From NCBI RefSeq assembly GCF_000378305.1, contig NZ_KB899538.1, forward strand, positions 1,458,001 to 1,522,000: DNA of 64,000 bases, written 5' to 3'. The position numbers and the translations under genes are program-made. Positions within the stretch are counted from its first letter, which is position 1, and every line of letters begins with the position of its first letter. This stretch comes from Thioalkalivibrio sp. ALJ12. GTDB taxonomy: Bacteria; Pseudomonadota; Gammaproteobacteria; Ectothiorhodospirales; Ectothiorhodospiraceae. Of the stretch, positions 1-64,000 are shown piece after piece. The notes under the pieces are model-generated. The model was not told the DNA's origin. It did not search any database and saw nothing but the letters and a program-made list of their open reading frames with translations.

Positions 1-53
1 TCTCCTCGTGAAAGTACGGTGGGAAGCTTAGTGCGTGGCGACTTAACAACAGC

Positions 54-776
54 TTAACAGGCGCGAGCCGAGGTTTCCGGGGCAGCCCGGATTTCGTTGC
101 AGGCTTCTCGTTTTTCGTTTCCCTGGGGCTCCGGGATGCGAAAAAGCGCAATGTCCGGTGCCGGCAGGTGGATCGCCCAGCCAAGATGCGCGGCGATCCA
201 GCGCAGGGTGTCGGGCCCGTAGAAGGCCACGTGGGTAGGGTCGCGGCGATAGTGCCAGCGATGAAAGGCCGCCGCGGGGGGCGGCCAGCCGGTCATGATC
301 GCAATCGTGCCGCCGGGGCGCAGAAGGGTGGCCATCTCGCCAAGGATGGCGATCGGGTCATGCAGGTGCTCGAGAACCTCGGTACAGGTGACGAGATCGA
401 AGCATGCACGGGCTTCGGGACGGTCAGGTGCGAATACGGGGTCATGGGTCTGCATGGAGTAGCCGCGCGCACACAGCATGTCCGCCAGTACCGGATGGGG
501 GCCGCAGCCCCAGTCCACGCCCTGCGCCGGTGGCGGGCAGTGCGCCTCCAGCGGTGCAAGCAGGCGGCCCAGAAACCGCCGATACCCGGGGTCGTCCGGC
601 CGGTTTTCGTGTGTCTGGTAGTACTCGCGCTCGAATGCGAGGGTGGGCCAGTAACGGTGCTTCAGGACAATCAGCGAGCAGCCCCTGCAGCGCTGGTAGT
701 CCCCGGGCGAAGGGTCGCGCACCCCGCGGCTGAAGAACGGGCGCAGAGGTGCGGTACACAGCGGGCAGCGGTCCAT
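54..776 (-). CDS. Class I SAM-dependent methyltransferase with N-terminal Cys cluster
   Basis: A 240-residue protein. Residues 4-33 hold two CxxC pairs (C4/C7, C30/C33) that look like a small zinc ribbon. A Rossmann methyltransferase fold follows: the glycine-rich SAM loop DWGCGPHP is near residue 90 and the acidic post-motif VTCTEVLEHLHDP near 130, typical of the Methyltransf_11/23 families. The substrate cannot be read. The start is three bases after the stop of the upstream peptidase gene on the same strand, so the two are probably co-transcribed. The zinc-ribbon plus methyltransferase layout resembles sugar or polyketide C-methyltransferases, but no sugar cluster is present. Confidence 0.75.
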   Translation of the reverse strand: MDRCPLCTAPLRPFFSRGVRDPSPGDYQRCRGCSLIVLKHRYWPTLAFEREYYQTHENRPDDPGYRRFLGRLLAPLEAHCPPPAQGVDWGCGPHPVLADMLCARGYSMQTHDPVFAPDRPEARACFDLVTCTEVLEHLHDPIAILGEMATLLRPGGTIAIMTGWPPPAAAFHRWHYRRDPTHVAFYGPDTLRWIAAHLGWAIHLPAPDIALFRIPEPQGNEKREACNEIRAAPETSARAC

Positions 777-779
777 GCG

Positions 780-1466
780 CTACCGCCGCAGGAAGCGGAA
801 CCAGGACGCGATGTTCAACAGGCTCATCAGGGACTGGGCGACGTAGGTGTAGGCCGCGGCCTTCAGGATGCGCTGGGCATGGGGATAGTCCGGCGGGTGC
901 AGGTAATTGCCCCGGCGCAGCATCGGCAGGGCGCGGCGAAAGCTCGCGTCGAACTCGGTGGGCAGGGTGACGAAGTGCACCAGCGCGGCGATCCCCATCG
1001 ACAGAATCCCGGCCAGGAAGAACAGGATGCCCGGTGCCGGATGCCGGGCGATCAGCGTGATGATGGGGATCGCGACCATTAGCCAGGCCCCGATCTGCTG
1101 TCCGTAGCGAGACAGGCAGACCAGGTTGCTGCGCATGCGCAGGGGCGGGTAGTCCTGAGCGTGCTGCACCGCGTGCCCGACCTCGTGCGCAGCCACCGTG
1201 ATCGCGGTGAGCGAGCGACCGTCGTGGTTGTCCTCCGACAGCCGCACCGCGCGATCGAAGGGATCGTAGTGGTCGCCATCGCGGGTGGATTCGACGCGCA
1301 CGTGATGCAGGCCATGGCGATCCAGAAGGTCACGCGCAAGCTCGGCGCCGGTCCCGTCGTAGCGGTCCTCCGGCTGGCTGTACTTCCTCATCGTCTGGCG
1401 TACCCACCAGCTCGGTGCCCAGGCCAGAAGCAGCACGAGCGGTGCGAGCAGAATCAGCAGTCGCAT
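780..1466 (-). CDS. Membrane-anchored neutral zinc metallopeptidase (YugP-like)
   Basis: A 228-residue protein with an N-terminal membrane segment (about residues 2-22) and the zinc-protease motif HEVGH at 94-98. Two or three more hydrophobic segments follow in the C-terminal half. The order TM, HExxH, TM pair and the stretch before the motif (LSEDNHDGRSLTAITVAAHE) match the Zn_peptidase_2/YugP family, whose substrate is not established. The two His and the catalytic Glu of HExxH are present, so it should be active. It is the first gene of a likely two-gene unit with the methyltransferase. Confidence 0.8.
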   Translation of the reverse strand: MRLLILLAPLVLLLAWAPSWWVRQTMRKYSQPEDRYDGTGAELARDLLDRHGLHHVRVESTRDGDHYDPFDRAVRLSEDNHDGRSLTAITVAAHEVGHAVQHAQDYPPLRMRSNLVCLSRYGQQIGAWLMVAIPIITLIARHPAPGILFFLAGILSMGIAALVHFVTLPTEFDASFRRALPMLRRGNYLHPPDYPHAQRILKAAAYTYVAQSLMSLLNIASWFRFLRR

Positions 1467-1538
1467 GCCTTCATCATGGCGCGACTTCCCCTTCGGGGGA
1501 AGTCGTCCGCGTGAATCCGTACACCGGCCCTGTCTCGC

Positions 1539-3842
1539 TCAGTCCTCGGCCTCGTCGTAATCGCCCTTGTGCTTCGGATTGGGGCGGGCCCGCTGGTCTT
1601 TCGAGTAGTCGCGACCGTCGTCGGTGTCTTCACCCTGCTCCTGGCTGAGACGCAGGTGCGCGGGCGGAGCGCTGCCGTCCTTTTCCTGACCGAAGTAGAT
1701 GGTCTGATGCGGGAACGGGATCTCGATACCGGCGGCGTCGAAGTGCTTCTTCACCAGGCGGTTGAACGCGCGGCCCAGGCCAAACTGCGTACCGGGCAGC
1801 GCCTTGATGCGGATGCGCACGTTGACCGAGCTGTCGGCCAGCGCAGTCACGCCGTGTACCTCCATCTCGTCGAGGATGTTCGGACCCTGGTCCGGATCTT
1901 CCTTGAGTTCCTCGAAGGCCTCTCGCAGGCGCACGATCACTTCGTCGATGTCCTCGCGATAGGCCACGCCGTACTCGCCCACGTGATAGCCATACTCGCG
2001 CATGTAGTTGGAGACGGCATCCACCGACGAGAACGGGATCAGGTGATAGGTGCCGGACAGGTCACGCAGGCCCATGGAACGGATCGTGAGCTTCTCGACC
2101 ACGCCGGTCATGCCGGCCACCGTGACCACGTCCCCGGTGTTGATGGCTTTCTCCAGCTGGATGAACACCCCGGTGATGATGTCCTGCACCAGCTTTTGTG
2201 CGCCGAAGCCAACCGCCAGGCCGAGCACGCCGGCGCCGGCCAGCAGCGGGCCGATATTCACGCCAATCTCGGCCAGCACGATCATGGCGGTCATCACGGC
2301 CAGCACGACGGCGACCGCATTGCGGAACAGGGTCAGCAGGGTCTTCTCGCGCGCCCCGGGCTCGCCCTCGCCGGTATTCGGGCTCAGGCGGTGTTCGATC
2401 CAGCTGGCGAACACGAGCCAGATGGCCAGGGCACCGATCAGGATCAGGGCGACCGAGATCGCAGTGCCGAGCACGTACATGCCCGTATCGGAGGCAATCC
2501 AGGCGCCGAGATTGAACGCGCCCCAGGCATCTGCGATCACTGCCAGCACGATGAGCAGGATCACCAGGCGCATCGTCTTCAGCGCCTTGGGGATGTACGA
2601 GTTCAGGCGTGCCTCGAGCATCGGGAACTTCATGCGAGTCTCGTCCGGAACCCGGATCTCGCGGCCGATGATCTGGCTGAGCACGTTGGCGACAAAGACC
2701 CCGATGAATGCGGCCAGTACCGTCTGTCCGGTGGCCTTGGCCATGAAGGGCAGGGCATCTTCCGGGCGGGTGATGCTGACGATTGCCAGGGTCAGGAAGT
2801 AGATCAGCGCGATCCAGTGCCAGGCGTTCGCCAGGAAGGTCAGCGTCATGCGCGTGAAGGCGAATCCGGCACGATTGGCGACCAGGATCAGGCGGTCATG
2901 CACGCGCTGGCGGTTCTGCAGGATGATGACCGCCGCGTAGAGGAAAGCGGTCAGCATGACCAGCAGCCCCAGCGAGCGCCCGGCCTCGCTGGAGAGATGA
3001 TTGTTGGCCAGCGGCACCAGCAGCAGCAGGCCGTAGCCGATGTACGTGACCAGGCGTGCCAGCCAGGCATTCCAGTAGGCGGCCTCGTCGCCGGCCATGG
3101 GCAGCAGCCGCAGGCCCCGGTAGCGCGTGGCGAAGATCAGGCGCAGGGCCGCCTTGGTGACCTCGATCAGCAGGAAGGCGTTGAGGAACAGCGAGTGCCG
3201 CGTCAGCATCTCTCCGGACTCCCCGAGCACAAAGAGCGCGAGGCCATAACCCCCGACCCAGGCCAGGATCACGATCAGGAAATCGATCAGCGCGGCCAGG
3301 AGTACGGCGGGGAGTGCGCGCAGCAGGTGGTACTGCTCCGGCGAATTGATCACCCAGCGGTCCAGCGCCGCAAACATCGGGCTGCCAAGACGCCGCAGGA
3401 TCAGGAAGGCGGCGATCGTCAGGACAATCAGGATCGCCAGGTCCAGCACCCCCGCGCCGAATACCACCGGGTCGATCGAGCTCAGCTTGTCGCCAATATC
3501 CACGGCGATCTCGTTCAGGGCCCGAATCTCCTGCACTGTGCCTTCGGCCAGCGATTGGGTGAACTGGGCGATCTGGCGCGGGATCGACGTGAGTTCGTCG
3601 GTGTCGACCGCCGCCTCATCGTCTGCCGTACTCTCGTCGTCCCCGGTACGTTCGGCCCGCAGTGTCTCGAGCAGGCGTTCGCGTGCCTCTTCGTTCTCCA
3701 GTGCCTCGATCAGCGCGTCATGCAGATCACCTCCATCGCCACCCTCCTGGGCCTGAACGGTCCCCAGGGGCATGAGCAGCAACAGCGAGAAGAGGGTGAG
3801 GAGGAGGAAGAAGGGGCGACGCAAAAAGCGGCTGGGGGACAC
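1539..3842 (-). CDS. Large MscS-family mechanosensitive channel
   Basis: A 767-residue protein from the GTG at 3842, which has a GAGG about 9 bases upstream and begins directly with a signal-like segment ending in VQA. A start further upstream (3953) would put about 37 arginine-rich residues before the signal and is less likely. A low-complexity acidic periplasmic region (EEARERLLETLRAER) is followed by about ten hydrophobic segments. The last is the glycine/alanine-rich MscS pore helix (GPLLAGAGVLGLAVGFGAQK), then the beta domain and an acidic, lysine-rich tail. It is expected in the inner membrane, releasing osmolytes under hypo-osmotic stress, which suits a halophile. Confidence 0.85.
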   Translation of the reverse strand: MSPSRFLRRPFFLLLTLFSLLLLMPLGTVQAQEGGDGGDLHDALIEALENEEARERLLETLRAERTGDDESTADDEAAVDTDELTSIPRQIAQFTQSLAEGTVQEIRALNEIAVDIGDKLSSIDPVVFGAGVLDLAILIVLTIAAFLILRRLGSPMFAALDRWVINSPEQYHLLRALPAVLLAALIDFLIVILAWVGGYGLALFVLGESGEMLTRHSLFLNAFLLIEVTKAALRLIFATRYRGLRLLPMAGDEAAYWNAWLARLVTYIGYGLLLLVPLANNHLSSEAGRSLGLLVMLTAFLYAAVIILQNRQRVHDRLILVANRAGFAFTRMTLTFLANAWHWIALIYFLTLAIVSITRPEDALPFMAKATGQTVLAAFIGVFVANVLSQIIGREIRVPDETRMKFPMLEARLNSYIPKALKTMRLVILLIVLAVIADAWGAFNLGAWIASDTGMYVLGTAISVALILIGALAIWLVFASWIEHRLSPNTGEGEPGAREKTLLTLFRNAVAVVLAVMTAMIVLAEIGVNIGPLLAGAGVLGLAVGFGAQKLVQDIITGVFIQLEKAINTGDVVTVAGMTGVVEKLTIRSMGLRDLSGTYHLIPFSSVDAVSNYMREYGYHVGEYGVAYREDIDEVIVRLREAFEELKEDPDQGPNILDEMEVHGVTALADSSVNVRIRIKALPGTQFGLGRAFNRLVKKHFDAAGIEIPFPHQTIYFGQEKDGSAPPAHLRLSQEQGEDTDDGRDYSKDQRARPNPKHKGDYDEAED

Positions 3843-3975
3843 GGGCGGACCTCGGGTTTGGACGGGGTTCGCGGGTCGCCAGGAGGACGCCAGTGCGAGC
3901 ATCCGTGCGACAGCGGAGGAACGTAGTCTAGGGAAACACCAGGGCATTTTCACGCCCGTGGAGCGAGCGCAGGGG

Positions 3976-4698
3976 CTATTCCAGCAGCATGGGGTCCAGC
4001 CAGGCGATGCCCAGCTGGTTCATCTGGCGCTCGATCCAGGCGATCCGCTGGCTGAGGCGCGGGCCGGGGTTGACCGGGTTGTAGCTGCCCGGGCTGGGGA
4101 GGATCGCGGCCAGGCGTGCGGACTGGTGGCGGTCCAGTTCGCGCGCGGATACGCCAAAGTAGTGCTGGGCGGCGTGCTCGATCCCGTAGATGCCCGGACC
4201 CCACTCGGCCAGGTTCAGGTAGACCTCGAAGATGCGGCGCTTGGGCCAGATGGTTTCCATACCGGCCGTGAATCCGGCCTCCAGCGTTTTGCGGACCCAG
4301 GAGCGCTTGTGCCACAGGAACAGGTTTTTGGCCGTTTGCTGGCTGATGGTGCTGGCCCCGCGCAGGCGTTGGCCGTGCAGCATGTGGTCGTCTACCGCCT
4401 GGCGCATGGAGCCCCAGTCAAAGCCGCGATGTACCGGAAAGTGCTGGTCTTCCGCTGCGATCACGGCCAGCATCAGGTGACGCGGAAGGTCGTCCAGGCG
4501 CTGCCATTCCGGCCGTAGGCGGGATGCGGTCTGCCAGTCCGTGGCGACGACCATGGCCATGCCATAGGGCGGGTTGACCTTGGCGAACAGCACGATCAGG
4601 CCGAGCGCGAATGTGACCGCGAGTGTGAGCGTCCCGGCCAGCAGCCAGGTCAGTGCGCGTAGCAGACGGGTAATCGGTCCGCGTCGTCGACGGGCCAT
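3976..4698 (-). CDS. mtgA: Monofunctional biosynthetic peptidoglycan transglycosylase
   Basis: A 240-residue enzyme from the ATG at 4698, chosen because MARRRRG directly precedes the membrane anchor (about residues 12-40), as in other MtgA proteins. The upstream codons are not family-like. GT51 landmarks are clear: AAEDQHFPVHRGFDW with the catalytic Glu, RGASTISQQTAKNLFL, and later EVYLNLAEWGPGIYGIE. There is no transpeptidase domain. It polymerises lipid II into glycan strands on the periplasmic face of the inner membrane. It lies between mscS and a divergent small gene. Confidence 0.93.
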   Translation of the reverse strand: MARRRRGPITRLLRALTWLLAGTLTLAVTFALGLIVLFAKVNPPYGMAMVVATDWQTASRLRPEWQRLDDLPRHLMLAVIAAEDQHFPVHRGFDWGSMRQAVDDHMLHGQRLRGASTISQQTAKNLFLWHKRSWVRKTLEAGFTAGMETIWPKRRIFEVYLNLAEWGPGIYGIEHAAQHYFGVSARELDRHQSARLAAILPSPGSYNPVNPGPRLSQRIAWIERQMNQLGIAWLDPMLLE

Positions 4699-4954
4699 CA
4701 GTGCCACCCTGCGTGTAAGTGCAGTCCCATATTCATCGAGGTCAAGAATACCTCGACTCGCGGTTCGATCGCGTATCCCGTCGGTGTGGTCTGATACGGT
4801 TGGGTCCAGTAACGATGCAGACCCCATCTTGACCGACGGGGAAACTCGTTCCTGGTTGAACTGTTTCCGTCATGCGTGGCCCAACCACGTAAGCCTAAGC
4901 CGCCGTTCGGCCTGGCGATACCATCCGATCCACACGAACAAGAAGGAGAGACCC

Positions 4955-5284
4955 ATGGACGTGATGCCCTATCGGTATACCACCCCCAGTGGAGAGGCCG
5001 TTTCCTTCGAGTTTCGTTTGCATCCCGAGACCGGGTCCGCCGTGCGTGTCCAGCAGTTGCTGGACCGGCTGGTCGAGACCCTGGATCACGAGATTGCACT
5101 GCTGGGCGACACCTGCAATGGAGATGTGCTGCAGGCGCTGGCAATGGCGCTCGCCGTGCGCACCGACATGATCCCGGCACATCCGGAGATGACCCGCGAT
5201 CTGGCGCGCGACGTGGTAGAACGTGCGTTGGGCTCGCTGCCGGAGGCCGAATATCAATACCTGGGCCCGGTCGGCCATGCCTGA
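4955..5284 (+). CDS. Small conserved-looking hypothetical protein
   Basis: A 109-residue acidic, soluble, mostly helical protein that I do not recognise. The ATG at 4955 has a strong Shine-Dalgarno (AAGGAG, 4944-4949). It begins with a beta-like segment (YRYTTPSGEAVSFEF), followed by helices, including one with a single Cys (GDTCNGDVLQALAMALAVR). Its stop overlaps the start of the DCC-family gene by 8 bases, so the two are translationally coupled and probably work in the same process. There is no signal peptide and no metal motif. Confidence 0.7.
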   Translation: MDVMPYRYTTPSGEAVSFEFRLHPETGSAVRVQQLLDRLVETLDHEIALLGDTCNGDVLQALAMALAVRTDMIPAHPEMTRDLARDVVERALGSLPEAEYQYLGPVGHA

Positions 5285-5672
5285 CCATTCGTTATCCGGG
5301 CGGCGCCCCATCGTCTTTTTCGATGGCGGCTGCCCACTTTGTCGGCGCGAGATCGGCCACTACCGGCGGCTGGACAAGGCCGGTCGCGTGGACTGGCAGG
5401 ATATCCACGCCGACGCGGCACCCTTGAAGGCGTGGCGCATCGACTGGGATGCGGCGATGCGGCGTATGCATGTGGTCGACGCCCAGGGACAGATCCACAG
5501 TGGGGCCTGGGCGTTTGTCGTCGTCTGGCGGCATTTGCCGTACTACCGCTTGCTGGGGCGGGTGCTGTCGCGCGTGCCGCCCGTGGTGCGCCTGATGGAT
5601 CGGGTCTATAACGGGTTTGCGCGTCGACGCTGGCGGTCGCGCTGTGGTGACGGGCTCTGCCGCCCCGATTAG
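5277..5672 (+). CDS. DCC-family thiol-disulfide oxidoreductase-like protein (DUF393)
   Basis: A 131-residue protein from the ATG at 5277, which overlaps the previous gene. The family signature FFDGGCPLCRREI sits at about residues 14-26, giving the D-x-x-C-x-x-C arrangement that names the DCC family. The C-terminal half has the usual WAFVVVWRHLPYYRLLG and LMDRVYNGFARRR segments. The family is predicted to have a thioredoxin-like fold, but its substrates are poorly known. The CxxC is intact, so a redox role is plausible. Confidence 0.85.
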   Translation: MPDHSLSGRRPIVFFDGGCPLCRREIGHYRRLDKAGRVDWQDIHADAAPLKAWRIDWDAAMRRMHVVDAQGQIHSGAWAFVVVWRHLPYYRLLGRVLSRVPPVVRLMDRVYNGFARRRWRSRCGDGLCRPD

Positions 5673-5737
5673 TCCGGCGGCGGTGATGGCTCTGCATGGT
5701 GGAGTCGCGCGGTGGTGTAGCGGAGGAAATCGGAACT

Positions 5738-6313
5738 GTGAAACGGCTGCTGCTTGGGCTGGCCCTGGTAGTGGGGTGTCTGTTTGGCACACCGGTTTGG
5801 GCGGACGAACTGGCTGCGGAGCACGTCATTGTTGCTCAGTTGCAGGAGCCCCACCGGATCCTGTTAATACGGCATGCCGCGGCGCCAGGTATCGGGGACC
5901 CTCCGGGTTTCGATCTCGAGGACTGCACAACCCAGCGCAACCTCTCCGAGTTGGGCCGTGACCAGGCGCGCGAGCTTGGTGAACGTCTGCGCGCCGCCGG
6001 ACTGGCCGAGATCCGCGTATTTGCCGGCCCGTGGTGCCGCAATGCGGATACGGCGCGCCTGCTGGGCTACGGCGAGCCGGAGATCCTCGATGCGCTGGGC
6101 TCGATCTTCCGCACCAATGAACCCGACCGGGAGCGCCGCATGCGTGCCTGGCACCAGCATCTTGCGGAGGCATTTGCGCGCGATGCGGGGCCGGCGGTGT
6201 ATGTCACGCATCGTGCGAACATCATGGAACTGTCCGGTCGCAGTATCGGCGCGGGCGACATGCTGGTAGTGGAGATCGATGCCGAGGGTGGCGCCCGGCC
6301 CGTCGCCAACTGA
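5738..6313 (+). CDS. Exported histidine-phosphatase-superfamily protein
   Basis: A 191-residue protein from the GTG at 5738, chosen because it starts the signal peptide (KRLLLGLALVVGCLFGTPVWA) and has GGAGG at 5722-5726. The mature part carries the phosphohistidine motif LLIRHAAAPG, then QRNLSELGRDQARELGERL, RVFAGPWCRNADTARLL and a C-terminal VTHRAN, which supplies the second catalytic His. These fit the phosphoglycerate-mutase/SixA-like fold acting in the periplasm. The substrate is unknown. It ends about 25 bases from a convergent gene. Confidence 0.8.
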   Translation: MKRLLLGLALVVGCLFGTPVWADELAAEHVIVAQLQEPHRILLIRHAAAPGIGDPPGFDLEDCTTQRNLSELGRDQARELGERLRAAGLAEIRVFAGPWCRNADTARLLGYGEPEILDALGSIFRTNEPDRERRMRAWHQHLAEAFARDAGPAVYVTHRANIMELSGRSIGAGDMLVVEIDAEGGARPVAN

Positions 6314-6338
6314 AAAGGCCGGCTCCGGCTCGGGGCCG

Positions 6339-7622
6339 CTACATGTACGGCCCGATGATGCGCGCGATCCAGCCGTAGATGCGGTATTTCCAGGGCCGGT
6401 TTTCCCAGGCCTCGATCGTCATCCGCTCGGCCTCGGCCTTGTCTTCCTCGATCAGTTCCCGGATCGAGCGGGCGAAGTCTTCGTCATAGATGTTCAGATT
6501 GGTTTCGTCGTTCAGGCGGAATGAGCGGTTGTGCAGATTGGCCGAGCCGATGCTGGCCCAGCGGTCGTCCACGCTCATCAGCTTGGAGTGATACATCCGC
6601 GGGTGGTATTCGTGCAGCTCGACCCCGGCCTCCAGCATGGGCCTCCAGCGATTCACGGAGGCATGTCGTACGAAACCGTGGTTGATGCTGTCGCCCGGCA
6701 TGAGCACGCGGATTCGAACGCCGCGGTCGGCCGCGTCGGTCAGCGCATCGAGAAAGTCCGGGTCGGGATAGAAGTACGCCGTCGCAATGGTCACCTGGTC
6801 CTCGGCTGCTGCCAGGGCATGCAGGAACATCTTGCGAATGCGATGACGGCCCTCGCGCGGGGCGCTGTTGACGACCTGCGCATCCAGCTCACCTTCGGCC
6901 TCGAGTTCCGGGTAATACGCATCGCCCAGCTTCAGTTCGCCTTTGGCATCCAGCCAGGTCTCCATGAATGCCGCCTGCAAGTTGCCCACAACGGGCCCGG
7001 TGACACGGAAGTGGTTGTCGCGGTAGGGCTCGTGGTCCTCGGCGGGCACCCAGGTGTCCGCGATGTTCGCGCCGCCGATGAATCCGGTTCTGCCGTCCAC
7101 CACCAGAATTTTTCGATGCGTACGGTGGTTGAAACGTGACATCTGATACCAGGAGGGCTCGCGCCAGCGCACGACTTCCGCGCCGGCTCCGGTCATGCGG
7201 TCGAACTTTTCCTGATCCGCGAGCACGGAGCCCACGTAGTCGATCACCACATGAACCTTGACCCCGCGCTCCGCCGCGCGTGCGAAGGCCTCGGCGAAGC
7301 GGGCGGCCTGCTCGCCCCAGAACTCGTATACCTCGAAGGTAACCGTCTGTTCAGCGCCTTCGATGGCCTCGATCTTGGCGTCGTAGATGGCCTCGCCGTC
7401 GCGCAGCAGCTCCAGCGCGTTGCCGGAGACAATCGGCTGCTGCAGCGTGAGCCCCATTCCGCGGCGAAATGCACTGTCCGAGGTGCCGTAGTCGATGGCC
7501 ACCGGGGCCTTCACTCGGTCGGGTTTCGGGAGGAGGTTGAACAGGGCAACGTTTGCCAGCACGAAGGCGAGCGCGACGCCCAGGAGGATACCGACAGGGA
7601 TGCCGATGATGCGGCGGCGCAT
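6339..7622 (-). CDS. Phospholipase D-like protein, cardiolipin synthase type
   Basis: A 427-residue protein with one N-terminal membrane anchor (about residues 6-30) and two PLD catalytic motifs: HRTHRKILVVDGRTGFIGG and YHSKLMSVDDRWASIGSAN. Both HxK cores are intact, and each is followed by the usual D and G-G/S-N elements. This architecture matches ClsB/ClsC-type synthases, which condense phosphatidylglycerol with another phospholipid to form cardiolipin. Membership of the PLD superfamily is certain, but the choice among ClsA, ClsB and ClsC is not. It is divergent from the cytosine-deaminase-like gene. Confidence 0.85.
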   Translation of the reverse strand: MRRRIIGIPVGILLGVALAFVLANVALFNLLPKPDRVKAPVAIDYGTSDSAFRRGMGLTLQQPIVSGNALELLRDGEAIYDAKIEAIEGAEQTVTFEVYEFWGEQAARFAEAFARAAERGVKVHVVIDYVGSVLADQEKFDRMTGAGAEVVRWREPSWYQMSRFNHRTHRKILVVDGRTGFIGGANIADTWVPAEDHEPYRDNHFRVTGPVVGNLQAAFMETWLDAKGELKLGDAYYPELEAEGELDAQVVNSAPREGRHRIRKMFLHALAAAEDQVTIATAYFYPDPDFLDALTDAADRGVRIRVLMPGDSINHGFVRHASVNRWRPMLEAGVELHEYHPRMYHSKLMSVDDRWASIGSANLHNRSFRLNDETNLNIYDEDFARSIRELIEEDKAEAERMTIEAWENRPWKYRIYGWIARIIGPYM

Positions 7623-7731
7623 GGAAAGTCTCTCGTATCGAGCCCGTCAAGGGGAGGGTGGTTGGCGCCGAATTCGCACCTCAGTCCATGAGTCTACACA
7701 ATCAGTTCTCGAACAAACCCGGACGAATGTC

Positions 7732-8172
7732 ATGAATCCTTTTCTGGAAGCAGCCCTGGACGAGGCACGAACCGGCTGGGATGAAGGGGGTATCCCGATC
7801 GGTTCGGTCATCGAGCACGGCGGGCGCATCGTCGGCCGCGGACACAATCGGCGGGTGCAAAACGGCAGCGCCATCCTGCATGCCGAGATGGATGCCCTGG
7901 AGAACGCCGGACGCCAGGCGGCGAGCATCTACCGCGAGTGCACGCTCTACACGACGCTCTCGCCCTGTGCGATGTGCAGCGGGGCGATCGTGCTGTACGG
8001 CATCCCGCGTGTGGTGGTCGGGGAAAACGCCACCTTCATGGGAGAGGAGGACTGGCTGCGTTCGCACGGCGTGCAGGTCGATGTGTTGCAGGACGCCGCC
8101 TGCCAGGAGCTGATGGCCGCGTTTATCGAACGACACCCGGACCTCTGGCACGAGGATATCGGTTGCGAATAG
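7732..8172 (+). CDS. Zinc nucleobase deaminase, resembling yeast cytosine deaminase Fcy1
   Basis: A 146-residue protein with the cytidine-deaminase-fold motifs HAEMDAL (zinc His and catalytic Glu) and TTLSPCAMCSGAI (two zinc Cys). From memory, the flanking sequences EGGIPIGS, GRGHNRR, GSAILHAE, LYGIPRVVVGEN and the C-terminal W-x-EDIG closely parallel yeast Fcy1 rather than bacterial TadA, CodA or guanine deaminases. I infer it converts cytosine to uracil, or a related base. The start is the ATG at 7732, and there is no good Shine-Dalgarno. A complementation or substrate assay would decide function. Confidence 0.8.
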   Translation: MNPFLEAALDEARTGWDEGGIPIGSVIEHGGRIVGRGHNRRVQNGSAILHAEMDALENAGRQAASIYRECTLYTTLSPCAMCSGAIVLYGIPRVVVGENATFMGEEDWLRSHGVQVDVLQDAACQELMAAFIERHPDLWHEDIGCE

Positions 8173-8298
8173 GGCCGGTTTGACCGGAACACCCTTGCTG
8201 GCGGGCGGATCGTGCTTGCCGCACCGGACAAGACAGCGACATGGGGCGGGCGCCCGGGGAGCGCCTCATGGCGCCCTTCACGGAAAACACCAGTGTTC

Positions 8299-8314
8299 TG
8301 GCATGGTCGCTGCT
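8299..8314 (+). promoter_or_regulatory. Sigma54 (RpoN) promoter before the Ala/Gln-rich gene
   Basis: TGGCATGGTCGCTGCT has the invariant -24 GG and -12 GC exactly 10 bases apart. The -24 and -12 blocks (TGGCATG, CTGCT) are identical to those of the promoter I assign to flgA. Transcription would start near 8325, 25 bases before the ATG at 8350. Confidence 0.6.
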
Positions 8315-8349
8315 TGGGTGCCGGGTGCAACGAAAACCGGGAGCACCTC

Positions 8350-8850
8350 ATGATCGACGGCATCGGAATGAATCAGGCGGCGCTGGCGCGGCCGGTCCAT
8401 TCGGCGCAAAGCCCGAACAACGCCGGGCAGGCTGGCCACCGACCGGCGCAGGCCGGGCAGGCCGGGCAGGCTGGGCAGGCGGCGCACGCACAGCCGGCAC
8501 AGCAGGCCCAGGCCGCCACGCAAGCGCAGGCGAACGGTCAGGTCAATGGACAGGGCGCGGCCGTCTCGACTTCCCCACATGTGGCCCAGCCGGCGTCCAC
8601 CACACAGGCCCCGTCGGCACACGAGGCGGCATTCGCGCCCCAGGGCCTTAATGCGACGCCGCCGACGCAGGCCACCGCGATGCCGCTGGCCGGCGGCCAG
8701 GTCAACGGGGCCCCGCAGGCCGACGATGCCCCCCAGATGGACGCCGATCCGGACGACGAAGCGGACATGGGCCAGACCTTCATGCCCGACGGCTCGGTGC
8801 AGTCCAACTCCAACGAGCACCTCGGATCGCACTTTGACCTGCAGGCGTGA
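8350..8850 (+). CDS. Low-complexity Ala/Gln/Pro-rich protein with acidic tail
   Basis: A 166-residue protein with no recognisable domain. After a short N-terminus (MIDGIGMNQAAL) it is dominated by Ala, Gln, Gly and Pro, including AGQ tandem units near residues 35-44. The C-terminus is acidic (DDAPQMDADPDDEADMGQTF) and ends in a region with SNSNEHLGSHFDLQA. There is no signal peptide. The composition suggests an intrinsically disordered protein. Position and promoter tie it to the sigma54 regulon, which in this window otherwise drives flagellar genes. The reading frame is supported by start context and codon use, not by homology. Confidence 0.6.
   Translation: MIDGIGMNQAALARPVHSAQSPNNAGQAGHRPAQAGQAGQAGQAAHAQPAQQAQAATQAQANGQVNGQGAAVSTSPHVAQPASTTQAPSAHEAAFAPQGLNATPPTQATAMPLAGGQVNGAPQADDAPQMDADPDDEADMGQTFMPDGSVQSNSNEHLGSHFDLQA
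8452..8478 (+). repeat. In-frame 9-bp tandem repeat (AGQ units)
   Basis: Three consecutive 9-base units (GCCGGGCAG twice, then GCTGGGCAG) encode Ala-Gly-Gln. Related copies lie just upstream. The unit length is a multiple of three, so slippage would change repeat number without a frameshift. Confidence 0.75.
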
Positions 8851-8886
8851 AGCCTGGGCGCAGATCTGCGGTCTTGTGGGTCGGCT

Positions 8887-9606
8887 TCAATGACCGGAAG
8901 CGACATTTACTGACCGATGCCCTGCGCCCTCAGGCCGGGAAAACCGGAAGGTCACGTGCTCGCGATGGATCAGGAATTGTCCAGTCGCGTGCATCCACAG
9001 TTGTTCGCGCACCGTGGCATCCATCCACTCGAATAGCTCCTGTAGTGCCAGGGCGGTCGTGCCGCGGTCCGGATAACGCAGGCCAAGCCCCTCCCAGTAG
9101 TGCCGGGCATCTTCCGCTCGTTTCCAGCCTTCGCGGACGAACCCGGCGGTCAGCAGGGCGCGCAGGGCCCCGTCACCCAGCTTGTCGCGAAGCTCGTTCA
9201 GGAGGAGGCCGGGGTCCCCGACGCTCTCGGGGGAGACGTTGAGCGAGGCCGGCAGGAGCTCGACCCAGTCATCGTGCTGGCTAAGCCCCGGGATCAGATC
9301 TTCGTCGACCATCTGCTGATAGTCCGGGACGGGGTCAGAGTGGGTTCGCAGGGAGAGCTGGATCAGGGCCGCGGCCTCGTCGACGTAACCGGACAGACTG
9401 AAACCGCACAGGAGATGGTCGACGATGTCATGGACAAACACCGAGGTCGGAATGCGATCCCCGCAATAGGGAGTTGCGGCAATCACGTCGGCGCCCAGCC
9501 CGGCGACGTCCAGCTTCCAGCCGCGGGCGCCGAAGCCGTCCTGCCAGCTGTCCTCGTAGCGAACCGGAATCGTGACCGCCTGCGCGTTGATAACCGGGAT
9601 GGACAT
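8887..9606 (-). CDS. Hypothetical protein, possible metal-binding HDxxDH motif
   Basis: A 239-residue soluble protein I cannot assign to a family. The notable element is VHDIVDHLLCGFSLSGYVDE at about residues 78-97. Its spaced His, Asp, His and Glu resemble the metal-binding HDxxH...E arrangement of COQ4-type proteins, but the rest does not obviously match. It is acidic with several Trp and no signal peptide. It is divergent from a TetR regulator across 62 bases that contain a palindrome, so it is a likely target of that repressor. Confidence 0.65.
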   Translation of the reverse strand: MSIPVINAQAVTIPVRYEDSWQDGFGARGWKLDVAGLGADVIAATPYCGDRIPTSVFVHDIVDHLLCGFSLSGYVDEAAALIQLSLRTHSDPVPDYQQMVDEDLIPGLSQHDDWVELLPASLNVSPESVGDPGLLLNELRDKLGDGALRALLTAGFVREGWKRAEDARHYWEGLGLRYPDRGTTALALQELFEWMDATVREQLWMHATGQFLIHREHVTFRFSRPEGAGHRSVNVASGH

Positions 9607-9644
9607 GGTGGCCTCGCTAGATATCCGATGCTTTCCAATTTACC

Positions 9645-9652
9645 GACCGGTC
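9645..9652. promoter_or_regulatory. Palindromic candidate operator for the TetR regulator
   Basis: GACCGGTC is a perfect 8-base palindrome in the 62-base gap between the divergent hypothetical gene and tetR. It lies within the wider context ACCGACCGGTCAAC, the kind of core many TetR proteins bind. Binding is inferred from position and symmetry only. Confidence 0.4.
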
Positions 9653-9668
9653 AACTATTCTTCAATGT

Positions 9669-10307
9669 ATGGCCGATGCATTCACCCCAACCCGGACACG
9701 CGACGCCCTGATCGCCGCCGCACGGTCGCTGATCCTTGGCCGCAGCTACGGCGCCGTCGGCGTGGCCGAGATCTGTGCGCACGCTGGCGTGAAGAAGGGC
9801 AGCCTTTATCACTTTTTTCCCGGCAAGGACGCCCTGGTACTGGAGATGCTCGAGACGCTTTATCGCGAGCTCGAACGCGAGGTACTGCGGCCGTCGCTGG
9901 AATGCGACCTGCCTCTGCGCGACCGCCTCGGGCGGTTTGTTGATCGCCTGTATCAGTTCGAGATCCGCGCCCAGGGGGAGGTCGGGGAGCTCCCCGGCTG
10001 CCCGTTCGGGAACCTGGCGCTGGAGCTGGCGAACTGGAATTCGGCGGTTCGAGAGGCCGTGGCCGCGCACCTGGAGGCTCTGCGCGGCCATTTCCAGCGA
10101 GCGATCGAGACCGCCGCGCAGCGCGGTGAACTCCCGCAGGCGTCGGATAGTGCCCGTCTGTCGGAACAGTGGCTGGCGCAGGTCGAGGGTGTGCTGCTGC
10201 TGGCCAAGGCGCGGCAGGACGCGGATACGGTCCTGCATCTGTTGCCGGCACTGGAAACCCTGCTGCCGGCCAGGCCCGCCGACGACGAAGAGCGAGGGAA
10301 CCATTGA
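9669..10307 (+). CDS. TetR/AcrR-family transcriptional regulator
   Basis: A 212-residue protein. Residues about 8-55 form the TetR helix-turn-helix: TRDALIAAARSLILGRSYGA, then VAEICAHAGVKKGSLYHFF, which contains the family-typical KGSLYHFF recognition element. The helical C-terminal half is the ligand-binding and dimer domain (TetR_C). The ligand is unknown. It is followed 21 bases later by an AhpD-like gene and sits divergent from a hypothetical gene, so it probably represses one or both. Confidence 0.9.
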   Translation: MADAFTPTRTRDALIAAARSLILGRSYGAVGVAEICAHAGVKKGSLYHFFPGKDALVLEMLETLYRELEREVLRPSLECDLPLRDRLGRFVDRLYQFEIRAQGEVGELPGCPFGNLALELANWNSAVREAVAAHLEALRGHFQRAIETAAQRGELPQASDSARLSEQWLAQVEGVLLLAKARQDADTVLHLLPALETLLPARPADDEERGNH

Positions 10308-10328
10308 TCCGTGGTTCCCTGGAGGTAT

Positions 10329-10880
10329 ATGACGATGGAATTTCCACTGAGAACACCCGGCAGCGCGCCGGAGGCCTTCGAGCGATCCGGGAAGGTGCTG
10401 GGGCTGGTGCCGAATTTGATTCGCGTGATGGCCAGCAGCCCGGCGGCGGCCTCGGCCTACCTGGACCTGACCGAGCGGTTGAGCCAGAGCAGCCTGTCCC
10501 CCGAGGAACAGAGCGTTGCGCTACTCACGATCAGTCGGTTCCACGAATGTCATTACTGCATGGCCGCGCACTCCATGACGGGACGGATGGCGGGTCTGCC
10601 CGATGCAGTCGTCGACGCGCTGCGGGAGGACCAACCTGTGCCCGACCAGCGGCTCGAGGCCCTGCGCCGGTTCGTGGTGGCGGTACTCGAGCATCGCGGC
10701 GCGGTCCCCGATGCCGAACTCGAGGCGTTTCGCCGGGCGGGGTTCGACGAGGCGGCGATCCTGGATGTGATCCTCGCGGTCGCGCTGAAGACCCTCTCGA
10801 ACTACACCAACCACCTGGCCGCCACGCCACTGGATGACGTGATGCAGGACGAGCACTGGGAGGCGCCTGCGGGTCGCTGA
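10329..10880 (+). CDS. Carboxymuconolactone decarboxylase/AhpD-like protein
   Basis: A 183-residue protein. The key motif ECHYCMAAHS (CxxC followed by His) near residue 75 is the redox and proton-relay signature of the AhpD/CMD family, and the surrounding helices fit. Members act as thiol peroxidase partners or decarboxylases. The intact CxxC favours a peroxidase or reductase role. Start: GGAGG at 10321-10325 is only 3 bases from the ATG at 10329 and 9 bases from the ATG at 10335, so the true start may be two codons later. Probably co-transcribed with the preceding tetR. Confidence 0.82.
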   Translation: MTMEFPLRTPGSAPEAFERSGKVLGLVPNLIRVMASSPAAASAYLDLTERLSQSSLSPEEQSVALLTISRFHECHYCMAAHSMTGRMAGLPDAVVDALREDQPVPDQRLEALRRFVVAVLEHRGAVPDAELEAFRRAGFDEAAILDVILAVALKTLSNYTNHLAATPLDDVMQDEHWEAPAGR

Positions 10881-10900
10881 AAGCCCGGTACCGCGGTGTT

Positions 10901-11836
10901 TCAGTGCGCGCGAGTCAGGCGCGAGAACAGGCGCCGGATACGCCCGGGGCCGTACCCGTGGACGCGCTTGAAGGCCTTGCGAAAGGCCGGCTCCGAGCCA
11001 TAGCCGACCTGTTCCATCACGCTGGCCACCGATGCCCTCGGATCGCGCAGCAGCCGTTCGGCCAGGACCATGCGCCACTGGGTCAGGTAGTCGATGGGGG
11101 CCTGCCCGACCAGCTCGCTGAAACGCGCGGCGAAACTCGTTCGCGACATCGCGGCCTCCTGCGCCAAGCCCTCGACCGTCCAGTTCTCCTCGGGCCGTGC
11201 GTGCAGCGCATCGAGGGCACGGCGGATACGGTCGTCCGCGAGGGCCGCGATCAGACACTGTTCTGGATGCTCCTGGTAATGGCAGACGTAGTGGCGCACC
11301 GTCATTACGAACAGGGTATCCGCCAGACGATCGAGTACCGGCCGATAGCCGGCGGACTGCTCTGACAGTTCCAGGCGCATCAGATCGGCCAGCCGCGCCA
11401 GCCGCTCGCCGCTCTCGGCGTGGCGCACGATCACGCGGTCGGGCAGGGCCGCCAGGATCGGATTCCGGCGCCCGGAATCGAATTCGAAGTGACCGCATAA
11501 CAGCTGTGTCGAGCCGGGTTCGGGGTCGGACGGGTCCAGCAGATTCAGGTGATTGTCCCGGTCCTCGAATGAAGGCTCGCTCGCCAGCAGGTGCCAGTCG
11601 TCGTGGGGCAGGAGCAGCATGTCGCCCGCATCCAGCCACAGTGGCTCGCAGTCCTCCATGTGCAGGTAACAGCCCCCTTCGCTGATCAGGTGAAAGCTCG
11701 CATGCCCGGAACCGGTGGTGCTGAGCTGCCACTGGCCGCACAGACGGGGGTTGGTGTCGATCCGTGCGCGCAGGTTGTAGGCCGAGAGGACGGACGACAG
11801 CGTGTCCTCGCGCGGCATGATCCGGCTCATGTCCAT
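10901..11836 (-). CDS. AraC-family regulator with N-terminal cupin domain
   Basis: A 311-residue protein. The start at 11836 was chosen because AGGAG lies 10 bases upstream. An ATG 45 bases further out (11881) lacks a ribosome site. The N-terminal half reads as a Cupin_6-type sensor (ISEGGCYLHM, LDAGDMLLLPHDDWHLL). The C-terminus has two helix-turn-helix units (EGLAQEAAMSRTSFAARF and the AraC signature VMEQVGYGSEPAFRKAFKR). It is divergent from hvfX across 167 bases and convergent with the CMD gene, so it is a candidate regulator of the hvf genes, though proximity is the only evidence. Confidence 0.88.
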   Translation of the reverse strand: MDMSRIMPREDTLSSVLSAYNLRARIDTNPRLCGQWQLSTTGSGHASFHLISEGGCYLHMEDCEPLWLDAGDMLLLPHDDWHLLASEPSFEDRDNHLNLLDPSDPEPGSTQLLCGHFEFDSGRRNPILAALPDRVIVRHAESGERLARLADLMRLELSEQSAGYRPVLDRLADTLFVMTVRHYVCHYQEHPEQCLIAALADDRIRRALDALHARPEENWTVEGLAQEAAMSRTSFAARFSELVGQAPIDYLTQWRMVLAERLLRDPRASVASVMEQVGYGSEPAFRKAFKRVHGYGPGRIRRLFSRLTRAH

Positions 11837-11910
11837 GAGGGGTTCGCTCCTGTCGAGGAAACGCTGATCAATGTACGGCATCGCAGGCGTCTTGGCTCCG
11901 CCCCGGACGA

Positions 11911-11952
11911 TCGGACATAAATGCCGGCGCGACGGTTCTCACGATTGTCCGA
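11911..11952. promoter_or_regulatory. Inverted repeat between araC-type gene and hvfX
   Basis: TCGGACA (11911-11917) and TGTCCGA (11946-11952) are perfect 7-base inverted copies with centres 35 bases apart, in the divergent promoter region. This spacing would place both half-sites on roughly the same helix face. It is a candidate operator, not a demonstrated one. Confidence 0.35.
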
Positions 11953-12003
11953 AGGGCTGGCTAGGCTTTAAGTCAGTTCAACGGAAGAATCGAGGACGAG
12001 GCG

Positions 12004-12627
12004 ATGAACGCTATGGCGTTGCGGGCGGGCATCCGATTCCAGCGGTGGCTGGACATGACGCGCGGAGCGGATTTTCTGGCGCCGCTGCTGATTCGCCTGT
12101 ATCTCGCGCCGGTGTTCTGGATGGCCGGCACCAACAAGCTCGACGGCTTCCTGCCGAAAGAAAGCGTGGTGATGTGGTTTGGCAACCCGGACTGGGGGCT
12201 GGGGATGCCGTTTCCGTACCTGATGGTGCTGCTGGCCGCCTATGCCGAGGTCCTGGGTGCGATCGCCCTGCTGCTGGGTATTGCCGCGCGCTGGTTCTCC
12301 ATTCCCCTGATGGTCACGATGATCGTCGCGGCGGTCACGGCCCATCTGGAGAACGGATGGCAGCGCATCTCCGACCCGATGATGTGCCTGTTCAACTGCT
12401 CGGGAGTGGAAGCGGCCCAGGAACGGCTGAGCCGCGCGCGTTCCATCCTGCGGGAGCACGGCAACTGGGACTGGCTGACCGAGTACGGGAGCTTCGCGAT
12501 CGTGAACAGCGGAATCGAGATGGCCGCGACGTACTTCATCATGCTGCTGATGATCTTCTTCTGGGGCGCCGGCCGCTACCTGAGCATCGATTTCTACATC
12601 CGCAGGAGGATGATGGACAGGGGATAG
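12004..12627 (+). CDS. DoxX-family membrane protein of Hvf-type RiPP locus (HvfX-like)
   Basis: A 207-residue protein with about four membrane segments (for example LLIRLYLAPVFWMAGTNKL, MVLLAAYAEVLGAIALLLG, MVTMIVAAVTAHL and FIMLLMIFFWGAGRYL). These fit the DoxX family, with the characteristic N-terminal RLYLAPVF...KL element. A long loop between TM3 and TM4 carries two Cys (MMCLFNCSG). It is the first gene of the locus and is followed by the Cys-repeat precursor, DUF692 oxidase and DUF2063 genes, the partner set of the Haemophilus hvf system, where the DoxX protein is the fourth component of unknown role. Confidence 0.82.
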   Translation: MNAMALRAGIRFQRWLDMTRGADFLAPLLIRLYLAPVFWMAGTNKLDGFLPKESVVMWFGNPDWGLGMPFPYLMVLLAAYAEVLGAIALLLGIAARWFSIPLMVTMIVAAVTAHLENGWQRISDPMMCLFNCSGVEAAQERLSRARSILREHGNWDWLTEYGSFAIVNSGIEMAATYFIMLLMIFFWGAGRYLSIDFYIRRRMMDRG

Positions 12628-12657
12628 CCAGGAGGATGGAGGACAGGGGATCGCCAA
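12604..12657 (+). repeat. Imperfect tandem duplication at hvfX stop codon
   Basis: Two adjacent copies of about 26 bases (near 12604-12629 and 12630-12656) share AGGAGGATG, GACAGGGGAT and CGCCA/AGCCA blocks. The first copy contains the hvfX stop; the second lies in the intergenic region. Each copy contains an AGGAGG. Confidence 0.75.
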
Positions 12658-12704
12658 TGGAGCTGTGCAAAACAGCAACCATTGGCAAGGCGGGCATTTT
12701 GCCC
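12653..12704 (+). promoter_or_regulatory. Structured leader between hvfX and hvfA: two hairpins
   Basis: Hairpin 1 pairs GCCAATGG (12653-12660) with CCATTGGC (12679-12686). It continues inward as GCTGT/ACAGC around a GCAAA loop, giving a 13-pair stem with a small bulge. Hairpin 2 pairs GGGC (12692-12695) with GCCC (12701-12704). No T-run follows, so this is not a classical terminator. It may process or stabilise the mRNA so that the precursor is made in excess of HvfX, or respond to a signal. Confidence 0.5.
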
Positions 12705-12733
12705 CTAACGTTAAGCGACGAAGGAGTTGCATC

Positions 12734-13030
12734 ATGAAACAAGAACTGTTCTCGAAAAAGACCCTGGCCGGCGTGGTGGGTACCGCCGCGATCGGCCTGG
12801 CCATGGGTTCCAGCCCGGCCTTCGCCGCGGTGGATCTGAACCACGGGTATCAGCAGGGATCTTCAGCCCCTCACATGCTGGCCCAGGGTTCCTGTGGTGA
12901 AGGCACCTGCGGTGGCGCCGATAGCGAGCCCAAGGACTCCGAAGGTTCCTGTGGCGAGGGTAGCTGTGGCGCCAACGGGGAAGAAAAGGACTCGGAAGGT
13001 TCCTGTGGCGAGGGGACCTGTGGCGGCTGA
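12734..13030 (+). CDS. HvfA-like RiPP precursor with EG[ST]CG repeats
   Basis: A 98-residue precursor with a strong Shine-Dalgarno (AAGGAG, 12721-12726). Residues 1-31 are a signal peptide ending in AFA. The core from residue 51 has six G[ST]CG units with Cys at 54, 59, 73, 78, 91 and 96, in three pairs five residues apart, separated by acidic Lys/Asp/Glu/Ser spacers. Five units carry a preceding Glu, giving EG[ST]CG. In the Haemophilus HvfA family the equivalent EGKCG Cys are converted by the DUF692 enzyme to copper-binding oxazolone-thioamide groups. By analogy this should be a secreted, modified copper-binding peptide. The Lys to Ser/Thr change is the oddity. Confidence 0.85.
12887..13027 (+). 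repeat. Coding repeat: three paired G[ST]CG modules in hvfA
   Basis: Three modules of about ten residues (G-S-C-G-E-G-[ST]-C-G-[GA]) are spaced by 8-13 residues. The DNA of modules 2 and 3 is nearly identical (GAAGGTTCCTGTGGCGAGGG). Module 1 differs at synonymous sites. This indicates a recent duplication of the second pair. Confidence 0.8.
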
Positions 13031-13904
13031 AGCCATCCAGCCCGTACGCCCGGCCCGCGTACGCGGTGCCGGGCTCGGCCTGCGGCGGGCACTACTGGAG
13101 CCGCTGGCCGCGGCACCCGAGTCGCTGGAGCGGCTCGGGTTTTTCGAGGCTGCGCCGGAGAACTGGATGCACCTTGGCGGGCGCCTGGGCCGTACTTTCC
13201 GCGAATATACCGAGGCCCACCCGTTCGTCTGTCACGGGCTTTCCCTGGACATCGGCGGGCCACGACCCCTGGACATGGACTTTCTGGCCGATCTGCGCCG
13301 GTTCCTCGATACGCATGACATCGAGGACTACACCGAACACCTCTCGGCCTGCGGGGACGAAAAGGGTCACCTCTACGACCTGATGCCGATCCCGTTTACC
13401 GAAGAAGCCGTGCGGCATGTGGCCCGTCGCGTGCTCCAGGTACAGGAGACGATCGGCCGGCGCATGGCACTGGAGAATGTTTCCTACTACACCCCGGTCG
13501 GGGCCCGGATGAGCGAGCTGGAGTTCCTCCGGGCGGTGCTGGACGAAGCCGACTGCGAGCTGTTGCTGGATGTGAACAACATCTACGTGAACAGCATCAA
13601 CCACGGCTATGACCCGGTCGAGTTCCTCGATGGTCTGCCGCTGGAGCGCGTGCGCTACATCCACATCGCCGGCCACGAGGAAGAAGCGCCGGATCTGCGC
13701 GTGGACACACATGGCCAGCCGGTCTGCGGGGACGTATGGGATCTGCTGGAGGCGACCTACGAACGGATCGGCCCGGTGCCGACCTTGCTGGAGCGGGACT
13801 TCAACTTCCCGGCGCTGGAGGTCTTGCTGGAGGAAACGGACCGCATCCGCGCACTTCAGGTCACCGCGGCCGGGAAGCGCGCATCCCTGCAGGCCCATGG
13901 CTGA
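13020..13904 (+). CDS. hvfB: DUF692/MNIO multinuclear iron oxidase, HvfB-like
   Basis: A 294-residue TIM-barrel enzyme from the GTG at 13020, overlapping the last codons of hvfA by 11 bases. AGGGG at 13011-13015, inside the final repeat, is the only ribosome site. Family landmarks are GAGLGLRR (16-23), PENWM (46-50), [11 protein letters not shown] (71-81), [38 protein letters not shown] and [10 protein letters not shown], which carry the His, Glu, Asp and Asn ligands of the iron cluster. DUF692 enzymes oxidise precursor Cys. Here they would install oxazolone-thioamide groups in the HvfA-like peptide, in the cytoplasm before export. Confidence 0.9.
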
Positions 13905-14658
13905 ACCCGATTTTCAGGAGTTGCAGCAGGTCCTCGCCCGGCACCTGCGCGACCCGGAGCGCCACCCGCCCCCGGAGGGTATCGAGGACCGCCGGCTGGC
14001 GATCTACCGGCGCCTGTTTATCAATAACATTCGTAATCTGCTCGGGCGCGGGTTCCCGGTCATCCGGCGGATCTTCGGGGAGGAGGCGTGGGCAGCGCTG
14101 GTGCGCGATTTCTATCGCGACCATGGCTGTCATACGCCGTATTTCCCGCGGCTGGCGGAGGAATTCGTCCAGTACCTGGCCGAGGAGCGGAGGCTGCTTC
14201 CGGGCGACTGGCCGTTTCTGGCCGAGCTGGCGCACTACGAACGGGTCGAGACGGAGCTCGTCTACAGCGATGCGCAGCCCTCGGGCGACGTGGATCCGCA
14301 GGGCGATCTGCTGACGGGGGTCCCGGTGTTTTCGTCCGCCGCGCGACTGCTGGCTTACGAGTTCCCGGTGCATCGGATTGGGCCGGACCACTGCCCCCAG
14401 CAGCCGGGTGATGTGCCCACCTACCTGTTGGCCTATCGTGGCGAGGACGAGCGCGTACGCTTTGCCGAGCTGAACCCGCTGGGAGCACGGCTGTTGTGGC
14501 GGGTCTGCGAGGAGCCGGCAGCGGGTGACCAGCAGCTTCGCCGGGTAGCGGAGGATTTTGGCCTCGAGCCCGGTCCCGAGTTATTGGAGAGCGGGCGGCA
14601 ACTGCTGGAACACTATCGGGGCCTGGGGGCGATCGCAGGTGCGCGACCGCTTGATTAG
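13897..14658 (+). CDS. hvfC: DUF2063 partner protein, HvfC-like
   Basis: A 253-residue protein whose ATG at 13897 overlaps the hvfB stop by 8 bases, indicating coupled translation. The N-terminal half ([59 protein letters not shown]) matches the DUF2063 or putative DNA-binding domain found in HvfC/BufC. The C-terminal half is a second domain that ends with a winged-helix-like [20 protein letters not shown]. In characterised systems this protein binds the precursor and the DUF692 enzyme and is needed for modification. Despite the old domain name, a role as a transcription factor is not supported here. Confidence 0.88.
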
Positions 14659-14963
14659 TGTTCGCTGAGAGAAACATTGATTAATGTACACGCTTGCTGC
14701 TTCGTCCCTTTTGCGTGCGAACAAGGCGCAGTGACTGCCGTGCAGTCATTCTGCACAAGGGAGCCGCAGCGCCGTGTGCGCGCCCGTTTTGGATAACGGC
14801 GGGCGGCCGAGCCCCTGCATTGAATGGCTTGTGGGTTGGCGCCCCAGTTTCCCTGATCCTGCGTTGCACCGCTTGCGGGTAAAACCATTGCCCGTTACAC
14901 GACGCGCGTTGTCTCGGATAACAGTGGGCACCAACGCGGACGTGCGATCAAATCAGCGTCTCC
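14659..14963. other. Structured 305-bp intergenic stretch without a convincing gene
   Basis: This lies between two convergent genes, hvfC and srkA. I see no coding frame with good start context. It contains TGACTGC(14732-14738)/GCAGTCA(14742-14748), overlapping with the mutually exclusive GTGCAG(14740-14745)/CTGCAC(14751-14756). There is also a hairpin CGCCCGTT...AAC..GGGCG near 14781-14805. GGATAACGGCGGGC (14791) recurs as GGATAACAGTGGGC (14916). The density of structure suggests a non-coding RNA, a double terminator or a decayed mobile element. Confidence 0.45.
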
Positions 14964-15989
14964 TTAAAGATCCCAGTAGTCCCTGGCCGCGGCCCCCGGG
15001 CTGTCCAGTTCCAGTGCGGGCTCGTCCAGGGCGGCGGCTTGTTCGCGAAGGGTCAGGATGTGTTCCTCCCAGTAGCGCGGGGTGTAGAACACCGGGAATC
15101 CGTCGACGAACGCGGGATCATCCGCCCGGCGGGCCAGCCAGGCGGCGTGGCGCATGATGCGCAGCGTGCGGAGGGTGCTGATCAGGCCCAGCTCGCGGCG
15201 GTCGAAGCGCATGAACGTCTCGTAACCCTCCAGCAGGTCGCGCAGCTGTGATGCCATCTCCGGTGGCTCCCCGGAGAGGAACATCCAAAGATCCTGCATC
15301 GCGGGCCCATTGCAGGCGTCGTCGAGGTCGACGAAGTGGGGACCGTCGTCGGTCCACAGGATGTTGCCCGGGTGGGTGTCGCCATGCAGCCGCAGCTGCG
15401 GGACGGGGCCCACCGCCTCGGTGTTTCGCTGCATGCGGCTGATCAGGTCCGCGCTGAGGTCGCGATAGACTGACTGCAACTCGGGGGGCAGGTAGCCGGA
15501 GGCGAGCACGTCCTGCCGCGCCTGTTCGCCCAGTGCCACCGGCTCCAGCGTGATGCGTTCGTGGAATGAGGCGCTGAGGCCCACTTCGTGGATTCGCGCA
15601 ATGAACCGCCCGATGCGCTGCAGCGTGTCCGACTGCTCCAGGTCCGGCGTACGCCCGCCGCAGCGCGGATAAACCGCGAAGCGAAAGCCCTGATGATGGT
15701 GCAGGGTTGCCCCGTCGTCTGCGACCAGCGGCGCGACGACGGGGACCTCCCGCGCGGCCAGCTCCTGGCTGAATGCATGCTCCTCGAGGATCGCGCGGTC
15801 GGTCCAGCGGCCGGGCCGGTAGAACTTGGCAATGACCGGCGTCGCATCCTCGATGCCGATCTGATACACCCGGTTCTCGTAGCTGTTCAGGGCAAGCAGG
15901 CGGCCATCGCAGCGCAGGCCGGTGGTTTCCACCGCGTCCAGAATCACGGTGGGTTTGAGGGCATCGTATGGGTGGGGCTGTGTATTCAT
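14964..15989 (-). CDS. srkA: Stress response serine/threonine kinase A
   Basis: A 341-residue aminoglycoside-phosphotransferase-fold kinase matching SrkA (YihE/RdoA): N-terminal PYDALKPTVILDAVE, SYENRVYQIG, the ATP-site Lys in VIAKFYRPGRW, the catalytic loop RLHGDTHPGNILW and the metal-binding FVDLDDACNGPAMQDLWM. It phosphorylates Ser/Thr of target proteins and protects against envelope and oxidative stress in E. coli. Length is close to the E. coli protein. It is divergent from the TVP38 gene and convergent with the hvf operon. Confidence 0.92.
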   Translation of the reverse strand: MNTQPHPYDALKPTVILDAVETTGLRCDGRLLALNSYENRVYQIGIEDATPVIAKFYRPGRWTDRAILEEHAFSQELAAREVPVVAPLVADDGATLHHHQGFRFAVYPRCGGRTPDLEQSDTLQRIGRFIARIHEVGLSASFHERITLEPVALGEQARQDVLASGYLPPELQSVYRDLSADLISRMQRNTEAVGPVPQLRLHGDTHPGNILWTDDGPHFVDLDDACNGPAMQDLWMFLSGEPPEMASQLRDLLEGYETFMRFDRRELGLISTLRTLRIMRHAAWLARRADDPAFVDGFPVFYTPRYWEEHILTLREQAAALDEPALELDSPGAAARDYWDL

Positions 15990-16059
15990 GCGGCCAATGT
16001 ACGCACGCGGGCAGCGTCCGGGTCCAGCGTTTTGACGAATGCGTATCGGGAGAGGGCAG

Positions 16060-16758
16060 GTGAATCGAGCGTACTGGGTGGTGGCGATCCTTGCGGTGGC
16101 CGCATTGATCGCGTTCTTCGCGCTCGACTTTGGCCGTTTCCTGGAGTTCGAGCGCCTGCAGGCAGCCCAGGGGGATCTGGAGGACCAGCGTGCGGCCCGG
16201 CCGCTGTTGGCGGCGGTGGTGTTCTTCCTCGTTTATGTGGTGGTCGCGGCGCTGTCGTTGCCCGGTATCGTGATCATGACGCTGGCGGGCGGGGCCATCT
16301 TCGGGGTGTTCTGGGGTAGTGTGCTGTCGTCCTTTGCCTCCACACTGGGCGCGACGCTGACGTTTCTGGTGGCGCGCACCATCGCTCGCGAGCCCCTGCA
16401 GCGCCGATTCGCAGACCGGCTGGAACCCATCAACCGTGGCTTCGAGCGCGAGGGGGCCTACTACCTGTTCGCGCTGCGCCTGACGCCGGCCTTCCCCTTC
16501 TTTGTGATCAATGCAGGCATGGGCCTGATGCGCATCCGGACGTGGACGTACTACTGGGTGTCGCAGCTGGGCATGCTCCCGGCGACGATCGTCTTTGCCA
16601 ATGCCGGTACGCAGATCAGTCGTCTGGACGGGCCCGAGGGGATCTTTTCGCCCGGTCTGATTGCCTCTCTGGTCGCGGTGGGCCTGTTTCCGCTGGTGGC
16701 GCGGTGGGTCGTGCGTGCCCTGCATGGTTCGACAGGGGACTCGCAGCCGCGGCGCTGA
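16060..16758 (+). CDS. TVP38/TMEM64-family inner membrane protein
   Basis: A 232-residue protein with about five membrane segments. I place the start at the GTG 16060 because GGGAGAGG (16048-16055) is 5 bases upstream and the first membrane helix follows at once. An ATG 21 bases earlier has no ribosome site. The family (VTT/SNARE-associated, DedA-related) signature LPGIVIMTLAGGAIFGVFWG and the later RLTPAFPFFVINAGMGL are present. DedA and VTT proteins are implicated in lipid scrambling and membrane homeostasis. A specific role cannot be read. Confidence 0.87.
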   Translation: MNRAYWVVAILAVAALIAFFALDFGRFLEFERLQAAQGDLEDQRAARPLLAAVVFFLVYVVVAALSLPGIVIMTLAGGAIFGVFWGSVLSSFASTLGATLTFLVARTIAREPLQRRFADRLEPINRGFEREGAYYLFALRLTPAFPFFVINAGMGLMRIRTWTYYWVSQLGMLPATIVFANAGTQISRLDGPEGIFSPGLIASLVAVGLFPLVARWVVRALHGSTGDSQPRR

Positions 16759-16791
16759 TGTGAACCCTGTCTAGATATGCGCGAAAGCGGA

Positions 16792-16797
16792 TATAAT
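16792..16797 (+). promoter_or_regulatory. Sigma70-like -10 element before MBL-fold gene
   Basis: A perfect TATAAT lies 109 bases upstream of the ATG at 16907. The best -35 is only TGTCTA (16768-16773) at an 18-base spacing, so strength is uncertain. The leader between contains the short inverted repeat CGAAC/GTTCG. Confidence 0.35.
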
Positions 16798-16906
16798 CGC
16801 CGAAAACCAATAACGGTCCGAACGGGCGTTCGAAGGCCGGGGTACACGCGACGCGTTCGCAGGCTCTCCAACCGGGGGGCGAAACCCGCTTATTGAGGAT
16901 GTTTGG

Positions 16907-17899
16907 ATGGATAGGCAATTGAAAGGGCGCTGGACCGTATGGCCAGTGCTAGCCGTTGTGCTGATGGGCCTGGCCCTGTTGGCCCAGGCCGAGGAAGAGA
17001 AAGAAGAGCCGCGCGATCGCCCCATCGAGAAGGTACTGGAGCCGATCCAGCTGACGGATCGCGTCTGGTACTTCTACGGTTCGCTGGAGAACCGCACGCC
17101 GGAGAATCTCGGCTTCACCAATAACACGGGCTTCGTCGTCACTGACGACGGCGTCGTGCTGATCGATTCGGGGCCGAGCTACAAGGTCGCCGAACGCATG
17201 GCCAGGGCGATCGCCGAGGTCACGGATCAGCCGATCACGCATGTGATCTCGGTGGGTTCGCAGGATCACCGCTGGCTGGGCAACAGCTACTTCCACGAGC
17301 AGGGTGCGGAACTGGTCGCCCTGCAGCGCACTGCGTCCACGCAGGCCGAACGCGGCGAGGGGCAGATCGAGTCCCTGGCGAATACCGTGGGAGAAGAGGC
17401 CATGGAAGGGACCGAGCCAGTCCCGGCCCCGAATCCGATTGACGCGGACGAACACACCCTGACGGTCGGCGGGGTGGACTTCGAACTGATCTATGCCGGG
17501 GACGCCCACTTCCCGGGCGATATCATGGTCCACCTGCCGGGCGAGGATGTCGTGTTCACCGGCGACATCGTCTACACCGAACGCATGTTGGGCATCCATC
17601 CCTGGAGTAACCCGGTGGAGAAGCTGGAGGCCTTCCGGCACCTGGAGTCCATCGATCCCGAGATCGTTGTACCGGGTCATGGCCGCGCGACGGACATGGC
17701 CGAGGCGCGCCAGGACACGGGTGACTACCTGGAACTGCTGGTGCGCGAGGTCGGAGCAGGTATCGAGGACTGGGAGTCCCTGGACGAGGTGGTGGAACGC
17801 CTGTCCGATCTCGAAGAGTTCAAGCACCTGCGCCACTACGACGACTGGCATCGACCCAACGTGAACCGGACCTATCTGTTCATCGAAGAGAACATGTAA
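16907..17899 (+). CDS. Exported MBL-fold protein with degenerate zinc motif
   Basis: A 330-residue protein with an N-terminal signal segment ([17 protein letters not shown]) and then a metallo-beta-lactamase fold: [42 protein letters not shown] and [10 protein letters not shown]. The classical HxHxDH zinc motif is replaced by VGSQDH in [17 protein letters not shown]. Both first-site His are lost while Asp-His and the later His/Asp ligands remain. It is closest in layout to the SoxH or quinoprotein-relay hydrolases, but it is either a one-metal enzyme or not a hydrolase. It is a single gene before thrS. Confidence 0.82.
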
Positions 17900-17914
17900 G
17901 GGGCTATCCGGGAA

Positions 17915-17933
17915 TCCCGGCTGCAGGCCGGGA
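17915..17933. terminator. Hairpin after the MBL-fold gene
   Basis: TCCCGGC (17915-17921) and GCCGGGA (17927-17933) form a 7-base stem with a TGCAG loop, 16 bases after the stop. No T-run follows, so efficient intrinsic termination is doubtful. Confidence 0.35.
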
Positions 17934-18048
17934 AACCTGCCGCGGCGCGGGGCGTGTGATACGCTTCGCGCCGTTGTCGTTTCCGGCAAGTCCAATTTTA
18001 GACACGCGACGTTCGACCCCGCGTATGGGTCGGCGAAGGAGCCTCGCA

Positions 18049-19965
18049 ATGCCCGCAGTAACCCTCCCCGACGGCAGCCGCCGCGAGTTCGATCATCCAG
18101 TCACCGTGCTGGATGTGGCCAAGGACATCGGTCCGGGCCTCGCCAAGGCGACCCTGGCCGGCAAGGTGAACGGCCAGCTGGTCGATGCCCGCCACGAGAT
18201 CGACGCCGACGCCGAACTCGCGATCGTGACCGACCGCGACCCGGAGGGGGTGGAGATCATCCGGCATTCGACCGCGCACCTGATGGCGCAGGCGGTCAAG
18301 CAGCTCTTTCCCGAGGCCCAGGTCACCATCGGCCCGACCATCGAGAACGGCTTCTACTACGACTTCGCCTACGACCGCGGCTTCACGCCGGAGGATCTGG
18401 AGAAGATCGAGAAGCGCATGAAGGAACTGGCGAAGCAGGACCTGCCGGTGGAGCGCTCGCTGATGGATCGCGACGAGGCGGTGAAGTACTTCCGCGACAT
18501 GGGAGAAGAGTACAAGGCCGAAATCATCGCCTCCATCCCGCAGGGCGAGAACATCTCGCTGTACAAGCAGGGCGACTTTGTCGATCTCTGTCGCGGCCCG
18601 CATATCCCGTCAACCGGCAAGCTGAAGGCCTTCAAACTGACCAAGGTGGCCGGTGCCTACTGGCGCGGCGACTCCGACAACGAGATGCTGCAGCGTATCT
18701 ACGGGACCGCCTGGGCGAACAAGGACCAGCTGAAGGAATACCTGGAACGCCTGAAGGAGGCCGAGCGCCGCGATCACCGCAAGATCGGTCAGGAGCTGGA
18801 CCTGTTCTCGATCCAGGACGAGGCCGGCGGCGGCCTGGTGTTCTGGCACCCGAAGGGCGCGCGCATCCGCCGCGAGATCGAGAAGTACTGGTACGACATG
18901 CACGAGAAGGCGGGTTACGACTTCGTCGTGTCGCCGCACATCGCGAACCTGGAGCTGTGGAAGACCTCCGGCCACGCGGACTTCTACGCCGAGTCCATGT
19001 ACGAGCCGATGGAGGACGAGCACCAGGCCTTCCAGCTCAAGCCGATGAACTGCCCGTTCCACGTGCTGATGTACAAGGACCGGCTGCATTCCTACCGCGA
19101 TCTGCCGCTGCGCTGGGCGGAGATGGGCACGGTCTACCGTCGCGAGATGTCCGGCGCGCTGCACGGGCTGATGCGTGTGCGCGGCTTCACCCAGGACGAC
19201 GCCCATATCTTCTGCCGCGAGGACCAGATCGAGGCCGAGGTGATGGCGGTGATCGACCTGACGCTGGAGGTCCTGCAGACCTTCGGGTTCGAGAAGTTCG
19301 ATGTGAACCTCTCGACCAAACCGGAAGATGCGGTCGGCTCCGACGAGATCTGGGAGCACGCGACCGCGTCGTTGCGCTCGGCGATCGAGAAGAAGGGGCT
19401 GGAATACTCGGTGGACGAGGGCGGTGGCGCCTTCTACGGGCCGAAAATCGACATCAAGATCCACGACGCGATCGGCCGCGAATGGCAGTGCTCCACGGTG
19501 CAGCTGGACTTCAACCTGCCCGAGCGCTTCGACATGGAATACGTGGCCGAAGACAACGAGCGTCGGCGCCCGATCATGATCCACCGCGCGCTGCTGGGCT
19601 CGGTGGAACGCTTCTTCGGCGTGCTGATCGAGCACTACGCCGGGCACTTCCCGACCTGGCTGGCCCCGGTGCAGGCCGAGGTGCTGACCATCACCGAACG
19701 CCAGGACGACTATGCCCGCGAGGTCACCAAGACGCTACGGGACAAGGGATTCCGGGTCGAGTCCGACTTGAGAAACGAGAAGATCGGCTTTAAGATTCGC
19801 GAGCACACGCTCAAGCGCGTGCCGTACCTGCTGGTCCTTGGAGACAAGGAAATGGAAAACGGGCAGGTCGCGGTGCGTACACGAAGCGGAGAAGACCTGG
19901 GCGTAATGAGCGTCGAGGCCTTCGGCGAGCGCCTCCGGGAGGAGGTCGCCAGTCGCCAACACTGA
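18049..19965 (+). CDS. thrS: Threonyl-tRNA synthetase
   Basis: A 638-residue class II synthetase (E. coli 642). The ATG at 18049 is preceded by GAAGGA and begins [10 protein letters not shown], as usual. Domains: TGS (1-60), the editing domain with HSTAHLMAQ (HxxxH) and [10 protein letters not shown], the catalytic core with [11 protein letters not shown] (zinc Cys) and the motif 2 region [15 protein letters not shown], then the anticodon-binding domain. It charges tRNA-Thr. It leads the conserved thrS-infC-rpmI-rplT order, with infC starting 22 bases after its stop. Confidence 0.98.
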
Positions 19966-19987
19966 ACCTTGAATTGGAGAGAAGGCT

Positions 19988-20506
19988 ATTAGCGCAGCGA
20001 AAACGGTCCGCCTGAACGATCAGATCACGTGCCCGCAAATCCGACTGATCGACGCCGAGGGCGAGAATCGCGGCGTCTGCAGTACTGCAGAGGCCCTGGA
20101 AATGGCCCAGGAGAGCGGTCTGGACCTGGTCGAGATCTCACCGAATGCAGAACCGCCCGTAGCCCGGATCATGGACTACGGCAAGTTCAAGTTCGAGCAG
20201 GCGAAGAAGGCGCAGGAAGCCAAGAAGAAGCAGAAACAGATCCAGATCAAGGAAGTGAAGTTCCGTCCGGGTACGGACGAGGGCGACTACAACGTCAAGA
20301 TTCGCAACCTGCGCCGCTTCATCGAGGGCGGCGACAAGGGCAAGGTGACCATCCGCTTCCGCGGTCGCGAAATGCGCCACCAGGAGCTGGGTGGCGAGCT
20401 GCTGGACAAGATCGAGCAGGACATGTCCGATATCGCGGTCGTCGAGCAGCGGCCGAAGATGGAAGGACGCCAGATGATCATGGTGCTGACCGGCAAGAAG
20501 AAGTAG
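19988..20506 (+). CDS. infC: Translation initiation factor IF-3, ATT start
   Basis: A 172-residue IF-3. No ATG, GTG or TTG exists at the proper N-terminus. The conserved N-terminal domain ([20 protein letters not shown]) is in frame back to an ATT at 19988, preceded by GGAGAGAAGG (19976-19985). An AUU start is the hallmark of infC in E. coli, where IF-3 discriminates against it and so represses its own translation. The C-terminal domain ([28 protein letters not shown]) is intact. The first internal ATG (20102) would remove 38 conserved residues. Confidence 0.96.
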
Positions 20507-20608
20507 GCCGGTCAGACAACAAGGATCGCGCAGGTCTCCGCATACCTGCCGGTCCTCCCATAAACGGCCGGCCCGAATCGGGTACGGCCCAAAATGCCGG
20601 AGAGAGCA
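20507..20608 (+). promoter_or_regulatory. Leader before rpmI, candidate L20 autoregulatory region
   Basis: 102 non-coding bases with short GC-rich inverted repeats, including CCCGA/TCGGG (about 20571-20583) and a GCAGGT/ACCTGC pair (20530-20548). In E. coli, L20 binds a structured mRNA region upstream of rpmI and represses rpmI-rplT. The position fits, but I cannot confirm the fold. Confidence 0.35.
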
Positions 20609-20806
20609 ATGCCAAAGATCAAGACCAATCGGGGTGCGGCCAAGCGCTTCGCCCGTACCGGGTCTGGGAAGTTCAAGCGGTTCCAGTCGCACCGCAGCCA
20701 CATCCTGACCAAGAAATCCACCAAGCGTAAGCGTCAACTGCGCAGTCCGGCCATGGTGCACGAGGCGGATGTCGCCGCCGTGCGCAAAATGCTGCCGTAC
20801 CGTTGA
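20609..20806 (+). CDS. rpmI: 50S ribosomal protein L35
   Basis: 65 residues starting [14 protein letters not shown], the canonical L35 N-terminus. Highly basic ([11 protein letters not shown]) and ending [10 protein letters not shown]. The start is at 20609 rather than the in-frame ATG 15 bases earlier, because all L35 proteins begin MPK(I/M)K and GGAGAGAG lies upstream. Co-transcribed with rplT 20 bases downstream. A structural protein of the large ribosomal subunit. Confidence 0.97.
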
Positions 20807-20826
20807 TCTGACCGAGGAAGAAAGAC

Positions 20827-22356
<1,530 letters not shown>

Positions 22357-22357
<1 letters not shown>

Positions 22358-24717
22358 TGCGCATCAGTATTCAGTGGCTGCGGGACTGGCTGCAGATCGA
22401 CGAGACCCCCGAGGAGCTGGGCCACCGCCTGACCATGGCGGGGCTGGAGCTGGACGCGATCGAGGCGGCGGCACCCGCGTTCAGTGGTGTGCGCGTGGGC
22501 CGGGTGGCGAAGGTGGAGCCGCATCCGGATGCCGATCGCCTGCGTGTCTGCCAGGTCGATGTTGGGGAGGCCGAACCGCTGACCATCGTCTGCGGCGCGC
22601 CCAATGTGCACGAGGGCATGGTGGCGCCGGTCGCCGTGGTTGGCGCGGTGCTGCCCGACAACTTCAAGATCAAGAAGTCCAAGCTGCGAGGCGTCGCCTC
22701 CGCGGGCATGCTGTGTTCGGCACGCGAACTGGGCCTTGCGGAGGACGCCGAGGGCCTGCTCGCACTGCCCGCGGACCTCAAGATCGGCGCGGATCTGCGC
22801 GCGGCACTGGGCCTGGATGATCACATCCTGGAGGTGGACCTGACCCCGAACCGCGCCGACTGTCTCGGGATGCGGGGGATTGCCCGTGAATGCTCGGCGC
22901 TGCTCGATCGGCCGCTGAACGAGAACGTGGCCGAGCCGGCCGGGGCGGAACTGGACGCACGTGTTGCGATCCGGGTCGAGGATACCGAGGCCTGCCCGCT
23001 GTACGCGGCGCGCGTGCTCGACGGTCTGGATGCGCGTGCGTCCACGCCTTTGTGGATGACCGAGCGCCTGCGGCGGGCCGGGGTGCGTCCGCTCAGCGCA
23101 ATCGTGGATGTCACGAACTACGTGATGCTGGAACTCGGGCAGCCCCTGCATGCGTTCGACGCGGGCCGTCTGGGTGACACCATCGAGGTGCGCTGGGCGC
23201 GCTCCGGCGAGGCGCTGACCCTGCTGGGCGGGGACCAGAAAGTCGAGCTCGCCGAGCAGGACCTGGTAATCGCCTCCGCCACCACTGCGGTGGCGCTGGC
23301 GGGGATCATGGGCGGCGCCGACAGCGCCGTGGATGACGACACGACGCGGGTGGTGCTCGAGTGTGCCCACTTTGCCCCGCTGGCGCTGGCCGGGCGCGCG
23401 CGGGCCCATGGCCTGCACACCGATGCCTCGCATCGCTTTGAACGTGGTGTGGATCCGACCCTGGTCGAGCGGGCCATGGAGCGTGCTACGCGTCTGTTGA
23501 TGGAGATCTGTGGCGGGCAGTGCGGGCCGGTGGAGCGTGTCGGCGAGCTGCCGTCGTCTCATTTCGCCCAAGCGATTCGACTGCGCCGGCCCCGCATCGA
23601 ACGGCTGCTGGGGACGACGTTCGCGGATGAAGAGGTCGAGCGCATCCTGGGCGCCCTGGGTTGCCAGGTCGCTTCCTCGGATGACGGCTGGCAAGTCCGG
23701 GCCCCGCGTGCCCGCTTCGACATGGAACGCGAGGAAGACCTGATCGAGGAACTGGCCCGGGTGCATGGCTACGACCGGCTGCCGCAGCGTCTGCCGTCCC
23801 CGGTGGCGCCGGCCGAGAGGCCGCCGGCCTTGCGTGGTCTGCGCGATCAGCTGGCGAGCCAGGGGTTTCACGAGGTCATCAGCTTCAGCTTTATCGATGC
23901 CGAGGCCTCGCGGGCCTTCTATCCCACGGTGGAGCCGCTGGCACTGGCCAACCCGATCTCCAGCGACCTGGCGGTGATGCGCCCCGGCCTGTGGCCCGGT
24001 CTGGTCGCAACGGCGGCCTATAACCAGGCGCGCCAGCAGCCGGATCTGCGGCTTTTCGAGCATGGCCTGCGTTTTGTGCCGGATGCCTCCGGCCTGCGCC
24101 AGGAGCCGCGTCTCGCGGGCCTGCTGGGCGGACGGGCGCAGCCGGAGCACTGGGAGACCGCGTCGCGCCGCATCGATTTCTTTGATGCCAAGGGTGTCGT
24201 CGAGGCGCTTTGCGCCTCCGTGGAAGCGCCGCTGGGCTTTCGATCGGAGAAACATCCTGCGCTCCACGACGGGCAGTCCGCGCGGATTCTGGCAGGTGAT
24301 CGTCCCATCGGCTGGGTCGGTCGCCTGCACCCGGCGCTTTGCAAGCGGTTCGATGTGGAGCCGGTGTATCTGTTCGATCTCGATGCCTGGGTGATCCTGC
24401 ATGCACCGGTCGCGCAGTTCGCACCGCTGTCGCCATATCCGTCGATCCGGCGTGATCTGGCCCTGGTGGTGCAGGAGACCGTTCCGGCCGGTGATGTGCT
24501 GAACGCGATCGAAGAACTGGGGCTGGAGCTGGTGCAGGATGTCCGGCTGTTTGATGTCTACCAGGGCAAGGGCTTGAATCCGGACGAGAAGAGCCTCGCT
24601 TTGGGCTTGATTTTGCGGGCTTTTGATCGCACCCTAGGCGAACAGGACGTGGCAAGCGTCACCGACAAGGTCGTCGAGCATCTGCACGCTCGCTTCCAGG
24701 CAACCCTGAGGCAGTGA
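22357..24717 (+). CDS. pheT: Phenylalanyl-tRNA synthetase beta subunit
   Basis: A 786-residue subunit, close to the usual 795. Domains in order: N-terminal region, EMAP/tRNA-binding domain (about 40-150, [19 protein letters not shown]), B3/B4 editing domain (about 210-390), B5 domain, the catalytic-like core, and the C-terminal anticodon-binding ferredoxin-fold domain ([12 protein letters not shown]). It edits mischarged Tyr-tRNA-Phe and binds the tRNA. ihfA starts 4 bases after its stop. Confidence 0.98.
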
Positions 24718-24721
24718 TTCC

Positions 24722-25021
24722 ATGGCAGCAGTGACGAAGGCGGATCTTGCCGCCACGCTGAACGAAGAACTGGGCCTGAACAAGCGCGAGGCCAAGGAAT
24801 TCGTCGAGATGTTCTTCGAGGAGATGCGCCAGTCGCTGGAAGAGGGCGAGGGCGTGAAGCTCTCCGGCTTCGGCAACTTCATCCTTCGCGACAAGAACCA
24901 GCGGCCCGGGCGCAATCCGAAGACCGGCGAGGAAATCCCGGTCTCGGCGCGGCGCGTCGTCACCTTCCGCCCGGGGCAGAAGCTGCGCGAGAGGGTCGAA
25001 AGCTATGCTGGAAGCGAGTAA
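24722..25021 (+). CDS. ihfA: Integration host factor alpha subunit
   Basis: 99 residues, standard for IHF-alpha: [41 protein letters not shown] and [15 protein letters not shown]. The [10 protein letters not shown] arm with its Pro intercalates and bends DNA. The position after pheT is conserved in gammaproteobacteria. It overlaps the next gene by 17 bases, indicating coupled translation. IHF is also the usual co-activator at sigma54 promoters such as those found here. Confidence 0.97.
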
Positions 25022-25361
25022 CCACCAGGAACTGCCCGCGATCCCGGGCAAGCGCTACTTCACCATTGGCGAGGTCGCCGAGCTGTGTCAGGTGAAACCT
25101 CACGTGCTGCGCTACTGGGAACAGGAGTTCCCGATGCTCGAGCCGGTCAAGCGGCGGGGCAATCGGCGCTACTACCAGCGCCAGGACGTGATCCTGATCC
25201 GCCAGATTCGGGCCCTGCTGTACGAAGAGGGCTATACGATCAATGGCGCGCGACAGAAGCTGTCTGGCGACGAGGCCAAGGGTGATCGCCAGCAGGCACG
25301 CCAGATCATCCAGGATACGATCTCGGAGCTGGAATCGGTGTTGCGTGTATTGCGCGCCTGA
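25005..25361 (+). CDS. MerR-family transcriptional regulator downstream of ihfA
   Basis: 118 residues. The MerR winged helix is at about 17-80: [26 protein letters not shown], then [20 protein letters not shown] short helical tail follows, with no Cys effector site. This small MerR protein is a conserved neighbour of ihfA in gammaproteobacteria, and its targets are unknown. The ATG at 25005 lies within ihfA. Confidence 0.9.
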
Positions 25362-25382
25362 GAGGTCTTCTGGTCCGGGTCC

Positions 25383-25411
25383 TTTCGTGGGGGCAGGGAA
25401 TCGGATATGAT
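25383..25411 (+). promoter_or_regulatory. Candidate promoter of the tRNA-Pro gene
   Basis: TATGAT (25406-25411) has a weak TTTCGT (25383-25388) 17 bases upstream. The -10 is 9 bases before the tRNA 5' end. A GC-rich discriminator (TCGCGGC) follows, as is common for stable RNA promoters. Confidence 0.45.
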
Positions 25412-25420
25412 TCGCGGCTT

Positions 25421-25497
25421 CGGGGCGTAGCGCAGTCTGGTAGCGCATCTGCATGGGGTGCAGAGGGTCGCAGGTTCAAATCCTGCCGTCCCGACCA
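25421..25497 (+). tRNA. tRNA-Pro (anticodon GGG)
   Basis: A 77-base cloverleaf with acceptor CGGGGCG/CGTCCCG (one G-U pair), a D-arm with AGCGCAGTCTGGTAGCGC, anticodon stem TCTGC/GCAGA around the loop ATGGGGT (anticodon GGG), a T-arm GCAGG-TTCAAAT-CCTGC, discriminator A and an encoded CCA. It reads CCC and CCT codons. Confidence 0.97.
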
Positions 25498-25530
25498 AGT
25501 TCAACGACTTGAAGGATATTCTTCAGGTGA

Positions 25531-25560
25531 AAAAAGAGGCCGCATCGAGCGGCCTTTTTT
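25531..25560. terminator. Bidirectional intrinsic terminator after tRNA-Pro
   Basis: GGCCGC (25538-25543), loop ATCGA, GCGGCC (25549-25554) followed by six T and preceded by a run of A. It can therefore end both the tRNA transcript and the leftward ycgR transcript. Confidence 0.92.
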
Positions 25561-25595
25561 GTGTCTGGAGTGAGGGAAGAGACTGGCCTCGTCTG

Positions 25596-26312
25596 TTACT
25601 CCATCGAACGCCGGCGCGCCTCGCGCTGATAGTGCAGCAGGGCGATGTTGAACTGCCGCTCCAGCCACTGGTTCATGCCGGTGACCTGGAAGCCGGCATA
25701 CACGTATCCGTCGCGCGGGCTGCGACGGCGATTGGCCAGACGCAGGTCGCCGCCCAGGCGTTCGCCAACTTCGGGCAGTAGCAGGTTCTCGAAACGCATC
25801 GGGGTCCCGATCTCGATTGTTTCGACCCAGTCTTGTGGTACCTCCACGCACATCCCCTGGGCCGAAAGATCGGCCAGGTCCCCGATACCGGGCTCTTCCC
25901 ATTCGCGGTACTGCAATTCGACGCGCGGGCGCTCGCTGATCGGGATATGGACGCGAAAGGTCTCGCGTCGCTGGAGATATTCCAGGGTCTCGGGATAGGG
26001 GCAGACGTAAAGGGCCCCGGCGTCCTCGCGTTCGATGCGCGAGACGGCGGTGGAGAAGCGTACGGCCACCCCGCGCAGGCTGGCGAATACCCGCATGCCA
26101 GTGCCTTCCTGGGCGTGGCGATTCGCTTCGATGGGCGTGAGTTCGTCGAGGAAGAGCTCGCGTGCACCGGAATCAAGGCGAACCAGCGCGGAGTTGTACA
26201 GCGGGCCATCGTCGTCGAGGCGGACGTTGACGAGGGTGAGCTTGTGATCCAGATCCTTGAGGATGCCGGCAATCCGCTCCGGCTTGTCGACGGTGTAGTC
26301 GGTCTCTTCCAT
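25596..26312 (-). CDS. YcgR-type flagellar brake protein with PilZ domain
   Basis: 238 residues from the ATG at 26312; a GTG 36 bases earlier is the alternative. The N-terminal YcgR domain (DHKLTLVNVRLDDDGPLYNS) is followed by PilZ from about residue 115: the c-di-GMP motif RRETFRVHIP (RxxxR), then DLSAQGMCVEV (DxSxxG). When bound to c-di-GMP, such proteins contact the flagellar motor or stator and slow swimming. Its place next to flgN-flgM-flgA supports this role. Confidence 0.9.
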   Translation of the reverse strand: MEETDYTVDKPERIAGILKDLDHKLTLVNVRLDDDGPLYNSALVRLDSGARELFLDELTPIEANRHAQEGTGMRVFASLRGVAVRFSTAVSRIEREDAGALYVCPYPETLEYLQRRETFRVHIPISERPRVELQYREWEEPGIGDLADLSAQGMCVEVPQDWVETIEIGTPMRFENLLLPEVGERLGGDLRLANRRRSPRDGYVYAGFQVTGMNQWLERQFNIALLHYQREARRRSME

Positions 26313-26430
26313 GCGTGGCGTTGTTGTAATTATTGGGCCAAGCCGCACGGTACTGCCGAGCGGTCCGGAATGCCAGCCCCGGGTGTGAGGCGGAGAAGGG
26401 CGGAGAGGTGTCGCGCAGAGCGCGCGCGGG

Positions 26431-26916
26431 TCATGCGCGGGTGATGCGCCGACCGGTACGGCTGCCGGACTGGGTGCGGCCGTAGGGGTCGTAGGTGGGA
26501 GCCGGGCCGGGTTCCTCGCCGCGCAGGATCTGGATGGACATCTCCACGCGACGACGGTCGCGATCGATCAGTCGGGCATTCCCCTGGTTGAGGGTATTGC
26601 AGCGCTCCACCGAGCGGCGTAGCGCCTGCCAGTGGTCGTCCAGCTCGGCGCCTCCCTCGAGCCGACCGAACAGCCGTGCAAGTCCCTCGGGCGTATACGT
26701 TTCGCCGGCGGCCTCGATCGTCTCGCGCTGTCGCCGGCTTTCGGTTTCGAGTTCCTGCAGTAGCGTCTGCTTCTGGGCCACGACTTCGCGCAGGGTCTCG
26801 GCGGCCCGTGATTCCACCGCCCGGGTCTCCTGCAGCAGGATGTCCTCCATCTGGTGGCTCAGCCGAATCGAGGCCTCCAGCGAGCGGAGGAAGGCGTGGC
26901 GTTGTTCGGGCGACAT
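26431..26916 (-). CDS. flgN: Flagellar hook-filament junction chaperone FlgN
   Basis: 161 residues, mostly helical (LRSLEASIRLSHQMEDILLQE, VAQKQTLLQELETESRRQRE), with a disordered basic tail (TQSGSRTGRRITRA). FlgN holds FlgK and FlgL in the cytoplasm for export. The assignment rests on length, coiled-coil character and the standard position directly after flgM (14 bases). Sequence conservation in this family is low. Confidence 0.85.
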   Translation of the reverse strand: MSPEQRHAFLRSLEASIRLSHQMEDILLQETRAVESRAAETLREVVAQKQTLLQELETESRRQRETIEAAGETYTPEGLARLFGRLEGGAELDDHWQALRRSVERCNTLNQGNARLIDRDRRRVEMSIQILRGEEPGPAPTYDPYGRTQSGSRTGRRITRA

Positions 26917-26929
26917 CGTCGGGTCTCTG

Positions 26930-27244
26930 TTAGCGCAACAGGCTTTCCAGCTCGATCATGCGATCGGCTAGCTGTTCGTTGTCTACCGGGTACTGACCGT
27001 TGGAGATGGCCTCGCGCAGCTCGGCGACTCGCGCCTCGTCGAACGGGGCGTTGCTGGCGGCCCCGGAGGCGGCGTTCATTGCCTGCGCCGCGCCGGTCAG
27101 GGTGACAGAGTCATCCTGACGTACGGGTGAGGATGCATTGCCCTGGGCGCCTGCGTCGGGGCGAGAGGTCTCATCGCGGCCCTTCACGCTCGAGCTGTTG
27201 CCATCCGGGCGCAGGCCGGGGGAGTTCGGGCCTTTGATATCCAT
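26930..27244 (-). CDS. flgM: Anti-sigma28 factor FlgM
   Basis: 104 residues from the ATG at 27244, with AGGAAA 7 bases upstream. The N-terminal half is disordered (MDIKGPNSPGLRPDGNSS). The C-terminal helices (DEARVAELREAISNGQYPVD and QLADRMIELESLL) are the sigma28-binding part. It holds FliA inactive until exported through the completed hook. A sigma28 promoter upstream gives the usual feedback loop. A longer in-frame opening upstream runs through flgA in another frame and is not the gene. Confidence 0.93.
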   Translation of the reverse strand: MDIKGPNSPGLRPDGNSSSVKGRDETSRPDAGAQGNASSPVRQDDSVTLTGAAQAMNAASGAASNAPFDEARVAELREAISNGQYPVDNEQLADRMIELESLLR

Positions 27245-27281
27245 TATTCGGTTTCCTGTTTTTGCAATTCTACTGCAGGGG

Positions 27282-27308
27282 TTAGCGGCAGCACCGGCTG
27301 AAACTGTA
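27282..27308 (-). promoter_or_regulatory. Sigma28 (FliA) promoter of flgM
   Basis: On the minus strand TACAGTTT-N11-GCCGCTAA matches the FliA consensus TAAAGTTT-N11-GCCGATAA at 7/8 and 7/8 with exact spacing, 38 bases upstream of flgM. It would let flgM-flgN be transcribed as class III genes separately from flgA. Confidence 0.8.
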
Positions 27309-27318
27309 GCCCCTTGAG

Positions 27319-27344
27319 CTGTGAATTTTCGATTCGCTTCACAG
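27319..27344 (-). terminator. Inverted repeat between flgA and flgM
   Basis: CTGTGAA and TTCACAG form a 7-base stem with a 12-base loop, 32 bases after the flgA stop and just upstream of the flgM promoter. It lacks a clear T-run. It may weaken read-through from flgA. Confidence 0.35.
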
Positions 27345-27375
27345 TTTGTGGATGGTGACGAGACACACCGCCATT

Positions 27376-28110
27376 CTACAGGGCAACGCGTACATGTCCG
27401 GACTCGAGCACCTCGCCTTCCACGACGCGTCCGGACGAGGTGTTCTTCACGCGGATGCGATCGCCCAGGATGCCATTCTCCAGCGCCTCGCCCTGCATGC
27501 GGATCACCACCGAGCCGTTCTCGGCCAGGATGGTGACGCGCTGGCCGCGGCTGACCACCTCGCGCTGGGTGACGTGCTGCTGGCCCAGGATCTGACCGGG
27601 CCGGATGTTGCGCCGGGTCTGCAGCCCCACCAGTTCGCCCTTGTTCTCGAAATAGCTCCCCGCATGGCGAGAGGTCTGAATTCGCTTGGTGCGCAGATCG
27701 CCGGGGAGGATCGTGTGCTGGCGTCGCAGGCTGCGGCTGGCGACCAGCACCTCGGCGTAGCGCTCGACCGTGACTGGCACATAGATCGACCAGCTGACGG
27801 GGGTCTCGCACTGAACCTGTACCGCCGTATTGCCATCGCGTCGCCCGCCGGGCGGGAACCGGGTCTCCAGTGCCTCGCTGCATCGGGCCAGGCGCAGGCG
27901 GTTGTCCAGCCGGCCGATCTGAATCTCTACCGCTTCGTCGCCTGGTGTGAGGTTCAACTCCTCCTGGATGAAGCGCTCCGCCGCCAGGCGGATGTTTTCC
28001 ACTGCCTCGATCTCGGCCTGTGCCGCAATGGAGACCAGGGCCAGAACGACGCCCATGGCGGCCGAAAGCCACCAGGAGCGAATGGAAGGTTTGCGTGCTG
28101 ACTGGTTCAT
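27376..28110 (-). CDS. flgA: Flagellar P-ring assembly chaperone FlgA
   Basis: 244 residues from the ATG at 28110. A start 75 bases upstream is excluded because it would lie upstream of the sigma54 promoter that serves this gene. A signal peptide (SWWLSAAMGVVLALVSIAAQA) leads into the periplasmic domains. The SAF-like C-terminal part (ILPGDLRTKRIQTSR, GLQTRRNIRPGQIL, VVSRGQRVTILAENG) is typical of FlgA. It aids FlgI assembly into the P ring. Confidence 0.94.
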   Translation of the reverse strand: MNQSARKPSIRSWWLSAAMGVVLALVSIAAQAEIEAVENIRLAAERFIQEELNLTPGDEAVEIQIGRLDNRLRLARCSEALETRFPPGGRRDGNTAVQVQCETPVSWSIYVPVTVERYAEVLVASRSLRRQHTILPGDLRTKRIQTSRHAGSYFENKGELVGLQTRRNIRPGQILGQQHVTQREVVSRGQRVTILAENGSVVIRMQGEALENGILGDRIRVKNTSSGRVVEGEVLESGHVRVAL

Positions 28111-28164
28111 TGGTCTGGATGCGCGTCGGCTTGTCAGGACTCGAGAGGTTTGCAGAGACGTGCA

Positions 28165-28180
28165 AGCAGAAAACATGCCA
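28165..28180 (-). promoter_or_regulatory. Sigma54 promoter of flgA
   Basis: Minus-strand TGGCATGTTTTCTGCT has -24 GG and -12 GC ten bases apart. Transcription would begin near 28154, about 44 bases before the flgA ATG. The -24 and -12 blocks are the same as in the promoter at 8299. Confidence 0.7.
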
Positions 28181-28199
28181 GGCAATCAGGAGCGTACCC

Positions 28200-28226
28200 T
28201 CAAGAGTCACAGCGGCCGGCCGTTAT
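28200..28226 (+). promoter_or_regulatory. Candidate sigma28 promoter of cheV
   Basis: TCAAGAGT-N11-GCCGTTAT compares with TAAAGTTT-N11-GCCGATAA (5/8 and 6/8) with exact spacing. It lies 128 bases upstream of cheV and back to back with the flgA promoter. Confidence 0.5.
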
Positions 28227-28353
28227 CGGGTCTAGAACGCGTGCAATCGGCATGCGACGGCGGGTTGTGGCATGACAGCGTCGGTCTGCGGGGTGCACAC
28301 TGGGGCCGGCGAGTCGAGGTGGCTGGCCGCTGGGCGAGGGGGAGAGCAGGACA

Positions 28354-29283
28354 ATGAGTCAATTCATTGACGATGTGAATCAGCGCACCCAGCTGGTGGG
28401 GCAGAACCGTATGGAGCTGCTCCTGTTTCATTTGGGGAGCTCGCAGACTTTCGGTATCAACGTATTCAAGGTGCGCGAGGTGATCCCGTCGCCGCCGCTG
28501 CGGCAGATTCCCGGATCGCTGAGTGTGGTGCGTGGTGTGGCTACCCTGCGCGGCGGAACCGTCCCCATCATCGATCTGGCGCGCGCGATGGGGCTGCGTA
28601 CCGCCGTGGGCGAAACGGGCGACCACAAGGTGGTGGTGACCGAGTTCAACCGGTCGGTACAGGGGTTCTGGGTGTCCGCGGTCGACCGGATCGTCAACGT
28701 TAACTGGGAAGACGTGAAGTCCCCGCCTCGTGGGACCGGGCGCGAGTCGTTTCTGGTGGCGGTCACCGAGATCGACAACAAGCTGGTCGAGATCATTGAC
28801 GTCGAACGGGTACTGTCGATCGTCAACCCGTTGCCATCCACGGTATCTGACGCGGTGCGCGCGGAGGCCGAGGAAGAACGCGCCAAGCATGGACAGCGCA
28901 AGATTGTGATCGTTGATGACTCCGTGGTCGCGCGCAAGCAGATCGAGGGTGCGATCAAGGGCCTGGGCTGGGAGTACGTGGTCTTCAAGGATGGTCGCGA
29001 GGCGCTGGATTTCCTGGAGGAGCAGGCCGAGGCCGGCACCGTGGACGAGGTGGTGGAGCTGGTGATTTCGGATATCGAGATGCCGCGCATGGACGGCTAT
29101 ACCCTCACCGCTCGAATTCGTGCGAACGATCGCCTGAAAGGCCTCCGGGTTCTGCTGCACTCGTCACTGAGTGGGGAGTTCAATACGGATATGGTCAAGC
29201 GTGCCGGGGCCGACGCCTTCCTGTCCAAGTTCAACCCCGACGAGCTGGCCGAGGCTGTGCTTGACCAGACCCGCAAGGACTGA
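28354..29283 (+). CDS. cheV: Chemotaxis coupling/response protein CheV
   Basis: 309 residues. A CheW domain (about 15-165: LLFHLGSSQTFGINVFKVREV, IPGSLSVVRGVATLRGGTVP) is fused to a receiver domain (about 185-305). The receiver has DD (VIVDDSVV), the phospho-acceptor Asp in ISDIEMPRMDGY, the Thr/Ser in LHSSLSG and Lys in FLSKFNP, so it should be phosphorylated by CheA. It couples receptors to CheA and helps adaptation. cheR follows after 273 bases, and flgB follows cheR. Confidence 0.95.
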   Translation: MSQFIDDVNQRTQLVGQNRMELLLFHLGSSQTFGINVFKVREVIPSPPLRQIPGSLSVVRGVATLRGGTVPIIDLARAMGLRTAVGETGDHKVVVTEFNRSVQGFWVSAVDRIVNVNWEDVKSPPRGTGRESFLVAVTEIDNKLVEIIDVERVLSIVNPLPSTVSDAVRAEAEEERAKHGQRKIVIVDDSVVARKQIEGAIKGLGWEYVVFKDGREALDFLEEQAEAGTVDEVVELVISDIEMPRMDGYTLTARIRANDRLKGLRVLLHSSLSGEFNTDMVKRAGADAFLSKFNPDELAEAVLDQTRKD

Positions 29284-29556
29284 TGCCGGTGCCTGCGCCG
29301 TTTGCGTTAGTCGACCGAGTCGACCCTGGCGGCATGGAAGCGGTAACGGATTGCCGGCCGCATGAACATCAGCGGCCATGGCGCGCCGCATCGATCACCC
29401 GTTGGGATGCTGTCGGCGTCCGCGCGGTTGCACGTATACTGCATCCGTCCGGCATGGGGGATCGCGTGTTCCCCAGTCGGGTTTTCCGACACGCTGTCAA
29501 GGATTCGTCATCAACGTGCCCGTCCGCCCGTACCGTCGACTTTCAAGGATGACTTC

Positions 29557-30372
29557 GTGATCGACTCGCGTGACTACGAGGAGTTCTCGCGTTTTCTTTC
29601 CGAGTGCTGTGGCCTGGTGCTGGGCGACAGTCGTCAGTATCTCGTGTCGAGCCGACTGTCGCGGCTGCTGGACGAGTTCGGCTACAAGAGTGTGCCGGAG
29701 CTGCTGCACGCAATGCGCCAGGCGCCCAACCCGCGCCTGCGCACGCGTGTGATCGACGCGATGACCACGAACGAAACCTCCTGGTTTCGCGATGGCTTCC
29801 CGTTCGAGATCCTGCGCCATGTACTGCTCCCGGAACGGGCGGAGAAAGGCGCAGGGATCAAGGTCTGGTCGTCCGGCTGCTCCAGCGGACAGGAGGCCTA
29901 CAGCATCTCGATGGTGGCGTCCGAGTGGGAGGAATCGCGGCCCAAGCGTGTGGTGCCGGTATCGATCCTGGGTACGGATCTCTCGGAGAAGATTCTGGAC
30001 GATGCCCGGCGCGCGGTGTACGACGGGCTGAGCATCGTCCGTGGCCTGAGCGAGGCGCGGCGCGCCCGCTTCTTCGAGACCGTGGCGGAGGGCCATCGCG
30101 TACGCCCGGAGATCCAGCGCCGCTGCCGTTTCCAGAAGCTCAACCTGATCGACAGCTATGCGGCGCTGGGCAAGTTCGACATCGTGTTCTGTCGCAACGT
30201 GCTGATCTATTTCTCCGCCGAGACCAAGCGACAGGTTCTTGACGGAATTGCCCGCCAGATGAATCCCGGTGGCTATCTGTTTCTTGGCGCTTCCGAGACA
30301 GCGGGTCCTTACACCCAGGCCTTCGAAACCGTTCGCACCGAGTACGGCTCCGTCCTTCGCCTGAAGGGCTGA
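29557..30372 (+). CDS. cheR: Chemoreceptor glutamate methyltransferase CheR
   Basis: 271 residues from the GTG at 29557 (AAGGA 7 bases upstream). An earlier in-frame ATG (29362) would add 65 residues with no family likeness. The N-terminal helical domain (DYEEFSRFLSECCGLVL) is followed by the SAM-binding domain: NETSWFRDGFPFEIL, IKVWSSGCSSGQEAYSI, GTDLSEKILDDARRAVY and FDIVFCRNVLIYFS. It methylates receptor glutamates using SAM. A possible TATACT -10 lies at 29435-29440 in the long gap before it. Confidence 0.95.
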   Translation: MIDSRDYEEFSRFLSECCGLVLGDSRQYLVSSRLSRLLDEFGYKSVPELLHAMRQAPNPRLRTRVIDAMTTNETSWFRDGFPFEILRHVLLPERAEKGAGIKVWSSGCSSGQEAYSISMVASEWEESRPKRVVPVSILGTDLSEKILDDARRAVYDGLSIVRGLSEARRARFFETVAEGHRVRPEIQRRCRFQKLNLIDSYAALGKFDIVFCRNVLIYFSAETKRQVLDGIARQMNPGGYLFLGASETAGPYTQAFETVRTEYGSVLRLKG

Positions 30373-30459
30373 TCGGCCCTTTCCGCCTTTCCATACGGTC
30401 GCTCCCGCGATCCGGGCGCCACCCTCGGCGCTGCTCTCCCAACCTCTTTCGGCCCATAG

Positions 30460-30475
30460 TGGCACACCAATTGCT
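30460..30475 (+). promoter_or_regulatory. Sigma54 promoter of the flgB operon
   Basis: TGGCACACCAATTGCT is a near-perfect RpoN site (TGGCACG-N4-TTGCW), with GG and GC 10 bases apart. It lies 77 bases before flgB and marks the rod-hook operon as a class II sigma54 unit. Confidence 0.88.
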
Positions 30476-30552
30476 TTGTCCCTGTCGTACGGGGCGAAGC
30501 GGTTTCGTCCCGAGGAACCTGAAGTTCGCCAGTGGCGGACGGGGTACGACGG

Positions 30553-30963
30553 ATGAGTCTCTCTCTCGACAAGGCGATGGGCATTCTCCCGGAGGCGGTG
30601 AACGTCCGTGCGAAGCGGATGGAGCTGCTGGCCTCGAATATCGCGAATGCCGATACGCCGAATTACAAAGCGCGCGATATCGACTTTCGCTCGGTGCTGC
30701 AGGCGGCGGCCGGCGAGGGCGGCAACATGCCGATGGCGAGCACACATCAGGGCCATATCGGCGCCGGCGGGGCGGGTGGTGCCAACGGGTCGATGGAGAC
30801 GCTTTATCGCGTGCCGTCGCAGCCGTCTCTGGATGGCAACACGGTGGACCCGCAGCTGGAGCGGGCGGCCTTTGCCGAGAATTCCCTGCAGTACCAGAGC
30901 AGCCTCGAGTTCCTGAACCGCCGGGTTTCCGGCATCCGTGATGCTCTGCGGGGCGAGCGCTAA
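30553..30963 (+). CDS. flgB: Flagellar basal-body rod protein FlgB
   Basis: 136 residues from the ATG at 30553 (MSLSLDKAMG, the usual FlgB beginning). The flg_bb_rod signature VRAKRMELLASNIANADTPN is at about 18-37, and the C-terminal helix ends LEFLNRRVSGIRDALRGE. It forms the proximal rod. First gene of the rod-hook operon, with GTG-started flgC 36 bases on. Confidence 0.96.
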   Translation: MSLSLDKAMGILPEAVNVRAKRMELLASNIANADTPNYKARDIDFRSVLQAAAGEGGNMPMASTHQGHIGAGGAGGANGSMETLYRVPSQPSLDGNTVDPQLERAAFAENSLQYQSSLEFLNRRVSGIRDALRGER

Positions 30964-30999
30964 TGCGCGCGCCAACGCTGGGAACAGGAGAGTGATGTC

Positions 31000-31419
31000 G
31001 TGAGTGATCTGTTTAATCTGTTCAACACCTCGGCCTCCGCGCTGACCGCGCAGTCGGTGCGGCTGAATACGGTCGCGTCGAATCTGGCCAACGCCAACAC
31101 CGTGGCGACCAACCCCGACGAGGCCTACCGGGCGAAGCAGGTGCTGTTTCAGACCGTGATGAACCAGGCCGATCCGAACGGCGCCTCCAATGGCGTGCGG
31201 GTGGCGGGAATTGATGAGTCGCGCGCGCCGCCACAGGCGCACTACGAACCAAACCATCCGCAGGCCAACGAAGACGGCTACATCTTCCGTCCCGCGATCA
31301 GCGTGGTGGAGGAGATGGCCAACATGATGTCGGCCTCGCGCAACTACGAAGCGAACGTCGAGGTGATGGAGACCTCGCGCCAGCTGTTGCAGCGAACGCT
31401 GCAGATCGGCCAGGGCTAA
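31000..31419 (+). CDS. flgC: Flagellar basal-body rod protein FlgC
   Basis: 139 residues from the GTG at 31000, with AGGAG about 10 bases upstream. Rod signature QSVRLNTVASNLANANTVAT. The C-terminus has the standard MANMMSASRNYEANVEVMET, which closes the coiled-coil stem. It builds the proximal rod with FlgB and FlgF. flgD starts 13 bases later. Confidence 0.96.
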   Translation: MSDLFNLFNTSASALTAQSVRLNTVASNLANANTVATNPDEAYRAKQVLFQTVMNQADPNGASNGVRVAGIDESRAPPQAHYEPNHPQANEDGYIFRPAISVVEEMANMMSASRNYEANVEVMETSRQLLQRTLQIGQG

Positions 31420-31432
31420 ACCGGAGCCTCCC

Positions 31433-32104
31433 ATGACTCAGATATCACCCGAAATGCTGGACCGCTTGGGCCTGTCACGTCCCAAGCAGGACGACAAGGA
31501 GACGGATCGCCTGGGTCAGGACGATTTCCTGAAGCTGATGACTACCCAGCTGCAGAATCAGGACCCGTTTGAACCGATGGAAAACGGGGAGTTTATCGGT
31601 CAGATGGCTCAGTTCTCGACCGTCACGGGGATCGAAGAGCTTTCGAAGTCCTTCGAGAAACTCGCTCAGTCCATGGGCCAGAGCCAGACCCTGCAAGCGG
31701 CCTCCCTGGTGGGTAAGGACGTCCTTGTCCCAACCGACTTCAGCGAGTTGGGTGCGGATGGCACGGTGCGCGGCGCCGTGGATCTGGATCAGTCGACCGG
31801 GCAGTTGCAGGTCGAGGTGTACAGCCCCACGGGTGAACGCATCCGAAGCATGAATCTGGGTTCGGCCAGTGAGGGGCTGCAGGAATTCACCTGGGACGGT
31901 CTGCGCGATGACGGGACGCCTGCGGCCCCGGGCGTATATGAATTCCGCGCGTCGGCCCAGAGCGGTTCCGACAATGAAGCAGTAGATGTGTTCCTCGATG
32001 CCCGCGTCGAGAGTGTTTCGGTAGGTGACGATTCCAGTCTGGGCCTGATGGTCCGTGGCCTGGGCGAGATCAATTTCTCGGATGTCCGGCGCATCAGCAG
32101 CTGA
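31433..32104 (+). CDS. flgD: Flagellar hook assembly scaffold FlgD
   Basis: 223 residues. The N-terminal export and capping region has LGQDDFLKLMTTQLQNQDPF and ENGEFIGQMAQFSTVTGIEE, both diagnostic. The C-terminal part holds the FlgD Ig-like domain (VEVYSPTGERIRSMNLG, EFTWDGLRDDGTPAAPGVY). FlgD caps the growing hook and is later replaced. The end MVRGLGEINFSDVRRI is typical. Confidence 0.96.
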   Translation: MTQISPEMLDRLGLSRPKQDDKETDRLGQDDFLKLMTTQLQNQDPFEPMENGEFIGQMAQFSTVTGIEELSKSFEKLAQSMGQSQTLQAASLVGKDVLVPTDFSELGADGTVRGAVDLDQSTGQLQVEVYSPTGERIRSMNLGSASEGLQEFTWDGLRDDGTPAAPGVYEFRASAQSGSDNEAVDVFLDARVESVSVGDDSSLGLMVRGLGEINFSDVRRISS

Positions 32105-32129
32105 CGGACTCTAACGGAGGTAGACCAGT

Positions 32130-33356
32130 ATGCCCTTCAATATCGGATTGAGCGGACTGAACTCGGCGCAGGCCGATCTGCAGACCACCGGCAACAACGT
32201 CTCGAATGCCGGCACGACCGGTTTCAAGCGCTCGCGCGCCGAGTTCGGTGATGTCTTTGCGCAGAGTTTTGGTGGCGTCAGCCAGACCGCGACTGGGGGT
32301 GGTTCGCGTCTCATGGCGGTGACACAGCAGTTCTCGCAGGGACGCACGGAGTTCACCGAGAACGGTCTCGACCTCGCGATTGATGGCGAGGGCTTTTTCG
32401 TGATGAACGATGGTGGCAATCGTGTCTATACGCGCGCTGGCGAGTTTCAGGTAAACCGCGACGGCAACCTGGTGAACAACCAGGGTCAGCAGCTGCAGGG
32501 CTATCCGCCAATCAACCCGGGCAGCACGGATACTGATTTCAATACCGGACAGCTTGGGGATTTGCGTCTGCAGACAGGGGCCTCCGCGCCGCAGGCTACC
32601 AGTGACATTGAGGCTCTGGTCAATCTCCAGTCGGATGCTCCAATCCTGGATCCGGGCGAGTTCGAGTTCGATGATCCGGACAGCTATAACTACTCGACGT
32701 CCCTGACGGTGTATGACTCGCTGGGGACGTCCCGCGATGCGCGCATCTACTTCGTGAAGAGCGACGAACGAGAGTGGACGGCCTTCATGAGCGTTGACGG
32801 CGAGCCGATCAACGAGGAAGAAGGCTTCGAACTCTCTTTTGACGCCAGTGGCCAGCTGGATGGCAACACGGAATTCCCGTTCTCCACGGAAGATTTTACC
32901 AACGGGGCTGAAGGTCTGGACGGGACGATCGACTTTGCCGGGACCACTCAGTTTGGTGGCGACTTTGCGGTGAACGATCTTGGCCAGGACGGGTTCGCTT
33001 CGGGCCGGCTGACGGGGGTCGACATCGATTCCAGCGGGGTGGTGTTCGCGCGCTTCACCAACGGCCAATCTTCCGTTCTGGGGCAGGTCGCTCTGGCCAA
33101 CTTCACCAACCCACAGGGCCTGGAGCAGCTGGGCAACAACAACTGGGCCGAGACCTTTGCGGCCGGTGATCCAGTGTTTGCCTCTCCGGGCACCGGCAAC
33201 CTGGGCGAGATCCAGGCCGGTGCCCTGGAGGCCTCGAACGTCGATATCGCCCAGGAGCTGGTGAATCTGATCACCGCGCAGCGCAACTTCCAGGCGAACG
33301 CGCAGACGATCTCCACGGCCGACCAGGTCACCCAGACCATCATCAACATCCGCTAG
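32130..33356 (+). CDS. flgE: Flagellar hook protein FlgE
   Basis: 408 residues. N-terminus MPFNIGLSGLNSAQADLQTT with NNVSNAGTTGFKRSRAEFGD; C-terminus EASNVDIAQELVNLITAQRN and ending TIINI. The central D2 region is acidic. It polymerises into the hook outside the cell. GGAGG is at 32117-32121. flgF follows after 29 bases. Confidence 0.97.
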   Translation: MPFNIGLSGLNSAQADLQTTGNNVSNAGTTGFKRSRAEFGDVFAQSFGGVSQTATGGGSRLMAVTQQFSQGRTEFTENGLDLAIDGEGFFVMNDGGNRVYTRAGEFQVNRDGNLVNNQGQQLQGYPPINPGSTDTDFNTGQLGDLRLQTGASAPQATSDIEALVNLQSDAPILDPGEFEFDDPDSYNYSTSLTVYDSLGTSRDARIYFVKSDEREWTAFMSVDGEPINEEEGFELSFDASGQLDGNTEFPFSTEDFTNGAEGLDGTIDFAGTTQFGGDFAVNDLGQDGFASGRLTGVDIDSSGVVFARFTNGQSSVLGQVALANFTNPQGLEQLGNNNWAETFAAGDPVFASPGTGNLGEIQAGALEASNVDIAQELVNLITAQRNFQANAQTISTADQVTQTIINIR

Positions 33357-33385
33357 GTCAGGGACAGGGACACGAGGGCACAGGC

Positions 33386-34126
33386 ATGGATCGATTCCTC
33401 TACATCGCGATGTCCGGCGCGAAGGAGACCATGCACGCGCAGTCGGTCAACAACCACAACCTGGCGAATGCCAATACCGACGGCTTTCGCCAGGCACTGG
33501 CCAACGCGAACACCGTCCCCGTGCGGGGTCCGGTATTCGATTCGCGCGACTACGCACAGCTGGGCACCGACGGCACGGACTTCTCCAAGGGCCAGATGCA
33601 AAGCACCGGTCGCGATCTGGACATCGCGATCGAGGACCAGGGTTTTATCGCGGTGCAGGGCCCGGACGGCGAGGAAGGCTACACCCGGGCGGGTTCCCTG
33701 CATGTGGATGCGTTCGGGCTCTTGCGCACCGCACAGGGGCACCAGGTCCTGGGGGATGGCGGCCCGATCGCGATCCCGCCGTCGGAGAAGATCGAGATCG
33801 GCACGGACGGCACGATCAGCGTGCGCCCTCAGGGAGTGGGGCCGGAGGCCCTGGCCGCGATCGAGCGTATCCGCCTGGTGAACCCGGACGTGAATGAACT
33901 GGAGCGCGGCGATGACGGCCTGTTCCGCATGGCCGACGGCGGCGAGGCGCCGCCGGATGCCGAGGTGCGGGTGGTCTCGGGCATGCTCGAGGGCAGCAAC
34001 GTGAATACCGTCGAGGCGCTGACCCGGATGATCGAGCTGTCTCGCCACTTCGAGATGCAGGTAAAGATGATGGACAGCGCCAACACGCTGGAACAAAGCA
34101 GCAACCGGCTGCTGGGCCTCGGCTGA
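33386..34126 (+). CDS. flgF: Flagellar basal-body rod protein FlgF
   Basis: 246 residues, starting MDRFLYIAMSGAKETMHAQS, which is characteristic of FlgF. NNHNLANANTDGFRQALANA is the rod signature, and the C-terminal SNVNTVEALTRMIELSRHFE closes the fold. It is a proximal rod component next to flgG. Confidence 0.96.
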   Translation: MDRFLYIAMSGAKETMHAQSVNNHNLANANTDGFRQALANANTVPVRGPVFDSRDYAQLGTDGTDFSKGQMQSTGRDLDIAIEDQGFIAVQGPDGEEGYTRAGSLHVDAFGLLRTAQGHQVLGDGGPIAIPPSEKIEIGTDGTISVRPQGVGPEALAAIERIRLVNPDVNELERGDDGLFRMADGGEAPPDAEVRVVSGMLEGSNVNTVEALTRMIELSRHFEMQVKMMDSANTLEQSSNRLLGLG

Positions 34127-34161
34127 CGCGGCCCCCATTGCAGGACTGACAGGAGAGCACC

Positions 34162-34950
34162 ATGAACCAGGCACTGTGGATTGCCAAGACCGGCCTCGAC
34201 GCGCAGCACACGCGCATGTCGACGGTCTCGAACAACCTGGCCAACGTGAATACCACCGGCTTCAAGAAGGACCGTGCGGTGTTCGAGGATCTGATCTACC
34301 AGACCGTACGCCAGCCGGGCGCCCAGGCCACCCAGGATCAGCAACTGCCCTCGGGGCTGCAGATCGGTACCGGTGTGCGCGCCGTGTCCACCGAGAAGAT
34401 GTTTACCCAGGGTAACCTGCAGCAGACCGACAACTCGCTGGATGTCGCGATCGAAGGGCGGGGTTTCTTCCAGGTCCTGATGCCCAATGGGGACATTGGT
34501 TACACACGGGACGGCAGCTTCCAGCTCAATGCCGATGGCGAGGTGGTGATGTCGAACGGCTATCCGCTGCAGCCGGGCCTGTTCGTGCCGCCGGATACCC
34601 AGTCGCTGGCGATCGGCAAGGATGGGACCGTGACCGCGCAGATCCCGGGGCAGGCCGAACCGGTGGAGCTGGGGAACATCCAGCTGGCGGACTTCGTGAA
34701 TCCGGCGGGTCTGCAGGCGATGGGCGAGAACCTGTTCCAGGAGACTGCGGCCTCCGGCGTCGCCCAGCAGGCCCAGCCCGGGCTGAACGGTACCGGCACC
34801 CTGGTACAGGGCTCGCTGGAGACCTCGAACGTGAACATCGCCGAGGAGCTGGTGAACATGATCGAGACCCAGCGCGCCTACGAGGTCAACTCCAAGGCGA
34901 TCTCCGCGGCCGACCAGTCGCTGCAGTTCGTCAACCAGACGATCGGGTAG
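34162..34950 (+). CDS. flgG: Flagellar distal rod protein FlgG
   Basis: 262 residues, close to the usual 260. MNQALWIAKTGLDAQHTRMS, VSNNLANVNTTGFKKDRAVF and the C-terminal SNVNIAEELVNMIETQRAYE are near-invariant FlgG segments. It forms the distal rod that crosses the periplasm. GGAGAG lies 7 bases before the ATG. flgH starts 4 bases after its stop. Confidence 0.98.
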   Translation: MNQALWIAKTGLDAQHTRMSTVSNNLANVNTTGFKKDRAVFEDLIYQTVRQPGAQATQDQQLPSGLQIGTGVRAVSTEKMFTQGNLQQTDNSLDVAIEGRGFFQVLMPNGDIGYTRDGSFQLNADGEVVMSNGYPLQPGLFVPPDTQSLAIGKDGTVTAQIPGQAEPVELGNIQLADFVNPAGLQAMGENLFQETAASGVAQQAQPGLNGTGTLVQGSLETSNVNIAEELVNMIETQRAYEVNSKAISAADQSLQFVNQTIG

Positions 34951-34954
34951 CGCG

Positions 34955-35653
34955 ATGAACCGGCTTGAGACACTGATGCGACCGATCCTGGGCCTGGCGG
35001 CTGTGGTGGTGCTGTCCGCCTGCGCCGCGACCCAGCCGACGATGCCCGGGGACAACCCGGACTACAACCCCGTGATGCCGCCGCAACCGGTGCCGCAGGC
35101 CCAGAACAATGGCGGCATCTACCAGGTCGCGCAGTCTCAGGGCCTGTTCGAGGACTACAAGGCACGCCAGGTGGGCGACATCCTGACCGTGATCCTGGCC
35201 GAGAGCACCCAGGCGCAGAAGTCCGCCTCGACCTCTACGCAAAAGGATTCGAACCTGGATCTCGGCAATCTGCAGGCGTTCGGCGGCGAGGCGACCCACC
35301 GTGGCCGTCCGTTGTTCGGTGCCAGCAATACCAGCAGCCGTGACTTCGATGGCTCCGGCGACTCGTCGCAGAGTAACCAGCTGGATGGCGAGATCACCGT
35401 GACCGTCGCCGAGGTACTGCCGAACGGCAATCTCGTGGTGCAGGGCGAGAAGTGGCTGGGCATCAACCAGGGCGAGGAATACGTGCGCTTTCGCGGCATC
35501 GTGCGCCCGGTGGACGTGACGACCAACAACACCGTCCTGTCGACGCAGGTGGCCAATGCGCGGGTCTACTACGGCGGCACGGGTGTGCTGGCCGACAGCA
35601 ACACGCCCGGGTGGATCACCCGCTTCTTCAATAGCCCCTGGTGGCCGTTCTGA
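34955..35653 (+). CDS. flgH: Flagellar L-ring lipoprotein FlgH
   Basis: 232 residues with a lipoprotein signal peptide: the lipobox LSAC places the lipidated Cys near residue 23. FlgH motifs: [49 protein letters not shown] and [20 protein letters not shown]. It forms the L ring in the outer membrane around the rod. flgI starts 15 bases after its stop. Confidence 0.97.
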
Positions 35654-35667
35654 GCGGGAGATCCGAG

Positions 35668-36873
35668 ATGCAACGAACAGGGTACAAGTCGCATCGGCGC
35701 AGCATGCGCCGCATCGCAGGGCGCGTGCTGCCCGGTCTGATGGTCGCCATGGGGCTACTGCTGGGCGGAATCGCCGGCGCGCAGGCCCAGACAGCGATCC
35801 AGCAGCAGGCGGCGATGCAGGAGCGCACCTACACCGAACGGGTCAAGGACGTGGCCAGTGTCTTCGGCGTGCGCGAGAACCAGCTGGTGGGCTATGGCCT
35901 GGTCGTGGGGCTGGACGGTACGGGCGACCAGACCACGCAGACCCCGTTCACCATCCAGAGCCTGAACAACATGCTCGGCCAGCTGGGGCTGACCCCCGAG
36001 GCCGGCAACCCACAGTTGCGCAATGTCGCGGCCGTCATGGTTACAGCCGACCTGCCCCCGTTCGCCAAGCCCGGTCAGCGCATCGACGTGACCGTCTCCT
36101 CGATGGGGAACGCGACCAGCCTGAGGGGCGGGACCCTGCTGATGACGCCGCTGAAGGGCGCGGACGGGCAGACCTATAGCATCGCCCAGGGCAACCTGGT
36201 TGTGGGCGGTTTCGGTGCCGAGGGGCAGGACGGGTCACGGATCACCGTGAACGTCCCAAGTGTCGGGCGTATCCCGAATGGCGCGACGGTCGAGCGCGAG
36301 GTGCCGACCGCTTTTGCCCAGGGCGACCACGTGACCCTGAACCTGAACCGTCCGGACTTCACAACGGCCAACCGGCTGGTGGAGACCGTCAACGACACGT
36401 TTGGGCCTGGCGTGGCACATGCACTGGACGGATCCTCGGTGCGTGTGCGCGCGCCCCAGAACCCGGACCAGCGCGTGGGTTTTGTCGCCGAGCTGGAGAA
36501 CCTGCCCATCGAGCGAGGTGCGCCCCCGGCACGGGTGATTGTGAACTCGCGCACCGGGACCGTGGTGATCGGCTCCAGCGTGCAGGTGACCCCGGCGGCG
36601 GTCTCTCATGGCAGCCTGACCGTCACCATCAGCGAGGCCCCGCAGGTGGTGCAGCCGCAGCCCTTTGCCGAGGGCGAAACCGCGGTGCAGCCGCAGACCG
36701 ACATTGCCATCCAGCAGGACGACAGCACCATGTTCCTGTTTGACCCCGGCACCTCGCTGGACGAGATCGTGCGCGCGGTGAACAACGTGGGCGCGGCTCC
36801 GGGTGATCTGGTGGCCATCCTCGAGGCCCTGCGCGAGGCGGGCGCCCTGCGCGCGGAGCTGGTGGTCATCTGA
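35668..36873 (+). CDS. flgI: Flagellar P-ring protein FlgI
   Basis: 401 residues from the ATG at 35668 (GGGAG 7 bases upstream). A start 27 bases earlier, inside flgH, lacks a ribosome site. A long basic signal region leads into [35 protein letters not shown] and [15 protein letters not shown], all FlgI hallmarks. It forms the P ring in the peptidoglycan layer with help from FlgA. Its stop overlaps the flgJ start (TGATG). Confidence 0.97.
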
Positions 36874-37928
36874 TGATCTCCTCCGGCCACGATCTCTCCA
36901 TGCAGGCACGCTCGGCGCTGGCCAGCGACCCGAGCGGCCTGCGTGACCTCGGGCGCGCCGCCCAGGGAGGCGGGGACGAGGCGCTGGAGGCGGTCGCACG
37001 CGAGTTCGAGGCGATGCTGATCGGCCAGATGCTCAAGCAGATGCGCGAGGCCTCGCTGGGCGACGGACTGTTCGACAACGAGCAGAGCAAGATGTACCTC
37101 GAGATGCAGGACCAGGAATTCGCCAAGGCCATGAGTCAGGGCGACGGGATTGGACTGCGCGAGGTACTGATGCAGCAGCTGTCGCAGCAGAGCCAGCCGC
37201 AGGACGGGCAGGGTCTCCGGGATCCCGAGCGGCTGGCGTCCCTGGATCTCCCGCAACGCCGGGGTGACCTGAATTTCCGGCGCCTGTCCGACGAACAACG
37301 CGAACTCGAGCCCGTCGCGCCCGTGCGTCCTGCACAAAGCGACACGGGGGCTGGAGCCGGTGAGCTCCAACGGCTGGGCGGTGCGCCGAGCCCGCTGGCG
37401 ATCGACTGGCCGCCACGCGACCCGTCCGAGTTTGTTGCGACACTGGAACCCCTGGCACGGGAAGCGGCTGCCGACCTGGGCGTGGAGCCCGGCATCCTGC
37501 TGGCGCAAAGCGCCCTGGAGACCGGCTGGGGACGGCACGTGCCCTCGCGCGAGAACGGCCAGCCAAGCTTCAACCTGTTCGGCATCAAGGCCGACTCCCG
37601 CTGGGAGGGGGATCAGGTCGCCGTGGGTACTCTGGAGTACCGTGATGGCGTGGCCCAGCGCGAGCAGGCACGTTTCCGCGCGTACGCCGATCCGGCGGAT
37701 TCCTTCGCCGACTACGTCGACTTTATCCGCAACAATCCGCGCTATCACCGCGCCCTTCAGGCTGGCGACGATGTCCAGTACATCCGTGAGCTGCAGGCCG
37801 CCGGCTACGCGACCGACCCCGCCTATGCGGACAAGGTGCTGCGGGTACGCGATCAGCTGTCGGGCTACGTGAATCCGGAGCCGACTCAAGCATTGGCCGA
37901 GCCGGCCGTTACCCGAAACGAGGGGTAG
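36873..37928 (+). CDS. flgJ: Flagellar rod-capping muramidase FlgJ
   Basis: 351 residues with two domains. The N-terminal rod-binding part (about 25-105) has AREFEAMLIGQMLKQMREAS and LFDNEQSKMYLEMQDQEFAK. The C-terminal glucosaminidase domain (about 190-335) has GILLAQSALETGWGRH with the catalytic Glu, then FNLFGIKAD and YVDFIRNNPRYHRAL. The linker is Pro/Gly-rich. This fused form is typical of gamma- and betaproteobacteria. It opens the cell wall for the growing rod. Confidence 0.96.
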   Translation: MISSGHDLSMQARSALASDPSGLRDLGRAAQGGGDEALEAVAREFEAMLIGQMLKQMREASLGDGLFDNEQSKMYLEMQDQEFAKAMSQGDGIGLREVLMQQLSQQSQPQDGQGLRDPERLASLDLPQRRGDLNFRRLSDEQRELEPVAPVRPAQSDTGAGAGELQRLGGAPSPLAIDWPPRDPSEFVATLEPLAREAAADLGVEPGILLAQSALETGWGRHVPSRENGQPSFNLFGIKADSRWEGDQVAVGTLEYRDGVAQREQARFRAYADPADSFADYVDFIRNNPRYHRALQAGDDVQYIRELQAAGYATDPAYADKVLRVRDQLSGYVNPEPTQALAEPAVTRNEG

Positions 37929-37931
37929 ACC

Positions 37932-37988
37932 ATGTCGCAGACACGTAAATCCAGCTGGGCGAGCCTGACCGGGAGGGGCGGGGTATGA
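37932..37988 (+). CDS. Possible 18-codon leader ORF coupled to flgK
   Basis: ATG at 37932 begins MSQTRKSSWASLTGRGGV and stops at a TGA that overlaps the flgK ATG (GTATGAG). It fills the whole flgJ-flgK gap. Its stop-start overlap would allow re-initiation at flgK, and GGGAGGGGCGGGG inside it provides the flgK ribosome site. Whether it is translated is unknown. Chance is possible for such a short frame. Confidence 0.3.
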   Translation: MSQTRKSSWASLTGRGGV

Positions 37989-39925
37989 GTGTCTCCGGTA
38001 TTGGGACCTCCGCGCTGCTGGCGTTTCAGCGCGCGATCGGCACGACCAGCAACAATATCGCCAACTCCGCGACCGAGGGCTACAGCCGTCAGCGCACGGA
38101 GCTGGGCAACCTGAACCCGCAGTTCCTGGGTGGCTCGTATCAGGGGCAGGGGGTCGGCGTGGATGCCATCCGGCGCATCTCGGATGACTTCGTCAACACC
38201 CAGCTGCGCACCAGCATCTCCGAGCAGTCCAACGCCCAGGCGAAGGCGGATCTCGCCGGACGGATCGACAACCTGCTGGCGGACGAGGCCAGTGGCCTGG
38301 CGCCGGTCTTGCAGGGGTTCTTTGATGCCGCCTCCGACGTGGCCAATGATCCGACCTCCAATGCTGCACGCACGGTGTTCCTGACCGAGGCCGAGTCGCT
38401 GGCCGAGCGCTTCAAGGCCATCGACGGGCGCCTGGAGGAGCAGCGGCGCATCCTGAATGGGCAGATCGAGACCAACGTCAAGGAGATCAACCAGCTCGCC
38501 GAATCGCTGGCGGGCCTCAACCGCGAGATCGTTGCCAAGAGCACCCAGGGCACACCGAACGACCTGCTGGACCAGCGCGACCGTGTGCTGAACCAGCTGG
38601 CGGAGAAGATCGACGTCACCACGGTCGAGCAGGACGACGGCGCGCTGAATGTGTTCATCGGCAATGGTCAGGCGCTGGTGCTGGGCGGAACCAACCAGTC
38701 GCTGGTGGCCGAATCCTTCTCCGGGGACCCGGGCAAGTTAGAGGTCGGTATTCAGTCGGGCAGTGGGGTAGCGAATGTGACTCGCTTCCTGCAGGGCGGT
38801 GAGCTCGGGGGGCTGCTGGAGATTCGCGACTCGGTCATCGACCCCGCGCAGAACACCCTGGGTCAGATCGCCACTCAGTTGGGACAGGCCTTCAACGAGC
38901 AGAACGCCCAGGGTCTCGATGCCGATGGCCAGATCGGGGGCGACATCTTCGGGATCGGCGAACCCGCAGTATGGGGACGTTCCAGTAACGCCGAGAGTGG
39001 TGTCCCGGGCGTTGAGATCGCTGACGCCGACCGGCTGACCACATCCGACTACCGTCTGCGCGTAAACAGCGACGAGGAGTTCGAACTACTGCGGCTGCCG
39101 GGCAATCAGGTGGTGGAGATGGAAGACCTCGGCGACGGTCGCTTCCGAGCCGACGGCATGATCATCGACGTAAACGAGCTCGATAATCCCGATGACCCCA
39201 CGGAGGGCGACAACTGGCTGATCCAGCCGACCCGCAATGGCGCGCGCGACCTCGAAGTCGTCTTGGATGACCCGGCCGGGATCGCCGCAGCTGCAGCTCT
39301 CCCAGAGGCGACTGTTGCCGACGGGGATGACTGGAGCGGTACGGTAGATGCCCTCGAAGTTGCCGACGGGTTTGATCCATCCTTGCTGGACAGCGCGGCC
39401 ACTATCGTTATCGATAGCGATACTGACGAATACGTGGTCGAGGACGCCGATGGCAACGAGATTGGCCGGGGGGCAGTGAATGGTGGGGATGCGGTCACAA
39501 TTGAGACTGAGCATGGCTGGTCGATCACGCTCAGCGGTGAGCCCGGTCCGGATGACCAATTGACCATCGGGCTCGACCGCGACCGGCCGGGGGATAACCG
39601 CAACATGCTCGAGATGGCTGATCTGTCCGAGGCTCGCACAGTTCAGACAGAAGACGGCGAACGTCGTGTACCCGGCTTTGGTGATTCCTACAACAGCCTG
39701 ATCGCGAATGTCGGCACGCGCACGCGACAGGCCAATGTGGCGCTGGACTCCGCGAATGCCCAGCTGGAGCAGGCCAAGGCCCAGCGCGAGTCGATCTCGG
39801 GCGTGAATCTGGATGAAGAGGCCGCCGACCTGATCCGCTACCAGCAGGCCTATCAGGCCGCCGCCCAGGTGATCCAGGTCAGCAATTCGCTGTTCGACAG
39901 CCTGCTGGGCGCGTTCCGCCGTTGA
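37985..39925 (+). CDS. flgK: Hook-filament junction protein FlgK (HAP1)
   Basis: 646 residues. N-terminus GIGTSALLAFQRAIGTTSNN with IANSATEGYSRQRTELG. C-terminus GVNLDEEAADLIRYQQAYQA ending SLFDSLLGAF. The central region (about 340-540) is expanded and strongly acidic (DSDTDEYVVEDADGNE), as expected for a surface protein of a salt-adapted cell. It joins hook and filament and is a FlgN client. Confidence 0.96.
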   Translation: MSVSGIGTSALLAFQRAIGTTSNNIANSATEGYSRQRTELGNLNPQFLGGSYQGQGVGVDAIRRISDDFVNTQLRTSISEQSNAQAKADLAGRIDNLLADEASGLAPVLQGFFDAASDVANDPTSNAARTVFLTEAESLAERFKAIDGRLEEQRRILNGQIETNVKEINQLAESLAGLNREIVAKSTQGTPNDLLDQRDRVLNQLAEKIDVTTVEQDDGALNVFIGNGQALVLGGTNQSLVAESFSGDPGKLEVGIQSGSGVANVTRFLQGGELGGLLEIRDSVIDPAQNTLGQIATQLGQAFNEQNAQGLDADGQIGGDIFGIGEPAVWGRSSNAESGVPGVEIADADRLTTSDYRLRVNSDEEFELLRLPGNQVVEMEDLGDGRFRADGMIIDVNELDNPDDPTEGDNWLIQPTRNGARDLEVVLDDPAGIAAAAALPEATVADGDDWSGTVDALEVADGFDPSLLDSAATIVIDSDTDEYVVEDADGNEIGRGAVNGGDAVTIETEHGWSITLSGEPGPDDQLTIGLDRDRPGDNRNMLEMADLSEARTVQTEDGERRVPGFGDSYNSLIANVGTRTRQANVALDSANAQLEQAKAQRESISGVNLDEEAADLIRYQQAYQAAAQVIQVSNSLFDSLLGAFRR

Positions 39926-39951
39926 ACAGCTGGCAATTCGAGGGAAACCCG

Positions 39952-41181
39952 ATGCGTATCTCCACAACCCAGATCTTCCAGAGCGGGATCAACCAGATCC
40001 AGGCGGGCCAGGGCGAACTCAACCGCACCTCGCTGCAGCTGGGCTCCGGCAAGCGCATCCTGTCGCCATCGGACGACCCGAGCGGCGCGACCCAGATCAA
40101 CCAGTTCGAGCGCATCATCAAGGCGACCAAGCAGTTCCAGCGCAACATGGAGAACACCCAGCCGCGCATGCAGCAACAGGAATCACTGCTGCAGCAGGGC
40201 ACCGATGCCCTGCAACGTGCGCGCGAGCTGGTCGTCACCGGCAACAACGACAGCCAGACGCGTGAGACCCGCGGGTACCTGGCCGACGAGCTGCGCCAGA
40301 TCCGCGACGGCCTGCTGGATGTTGCCAACACCAAGGATCCCAATGGCGAATACATTTTCGCTGGCACCAAGTCCCAGAATCAGCCCTTCCGGCAGGATGG
40401 CGATGGCGAGATCCGTTACGAAGGGGCTGCGGGTGCGGGGAGTGTGCGCGAGGTGGCCGTTTCGGCCGATCGCAAGATCGCGGTGGGCCATGATGGCGCG
40501 GCCGTGTTCATGGATATCCCGGAGAACGATGGCCGTGTCGGTGCCGAGGTCGTCGAGAACAATGGGTCGCTGGTGCTGGAGAAAACTGGCGTCACGAGTG
40601 TTTCCGACCTGGATGATCGCGAATACAGCATCTCCTTCGACGAGAACGGCGATGGGGGGCTTGTCTACAGCATTACCTATGTCGACGAGGACGGCGGTAC
40701 TGTTTCGCTGGAAGAGGATGTCCCCTATGTATCGGGCGAGTCCATCGAATTCGCCGGCCGCAGCGTGACCATCAGCGGTACGCCCGAGCCGGGTGACGAG
40801 GTGCTATCGCGTCCGGCCGAGAATTTCAGCGTGTTCCAGACGCTGGATCGCATTATCGATGCCCTGGAGCGCAGTGGCGACTCCGCCAGTGCGCGGGCGG
40901 ATCTGGCCAGCGCCAGCAACACCGCACTGGCGGATCTGGATGCCGTGCTTGGTAACTTCAGTGACAAGCGTGCCGAGCTGGGGAGCAAGCTGAAGGCCTT
41001 TGACCAGCAAAAGGACCTCAACGAGGACCGGCTGCTGGATCTGGAAAGCGCGGTGTCGCAGATCCGCGATCTGGACTATGCCGAGGCGATCAGCCGCTTC
41101 AACCAGCAGCAGGTGGCGCTTCAGGCGGCCCAGCAGACCTATACCCAGGTCAACCGGCTCTCCCTGTTCGACTTCATCTAG
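39952..41181 (+). CDS. flgL: Hook-filament junction protein FlgL (HAP3)
   Basis: 409 residues from the ATG at 39952 (MRISTTQIFQSGINQIQ); the ATG 30 bases earlier lacks conservation. Flagellin-like N-terminus with LGSGKRILSPSDDPSGATQI and C-terminus LESAVSQIRDLDYAEAISRF...QTYTQVNRLSLFDFI. The acidic middle part resembles that of FlgK. It completes the junction with FlgK. Last recognised gene of the rod-hook series. Confidence 0.96.
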   Translation: MRISTTQIFQSGINQIQAGQGELNRTSLQLGSGKRILSPSDDPSGATQINQFERIIKATKQFQRNMENTQPRMQQQESLLQQGTDALQRARELVVTGNNDSQTRETRGYLADELRQIRDGLLDVANTKDPNGEYIFAGTKSQNQPFRQDGDGEIRYEGAAGAGSVREVAVSADRKIAVGHDGAAVFMDIPENDGRVGAEVVENNGSLVLEKTGVTSVSDLDDREYSISFDENGDGGLVYSITYVDEDGGTVSLEEDVPYVSGESIEFAGRSVTISGTPEPGDEVLSRPAENFSVFQTLDRIIDALERSGDSASARADLASASNTALADLDAVLGNFSDKRAELGSKLKAFDQQKDLNEDRLLDLESAVSQIRDLDYAEAISRFNQQQVALQAAQQTYTQVNRLSLFDFI

Positions 41182-41266
41182 GCAGAAGCGCCTGCGCACA
41201 CGCGTGGGTGTCTGTGCGACCATATTGCGATCCCCATGAAGCGTCCCCCAGGGACGGAACCGCGCA

Positions 41267-41953
41267 ATGGCCAAATACAACGAACCCTCCGCACCGATCC
41301 AGTACCGCTCCACCGGGCGGCCCCCGCGCTATCTGATCGTCCTGCTGGTGCTCGCGGTCATCTGGGCGGCGTTCTGGGGCGTGGTGATGCTGCAGTCCGG
41401 CGAGCCGAAGCCCGTGACCCTGAGCGAGCAGGAGCAGGTGGAGCTCGAGGCCAAGCTGCAGGCGATCTCTGCACCCGATGCACCGCGCCCCGATCAGGCC
41501 CCCAGTGAGCCGATCATCGACCTCGAGGCGGAAGCGGAGCCGCTGATCCCCGAACTCTACGAAGAGACCGACGAGGCGCGGATCGTCCAGTTCAGCGAAC
41601 GCGAGCTGAATGCCCTGATCGCGCGCGATCCGGACCTGGCCGGCCGGGTGGCGGTCCGCCTGACGCCGGGGCAGGTGAGCACGCGCGTGCGCATCGACGT
41701 GCCGGCGGATGTGCCGCTGATGGGCGGGCGTGTGCTGAACGTGCGCTCCGGTGTGCGCTTCGAGACCGAAGGCGAGGAACTGCGAGCTCGGCTCGTCGGT
41801 GTGTCCGTCGCCGGCATCCCCCTGCCGGATGCGTGGCTGGGCGGCCTGAAAGACGAGGACCTGCTGGCGCTGGAGCCCTTCCAGCACCTGCGCGCGGGGA
41901 TCGAGAGCATCGATGTGCGCGAAGGGGAGCTGGCCCTGCATCTCGCACGCTAG
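41267..41953 (+). CDS. Membrane-anchored protein of unknown function
   Basis: 228 residues. One N-terminal membrane segment (LIVLLVLAVIWAAFWGVVML, about 25-44), an acidic Pro-rich linker, and a C-terminal beta-rich domain from about residue 100 (FSERELNALIARDPDLAG, VSTRVRIDVPADVPLMGGR, FETEGEELRARLVGVSVAG). The pattern of an ELNALIA helix followed by alternating beta strands recalls lipid-binding YpmS/LmeA-like domains, but I would not assign it. It follows flgL by 85 bases on the same strand and could be transcribed with it. Confidence 0.75.
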   Translation: MAKYNEPSAPIQYRSTGRPPRYLIVLLVLAVIWAAFWGVVMLQSGEPKPVTLSEQEQVELEAKLQAISAPDAPRPDQAPSEPIIDLEAEAEPLIPELYEETDEARIVQFSERELNALIARDPDLAGRVAVRLTPGQVSTRVRIDVPADVPLMGGRVLNVRSGVRFETEGEELRARLVGVSVAGIPLPDAWLGGLKDEDLLALEPFQHLRAGIESIDVREGELALHLAR

Positions 41954-41971
41954 CCAGCTCCTGTAGATTGA

Positions 41972-42703
41972 CTACGGGTCGACGCGCAGCGTCTCGCCCC
42001 CCAGCGCTTCGACTTTGGCGCGCACGGTGACGGAAACCGTGGAGGTCCCGGCCTCCAGTGCAGGCTGGCTGGCGGCTTCGTCCATCGCGCGCATCGCCAT
42101 CATCGGCTGCGGGCGGTCATAGCCGCTGTCGACGAGCTCGACTTCCACGGGGCGCAGATGGGTAGCCCCCAGGGAACGTGCCATCGCGCGGGCCTGTTCC
42201 TTCCAGTCGTGCATGGCGGCCTCCAGCAAGGCCTTGCGGTGCTCCTGCTGTGTCTCGCGGCTGAGCGAGAAGCGGATCTGGCCCACGGTGAGTTCGTCTC
42301 CCTGGAGGGCCCCGACCAGCTCGGTCAGGGTCTCGAAGTCGCTACTGACGAGTTCCAGGGTCTGCTGGACCTGCCAGGCTGTGATCTGGCCAGGTTTGTC
42401 GCGGTCGTGGATGGCCTGTGTCGTGTAGCTGCGGGTCGACGCCTCGACCGCGTCGTAGTCTTCCGCGCGAGCCAGGGCCTGTTCCATGCGGCGGTTGACC
42501 GTGTCTGCGGCGTCCCGTGCGTCCGGGGCACGGGCCTGGGCCTGCATCTGGACCGTCATGCGGTCATTCTCCACCTGCTGCTCGGCATGGCCGGAGAGCA
42601 TCAGTGTGGTGTTTCCATCGGCGCTGGCCAGGGCCGGGATCAACAGCAGGGCGCTTAGCCAGAGGCATGCAACAAGGGGACGCAGGGATAGGGTGCGGCT
42701 CAT
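41972..42703 (-). CDS. Periplasmic SIMPL-domain protein (DUF541)
   Basis: 243 residues with a signal peptide (LVACLWLSALLLIPALASA). The SIMPL domain starts with LMLSGHAEQQVENDRMTVQM and contains ARDAADTVNRRMEQALARAE and a repeated alternating strand pattern. Members form oligomeric periplasmic or outer-membrane assemblies linked to oxidative stress, and the molecular role is unclear. It lies 19 bases downstream of egtB on the same strand, so co-transcription with egtC-egtB is possible. Confidence 0.85.
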   Translation of the reverse strand: MSRTLSLRPLVACLWLSALLLIPALASADGNTTLMLSGHAEQQVENDRMTVQMQAQARAPDARDAADTVNRRMEQALARAEDYDAVEASTRSYTTQAIHDRDKPGQITAWQVQQTLELVSSDFETLTELVGALQGDELTVGQIRFSLSRETQQEHRKALLEAAMHDWKEQARAMARSLGATHLRPVEVELVDSGYDRPQPMMAMRAMDEAASQPALEAGTSTVSVTVRAKVEALGGETLRVDP

Positions 42704-42722
42704 GGGATGTTATCCGGTGGGG

Positions 42723-43925
42723 TCAGGGTTCCATCGTACGTGCGAGGCGCACGCCGGCAAAGACATGGCGTTTCTCCGGGGTGAAGAAATTGCGCATGCT
42801 CGGTCGTTTCAGCAGCGGATCGCTCCAGTCGCTGCCGCCGCGCAGGACGTAATGCTGGCCGTCAAACCACGGGGCCGAGTATTCGTTGTAGGGGAACGGG
42901 CGGAATCCGGGATACGGTGCGAACGGATTTCCGCACCACTCCCATACTCGGCCGGTGCCTCGCAGCGATCCCTCGCGCTGAGCATGTTCCCATTCGTGTT
43001 CGTGGGGCAGCCGGGCGCCGGCCCAGCGGGCGAAGGCCTCGGACTCGAAGCGGGATACGCCCACCACCGGGGCATCGGCGTTGCGCTGTACCGTTCCCTC
43101 CGGCAGAACCTGCAGGCCAATGTCGGTCCCGGACCCGCGCCACCCGAGTGGGGCCCGGATGTCGTGGGCGTTGCGCCAGTCCCATCCCTCGCGGCTCCAT
43201 AGTTCGGGGCGGTGATAGCCGGCCTCCTGCATGAAGGCCTGCCACTCCCCGTTGGTGACAGGGTCGCGCCGGATGGCAAAGGGCGCGAGTTCCTTCCCGT
43301 GAACGCCCTTTTCATTGTCGAAGACCAGTACGTCGTCGCTGCCTACGGTGGTGTGCACGGCATCCCATTCGCGCCAGGATTGCGAGGTGATCTCGGGCGC
43401 CTGCAGGCGGGGTTCCGAGTAGCCGGGCTCAGGCCCCTGAAGGCGGGCAAACCAGCGCACCTGAGCCAGGGTCTCCAGGTGCATCGCGTGGTGCTGGGCA
43501 AGGAACCCCGTCAGGTACTCGTCAGCCATCAGCGGGTGGTCGAGGATCTCGGCGTTACGCGCAAGCCAATCGCGATGCCGGAACTGGAGCTCGCGTCCCC
43601 ATCGAGTGAGTCGATCGAGCGCGGGGAGGCGTCCACCCCGGCGCCATTTGGGGCTGAGTTCCGGGAAATAGAGGTCATGCCAGTCCCGCGTGCGGGGTGG
43701 TGGGTGCCCGAGAATACGTTCGCGCAGCCAGACGGCCTCGATGAAGTGGCAGTGGGCGTAGTGCCAGCCGATCGGGCTAAGGTCCGGGTGATACTGGTTA
43801 CGCCAGATTTCGGCGGGTGTGCTTTCCAGTGCAGTGTTCAAGCGCTCGTGCTGACGGGCCAGGTCGTCCAGCAAGGACGAAGAAGAGACGAGGCTTGCTG
43901 GAGGGTCGAATGCTGGGGTGCTCAT
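42723..43925 (-). CDS. egtB: Ergothioneine sulfoxide synthase EgtB
   Basis: 400 residues. The N-terminal DinB-like domain carries the iron-binding His set (GWHYAHCHFIEAVW and LAQHHAMHLETL). The C-terminal FGE-sulfatase domain has HGKELAPFAIRRDPVTNGEW, FESEAFARWAGARLPHEHEW and the end YVLRGGSDWSD...RNFFTPEKRHVFAGVRLA. It joins trimethylhistidine (hercynine) to gamma-glutamylcysteine with O2. Adjacent egtC and divergent egtD support EgtB over the related selenoneine synthase SenA. Confidence 0.92.
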   Translation of the reverse strand: MSTPAFDPPASLVSSSSLLDDLARQHERLNTALESTPAEIWRNQYHPDLSPIGWHYAHCHFIEAVWLRERILGHPPPRTRDWHDLYFPELSPKWRRGGRLPALDRLTRWGRELQFRHRDWLARNAEILDHPLMADEYLTGFLAQHHAMHLETLAQVRWFARLQGPEPGYSEPRLQAPEITSQSWREWDAVHTTVGSDDVLVFDNEKGVHGKELAPFAIRRDPVTNGEWQAFMQEAGYHRPELWSREGWDWRNAHDIRAPLGWRGSGTDIGLQVLPEGTVQRNADAPVVGVSRFESEAFARWAGARLPHEHEWEHAQREGSLRGTGRVWEWCGNPFAPYPGFRPFPYNEYSAPWFDGQHYVLRGGSDWSDPLLKRPSMRNFFTPEKRHVFAGVRLARTMEP

Positions 43926-43940
43926 ATCCGAGTGGAAAGG

Positions 43941-44723
43941 CTAGAGCGCAAGGAGTTCCGGTGGCTCGTCAGGATCCAGGATCAGGATGTGCCCTGAAGG
44001 GACGGGGCGCCAGCGCTCGCGGTCCGTCAGCGGCTCGGAGGCGACGATCACCGAGTCCTCGGGGAAGTCGTCATCGTCGGACGTGTAGTACAGGCTGGGG
44101 CAGGGGCTGTTGATCGCATGGCGGCTGGCGACCAGACGGCGCCCGTCGGACAGGAGGACGTTGAGCAGGGCCATTTCGTCGCCGAGCCAGGTTTCCAGTG
44201 TTGAAAAGGCCTCGCCCAGGGCGCCTTCCAGTGTGGCGTTCTCGTCATCCGCCAGGAACTGGCGGACCAGGGCAAACAGGTATTCAGAATCCGTGGTGCC
44301 CTGGATGCCCGCCTCGATCTCGGGCGTCAGCAGGTTCTCGATCTGGCGGCGGATCTGCGGCCGGAAGCCGCCAATGAGCCCATTGTGGCTGTAGAGCAGC
44401 CCGTCGATGGCGAACGGCTGGGCATTGACGGTGTCGCCCCCGAACCCGGGGGTCGCGCTGCGGATGGCGGAGATCCACAGCGGTTCTTCCAGTGTTTCGG
44501 CGAGTGCTTGCAGGTTCGGGTCCTGCCACAGGGGGTCGGCACGCCGATAGCAGCGTGCGGTGCCGTCCTCGCTGAACCAGCCAAAGCCGAACCCATCCGC
44601 ATTGACGCGGGCGTAAACCAGCTCCTGCGGGGCAATTGCCTGCTCGATCAGATTGTGCGGCGGGTCCAGCAGTATCCGCCTGAGTGCCAGTGGCGGGCCG
44701 AGATAGGCTAGATGGCGACACAT
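43941..44723 (-). CDS. egtC: Ergothioneine class II amidohydrolase EgtC
   Basis: 260 residues beginning M-C-R-H-L-A-Y-L-G, so Cys2 becomes the N-terminal nucleophile after Met removal, as in class II glutamine amidotransferases. Further motifs are NADGFGFGWF, WISAIRSATPGFGGDTVNAQ, YSHNGLIGGF and TDSEYLFALVRQFL. In ergothioneine synthesis it removes the glutamyl group from the EgtB product. It is upstream of egtB by 15 bases on the same strand. Confidence 0.93.
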   Translation of the reverse strand: MCRHLAYLGPPLALRRILLDPPHNLIEQAIAPQELVYARVNADGFGFGWFSEDGTARCYRRADPLWQDPNLQALAETLEEPLWISAIRSATPGFGGDTVNAQPFAIDGLLYSHNGLIGGFRPQIRRQIENLLTPEIEAGIQGTTDSEYLFALVRQFLADDENATLEGALGEAFSTLETWLGDEMALLNVLLSDGRRLVASRHAINSPCPSLYYTSDDDDFPEDSVIVASEPLTDRERWRPVPSGHILILDPDEPPELLAL

Positions 44724-44797
44724 TGGCGCGGGCTCGCGGTTGGGAGGTCGGGAGTTTCATGGTAGCGTGCCGGGAACCCCGAAGCACGGATGTGCCC

Positions 44798-45823
44798 ATG
44801 AATCCCGAGAGTCCTGCCATGTCGCTCCCGGAGCGCTATACCCGTCATGTGGTGCAGGTGCGCGATCCCCATGCGGAGTTGGTAGCGGACTTTTGCAAGG
44901 GCATGCTGGAGGCGCCGCGCTGGCTGCCGCCAAAATACTTCTACGATGCCCGTGGCTCGCAGCTTTTCGATGCCATTTGCGACACGCCCGAGTATTACCC
45001 CACTCGACTTGAATCGGCCCTGCTGGAGTCCCGAGCGACCGAGATCGTCGAGACCTCGGGTGCCCATACGTTGATCGAGCTCGGCAGTGGGACCTCGCGC
45101 AAGACCGAGTACCTGATCGCTGCGTTGAACGAGCGCGTCGACGATCCGTATTACGTCGCCAATGATGTCTGTGGAGAGATCCTCGACGAGGCGGCCGAGC
45201 GACTGCTGGGACGATTCCCGACGCTCGTGATCGAGGCCCTGTGCGGTGACTATCTCGCCGCGCTTTCGGCTCTGCCGACGCTGACACCTGTCCCAATAGC
45301 CCCGCGCCTGTTCACCTTTCTCGGCGGCAGCCTGGGTAATTTCGAGGACGCGGAGGCGATCGCACTGCTGTCGCAGATTCGCGCGGCCATGGGCGCGGAG
45401 GATCGGCTCCTGCTCGGGCTGGATCGGGTCAAGGCTATTCCCGTGCTGGAGGCGGCCTACAACGACGCGGCCGGTGTGACGGCGGCGTTCAATCTGAACC
45501 TGCTGTCCGTCCTCAATCGCGAGTTGGGAGCCGATTTTGATCCCGATGGTTTCCGCCATCGCGCCCCGTTCGTCGAGGCGCATTCACGTATCGAGATGCA
45601 CCTGGTCGCCCAGGGTGATCAGACCGTCCAGGTCTCCGAACCCGCGACCACCCTGCAGTTCGCCGATGGCGAGGCCATTCGCACCGAGATCTCGCGCAAG
45701 TTTACGCGCCCGATGGTGCAGCAACTGCTGTCCGGCGCCGGACTGGCACAGGTGGCGGAGTGGTCGGCGCCGGATGAGGCCTACAGCCTGTTCCTGCTGG
45801 CCCCGGGGGGCGCACAGGCATGA
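44798..45823 (+). CDS. egtD: L-histidine N-alpha-methyltransferase EgtD
   Basis: About 341 residues. Landmarks: LPPKYFYDARGSQLFDAICD, TPEYYPTRLE, the SAM loop TLIELGSGTSRKTEYLI and FTFLGGSLGNFEDAEA. It trimethylates histidine to hercynine, the first step toward ergothioneine. The start is uncertain: ATG 44798 is used here, ATG 44759 has the better Shine-Dalgarno (GGGAG) but leaves little room for a promoter opposite egtC, and ATG 44819 is also possible. Its stop overlaps the sixA start (ATGA). Confidence 0.93.
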   Translation: MNPESPAMSLPERYTRHVVQVRDPHAELVADFCKGMLEAPRWLPPKYFYDARGSQLFDAICDTPEYYPTRLESALLESRATEIVETSGAHTLIELGSGTSRKTEYLIAALNERVDDPYYVANDVCGEILDEAAERLLGRFPTLVIEALCGDYLAALSALPTLTPVPIAPRLFTFLGGSLGNFEDAEAIALLSQIRAAMGAEDRLLLGLDRVKAIPVLEAAYNDAAGVTAAFNLNLLSVLNRELGADFDPDGFRHRAPFVEAHSRIEMHLVAQGDQTVQVSEPATTLQFADGEAIRTEISRKFTRPMVQQLLSGAGLAQVAEWSAPDEAYSLFLLAPGGAQA

Positions 45824-46332
45824 GCCGGAGCCCGCGTCTCGTGCTGGTCCGCCACGCCCAGGCGGGCAACGCAGGGGAGTGGGAAGGTGCCGATCGGGAT
45901 CGGCCGTTGAGCGAGGCCGGCCAGGTGAGCGCTCGGCGCATGGCCGCCTCGCTGACCGGTTTGCTTTCCGGGCATGTGGAACTGCTAACCAGCCCTTACC
46001 TGCGTGCGCGTCAAACGGCGTCACCCATCGCCGAAGGACTGGGCGTCCCGGTGCGCCAGAAGAAATGGCTGGCACCCGGACAGGTGGCCGGCGTGGAACT
46101 GGAGGCCCTAGCGGCGCGCCTGCCGGCCGACGGCAGTCTGGTGGTGGTCGGCCATGAGCCGGACCTCTCTTCGCTGGCCGGGCGCCTGATGGGCTGCCCG
46201 TCGGGGGCTTCCGGGGTGCATATGGGCAAGGGTTCGGTCTGCGCCCTGGGAGGCGGCCTGCCCGGTCCCATGCAATTGCTCTGGCTGTTGCCCCGACGGG
46301 TGCTGGAGGGTCTCTCGGGAGAATACGGGTAG
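45820..46332 (+). CDS. sixA: Phosphohistidine phosphatase SixA
   Basis: 170 residues with the RHG signature LVLVRHAQAGNAGEWEGADR, DRPLSEAGQVSARRMA, LTSPYLRARQTASPIAEGLG and the second catalytic His in LVVVGHEPDLSSLAGRLMG. SixA removes phosphate from histidines of phosphotransfer proteins (ArcB HPt or nitrogen PTS in E. coli). Its start overlaps the egtD stop by 4 bases, and ppx starts immediately after its stop. Confidence 0.92.
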   Translation: MSRSPRLVLVRHAQAGNAGEWEGADRDRPLSEAGQVSARRMAASLTGLLSGHVELLTSPYLRARQTASPIAEGLGVPVRQKKWLAPGQVAGVELEALAARLPADGSLVVVGHEPDLSSLAGRLMGCPSGASGVHMGKGSVCALGGGLPGPMQLLWLLPRRVLEGLSGEYG

Positions 46333-47832
46333 ATGGCGATGGACGGACAGGGCGAGACTGTCGCGGCGGTCGATCTGGGTTCCAACAGCTTTCACATGAT
46401 CGTGGCCCGGCGTCATGACGGTGAGGTCCTGAAGATGGACCGGCTGAAGGAAACGGTGCGACTGGCCAGTGGTCTGGATGCCCGCGGTCGCTTGGATGCA
46501 ACCGTCGAACGCCGCGCACTGGACTGCCTCGAGCGATTCGGCCAGCGCCTGCGCCAGCTACGCCAGGGCAGTGTGCGCGTCGTGGGCACCAATACCCTGC
46601 GCCAGATGGCCGACAGTCACCGTTTTCTGGCCGCTGCGGAGCGGGCCCTCGGGCATCCAGTGGAGATTATTGCCGGGCGCGAGGAGGCCCGGCTGATCTA
46701 TCTGGGCGTGGCCCACACGCTCGCGGATGACGAGGGGCGGCGGCTGGTGATGGACATCGGCGGTGGCAGCACCGAATTCATCATTGGCGAGCGCTTCCGG
46801 CCCATCCTCGCCGAGAGCCTGGAGATGGGCTGTGTGACCTTCACCCAGAGGCACTTCTCCGATGGCCGCCTGACACCCCGGGCGTTTGCCGCCGCAGAGC
46901 TGCATGCCGGCCAGGAGCTGCAGCCGATCGCCTCCATCTATCGCGAGGCCGGGTGGGACCAGGCGCTGGGGGCCTCCGGCACGATCCTGGCACTGGACCG
47001 TATTGTGCGCGAGACCGGCATCGACGAGGCACCGGGCATGACACTTGACGCGTTGCGCACCCTGCGCCAACGCATGATCGAGGTTGGGCGTCTGGACAAG
47101 CTGGAGCTGCCAGGGCTGGCCGAGGACCGGGTGCCGGTGATTGCGGGCGGGCTGGCGGTGCTGATCGGGGCGTTCGAGGCGCTGGGGATCGAGCGGCTGC
47201 ATCCTTCCGATGGCGCGTTGCGCGAGGGAGTGATCCACGATCTGCTGGGACGCTTTCGGCACGAGGATGTCCGTGGCCTGACGATTGAAAACCTGCGCCG
47301 CCGTTTTGCCGTCGACGAGGCCCAGGCCGCGCGGGTACAGGCCATGGCCGCGCGCCTGCTGGGGGCGGTTCGGGCCCGCTGGGGGCTGGACGAGAACGAC
47401 GGCGAGCGCCTGGACTGGGCGGCTGAGCTGCACGAGGTGGGACTGGCGCTCGCGCACAGCAAGTACCACAAGCACGGCGAATATATCCTCAACTGGGCCG
47501 ATCTGCCGGGCTTCTCGCAGCCCGAGCAGCACGAGCTGGCGCTGCTGGTGCGCATGCACCGCCGCGCGTTCAAGCCGAAGCTGCTTAATGACGTCCGTCA
47601 GGCGCGGGTCGAACCGTTACTGCGTCTGGCCAGTCTGCTGCGACTGGCGGTGCTGCTGCATCGCTCGCGTGCGCCGGAGCCCCCTCCGCTGGAGCGGATC
47701 GAGGCGCGCGAGCGCGGGCTGGTGCTGGGTTTTGCCGCTGGCTGGCTGGATGCGCATCCGCTGACGCGGGCGGATCTGGAGGAGGAGGCCGGGCAGTGGG
47801 CGCGCCACGACCTGGAGCTGGTCTTCAGCTAG
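46333..47832 (+). CDS. ppx: Exopolyphosphatase Ppx
   Basis: 499 residues. The ASKHA-fold signature VAAVDLGSNSFHMIVARR is at about 11-28, with MDIGGGSTEFIIGE and ALGASGTILALDRI. The C-terminal HD-like helical domain has AAELHEVGLALAHSKYHKHG and WADLPGFSQPEQHELALLVR. It degrades polyphosphate processively and may hydrolyse pppGpp. It runs directly on from sixA and its last 8 bases overlap the convergent ppk1. Confidence 0.95.
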   Translation: MAMDGQGETVAAVDLGSNSFHMIVARRHDGEVLKMDRLKETVRLASGLDARGRLDATVERRALDCLERFGQRLRQLRQGSVRVVGTNTLRQMADSHRFLAAAERALGHPVEIIAGREEARLIYLGVAHTLADDEGRRLVMDIGGGSTEFIIGERFRPILAESLEMGCVTFTQRHFSDGRLTPRAFAAAELHAGQELQPIASIYREAGWDQALGASGTILALDRIVRETGIDEAPGMTLDALRTLRQRMIEVGRLDKLELPGLAEDRVPVIAGGLAVLIGAFEALGIERLHPSDGALREGVIHDLLGRFRHEDVRGLTIENLRRRFAVDEAQAARVQAMAARLLGAVRARWGLDENDGERLDWAAELHEVGLALAHSKYHKHGEYILNWADLPGFSQPEQHELALLVRMHRRAFKPKLLNDVRQARVEPLLRLASLLRLAVLLHRSRAPEPPPLERIEARERGLVLGFAAGWLDAHPLTRADLEEEAGQWARHDLELVFS

Positions 47833-49897
47833 CGAGCGTCGTGAGCAACTGTTGCTGTGCCGAATGGGGCGGCTCGTTGGCAACCGGTTGGACCCGCTGA
47901 TAACTCCCGTCGACCTGCAGGGCCCATGCGCTGGCGGTATCCCGCAGGTAGTTGAACAGACACTCTTCCGCGACACGGTCGCGCATGGCGGTATCGCGGA
48001 TCGGAAAGGCGACCTCCACCCGTCGGAAGAAATTGCGGGGCATCCAGTCGGCGCTGGACAGATACAGCTCGGGCTCGCCCCCGTTCTCGAAATAGAACAC
48101 CCGAGAGTGCTCGAGAAACCGGCCGAGCACCGAGCGCACTTCGATGTTCTCGGAGATGCCCGGCACGCCCGGGCGCAGGCTGCAGATGCCGCGCACGATC
48201 AGCTGAATCTTCACGCCCGCCTGCGATGCGCGATAAAGCGCCTGGATGATGCCGGTCTCGTTCAGCGAGTTCATGCGTGCGACGATCCGCGCAGGCCGGC
48301 CTTCGCGGGCGTTCTCGGCCTCGCGTTCGATCTTCTCGCACATCGCATCGTGCAGACGGAAAGGCGCCTGGATCAGCTCGCGCAGGCGTTCCACCTTGCC
48401 AAGGCCCGTGAGCTGCTGAAACACGCGATGGACGTCCTCGGTGAGTACTGGATCGGCCGTCAGCAGGCCGTAATCGGTATAGGCCTTGGCGGTGCCCGAG
48501 TGGTAGTTGCCCGTGCCCAGGTGGGCGTAGCGCACGAGCTTGTCGCCGTTACGGCGCACCACCAGGGCGAGCTTTGCGTGGGTCTTGTAGCCGACCACGC
48601 CATAGGTCACATGCACGCCCGCATCCTGCATGCGGTTGGCCAGCTCGATGTTGTCGGCCTCGTCGAAGCGGGCGCGCAGCTCGATGACCACGGTCACTTC
48701 CTTGCCCGATTGCGCGGCCTCGATCAGCGTTTCCACCAGTGGCGACTGGGTGCCCGTGCGATAAAGCGTCTGCTTGATCGCCAGGACGCGCGGGTCGCTG
48801 GCGGCCTGGCGCAGGAAATCCACCACCGGCATGAACGACTGGTAGGGGTGGTGCAGCAGCAGGTCCTGCTGGCGGATGGCCGCGAAGATGCTTTCACCGC
48901 TGGCATCCGTGCGCGGCAGGGCGGGGATGAACGGGGGAAACTTGAGGTCGGGTCGGTCGACCAGGTCGTACACGGCCATCATCCGGTTCAGGTTGACCAG
49001 ACCGGTGACCTGGTAGAGGTCGTCTGCCTCCAGATGAAATTCCTGCAGCAGGAACTGCGCGACTTCTTCCGGGCAGTTGTCCGCGACCTCCAGGCGAACG
49101 CCCGCGCCGTAGTTGCGCTGGGGTAGTTCGCCTTCCAGCGCGTTCAGCAGGTCGTCGATCTCCTCTTCCTGAACGAACAGATCAGAGTTGCGGGTCAGCC
49201 GGAACTGGTAGCAGCCGGTGACCTTCATGCCCTTGAACAGCTCGCCGACATGGGCGTGCAGGATGGACGACAGCAGCACGAAATCGGAATCGCCGCTGGC
49301 CACCTCGCGCGGGAGTTTCACCAGACGCGGGAGGGAGCGTGGTGCCTGGACCACCGCGCGCCCGGATTCCCGCCCGAATGCGTCCTTGCCCTTGAGCGTG
49401 ACGATGAAGTTCAGGCTTTTGTTCAGGATGCGCGGAAACGGGTGCGCGGGGTCGAGCCCGATCGGGCTGAGGACGGGCTGCAGCTGCTCGTGAAAAAACT
49501 GGCGTACCCAGGCCTTCTGCTGCTCGCTCCAGTGCGAGCGCCGCACGAAATGGATGCCTTCCTCGGCCAGCGCCGGGATCAGTTCGTCGTTGAGCGCGCG
49601 ATACTGATCGTCCACTAGGGCGTGCGCCCGGGGCGCGATCAGGCGCAGCTGTTCCGCCGCGGACAGGCCGTCCGGCCCCGGCGCCTGGACGTTCAGGTCG
49701 AGCTGCTGGCGCAGCGAGCCCACGCGGACCTCGAAGAACTCGTCGAGGTTGGTGGACGAGATGCTCAGGTAGCGCAACCGCTCCAGCAGGGGAAAGCCCG
49801 GGTCGCGTGCCAGTTCCAGCACGCGCCGGTTGAATTCCAGCAGTGACAGCTCGCGGTTGAGGAAGAGCTCGGTATCGGTCACGTCGGCATCCGGCAT
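47825..49897 (-). CDS. ppk1: Polyphosphate kinase 1
   Basis: 690 residues, standard for PPK1: FLNRELSLLEFNRRVLELA at the N-terminus, then the head domain and two PLD-like catalytic domains with the autophosphorylated His in YGVVGYKTHAKLALVVRR and a second His in FLEHSRVFYFEN. The ATP-binding segment LAIKQTLYRTG is present. It makes polyphosphate reversibly from ATP at the membrane. A likely Pho box lies upstream. Its end overlaps ppx, so the opposed enzymes are encoded tail to tail. Confidence 0.97.
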   Translation of the reverse strand: MPDADVTDTELFLNRELSLLEFNRRVLELARDPGFPLLERLRYLSISSTNLDEFFEVRVGSLRQQLDLNVQAPGPDGLSAAEQLRLIAPRAHALVDDQYRALNDELIPALAEEGIHFVRRSHWSEQQKAWVRQFFHEQLQPVLSPIGLDPAHPFPRILNKSLNFIVTLKGKDAFGRESGRAVVQAPRSLPRLVKLPREVASGDSDFVLLSSILHAHVGELFKGMKVTGCYQFRLTRNSDLFVQEEEIDDLLNALEGELPQRNYGAGVRLEVADNCPEEVAQFLLQEFHLEADDLYQVTGLVNLNRMMAVYDLVDRPDLKFPPFIPALPRTDASGESIFAAIRQQDLLLHHPYQSFMPVVDFLRQAASDPRVLAIKQTLYRTGTQSPLVETLIEAAQSGKEVTVVIELRARFDEADNIELANRMQDAGVHVTYGVVGYKTHAKLALVVRRNGDKLVRYAHLGTGNYHSGTAKAYTDYGLLTADPVLTEDVHRVFQQLTGLGKVERLRELIQAPFRLHDAMCEKIEREAENAREGRPARIVARMNSLNETGIIQALYRASQAGVKIQLIVRGICSLRPGVPGISENIEVRSVLGRFLEHSRVFYFENGGEPELYLSSADWMPRNFFRRVEVAFPIRDTAMRDRVAEECLFNYLRDTASAWALQVDGSYQRVQPVANEPPHSAQQQLLTTLAS

Positions 49898-49903
49898 GCA
49901 CGA

Positions 49904-49928
49904 CTCGGGGCAAGGGTGGGGCCCCGAG
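49904..49928 (-). other. Hairpin in the ppk1 leader
   Basis: CTCGGGGC (49904-49911) and GCCCCGAG (49921-49928) form an 8-base stem with a 9-base loop ending 7 bases before the ppk1 ATG. In the mRNA it would cover the ribosome-binding region, which lacks a clear Shine-Dalgarno. It could alternatively act on transcripts coming from argF. Confidence 0.45.
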
Positions 49929-49960
49929 TGTAGGTGTGCATTATGTCAGTTTCGTGACAG
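49927..49960 (-). promoter_or_regulatory. PhoB-type promoter of ppk1 (Pho box plus -10)
   Basis: Minus-strand CTGTCAC-GAAA-CTGACAT (49943-49960) matches the Pho box CTGTCAT-N4-CTGTCAT at 6/7 and 6/7 with correct spacing. A TACACT -10 (49927-49932) follows after 10 bases, the normal geometry when the Pho box replaces the -35. Confidence 0.7.
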
Positions 49961-49973
49961 GTCCTGTTCTGGA

Positions 49974-50888
49974 TCAGCTGCCGCGGGTCAGCAGGAACTC
50001 CATCAGGGCCTTCTGCGCGTGCAGCCGGTTTTCCGCCTCGTCCCAGACCACGCTTTGTGGGCCTTCGAGGACCTCGGTGGAGACCTCTTCCTCGCGGTGC
50101 GCGGGCAGGCAGTGCATGAACAGGGCGTCGTCGTTGGCCAGACGCATCAGGTCGGCGTCCACGAAGAACCCGGCAAAGGCCCGGCGGCGGGCGCTCTTTT
50201 CCTGCTCCTGCCCCATGCTGGCCCAGACGTCGGTGACGACGAGGTCGGCACCCTCGGCCGCCGCGCGCGCATCGCGGGTCAGTTCGAAATGGTCGCGTGT
50301 GGCATCCACGACGTCCTCTTCCGGGTCGTAGCCCTCGGGGCAGGCCGCCACCAGCTGGAAGTCCAGCAGGTGCGCGGCATACATGTAGCTGTGGCACATG
50401 TTGTTGCCATCGCCAATCCAGGCCACGCGCTTGCCCCGGATGTCGCCCCGGTGTTCGAGATAGGTCTGCAGGTCAGCCAGCAGCTGCGCGGGGTGCTCCC
50501 GGTCGGTCAGGCCATTGATCACGGGGACCGAGGAGTGCTGGGCGAACAGTTCGATCTTCTCGTGTTCGTAGGTGCGGATCATCACGCAGTCCACCATGCG
50601 CGAGAGCACACGGGCCGTGTCCTCGATCGGCTCGCCGCGGCCCAGCTGGGTGTCGCGCGGGGACAGGAACAGGGCGTTGCCGCCCAGTTGCTGCATGCCG
50701 ACCTCGAACGAGACACGCGTGCGGGTCGAGGACTTCTCGAAGATCATCCCCAGCGTCTTGCCGCGCAGGATGTCGTCGTGGTGCTCGCCCGCGTGAGTCT
50801 GGCGCTTCAGTTCGACGGCACGTTCGAGCAGGGCGCGTGTCTCGTCTGCGGACAGGTCGTGGAACGACAGGTAATGGCGGGGCTTCAT
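49974..50888 (-). CDS. argF: Ornithine carbamoyltransferase
   Basis: 304 residues. Carbamoyl-phosphate site FEKSSTRTRVSFE, the ornithine-side motif near VINGLTDREHPAQLLADL, and the OTC motif HCLPAHREEE confirm OTCase over aspartate carbamoyltransferase. It makes citrulline for arginine synthesis. Its start overlaps the stop of argD by 4 bases (ATGA), forming a two-gene arginine unit. Confidence 0.97.
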   Translation of the reverse strand: MKPRHYLSFHDLSADETRALLERAVELKRQTHAGEHHDDILRGKTLGMIFEKSSTRTRVSFEVGMQQLGGNALFLSPRDTQLGRGEPIEDTARVLSRMVDCVMIRTYEHEKIELFAQHSSVPVINGLTDREHPAQLLADLQTYLEHRGDIRGKRVAWIGDGNNMCHSYMYAAHLLDFQLVAACPEGYDPEEDVVDATRDHFELTRDARAAAEGADLVVTDVWASMGQEQEKSARRRAFAGFFVDADLMRLANDDALFMHCLPAHREEEVSTEVLEGPQSVVWDEAENRLHAQKALMEFLLTRGS

Positions 50889-52081
50889 GCCTGGGCCTCC
50901 CGGGAATCTTCGGATACGAGCAGGGTGTCGACCAGATCGGCCACGGTGCTGGCGATCTGGTCGACCTGGGCGTCGTCCACGATCAGTGGTGGCAGTAGCC
51001 GGATCACCCGCTGCGCGGTCACGTTGAGGATCAGCCCTGCGTCGAGGGCGGCCTGAACCAGTGTTCCGGCCGGGCGATCCAGCTCGATGCCGATCATCAG
51101 CCCGCGTCCGCGCACGGCGACCACCCCCGGTTTGTCCTCGAGCCGGTCAGCCAGGCGGCGGCGGAGGATCTCGCCCTGTCGGCCCGCTTCCTCGCACAGG
51201 CCCTCGTCCTGCATCACGTCCAGCACGGCCAGGGCCGCCCGGCAGACCAGGGGATTGCCACCGAAGGTGGTGCCGTGGGTGCCGGGGGTGAACAGGCCGG
51301 ATGCGCGTCCGGCTACCAGGTTTGCCCCGATCGGGATGCCGTTGCCCAGGCCTTTTGCGAGTGATATCACATCGGGCGTGATGCCTTCATGCTGGAAGGC
51401 GAACCAGTGTCCGGTGCGGCCGATCCCGGCCTGGATCTCGTCCAGCATCAGCAGCCAGTCGTGCTGGTCAGCCAGTTCGCGCAGGCGCCGCAGGTATCCG
51501 GGCGGGGGTACGTGGATGCCGCCTTCACCGGTGATGGGTTCGACCAGGATGGCGACCACGTCCGGATCGTTGCTCAGGGCCGCGACGGCCTCGGCATCGC
51601 CATGGGGGACGTGCACGAAGCCCTCGACAAGGGGTTCGAATCCGGCATGGATCTTTTCGTTGCCGGTGGCCGACAGCGTCGCGAGCGTGCGCCCGTGGAA
51701 GCTGCCGTGCATCACGATGACCTTCGGCTTCGCGATGCCGCGGCGGCGGGCATGCAGCCGGGCCAGCTTGATGGCCGCTTCGTTGGCCTCGGCGCCAGAG
51801 TTGCAGAAAAAGGCCTGCTCCATCTGTGCCAGCGCGCACAGGCGTCGCGCGAGCTGTTCCTGCAAGGGGATGCGGAACAGGTTCGATGTATGTACCAGCG
51901 TCTGAGCCTGATCGCAGATCGCATGCGCCACTTTCGGGTGGGCGTGTCCAAGGCCGCAGACCGCGATGCCGGACAGGGCATCGAGGTAGCGTTTGCCCTC
52001 GGTATCCCAGAGCCAGGCGCCTTCCCCCCGTTCGAAGGCAACCGGCAGCCGGCTGTAGGTATTCTGCAGGACATCACTCAT
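50885..52081 (-). CDS. argD: Acetylornithine aminotransferase
   Basis: 398 residues from the ATG at 52081 (GGGAG about 14 bases upstream); a further upstream opening is rich in Pro and not conserved. PLP class III fold: YLDALSGIAVCGLGHAHPKV, FFCNSGAEANEAAIKLAR, MHGSFHGRTLATLSATGN, LMLDEIQAGIGRTGHWFAF and the PLP lysine in ISLAKGLGNGIPIGA. It transaminates N-acetylglutamate semialdehyde. Coupled to argF. Confidence 0.94.
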   Translation of the reverse strand: MSDVLQNTYSRLPVAFERGEGAWLWDTEGKRYLDALSGIAVCGLGHAHPKVAHAICDQAQTLVHTSNLFRIPLQEQLARRLCALAQMEQAFFCNSGAEANEAAIKLARLHARRRGIAKPKVIVMHGSFHGRTLATLSATGNEKIHAGFEPLVEGFVHVPHGDAEAVAALSNDPDVVAILVEPITGEGGIHVPPPGYLRRLRELADQHDWLLMLDEIQAGIGRTGHWFAFQHEGITPDVISLAKGLGNGIPIGANLVAGRASGLFTPGTHGTTFGGNPLVCRAALAVLDVMQDEGLCEEAGRQGEILRRRLADRLEDKPGVVAVRGRGLMIGIELDRPAGTLVQAALDAGLILNVTAQRVIRLLPPLIVDDAQVDQIASTVADLVDTLLVSEDSREAQA

Positions 52082-52103
52082 TAGCAAAGCTCTCCCAAAT
52101 GAA

Positions 52104-52130
52104 GAAGCCGGCGAGCGAGCCGCCGGCTTC
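52104..52130 (-). terminator. Hairpin terminator after sodB
   Basis: GAAGCCGGC (52104-52112) and GCCGGCTTC (52122-52130) form a 9-base stem. On the minus strand it is followed by TTCATTT, a weak T-tract. It separates sodB from the downstream argD start. Confidence 0.65.
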
Positions 52131-52177
52131 TGCCCAGGGTGCCGCACTGGGGCGGCCCCCAATCGCGTTATCGCGAC

Positions 52178-52759
52178 TTATTTCATCTGCTGGGCGACAA
52201 AATCCCAGTTCACCACGCTCCAGAAGTTCTCCAGATACTTCGGGCGCGCGTTGCGGTAGTCGATGTAGTAGGCATGTTCCCAGACATCGCAGGTCAGCAG
52301 CGGGGTCTTGCCATCACGCATCGGATTGGCCGCGTTGGAGGTGTTGACGATCTCCACTGAGCCGTCGCTATTCTGCACCAGCCAGGTCCAGCCGGAGCCG
52401 AAATTGCCGACCGCGGCCTCGTTGAACTTCTCCTTGAAGCCATCAAACGAGCCAAAGGCGCTGTTGATCGCGTCGGCCACCTTGCCGGACGGCTCGCCGC
52501 CGGCGTCCGGGCCCATGCAGTTGAAGTAGAAGGTGTGGTTCCAGACCTGGGCGCCGTTGTTGAAGATGCCGCCGGCCGGGGCCTTCTTGATGATGTCCTC
52601 CAGCGAGGCATTCTCGAACTCGGAGCCGGGCAGCAGGCCGTTCAGCTTGGTCACGTAAGTCGCGTGGTGCTTGTCGTGATGGTATTCCAGCGTCTCGGCG
52701 GAGATGTGCGGCTCCAGCGCGTTCTTGGCATAGGGCAGATCGGGCAGTTCGTAGGCCAT
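52178..52759 (-). CDS. sodB: Iron superoxide dismutase
   Basis: 193 residues from the ATG at 52759, with AAGGAG 7 bases upstream. MAYELPDLPYAKNALEPHIS, HHDKHHATYVTKLN, GGIFNNGAQVWNHTFYFN and DVWEHAYYIDYRNARPKYL give the His, His, Asp and His metal ligands. GSGWTWLV is typical of the Fe/Mn family, and AQVWNHTF favours iron. It disproportionates superoxide in the cytoplasm. Confidence 0.96.
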   Translation of the reverse strand: MAYELPDLPYAKNALEPHISAETLEYHHDKHHATYVTKLNGLLPGSEFENASLEDIIKKAPAGGIFNNGAQVWNHTFYFNCMGPDAGGEPSGKVADAINSAFGSFDGFKEKFNEAAVGNFGSGWTWLVQNSDGSVEIVNTSNAANPMRDGKTPLLTCDVWEHAYYIDYRNARPKYLENFWSVVNWDFVAQQMK

Positions 52760-52926
52760 GAAAGACTCCTTGTAAGAAAACATGCGAGACTGCGGCTGGC
52801 CGACCATTGGTGGCCGCGCCAGTAAACCCGTCAACGATAGTCACGTTGCTCGGGTGATGCAATTTCCGATGATGCGGCTTGGTTATCGTTCAGCCAACGT
52901 TTGCGGAAGTGTGAAGGAGCCACGGC

Positions 52927-54456
52927 ATGTCCGCGCACGATGCCGATCGACAATCGGACGGCGCCCCCTCGTCGGTGGGTGCGAACCCCTCGCGCAGTGC
53001 CTACGCCTGGCGCGGGCGCATTGGGCTTTTCCTGGGCCCGCTCCTGATGCTTGCGTTCCTGGTTTTTCCAGCGCCAGAAGGTGTTGCACGCGAGGCATGG
53101 TGGGTGCTCGGGTTGACCCTTTTTATGGCGACCTGGTGGATTACCGAGGCCTTGCCACTACCCGTAACGGCGTTGCTGCCGATTGCCCTTTTGCCGCTGC
53201 TCGGCGTGATGCCGATGGACGCGGCCACCGCGCCCTACGCCAATCCCATCATCTTTCTGTTCATGGGCGGTTTTGCGATCGCGCTGGCGGTACAGCGCTG
53301 GGGACTCCACCAGCGGATTGCGCTCGCGATCGTCAGCCGGGCGGGGGATCGCCTGCATCGCCTGGTCGGGGCCTTCATGCTGGCCACGGCGGGGCTGTCG
53401 ATGTGGGTCAGCAACACAGCCACTGCTGCGCTGATGTTGCCGATCGCCCTGTCCGTTCTGGCGCTGATGGATCGTGATACGCACATCGCGGGTAACGGCC
53501 TCGGCGCCGATTCGCGCCGCCCCGCACTGGCGCTCCTGCTGGGGATCGCCTTTGCCGCCAATATCGGGGGCATGGCGACGATCATCGGCTCTCCGCCGAA
53601 CGCGCTGACCGCCGCCTATCTGGGCGACCGGCATGGCATCGAGATCGGTTTTGTGCAGTGGATGATGCTGGGCCTGCCCCTGGCCACCGCGTTGCTGCTG
53701 CTGGCCTGGTGGTTGCTGACGCGCTGGGTCTTCCCGGTTCATCGAGTACGCCTGCAGGGGTTGCAGGCGATGATGGACCAGCAGCGCGCCGAGGTCGGGG
53801 TCTGGTCTCGGGCCGAATACCGGGTCGCCGGCGTCTTCCTGCTGGTAGCGCTGGCGTGGCTGTCGCGCCCCTTTCTGGAAGGTCTCCTGCCGATTCATCT
53901 GACGGATGCCGGGATTGCCGTCCTGGGGGCCGGGCTGCTGTTCCTGCTGCCCTCGGGCGCAGCAGACCAGCGCCGGCTGCTGGCCTGGGACAATACGCGC
54001 GAGCTCCCCTGGGGGGTGCTGCTGCTGGTCGGCGGTGGTCTCAGCCTGGGTTCGGCCATCGAGGCGAGCGGCCTGGCGGAGCTGGCCGCCGAGGGCCTGG
54101 GCGCCGCCCAGGCATGGCCGCTGCTGCTGATCATTGCCGGGGCCGTGGTGGTGACCATGTTGCTATCGCATGTGACCAGCAACACAGCCACCGCTGCCAC
54201 GCTGCTGCCGCTGGTGGCTGCGCTGGCGATGCGCATGGATATTCCCGTCGTGCTCCTCGCGATCCCCGTGGCCTTTGCCGCCTCCGTGGCCTTCATGTTG
54301 CCGGTCGCGACCCCGCCCAACGCGATCGTGTTCGCCAGCAACCGGCTGCGGGTGATCGACATGATCCGTGGCGGGGCGCTGCTCTCCCTGGTGGCAATTG
54401 CCATGATTACGCTTGCGGTCTACGCCCTGGCGGAGGCCATCCTGATGCAGGGCTAG
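52927..54456 (+). CDS. DASS/SLC13-family sodium:anion symporter
   Basis: 509 residues with about 12 membrane segments and the two inverted DASS repeats. Both sodium-site SNT motifs are present (WVSNTATAALMLPIALSVL and TSNTATAATLLPLVA), together with the substrate-site stretches IIGSPPNALTAAYLG and VATPPNAIVFASNRL. Family members import di- or tricarboxylates or sulfate with sodium. The substrate cannot be told from sequence. Sodium coupling suits a salt-adapted host. GAAGGAG precedes the ATG. Confidence 0.9.
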   Translation: MSAHDADRQSDGAPSSVGANPSRSAYAWRGRIGLFLGPLLMLAFLVFPAPEGVAREAWWVLGLTLFMATWWITEALPLPVTALLPIALLPLLGVMPMDAATAPYANPIIFLFMGGFAIALAVQRWGLHQRIALAIVSRAGDRLHRLVGAFMLATAGLSMWVSNTATAALMLPIALSVLALMDRDTHIAGNGLGADSRRPALALLLGIAFAANIGGMATIIGSPPNALTAAYLGDRHGIEIGFVQWMMLGLPLATALLLLAWWLLTRWVFPVHRVRLQGLQAMMDQQRAEVGVWSRAEYRVAGVFLLVALAWLSRPFLEGLLPIHLTDAGIAVLGAGLLFLLPSGAADQRRLLAWDNTRELPWGVLLLVGGGLSLGSAIEASGLAELAAEGLGAAQAWPLLLIIAGAVVVTMLLSHVTSNTATAATLLPLVAALAMRMDIPVVLLAIPVAFAASVAFMLPVATPPNAIVFASNRLRVIDMIRGGALLSLVAIAMITLAVYALAEAILMQG

Positions 54457-54494
54457 GCCTGTCTCCCAGCCTTTCCGGCTTCCTGTGATCTCCC

Positions 54495-54521
54495 TCAAGT
54501 TTTATGCTTCGCCGCCGCTAT
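54495..54521 (+). promoter_or_regulatory. Sigma28 (FliA) promoter of the chemoreceptor gene
   Basis: TCAAGTTT-N11-GCCGCTAT matches TAAAGTTT-N11-GCCGATAA at 7/8 and 6/8 with exact spacing, 66 bases before the ATG. It joins this receptor to the late flagellar regulon although it lies 13 kb from the flagellar genes. Confidence 0.75.
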
Positions 54522-54587
54522 CGACGGTGAACTGCCGCAGCAAGGACGCCGCTGGCCCGCAAAGCCTTATTGGGGAGAGTCTTCAAC

Positions 54588-56498
54588 ATGTTCGATAACA
54601 TCCGAATCGGGGTCCGGCTGATGGTCGGGATTATCACGGTGGTGCTGCTGGCCGTGATCCTGACCCTTGTAGTCGTGATGAACAGCCTGGGCACCATGGC
54701 CGATCGTGCCGAACAGCGCGAGTTGACCGATCTGGCCGCGCAGCTTGTCGGTCGTCTGGACCAGGAAGCCGCGCGCGCGACCGCGATGGCAGAGACCGTG
54801 GCGAAGATCCCCGACGTGCAGGAGGCGATGGCGACGGGCGATCGCGAGCGTCTGGCCGAGATGACCGTTCCCAGCTTTGAATCGCTGAACGAGCACTACG
54901 GGGTGGACCAGTATCAGTTCCATACCCCCCCGGCCACTTCGTTCCTGCGCGTCCACTCCCCCGACAACCACGGCGATGACCTGTCCGACTTCCGGCAGAC
55001 CGTGGTCGACACGAACGACAAGCGCAACGCGATCTCGGGGCTGGAAGAAGGCGTGGCGGGTCTCGGGATCCGCGGGGTGGTACCCATCGAGCACAACGGC
55101 GACCACGTCGGCTCCGTGGAATTCGGCCTGTCGTTTGGTGACAGCTTCTTTGAAGAGTTCACCCAAGAAACGGATTCGCCGGTTGCCCTCTACCTGCGTG
55201 ATGGTCGGTCGTTCAACCGCTTTGGCGGTACGATCAGTGGCGAGTCCACCTTCAGCGATGCCGAGATGCGCGAGGTCATGGAGGGCGAGGAGCTGGTGCG
55301 AAACGTGACCTATGAAGGCACCCCGATGGCCGTGGTCGCGCGTCCCGTTACGGATTTCTCCGGTGACGTGGTCGGCGTGCTGGAGGTCATGGTGGACCGC
55401 AGCGCGTATGTCGCGATGGCGCGCAACGCGACCGGCACGGTGGTGGCGGTTGGCGTGGTTGCCGTGGCGCTTGGTGCCCTCCTGGCCTGGCTCCTGACCC
55501 GAAGCATCGTTCGTCCCCTGAATCGCACGGTGGCCCGGCTGAACGATATCGCGGGAGGCGAGGGCGATCTGACCCGTTCGCTGGAGGTCTCTGGCAAGAA
55601 CGAACTCGGAGAGCTGGCGGAGGCGTTCAACAACTTCGTCAAGAAGATCCGTGGCCTCGTATCCACGGTCGCGGCCGGTGGCGATCAGGTTGCCGCAGCG
55701 GCGAACGAGCTGTCTGCGACCAGCGAGGAGACCAACGAGCAGGTGCGGCGACAGAAGTCGGAGATCGATCAGGTCGCCACGGCCATGAACGAGATGACGG
55801 CAACGGTGCAGGAGGTGGCCCGCAATGCAGCGGATGCCGCCGCCGCGGCACAGAACACCGACCAGGACGCCAACGAGGGTCAGCAGGTGGTGCAGCGTAC
55901 CGTGGCTGCGATCAACGCGTTGTCGCAGCAGGTGGATGGCGCCGCCGAGGTGGTCAGCCGCTTGTCGCAGGATGCCGAGGAGATCAACAAGGTCCTGGAA
56001 GTCATCGGCGATATCGCCGATCAGACCAACCTGCTGGCGCTGAATGCGGCGATCGAGGCGGCGCGTGCGGGCGAACAGGGCCGCGGTTTCGCGGTGGTTG
56101 CCGACGAGGTGCGTACCCTGGCCAGCCGCACGCAGGACTCGACCCACGAGATCCAGCAGATGATCGAGCGGGTGCAAAGCGGTACCCGCGAGGCGGTGCA
56201 GGCGATGGAAGATGGCCGTTCCAAGGCGCACCAGAGCGTGGAGCAGGTCAATCTCGCGGGCGAATCGCTGACCGCGATCACGCAGTCGGTCACGCGCATC
56301 AGCGACATGAACACGCAGATCGCCAGTGCCGCCGAGGAGCAGTCGACGGTGGCCGAGGAGATCAACCGCAACGTGGCCAATGTCACCGAGGTGCTGGATC
56401 AGACCGCGGCCGGATCGGAACAGATCCGCAATGCCTCCGAGGAGCTGTCCAAGCTGGCCTCCGAGCAGCAGCAGCGGGTGGGTCAGTTCAAGGTATAA
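54588..56498 (+). CDS. Methyl-accepting chemotaxis protein
   Basis: 636 residues from the ATG at 54588 (GGGGAGAG upstream). TM1 at about 8-35, a periplasmic sensor of about 240 residues resembling a double or single Cache domain ([35 protein letters not shown]), TM2 at about 285-310, HAMP ([20 protein letters not shown]) and a long signalling domain with the invariant hairpin tip [20 protein letters not shown]. The IRVHSP-like stretch suggests an sCache_3 type. The ligand is unknown. It ends with no CheR-tethering pentapeptide. Confidence 0.95.
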
Positions 56499-56520
56499 GC
56501 CCCGAGCCAGCTGACGCCAA

Positions 56521-56552
56521 GCCCGGGACCGGAGACGGTCCCGGGCTTTTTT
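56521..56552 (+). terminator. Intrinsic terminator after the chemoreceptor gene
   Basis: GCCCGGGACC (56521-56530), loop GGAGAC, GGTCCCGGGC (56537-56546), then six T: a perfect 10-base stem. Confidence 0.95.
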
Positions 56553-56561
56553 GTGGCCGGG

Positions 56562-57431
56562 TTACTGGCTCTCGGCGGGCGGAAACAGGCGCTCGCCGTT
56601 CTCCAGGGCAATCATGCGCTGGACGTTGGCTGGCAGCTGTTCGAGCCAGGCCCGGGTGCTGTCCTTCAACGCGGTAAAGTGCTCCCAGCGGGCCAGGCTG
56701 AAGGTGTCATTGCCGATCAGGAAGCGATCCGGATAGTCGAGGAACAGCTCGAACCAGTCGGCGTCGATGATGCCGCCGGGATTGATGCGCGGGTTGCGCA
56801 TGGAGACATCCATGACCATGTTCGGATGCCGCTCCAGGTAGTCACGAACCAGTGGCGGGTAGGCATAGGAACCGGCGTGCGCCCAGAGGATGCGTACCTC
56901 GGGCTGGACGGCGTAGGCATGGTCGATCACGGCAGGGTCGCCATGGATCACGATCCACAGATCCCGCTCGACTGCCAGTGCCAGCAGGTCCTCGAAGCCG
57001 CGGGCAAATCGGTCATCGGCCTGTATGTGCAGCTCCCCGATCCCGCGCCACTGGACCTGGCTTCGGTCGAGTATGGTCTCGACCTGTTCCCGCAGGCCGT
57101 CCTCGTGCATCCAGTCCATCTTGCGCCCCAGGCGCTGGGAGATCTCGAGAAACGGGACGATGCGCGCATCCACCTCCGGTTCCAGCGCTTCGATCAGTTT
57201 CGAGCGCGGGGACATGATGATCGCGGACTGGATTGAATTTTCTTGCAGCGTGCGCGCGACGGCCTCCGGCGGGAAGTGTTCCATCTGCCGGTCGCGGTAG
57301 TGCAGGTGGGCATCGAACAGGGGTTCAAGTGCCTGGGCAGAGGCTCCGCCAAGCAGTGAGCCGAGCAGCAGGGTCGCAGCCGGAAGAATGAACAGACGGG
57401 GCAGTCTTCGAGGGCGGTTCAGGGCAGCCAT
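56562..57431 (-). CDS. Exported amidohydrolase-family protein
   Basis: 289 residues with a signal peptide (LFILPAATLLLGSLLGGASAQA). The TIM-barrel metal ligands are FDAHLHYRD (HxH), WIVIHGDP, ILWAHAGSY and the final Asp in LIGNDTFSLARW, the arrangement of the Amidohydro_2 group (decarboxylase/lactonase type). The substrate is unknown. It is periplasmic by its signal peptide, unusual for this group, which is mostly cytoplasmic. The nearest neighbour is a glutaredoxin-like gene 80 bases upstream on the same strand. Confidence 0.83.
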   Translation of the reverse strand: MAALNRPRRLPRLFILPAATLLLGSLLGGASAQALEPLFDAHLHYRDRQMEHFPPEAVARTLQENSIQSAIIMSPRSKLIEALEPEVDARIVPFLEISQRLGRKMDWMHEDGLREQVETILDRSQVQWRGIGELHIQADDRFARGFEDLLALAVERDLWIVIHGDPAVIDHAYAVQPEVRILWAHAGSYAYPPLVRDYLERHPNMVMDVSMRNPRINPGGIIDADWFELFLDYPDRFLIGNDTFSLARWEHFTALKDSTRAWLEQLPANVQRMIALENGERLFPPAESQ

Positions 57432-57511
57432 CCAGCGGGTTCCTCGGGTACGGGAACCCCAATCTTATACCGTGCTGTGCCGACAGTCCCCGAGTCGGTG
57501 GCCTGTCGCGG

Positions 57512-57955
57512 TCAGGCGCGGGAGTCCCCGGACACCGCGGCATCTCCGGAGCTACCGTCCGGGCGGTTCGGGTCAAAGCGCTCGCGCAGGTATTCGCCGA
57601 TCGCATCCGACTCGTACAGCCAGCGTACCTGGCCGTCCGGTTCCTCGATGCGCAGGCAGGGCACCTGCAGCTTGCCGCCCTCGGTCTGCAGCTCCTCGCG
57701 GTGAGGGCCGGCCGCCTGGGCATTGCGCAACTCGATGTCGAGCGACAGCCGCTGCATGGTACGGCGGGCCCGGATGCAGAACGGGCAGGCCGGGAAATGG
57801 TAAAGCGCGAGGTGGCGCGTCTGTTCGTCAACGCGGGCCTGGTCGGCGGGGTCGCGTTCGATGCCGCGCGGGCGCGACAGGCGCTCGCCAATCAGCATAA
57901 ACGGCGTGAGGATCAGGCGTACGCCGCGGAAAAACCATCGGATCAGAAATCGCAT
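57512..57955 (-). CDS. Glutaredoxin/GST N-terminal domain protein
   Basis: 147 residues. A hydrophobic-basic N-terminal stretch (MRFLIRWFFRGVRLILTPF) could associate with the membrane. A thioredoxin-fold domain follows from about residue 48: LALYHFPACPFCIRARRTMQ with an intact CPFC, VPCLRIEE (cis-Pro) and LYESDAIGEYLRERF, typical of GST-N/glutaredoxin proteins. The C-terminal tail is disordered. A thiol-disulfide or glutathione-dependent reductase role is likely. Confidence 0.87.
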   Translation of the reverse strand: MRFLIRWFFRGVRLILTPFMLIGERLSRPRGIERDPADQARVDEQTRHLALYHFPACPFCIRARRTMQRLSLDIELRNAQAAGPHREELQTEGGKLQVPCLRIEEPDGQVRWLYESDAIGEYLRERFDPNRPDGSSGDAAVSGDSRA

Positions 57956-58015
57956 GCGCGAAAGGATGCCACAAGCCCCCTGGCGGGTGACAGAGCCCGC
58001 ATCGGGCGTGGCACG

Positions 58016-58582
58016 TCACGGCTGGCCGAAGTCGAACTCCCAGGGGTCTTCCGCCGGGGCGTCCAGCAGGGACGGACGCAGGCGGATCACGGTGTAGCCT
58101 GCGGCCTCCAGGTCATCCAGCCGGTCCGGTGCGGCCGTGGCCACCTCGACATGCTCGGGGAAGGCATCGGGCTCGAGATCGCGCCAGCCGGCAAAGGTCC
58201 CGCAGACCACGACGTTGACGCCGTCATCCATCACCAAAGACTCGATCTCGGCGTGGAGCGAGCCATGCGCCACGGCCTCGGCGCGGGTGAGAGTGAACTG
58301 CTCCGCCCCGTGGGTGACGACCGCGATCGGCAGGTCCGGGGCGCGCTGGCGCAGCACTCGGATATTCGCTTGGATCTCGGGCAGCAGCGCGCTCAGGGCC
58401 GCGCGGTCATTCTCGACAATCTCGAATGCGACGCCATCGGGGAGTTCGTCCTTCTCGAGCAGTGCCTCCACCTCGAAAGAGGGTGCGGCCTCTTCGACGT
58501 CATCCGCCGCCCACACGCCTCCAACCGCCGCGAACAGGGTCAGGCCGGTCAGGGCCAACAACGTCGGGATGAAACGCGGCAT
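58016..58582 (-). CDS. Periplasmic DsrE/F-like protein
   Basis: 188 residues with a signal peptide (LLALTGLTLFAAVGGVWA). The mature fold resembles DsrE: alternating strands and helices (IAVVTHGAEQFTLTR, SLHAEIESLVMDDGVNVVVCG) with one Cys in the typical late position (VVVCGTFAGW). DsrE-family proteins often carry sulfur on such a Cys. Exported versions occur in sulfur-oxidising bacteria, but no sulfur genes adjoin it. The family call is moderate. Confidence 0.65.
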   Translation of the reverse strand: MPRFIPTLLALTGLTLFAAVGGVWAADDVEEAAPSFEVEALLEKDELPDGVAFEIVENDRAALSALLPEIQANIRVLRQRAPDLPIAVVTHGAEQFTLTRAEAVAHGSLHAEIESLVMDDGVNVVVCGTFAGWRDLEPDAFPEHVEVATAAPDRLDDLEAAGYTVIRLRPSLLDAPAEDPWEFDFGQP

Positions 58583-58674
58583 CGGGTACCAGGGGTCAGG
58601 GCATGGGTGTGCTGAACCCTATTTTGGGCCTGATTGCCGGGTCGGTGTCTACTCGGCCCGGGTTTGTCGCTTTC

Positions 58675-59397
58675 CTAGTGGCGATCCCCCGTGGCCTCGG
58701 CTGCCATCTGGTCGTAACTGGTGTGGCGGACGTTCTTGCCCTTTACGAAATACACCACGTACTCGCAGATATTGCGCGCGCGGTCACCGATACGCTCCAG
58801 CGAGCGGGTCGCCCAGACGATATCCATCAGGCGTGGCACCGCATCGGGGGAGGCGGTCATCTGTTTCATCAGCTTGTGCGTGATGGCCTCGTAGAGGCTG
58901 TCGATCTGGATGTCCTGCTGTGCGACTCGCACCGCCTGCTCGGTGTCCATGCGCGCGAACGCATCGAGCACGCCGCGCGTCATCTCGCGCACGAGCTGGC
59001 CCATCTTCGCGATCTCGTCCATCGGTGCCTCGCGGCGGTCGGAGTCCAGCAGTTGCAAGCCCATGCGGCCCACACGCTCGGCCTCGTCGCCCATGCGTTC
59101 CAGGTCGGTGATGGTCTTGATCACCGCGATCACCAGACGCAGGTCGGAGGCCGTGGGCTGGCGACGGGCGAGGATGTGGGTGCATTCCTCGTCGATCTCG
59201 ACCTCGAGCGCGTTGACCTTGTAGTCGGAGGTCATCACGGTCTCCGCCAGCGCGGTGTCGCCCTCGACCATCGCGGTCACCGCATCGCCGAGCTGCTGCT
59301 CGACCAGGCCGCCCATGGTCATCACCTTCTTGATGATGTCCTCCAGCTCGGCATTGAACTGCTGGGAGATGTGCTGCTTGAAAAAGCTCTTGTCCAT
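58675..59397 (-). CDS. phoU: Phosphate signalling regulator PhoU
   Basis: 240 residues from the ATG at 59397. Two PhoU repeats of three helices each, containing the metal-binding motifs VIAVIKTITDLERMGDEAER and MDIVWATRSLERIGDRARNI (E/DxxxD). PhoU links the Pst transporter to PhoR and keeps the Pho regulon off when phosphate is ample. Last gene of the leftward pst set, 26 bases after pstB. Confidence 0.97.
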   Translation of the reverse strand: MDKSFFKQHISQQFNAELEDIIKKVMTMGGLVEQQLGDAVTAMVEGDTALAETVMTSDYKVNALEVEIDEECTHILARRQPTASDLRLVIAVIKTITDLERMGDEAERVGRMGLQLLDSDRREAPMDEIAKMGQLVREMTRGVLDAFARMDTEQAVRVAQQDIQIDSLYEAITHKLMKQMTASPDAVPRLMDIVWATRSLERIGDRARNICEYVVYFVKGKNVRHTSYDQMAAEATGDRH

Positions 59398-59423
59398 GAT
59401 CCGGACTCCTGATCCGAAATGGC

Positions 59424-60254
59424 CTAACCGAAGCGGCCGGTGATGTAGTCCTCGGTCTGCTTCTTGGCAGGCGAGGTGAACAGGGTGTCGGTGTCGGCGT
59501 ATTCGATCAGCTCGCCCATGTACATGAAGGCGGTGTAGTCGGACACGCGTGCGGCCTGCTGCATGTTGTGGGTGACGATGACCAGCGTGTAATCCTTCTT
59601 CAGCTCGATCATCAACTCCTCGATCTTCAGCGTGGCCAGCGGGTCCAGCGCGGAGCAGGGCTCGTCCAGCAGCAGGACCTCGGGGTCGATCGCGATCGCG
59701 CGGGCGATCACCAGACGCTGCTGCTGACCGCCGGACAGGCCAAAGGCGTTCTCGTGCAGGCGATCCTTGACCTCGTCCCACAGCGCGGCACGCTTGAGCG
59801 ACTTTTCCACCACCTCGTCCAGGCGTCGGCGATTCTTCACGCCCTGCAGCCGCAGGCCGTAGGCCACGTTCTCGTAGATGGACTTCGGGAACGGGTTGGG
59901 CTTCTGGAACACCATGCCGACGCGGCGGCGCAGCTCCGGCACGTCCACGGCCTTTTCGTAGATGTCGTCGCCGTCGAGCCGGATCGTGCCTTCGATGCGG
60001 GCGGCATCGATCAGGTCGTTCATGCGGTTGAAACAGCGCAGGAACGTGGACTTGCCGCAGCCGGACGGGCCGATGAATGCCGTGATCCGGTTCTTCGGGA
60101 TCTGGATGTCGATGCCCTTCAGGGCCTGATCCTCACCATAGAACAGCTTCAGGTCCTCGGCGGTCAGGCAGATCTCCTCACTGGAGAGCCGCAGGCCGCG
60201 GTCGGGTCGGTCGCCTTGCGTCACGTTGACGGCGTGGGTAGCGGTGTCACTCAT
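59424..60254 (-). CDS. pstB: Phosphate ABC transporter ATPase PstB
   Basis: 276 residues. Walker [20 protein letters not shown]-loop with [20 protein letters not shown] (a PstB fingerprint), signature [16 protein letters not shown], Walker [17 protein letters not shown] and H-loop [10 protein letters not shown]. It powers phosphate import through PstA and PstC. The first 30 residues form a non-conserved extension. A 127-base repeat separates it from pstA. Confidence 0.98.
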
Positions 60255-60315
60255 CTCGGGTACTCCATGGGAAACAGGGTTCGACGCATCCCGTCCTCGC
60301 GACGGTTCGGAAAAG

Positions 60316-60442
60316 CACCGTCATCGCGAGCGCCGCAGGCGCGTGGCGATCTCCGTGGGTCGGCCCCGACGCGACCCCGGGCAGGCGTCGGGGTGGCGGC
60401 GGGAGGTTGCCGCGGCCCCTTCGGGGCCTCGCAATGACGGTG
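60316..60442. repeat. 127-bp MITE-like element with 15-bp terminal inverted repeats
   Basis: The ends CACCGTCATCGCGAG (60316-60330) and CTCGCAATGACGGTG (60428-60442) are inverted copies with one mismatch. The interior is GC-rich with further pairs (GGCCCC/GGGGCC near the right end). Elements starting with GTCATTGCGAG are common dispersed intergenic repeats in proteobacteria. No protein is encoded. It fills most of the 217-base pstA-pstB gap, and target-site duplications are not obvious. Confidence 0.75.
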
Positions 60443-60471
60443 TTTGCGGGAGGCGTTGTGCATCGGGCAAC

Positions 60472-62139
60472 TCAATCGCTGTCGGCGCGGTATTTCTCGC
60501 GCAGGTAGTTGCGGATCGAGATCGCGGTCAGGTTGAGCACGATGATCAGCATTACCAGCACCAGGGCGGTGGCGTAGACCAGCGGGCGGCCGGCCTCGAC
60601 GTTCGGGCTCTGGAAGCCGACGTCGAAGATATGGAAGCCCAGGTGCATGAACGCGCGGTCCAGGTGCAGATAGGGGAAGTTGCCATCCAGCGGCAGGGTC
60701 GGCGCCAGCTTGACCACGCCGACCAGCATCAGCGGCGCCACCTCGCCCGCGGCACGCGCCACGGCCAGGATCAGCCCGGTCATCATCGCCGGGGCCGACA
60801 GCGGCACGATCAGGCGCCACAGGGTCTCGGCCTTGGTCGCGCCCAGTGCCAGCGAGCCGTGGCGGATGCTGGCGCCGATCCGGGTCAGGCCTTCCTCGGT
60901 GGAGACGATCACCACCGGCAGCGTCAGTAGCGCGAGTGTGAGCGAGGCCCAGATGATCGCGGGCGAGCCGAAGGTCGGCGAGGGCAGGGCATCGCGGAAG
61001 AAGATCTGGTCGATGTTGCCGCCAATCAGGTACACGAAGAAGCCGAGCCCGAACACCCCGAACACGATCGACGGGACCCCGGCGAGGTTGTTCACCGAGA
61101 TACGGATGGTGCGCACCAGTGGGCCCTGCTTCGCGTACTCGCGCAGGTAGATCGCAGCGAGCACGCCGAACGGGGTCACCACGATGGACATCAGGATGAC
61201 CATCAGCACGGTGCCGAAGATCGCCGGCAGGATGCCGCCCTCGGTGTTCGCCTCGCGCGGGTAGCCGGTCATGAAGTCCCAGAAGGCGACGACATAGTGG
61301 CGTAGCTTGGCCGGCACGCTCATGTCGTTCGGCCACCAGGCGTTCACGATGCGCGAAAGCGGGATCGTCGCGTGCTGCCCGTCGGCGGTCTCCAGCACGA
61401 TCGCAAAGCGGCCCAGTTCGTCACGCAGGGCGTTGCGCTCGGCCTCCAGTTCGGCGTAGCGGGCGTCCAGCTCCGCGCGCTCGGCGTCCAGCTCCTCCTG
61501 GCGCTGGCCGCGCTCCTCCAGCGACAGCTCTTCGGCACGCTCGACGCCGCGCTGGGCGATGCGCAGGCGCTCGAGCTCGAAGTTCACCCGGCCGATCTCG
61601 ATACGCTCGATGCGCTCGATCTGTTGAACCAGCTCGCGGGTCTGCGGCATGCGCTCCTCGAACGCGGTTCGCGCCTCGCCACCCTCGGCGACCGTTTCGC
61701 CGTCTTCCTGGTATTCGCGGATGTAGCCGTAGAAATCGCCCCACTGCAGACGCTCCAGCACCACCACGTCGCGCGGGCGTTCCCATTCGGACATGAAGTC
61801 GTCCAGGTACCACTGGAAGTCGCGGCTGTCGAGGTCACGGTTGCCACGCTTGATCAGGTGGCGGACCACGATGTCCTGGCCTTCCGGCACGGTGAATCCA
61901 GCGTCGCGCATGGCCTGGGCGGTCATGGTCTCCGAGCGTTGCAGCTCACCCATGACGCGCCGGGGTTCGGAGTCCTGCTCTGTCTGGTATTCGAACTCGA
62001 TGACCTCCGAGGGCCAGAAGAAGGACAGGCCGTTCACGGCGATCATCAGGATCAGGCCGAAGACCATCACCAGCGAGGCAGCGACCGCTCCGGCATTCAG
62101 CCAGATCCACGGGGTGCCGGATTTGAACCAACGATTCAT
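60472..62139 (-). CDS. pstA: Phosphate ABC transporter permease PstA, long form
   Basis: 555 residues against about 300 in E. coli. TM1 at about 12-40, then about 240 residues including a Glu/Arg-rich coiled coil (LSLEERGQRQEELDAERAEL), inserted before the permease core. The core has the expected FGVLAAIYLREYAKQGPLVR, PSIVFGVFGLGFFVYL, LALGATKAETLWRLIVPLSA (EAA loop) and ARAAGEVAPLMLVG. Long PstA proteins occur in gammaproteobacteria such as Pseudomonas and Vibrio. Its start lies 11 bases downstream of pstC. Confidence 0.95.
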   Translation of the reverse strand: MNRWFKSGTPWIWLNAGAVAASLVMVFGLILMIAVNGLSFFWPSEVIEFEYQTEQDSEPRRVMGELQRSETMTAQAMRDAGFTVPEGQDIVVRHLIKRGNRDLDSRDFQWYLDDFMSEWERPRDVVVLERLQWGDFYGYIREYQEDGETVAEGGEARTAFEERMPQTRELVQQIERIERIEIGRVNFELERLRIAQRGVERAEELSLEERGQRQEELDAERAELDARYAELEAERNALRDELGRFAIVLETADGQHATIPLSRIVNAWWPNDMSVPAKLRHYVVAFWDFMTGYPREANTEGGILPAIFGTVLMVILMSIVVTPFGVLAAIYLREYAKQGPLVRTIRISVNNLAGVPSIVFGVFGLGFFVYLIGGNIDQIFFRDALPSPTFGSPAIIWASLTLALLTLPVVIVSTEEGLTRIGASIRHGSLALGATKAETLWRLIVPLSAPAMMTGLILAVARAAGEVAPLMLVGVVKLAPTLPLDGNFPYLHLDRAFMHLGFHIFDVGFQSPNVEAGRPLVYATALVLVMLIIVLNLTAISIRNYLREKYRADSD

Positions 62140-62149
62140 CGGGTATGCC

Positions 62150-64000
62150 TCAAAGGGAGCTGTATTTCTGGCGCAGGCGCTGGCGCACGATCTCGGCGAC
62201 CGTGTTTACCGCAAAGGTCAGCGCGAACAGGACCAGGGCGGCCAGGAACAGGATGCGGAAGTGGGTACTGCCGACGGCGGCCTCCGGCATCTCCACCGCG
62301 ATGTTCGCGGAGAGCGTGCGCATGCCCTCGAAGATGTTGAAGTTGACCACCGGGGAGTTGCCGGTCGCCATCAGCACGATCATGGTCTCGCCCACCGCGC
62401 GGCCGAAGCCGATCATCACCGCGGAGAAGATCCCGGGGCTGGCGGTCAGCAGCACCACGCGCACCACGGTCTGCCACGGGGTCGCGCCCAGGGCCAGCGA
62501 GCCCTGGGTCAGGTGCCTGGGCACGTTGAACACCGCATCCTCGGAGATCGAGTAGATGGTCGGGATGACCGCGAAGCCCATCGCGATGCCGATCACGAGC
62601 GCATTGCGCTGGTCGTAGGTGATGCCCTGATCGGTCAGCCACTGGCGGGCATCGCCACCGAACATCCAGACCTCGATCAGCGGGCTCATGGAGACCGAGA
62701 ACCAGCCGATGACCAGGATCACCGGGATCAGGATCGCGGCCTCCCAGCCGGCGGGCACGAGATTGCGCAGATTCTCCGGCAGCACACGGGTCCACAGGAA
62801 CGCGGCGACCAGCATGCCCAGCGGTATCAGGATCAGGATGCTGACGACAGCCGGCAGATTGGCCTCGATGAACGGGGCCAGCCACAGCCCGGCGAGGAAG
62901 CCGAGGATGACCGTCGGCAGCGCCTCCATCAGCTCGATCGAGGGTTTGGTGATGCTGCGCATGCGCCGCGACATGAAGTAGGCGCTATAGATCGCCCCCA
63001 TGATCGCCAGCGGGGTGGCGAACAGCATCGCGTAGAACGCGGCCTTGATGGTACCGATGGTCAGGGGCACCAGCGAGAATTTCGGCTCGAACTCGTCGGT
63101 TGCCGAGGACGACTGCCAGACGTAGTCACCCCCGGAGCGGCCCTCGTACCAAACCTTTTGCCACAGTACGTGGAAAGAGACCTCCGGGTGCGGGTTGGAC
63201 AGGTCCTGCAGGTGCCAGGTCTCGTCGTCGTCGATGCCGATCAGCAGGCGGTTGCGCGGGTCGACATACACCCGGTGCAGCGGCTGGTCGGTGATCTGGC
63301 GTTCGATCAGGGTCCGTTGAGAGGTGGAGTAGTGGATCTTGACCTCGCCCTGATCGTCGGCGGTCAGGAAGCCCTTGCGGATGTACTCCGGCTGGGTGTT
63401 GCGAATCAGGCCGGCATGCGACGGGAAATCGCGTACGCGGGTGATGCGATTCACGTTGTCGTCGTCGCGCACCAGCATGTACTGGGCGACCGTGCCGTCG
63501 GAGCCCCCGACGATGATGGAGACCGTGCCGAGCAGATACTCCAGCGAGGTCACCTCGGCATCATCGCCGCGGATCACGCGCTTGCTGTCGACCAGGCTGG
63601 CGCGCGAGGGGTTGTTGATGTCGAAGAAGTGCAGCTGCCCCTGATCGTCGCCGACCAGCATGTGGCGGCCGGTGATATCCAGCAGGATGCGGGTCGGTGT
63701 GGCGCCATCCGGGAGCGAGGGCAGGTCGTAGGCGGAGCGTCGGACCTCGGTCTCGCCGGTCATCATCGAGGTGCGTTTCTCGAAGCGCACCAGCTTGAGA
63801 TCGCCATTCTCCGTCGCAGCGGCGACGCGGATGCCGCTGGAGCCGCGCTGTATGCCGACCACCGAGATCGCGCGGCCGTCGTCGTCCACGTCCAGCAGTG
63901 CGGAGTCTTCGTCCCCCAGGGGGTACACCAGGCTCGGGTCGTACAGACGGCCTTCGGGACTGAAACGCTCGTTGTATTCGTACTCGATGGCCAGTACCTG
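62150..64000 (-). CDS. pstC: Phosphate ABC transporter permease PstC, long form (5' end outside window)
   Basis: 616 residues are visible. The frame stays open through base 64000, so the N-terminus and first membrane helix lie beyond the window. The first 300 or so residues form a WD40/beta-propeller-like region (RILLDITGRHMLVGDDQGQL, IIVGGSDGTVAQYMLV). The permease core follows: FYAMLFATPLAIMGAIYSAY, ELMEALPTVILGFLAGLWLA and LALGATPWQTVVRVVLLTAS (EAA loop), then GRAVGETMIVLMATGNSP. It pairs with long-form PstA. Confidence 0.94.
   Translation of the reverse strand, partial: QVLAIEYEYNERFSPEGRLYDPSLVYPLGDEDSALLDVDDDGRAISVVGIQRGSSGIRVAAATENGDLKLVRFEKRTSMMTGETEVRRSAYDLPSLPDGATPTRILLDITGRHMLVGDDQGQLHFFDINNPSRASLVDSKRVIRGDDAEVTSLEYLLGTVSIIVGGSDGTVAQYMLVRDDDNVNRITRVRDFPSHAGLIRNTQPEYIRKGFLTADDQGEVKIHYSTSQRTLIERQITDQPLHRVYVDPRNRLLIGIDDDETWHLQDLSNPHPEVSFHVLWQKVWYEGRSGGDYVWQSSSATDEFEPKFSLVPLTIGTIKAAFYAMLFATPLAIMGAIYSAYFMSRRMRSITKPSIELMEALPTVILGFLAGLWLAPFIEANLPAVVSILILIPLGMLVAAFLWTRVLPENLRNLVPAGWEAAILIPVILVIGWFSVSMSPLIEVWMFGGDARQWLTDQGITYDQRNALVIGIAMGFAVIPTIYSISEDAVFNVPRHLTQGSLALGATPWQTVVRVVLLTASPGIFSAVMIGFGRAVGETMIVLMATGNSPVVNFNIFEGMRTLSANIAVEMPEAAVGSTHFRILFLAALVLFALTFAVNTVAEIVRQRLRQKYSSL

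Follow-up and report, generated by a model that had tools for sequence, protein, structure and literature searches.

A predicted captophorin operon of Thioalkalivibrio with serine or threonine in the place of the motif lysine

The locus at 12004..14658 of the window (the whole 64,000-nucleotide stretch of Thioalkalivibrio sp. ALJ12 DNA that was analysed, to which all coordinates refer) is very probably a captophorin operon of the HvfXABC type, with a probability that we put at about 0.83. Its precursor cysteines would be converted to 5-thiooxazoles, yielding a Cu(I)-binding product, and serine or threonine would be tolerated before each of them. The genes, motif, residues and distribution are taken from the sequence, the chemistry and copper binding from published relatives. 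The chemistry is probably the same as in the known Lys-type system, of which the change from Lys to Ser/Thr looks like a lineage variant. Newly noted features are ordered residues within the motif pairs, a leader element, a possible operator and a ribosome-binding-like site inside the last repeat.

Gene layout and the precursor peptide

The original prediction of a Hvf-type copper-RiPP operon, in which genes for a DoxX protein, a 98-residue exported six-Cys peptide, a DUF692 enzyme and a DUF2063 protein overlap, agrees with the family models and coordinates. All four genes, on the + strand, are matched by family models, and HvfX, HvfB and HvfC all score above the NCBIfam cut-off. The HvfX family DoxX membrane protein (12004..12627; NF050144, 220 bits, cut-off 80; PF07681) is followed by the precursor gene (12734..13030; NF050137 KCGExKCG_twice, 44 bits, cut-off 19.5), an HvfB-type multinuclear non-haem iron oxidase (MNIO, DUF692; 13020..13904; NF003818, 413 bits, cut-off 360; PF05114) and an HvfC-type partner composed of DUF2063 and NGO1945_C domains (13897..14658; NF050145, 275 bits, cut-off 142; PF09836, PF22106). 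By these coordinates the MNIO gene shares 11 bases with the end of the precursor gene, and the partner gene 8 bases with the MNIO gene; the GTG at 13020 was picked by hand as the MNIO start, the longest frame beginning at 12894. The order DoxX, MNIO, partner is identical in 13 of 13 Thioalkalivibrio stretches; tblastn matched the precursor in 12 of them, and the 13th (L110, same contig) was found via the motif. The four-gene unit holds no additional enzyme gene. Outside it, the gene at 16907-17899 encodes a Lactamase_B protein (PF00753). A tandem repeat at the DNA level was looked for and none was reported.

The residues preceding the six Cys of the precursor are S, T, S, S, S and T, so that Ser/Thr stands at all six places and Lys at none, as originally seen. 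The description of the units as EG[ST]CG holds for five of the six, while the first reads QGSCG. The Cys form three pairs with a spacing of five residues, an arrangement originally taken as unusual which is in fact the family norm: HvfA has three AEGKCGEGKCG motifs (PMC13419390), and the family has been described with 17-residue repeats of two EGKCG motifs each (PMC12452194). Within the genome the paired-motif pattern occurs at this locus only (three places) and the reversed-pattern control gave zero matches; since the family models also match all four genes, the motif is not due to chance. The precursor has no Pfam match, and its 47 bits against the full HvfA model NF050188 lie below the curated cut-off of 95, as do the 61 bits of the K-type relative L004. 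It lacks the Lys of the strict EGKCG motif; because the repeat domain model NF050137 matches, it is filed, on sequence grounds, as a variant of the Buf_EGKCG/oxazolin captophorin type. As in captophorins, a Cys-rich precursor with a signal peptide (Sec-type, assigned by eye) is encoded 5' of an HvfB-type MNIO with an intact metal site, which adjoins a PME1 partner (DUF2063 plus an RRE-type domain). After the signal peptide lies the leader element AVDLNHGY (12827..12850, + strand), a possible recognition site for the partner protein; its pattern, [LMIVP]xxG[YF], is found in 15 of 16 Thioalkalivibrio leaders, 56 of 66 others and 5.4% of shuffles.

The maturase and its expected chemistry

The MNIO matches PDB 3bww (E 1.2e-75) and the partner PDB 3dee (E 4.5e-9); against the BufB and MbnB models the MNIO stays below the cut-offs (265 bits versus 310, and 47 versus 325, respectively). 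The ligand and base residues H72, H107, E152, D184, N187, H219, D229, H231, E258 and D260, which were paired by motif to the MbnB list (PMC8888699) and the HvfB site-3 ligands (PMC13419390), are identical in all 102 MNIO rows. R15, R16 and F250, with which FonB reads the motif, correspond to R22, R23 and F261 here (FonB numbering mapped by motif, without the FonB sequence), and are present in 14/14 Thioalkalivibrio S-type rows and 7/7 other S-type rows. Iron ligands, as far as tested, are retained in the enzyme, together with its catalytic Asp and the residues that read the motif.

Several substitutions are specific to the Thioalkalivibrio MNIOs, namely Y110A (13/14), Y189V (10/14), Y/F220E (13/14) and A233Q (12/14), and these could shift the selectivity of the enzyme. 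Columns 40, 93, 146, 211, 253 and 263 are common to the Thioalkalivibrio and Wenzhouxiangella clades and occur in fewer than 30% of K-type rows. Position 263, two residues after F261, is Phe in 13/14 Thioalkalivibrio, 5/5 Wenzhouxiangella and 7/51 K-type rows; since L014 and L045 have Ile there, and some K-type rows have Phe, no firm covariation emerges. An enzyme adaptation common to the S-type origins was considered and rejected: all 21 S-type rows share Leu at columns 25 and 26 and Gly at column 146, but these residues also occur in 24, 22 and 13 of the 51 K-type rows, respectively.

In the proposed mechanism the leader of the precursor would be bound by the DUF2063/RRE partner, and the multi-iron MNIO would oxidise the six Cys, removing four hydrogens from each to form a 5-thiooxazole with the carbonyl of the preceding Ser/Thr. 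After export by Sec the product would buffer copper or stress in the periplasm by binding Cu(I). Ser and Thr would occupy a tolerant motif position that changed in the Thioalkalivibrio lineage; the charge, and perhaps the environment of the copper, would differ, but the reaction would not. The oxazolone-thioamide originally expected as the Hvf product is outdated, two groups having moved the assignment of the HvfBC product to 5-thiooxazole (PMC13097082, PMC13419390); as 5-thiooxazole formation also costs 4 Da, the loss of about 4 Da per Cys that had been proposed as a sign of oxazolone-thioamide is not diagnostic by mass alone. FonBC turned over the 3-T, 3-A and 3-R double variants, in which the third motif place of both repeats is Thr, Ala or Arg, respectively, and it also accepted variants with a single Ala substitution before the core (PMC13097082). 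In L013, L014, L045 and L063 one precursor holds both K and S beside a single MNIO gene, which likewise favours a shared chemistry, as does the retained leader element. Because Ser at this place is not among the FonBC variants in the list consulted, side-chain chemistry of Ser/Thr beside the Cys is here called unlikely and nothing stronger.

By gene families and motifs, the closest likeness is to the oxazolin system of nontypeable Haemophilus influenzae (HvfA, B, C, X), which shares the four gene families, an exported precursor and three motif pairs with Cys five apart; it differs from the present locus, where Ser/Thr replaces Lys before all six Cys and a divergent AraC gene is found. Fontiphorin (FonABC of Fontimonas thermophila), of the captophorin class, shares the MNIO, PME1 and 5-mer Cys repeats, but natural FonA has the motif Lys, and no natural S/T-type precursor was met in the sections of PMC13097082 covered. 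Bulbicupramide (mmr, Microbulbifer), with an MNIO and a DUF2063 partner, EGKCG cassettes, thiooxazoles and copper binding (PMC12538549), is likewise Lys-type where the present motif has Ser/Thr. The CxxxxC precursor family of Antoine et al. shares the signal peptide and the MNIO, DUF2063 and DoxX genes; the likeness follows its description, the CGEGxC pair spacing here also reading as CxxxxC, but the Lactamase_B_2 gene of 54% of its clusters was not seen at this locus (PMC12452194). Bufferins Buf1/Buf2 and methanobactins also have MNIO-modified Cys and published copper binding, but their precursor families differ. Among the literature matches listed there was neither a description of the Ser/Thr variant nor an experiment on such a precursor, and neither PMC13097082 nor PMC12452194 has GSCG, GTCG or Thioalkalivibrio in its main text.

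Candidate control elements

Divergent from the DoxX gene lies a gene for an AraC-family regulator (10901..11881, - strand; Pfam Cupin_6 and HTH_18), whose product is RclR-like only, scoring 122 bits against an RclR cut-off of 400. It likely regulates the operon; of 96 relative loci, 13 have an AraC gene placed divergently upstream of DoxX. The two genes are separated by a 26-bp element (11903..11928, + strand), first spotted in an alignment, which is a candidate operator for AraC-type control. Of the 13 loci in which AraC is divergent, 11 carry it with no more than 5 mismatches, among them two that are second copies of a strain; it is absent, at up to 6 mismatches, from the other 85 of the 96 loci, including L004 and L012, which both have a divergent AraC gene. 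At up to 3 mismatches the genome itself has one such site. A sigma-70 promoter was looked for and none was found; terminator-like sites number 4, against 2.0 in shuffles.

The last repeat of the precursor gene (13010..13030, + strand) contains a ribosome-binding-like stretch as well as the MNIO start codon, GTG. In 12 of 18 Thioalkalivibrio loci, or 10 of 16 after two duplicate enzymes are dropped, this repeat includes the form GAGGG[GA]AC[CT]TGTGGC, and GAGGGG or GAGGGA opens 2 of 96 other repeats matched; the stretch may act in ribosome binding for translation of the maturase. For the operon as a whole, its expression, the export of its product, control by the AraC protein and its physiological role are what we infer.

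The residue before the cysteine among relatives

The survey comprised the nearest 80 of 582 MNIO relatives and 30 loci from the same genome, genus and family, 110 in all, of which 8 with identity below 50% were removed; for 15 of the remaining 102 no precursor was found within 1.5 kb upstream. It is biased to relatives of this MNIO, and some strains are doubled (L002/L098 and L003/L096, each pair with identical enzymes). The class sample took pairs from 51 of 91 matching genomes (first places per genome), and the phylum sample all 35. The suggestion that relatives might reveal an EG[ST]CG subclass was borne out in the form of a lineage variant: of 17 genus genomes that have the paired motif, 13 lack Lys and Arg in the pairs listed, and the S/T label falls in four separate places on the MNIO tree, Wenzhouxiangellaceae forming a second S-type clade.

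What lies behind the change was weighed among several readings. That the place is loosely read, and at high GC, where AAR codons are poor, has drifted neutrally to Ser, Thr, Ala, Arg or Asn, comes close to even odds in our estimate. Such drift is consistent with the range of residues seen before Cys (K, R, S, T, A, N, Q, G), with the tolerance of FonB at the third place (PMC13097082), and with the correlations of the Lys fraction with GC (rho -0.54, n=87; -0.25, n=69 without Thioalkalivibrio) and with the Lys content of the MNIO (rho 0.56, n=87). Asn, whose codons are one base away from those of Lys, Ser and Thr, precedes Cys in L002/L098. However, GC is insufficient as the sole cause: precursors are all-Lys in 7 of the 36 loci with GC of at least 0.62, and Lys is normally held at the place, since the 51 K-type precursors have it at 409/416 motif positions compared with 511/1845 in linkers. 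Across 48 pairs the order is [SA] then [TRK], unlike free drift, although the loci share ancestry. A haloalkaliphile facing an outside pH near 10 might instead have exchanged Lys amines, harmful or useless beside copper, for Ser/Thr/Ala or Arg, the chemistry staying the same; this adaptive account is possible but rather doubtful. Thioalkalivibrio lives in soda lakes at pH 9.5-11 (PMC5345834), and the S-type Wenzhouxiangellaceae include a soda-lake haloalkaliphile (PMC7691419), a habitat link given for one strain. In 15 distinct Thioalkalivibrio precursors, the mixed clade included, Lys occupies 5/100 motif places against 32/330 in linkers, and the mean core charge per residue is -0.155 (18 loci) compared with +0.024 in 51 K-type loci, with overlapping ranges. 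Against adaptation, the sister genus g4 retains [KR]/R pairs, and in one case its MNIO is identical to that of MAG Thioalkalivibrio sp. CSSed162cmA_318, which we take to be a soda-lake sample; two S-type members, Pseudomaricurvus (L014) and MAG L045, are not known to be alkaliphiles; and composition is a confounder because the Lys fraction falls with GC.

The original prediction also allowed for a different modification, with the Ser/Thr itself reacting; in such a reading the hydroxyl would take part, for example by dehydration beside the thiooxazole or by direct metal ligation. Thr stands second in 35 of 48 pairs and first in 0 of 48, a near confinement that suggests some role, as might the three uniform S-type columns of the MNIO described above, were these residues not shared with many K-type rows. 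However, close relatives carry Ala and Arg at the Ser/Thr places, so the hydroxyl is not required, and the unit has no further enzyme gene; since the enzyme residues are kept and FonBC accepts Thr, Ala and Arg (PMC13097082), this reading is unsupported and very improbable. A decayed cluster or a plain, unmodified Cys metal-binding peptide is hardly credible: L003, L095 and L096 are one unit short, with five motif Cys (the L003 and L096 enzymes being identical), but gene order and precursor are conserved in all 13 Thioalkalivibrio stretches, the MNIO matches listed have no internal stops, and the active site is invariant. It is also conceivable, if improbable, that the ordered EG[SA]CG-EG[T/R/K]CG pair evolved off Lys for alkaline brine as a two-site metal unit, a small first and a bulkier second residue setting the processing order and the way in which two thiooxazoles are arranged around a single Cu(I). 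Copper would then bind in ordered pairs; for EGKCG peptides stochastic binding has been suggested (PMC13097082).

With thiooxazole formation on a Ser/Thr-tolerant motif as the preferred reading, these precursors offer natural tests of the part that the amino acid preceding the modified Cys plays among MNIO-made copper peptides, a very large class. K-only, S/T-only and mixed precursors with related enzymes would allow substrate reading and copper binding to be compared directly, and the effort of pursuing a different modification, being an unlikely one, may be spared.

Composition and family assignment of the unit

The unit consists of four genes that share one direction, namely DoxX (HvfX family, 12004-12627), the repeat-peptide precursor (12734-13030), the MNIO gene (HvfB type, 13020-13904) and the gene of the partner protein (HvfC type, 13897-14658). 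A PRK11768 homologue (447 bits) follows the partner gene and points towards the unit, which is therefore taken as four genes long; upstream, an AraC-type gene containing a Cupin_6 domain runs divergently. The original prediction of an Hvf-type locus was borne out by the NCBIfam models, with HvfX at 220 bits for DoxX (cut-off 80), HvfB at 413 for the MNIO (cut-off 360) and HvfC at 275 for the partner (cut-off 142), while the precursor exceeds the cut-off of the repeat model KCGExKCG_twice (44 bits vs 19.5). The precursor scores below the HvfA equivalog cut-off (47 bits vs 95). Precursors were classed by the residue before Cys in their EGxCG units as K-type (at least 80% Lys), S-type (at least 70% Ser, Thr or Ala) or otherwise mixed; four further S-type precursors (L007, L018, L033 and L002) gave the same outcome with both models, and the K-type precursor L004 is likewise under the equivalog cut-off (61 bits). 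As the models passed are NCBI's own, its annotation would probably name the peptide HvfA-family, with the outdated words oxazolone and thioamide.

A search of the 2.78 Mb genome gave a single MNIO match. By MNIO, the closest named relatives are Thioalkalivibrio sp. ALJ3 (96%) and AKL19 (80%), records very near this genome possibly having been left out. A gene of the metallo-beta-lactamase fold (PF00753), close to SoxH-related models and below their cut-offs, lies at 16907-17899; eight of the nine AraC-type stretches from the genus (L177-L183 and L185) keep it in this position, 3.5-5.3 kb past the MNIO start.

Control elements, gene overlap and leader

A 26-bp element conserved in relatives (11903-11928) lies between the AraC gene and DoxX; with up to 3 mismatches allowed, it has no second site in the genome. 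An AraC gene is divergent upstream of DoxX in 13 of 96 relative loci, 11 of which carry the element with no more than 5 mismatches (two of these 11 being second copies of a strain); it is absent at up to 6 mismatches from all 85 remaining loci, among them L004 and L012 with their divergent AraC genes. Because the loci are related, common descent accounts for part of this conservation. The AraC gene makes a good candidate for the regulator of the operon, and its likeness to RclR (122 bits, cut-off 400) hints at a stress signal. Three stretches of the mixed clade described below (L186-L188) have no divergent AraC gene, and carry an inverted repeat, CCTACG-N8-CGTAGG, upstream of DoxX.

The last precursor repeat (13010-13030) also carries a ribosome-binding-like stretch and the MNIO start codon. 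Twelve of 18 Thioalkalivibrio loci (10 of 16 when each distinct enzyme is counted once) spell it GAGGG[GA]AC[CT]TGTGGC, placing GAGGGG or GAGGGA ahead of the MNIO GTG start; these hexamers open only 2 of 96 other matched repeats. The six loci without this spelling are L109, L110 and four of the mixed clade. The arrangement suggests translational coupling of precursor and MNIO, and the overlap may constrain the last Thr codon.

Of 16 distinct Thioalkalivibrio leaders, 15 carry [LMIVP]xxG[YF] after the signal peptide, as do 56 of 66 others, compared with 5.4% of shuffled leaders; leaders under 25 residues and repeats of one leader were not counted. It may be the binding site of the partner protein. 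Single Ala changes before the core of FonA, the fontiphorin precursor of Fontimonas thermophila, are tolerated (PMC13097082), so that no single residue there is essential.

The residue before cysteine among relatives

A precursor was found upstream for 87 of 102 MNIO rows, giving 51 K-type, 21 S-type and 15 mixed loci. The S-type rows comprise 14 from Thioalkalivibrio, 5 from Wenzhouxiangellaceae or Lysobacterales, Pseudomaricurvus (L014) and a MAG (L045). A separate, mixed Thioalkalivibrio clade (L102, L104, L105 and L107) has Ser alongside Arg and Lys, with Thr too in two of the four. On an MNIO tree built by a quick method the S label requires four changes, a minimum of four being imposed by the well-supported branches; gain and loss are indistinguishable.

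The paired pattern was matched by 22 of 47 genomes at order level (17 of the own genus), 91 of 369 in the class sample and 35 of 398 in the phylum sample. Among the first places listed, Ser/Thr filled both positions of a pair in none of 50 other genomes of the class sample; in the places listed for the phylum, this genome alone had such a pair. All four genomes of the non-Thioalkalivibrio S-type loci L007, L011, L018 and L033 show such pairs. Pairs with Ser/Thr in both positions, uncommon across these samples, thus typify Thioalkalivibrio. Of the 17 genus genomes, 13 have no Lys or Arg in the pairs listed and four do (G013, G014, G015 and G027).

In the sister genus, one stretch (L190) has a [KR]/R-type precursor (3205-3558) about 4.4 kb ahead of the MNIO (7936-8781), with DoxX-type, SulP-type transporter and UspA-type genes, as judged by eye, in between. 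One genome of this sister genus (G042) holds S/T-type and [KR]/R-type precursors together, on contigs C197 and C462; with 600 contigs and 5% contamination, it is likely a mixed assembly.

The two places of a pair differ in Thioalkalivibrio. Among 48 pairs as parsed from 15 distinct precursors, the first place holds S (29), A (15), K (3) or N (1), never Thr, and the second holds T (35), R (8), S (2), K (2) or A (1). Since the loci share ancestry, this asymmetry represents one or few evolutionary events; Wenzhouxiangella precursors, mostly S-S, show none. Two close relatives, L003 (its enzyme identical in L096) and L095, have five motif Cys rather than six, so pairing is not strict.

Lys occupies 5/100 motif places vs 32/330 linker residues in Thioalkalivibrio, 8/65 vs 48/223 in other S-type rows and 409/416 vs 511/1845 in K-type precursors. 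Its fraction declines with rising GC (rho -0.54, n=87), more weakly without Thioalkalivibrio (rho -0.25, n=69, p 0.04), and all-Lys precursors occur in 7 of 36 loci of GC at least 0.62. An alkaline habitat is a possible cause of the replacement, but Lys/Arg are kept in the sister genus, which argues against it.

Enzyme residues and expected chemistry

Ten ligand and base residues never vary across the 102 rows of the MNIO alignment, which covers sequences of at least 50% identity and no fewer than 255 aa. Position 216, considered as an eleventh such site, was rejected as a misplacement, the residue being I, V, M or L. The motif-reading Arg-Arg and Phe of FonB correspond, matched by motif, to R22, R23 and F261. 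R23 and F261 show no variation in any class, be it K-type (51 rows), Thioalkalivibrio S-type (14), other S-type (7) or mixed (15); Lys replaces R22 in one of the 51 K-type rows and in two of the 15 mixed ones. Changes specific to Thioalkalivibrio include Y110A and Y/F220E. Columns 25, 26 and 146 each hold a single residue throughout the 21 S-type rows, a residue that also occurs in 24, 22 and 13 of 51 K-type rows, respectively.

A 5-thiooxazole is assigned to fontiphorin, gonophorin and oxazolin, the class being named captophorins (Gadgil et al., PMC13097082). Manley et al. (PMC13419390) make the same assignment for oxazolin and describe three AEGKCGEGKCG motifs in HvfA, and about 2,000 Buf_EGKCG/oxazolin proteins are described by Antoine et al. 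(PMC12452194). With both repeats changed, the fontiphorin enzyme pair FonBC tolerates a third motif residue of Ala, Arg or Thr, is severely impaired by Phe and Glu and does not accept Pro (PMC13097082). Thr, one of the residues in the natural precursor here, is therefore known to be accepted by a related enzyme; Ser is absent from the part of that variant list available (PMC13097082). Neither GSCG nor GTCG appears in the main text of PMC13097082 or of PMC12452194. The unit is a genuine captophorin operon, intact, whose motif is lineage-specific.
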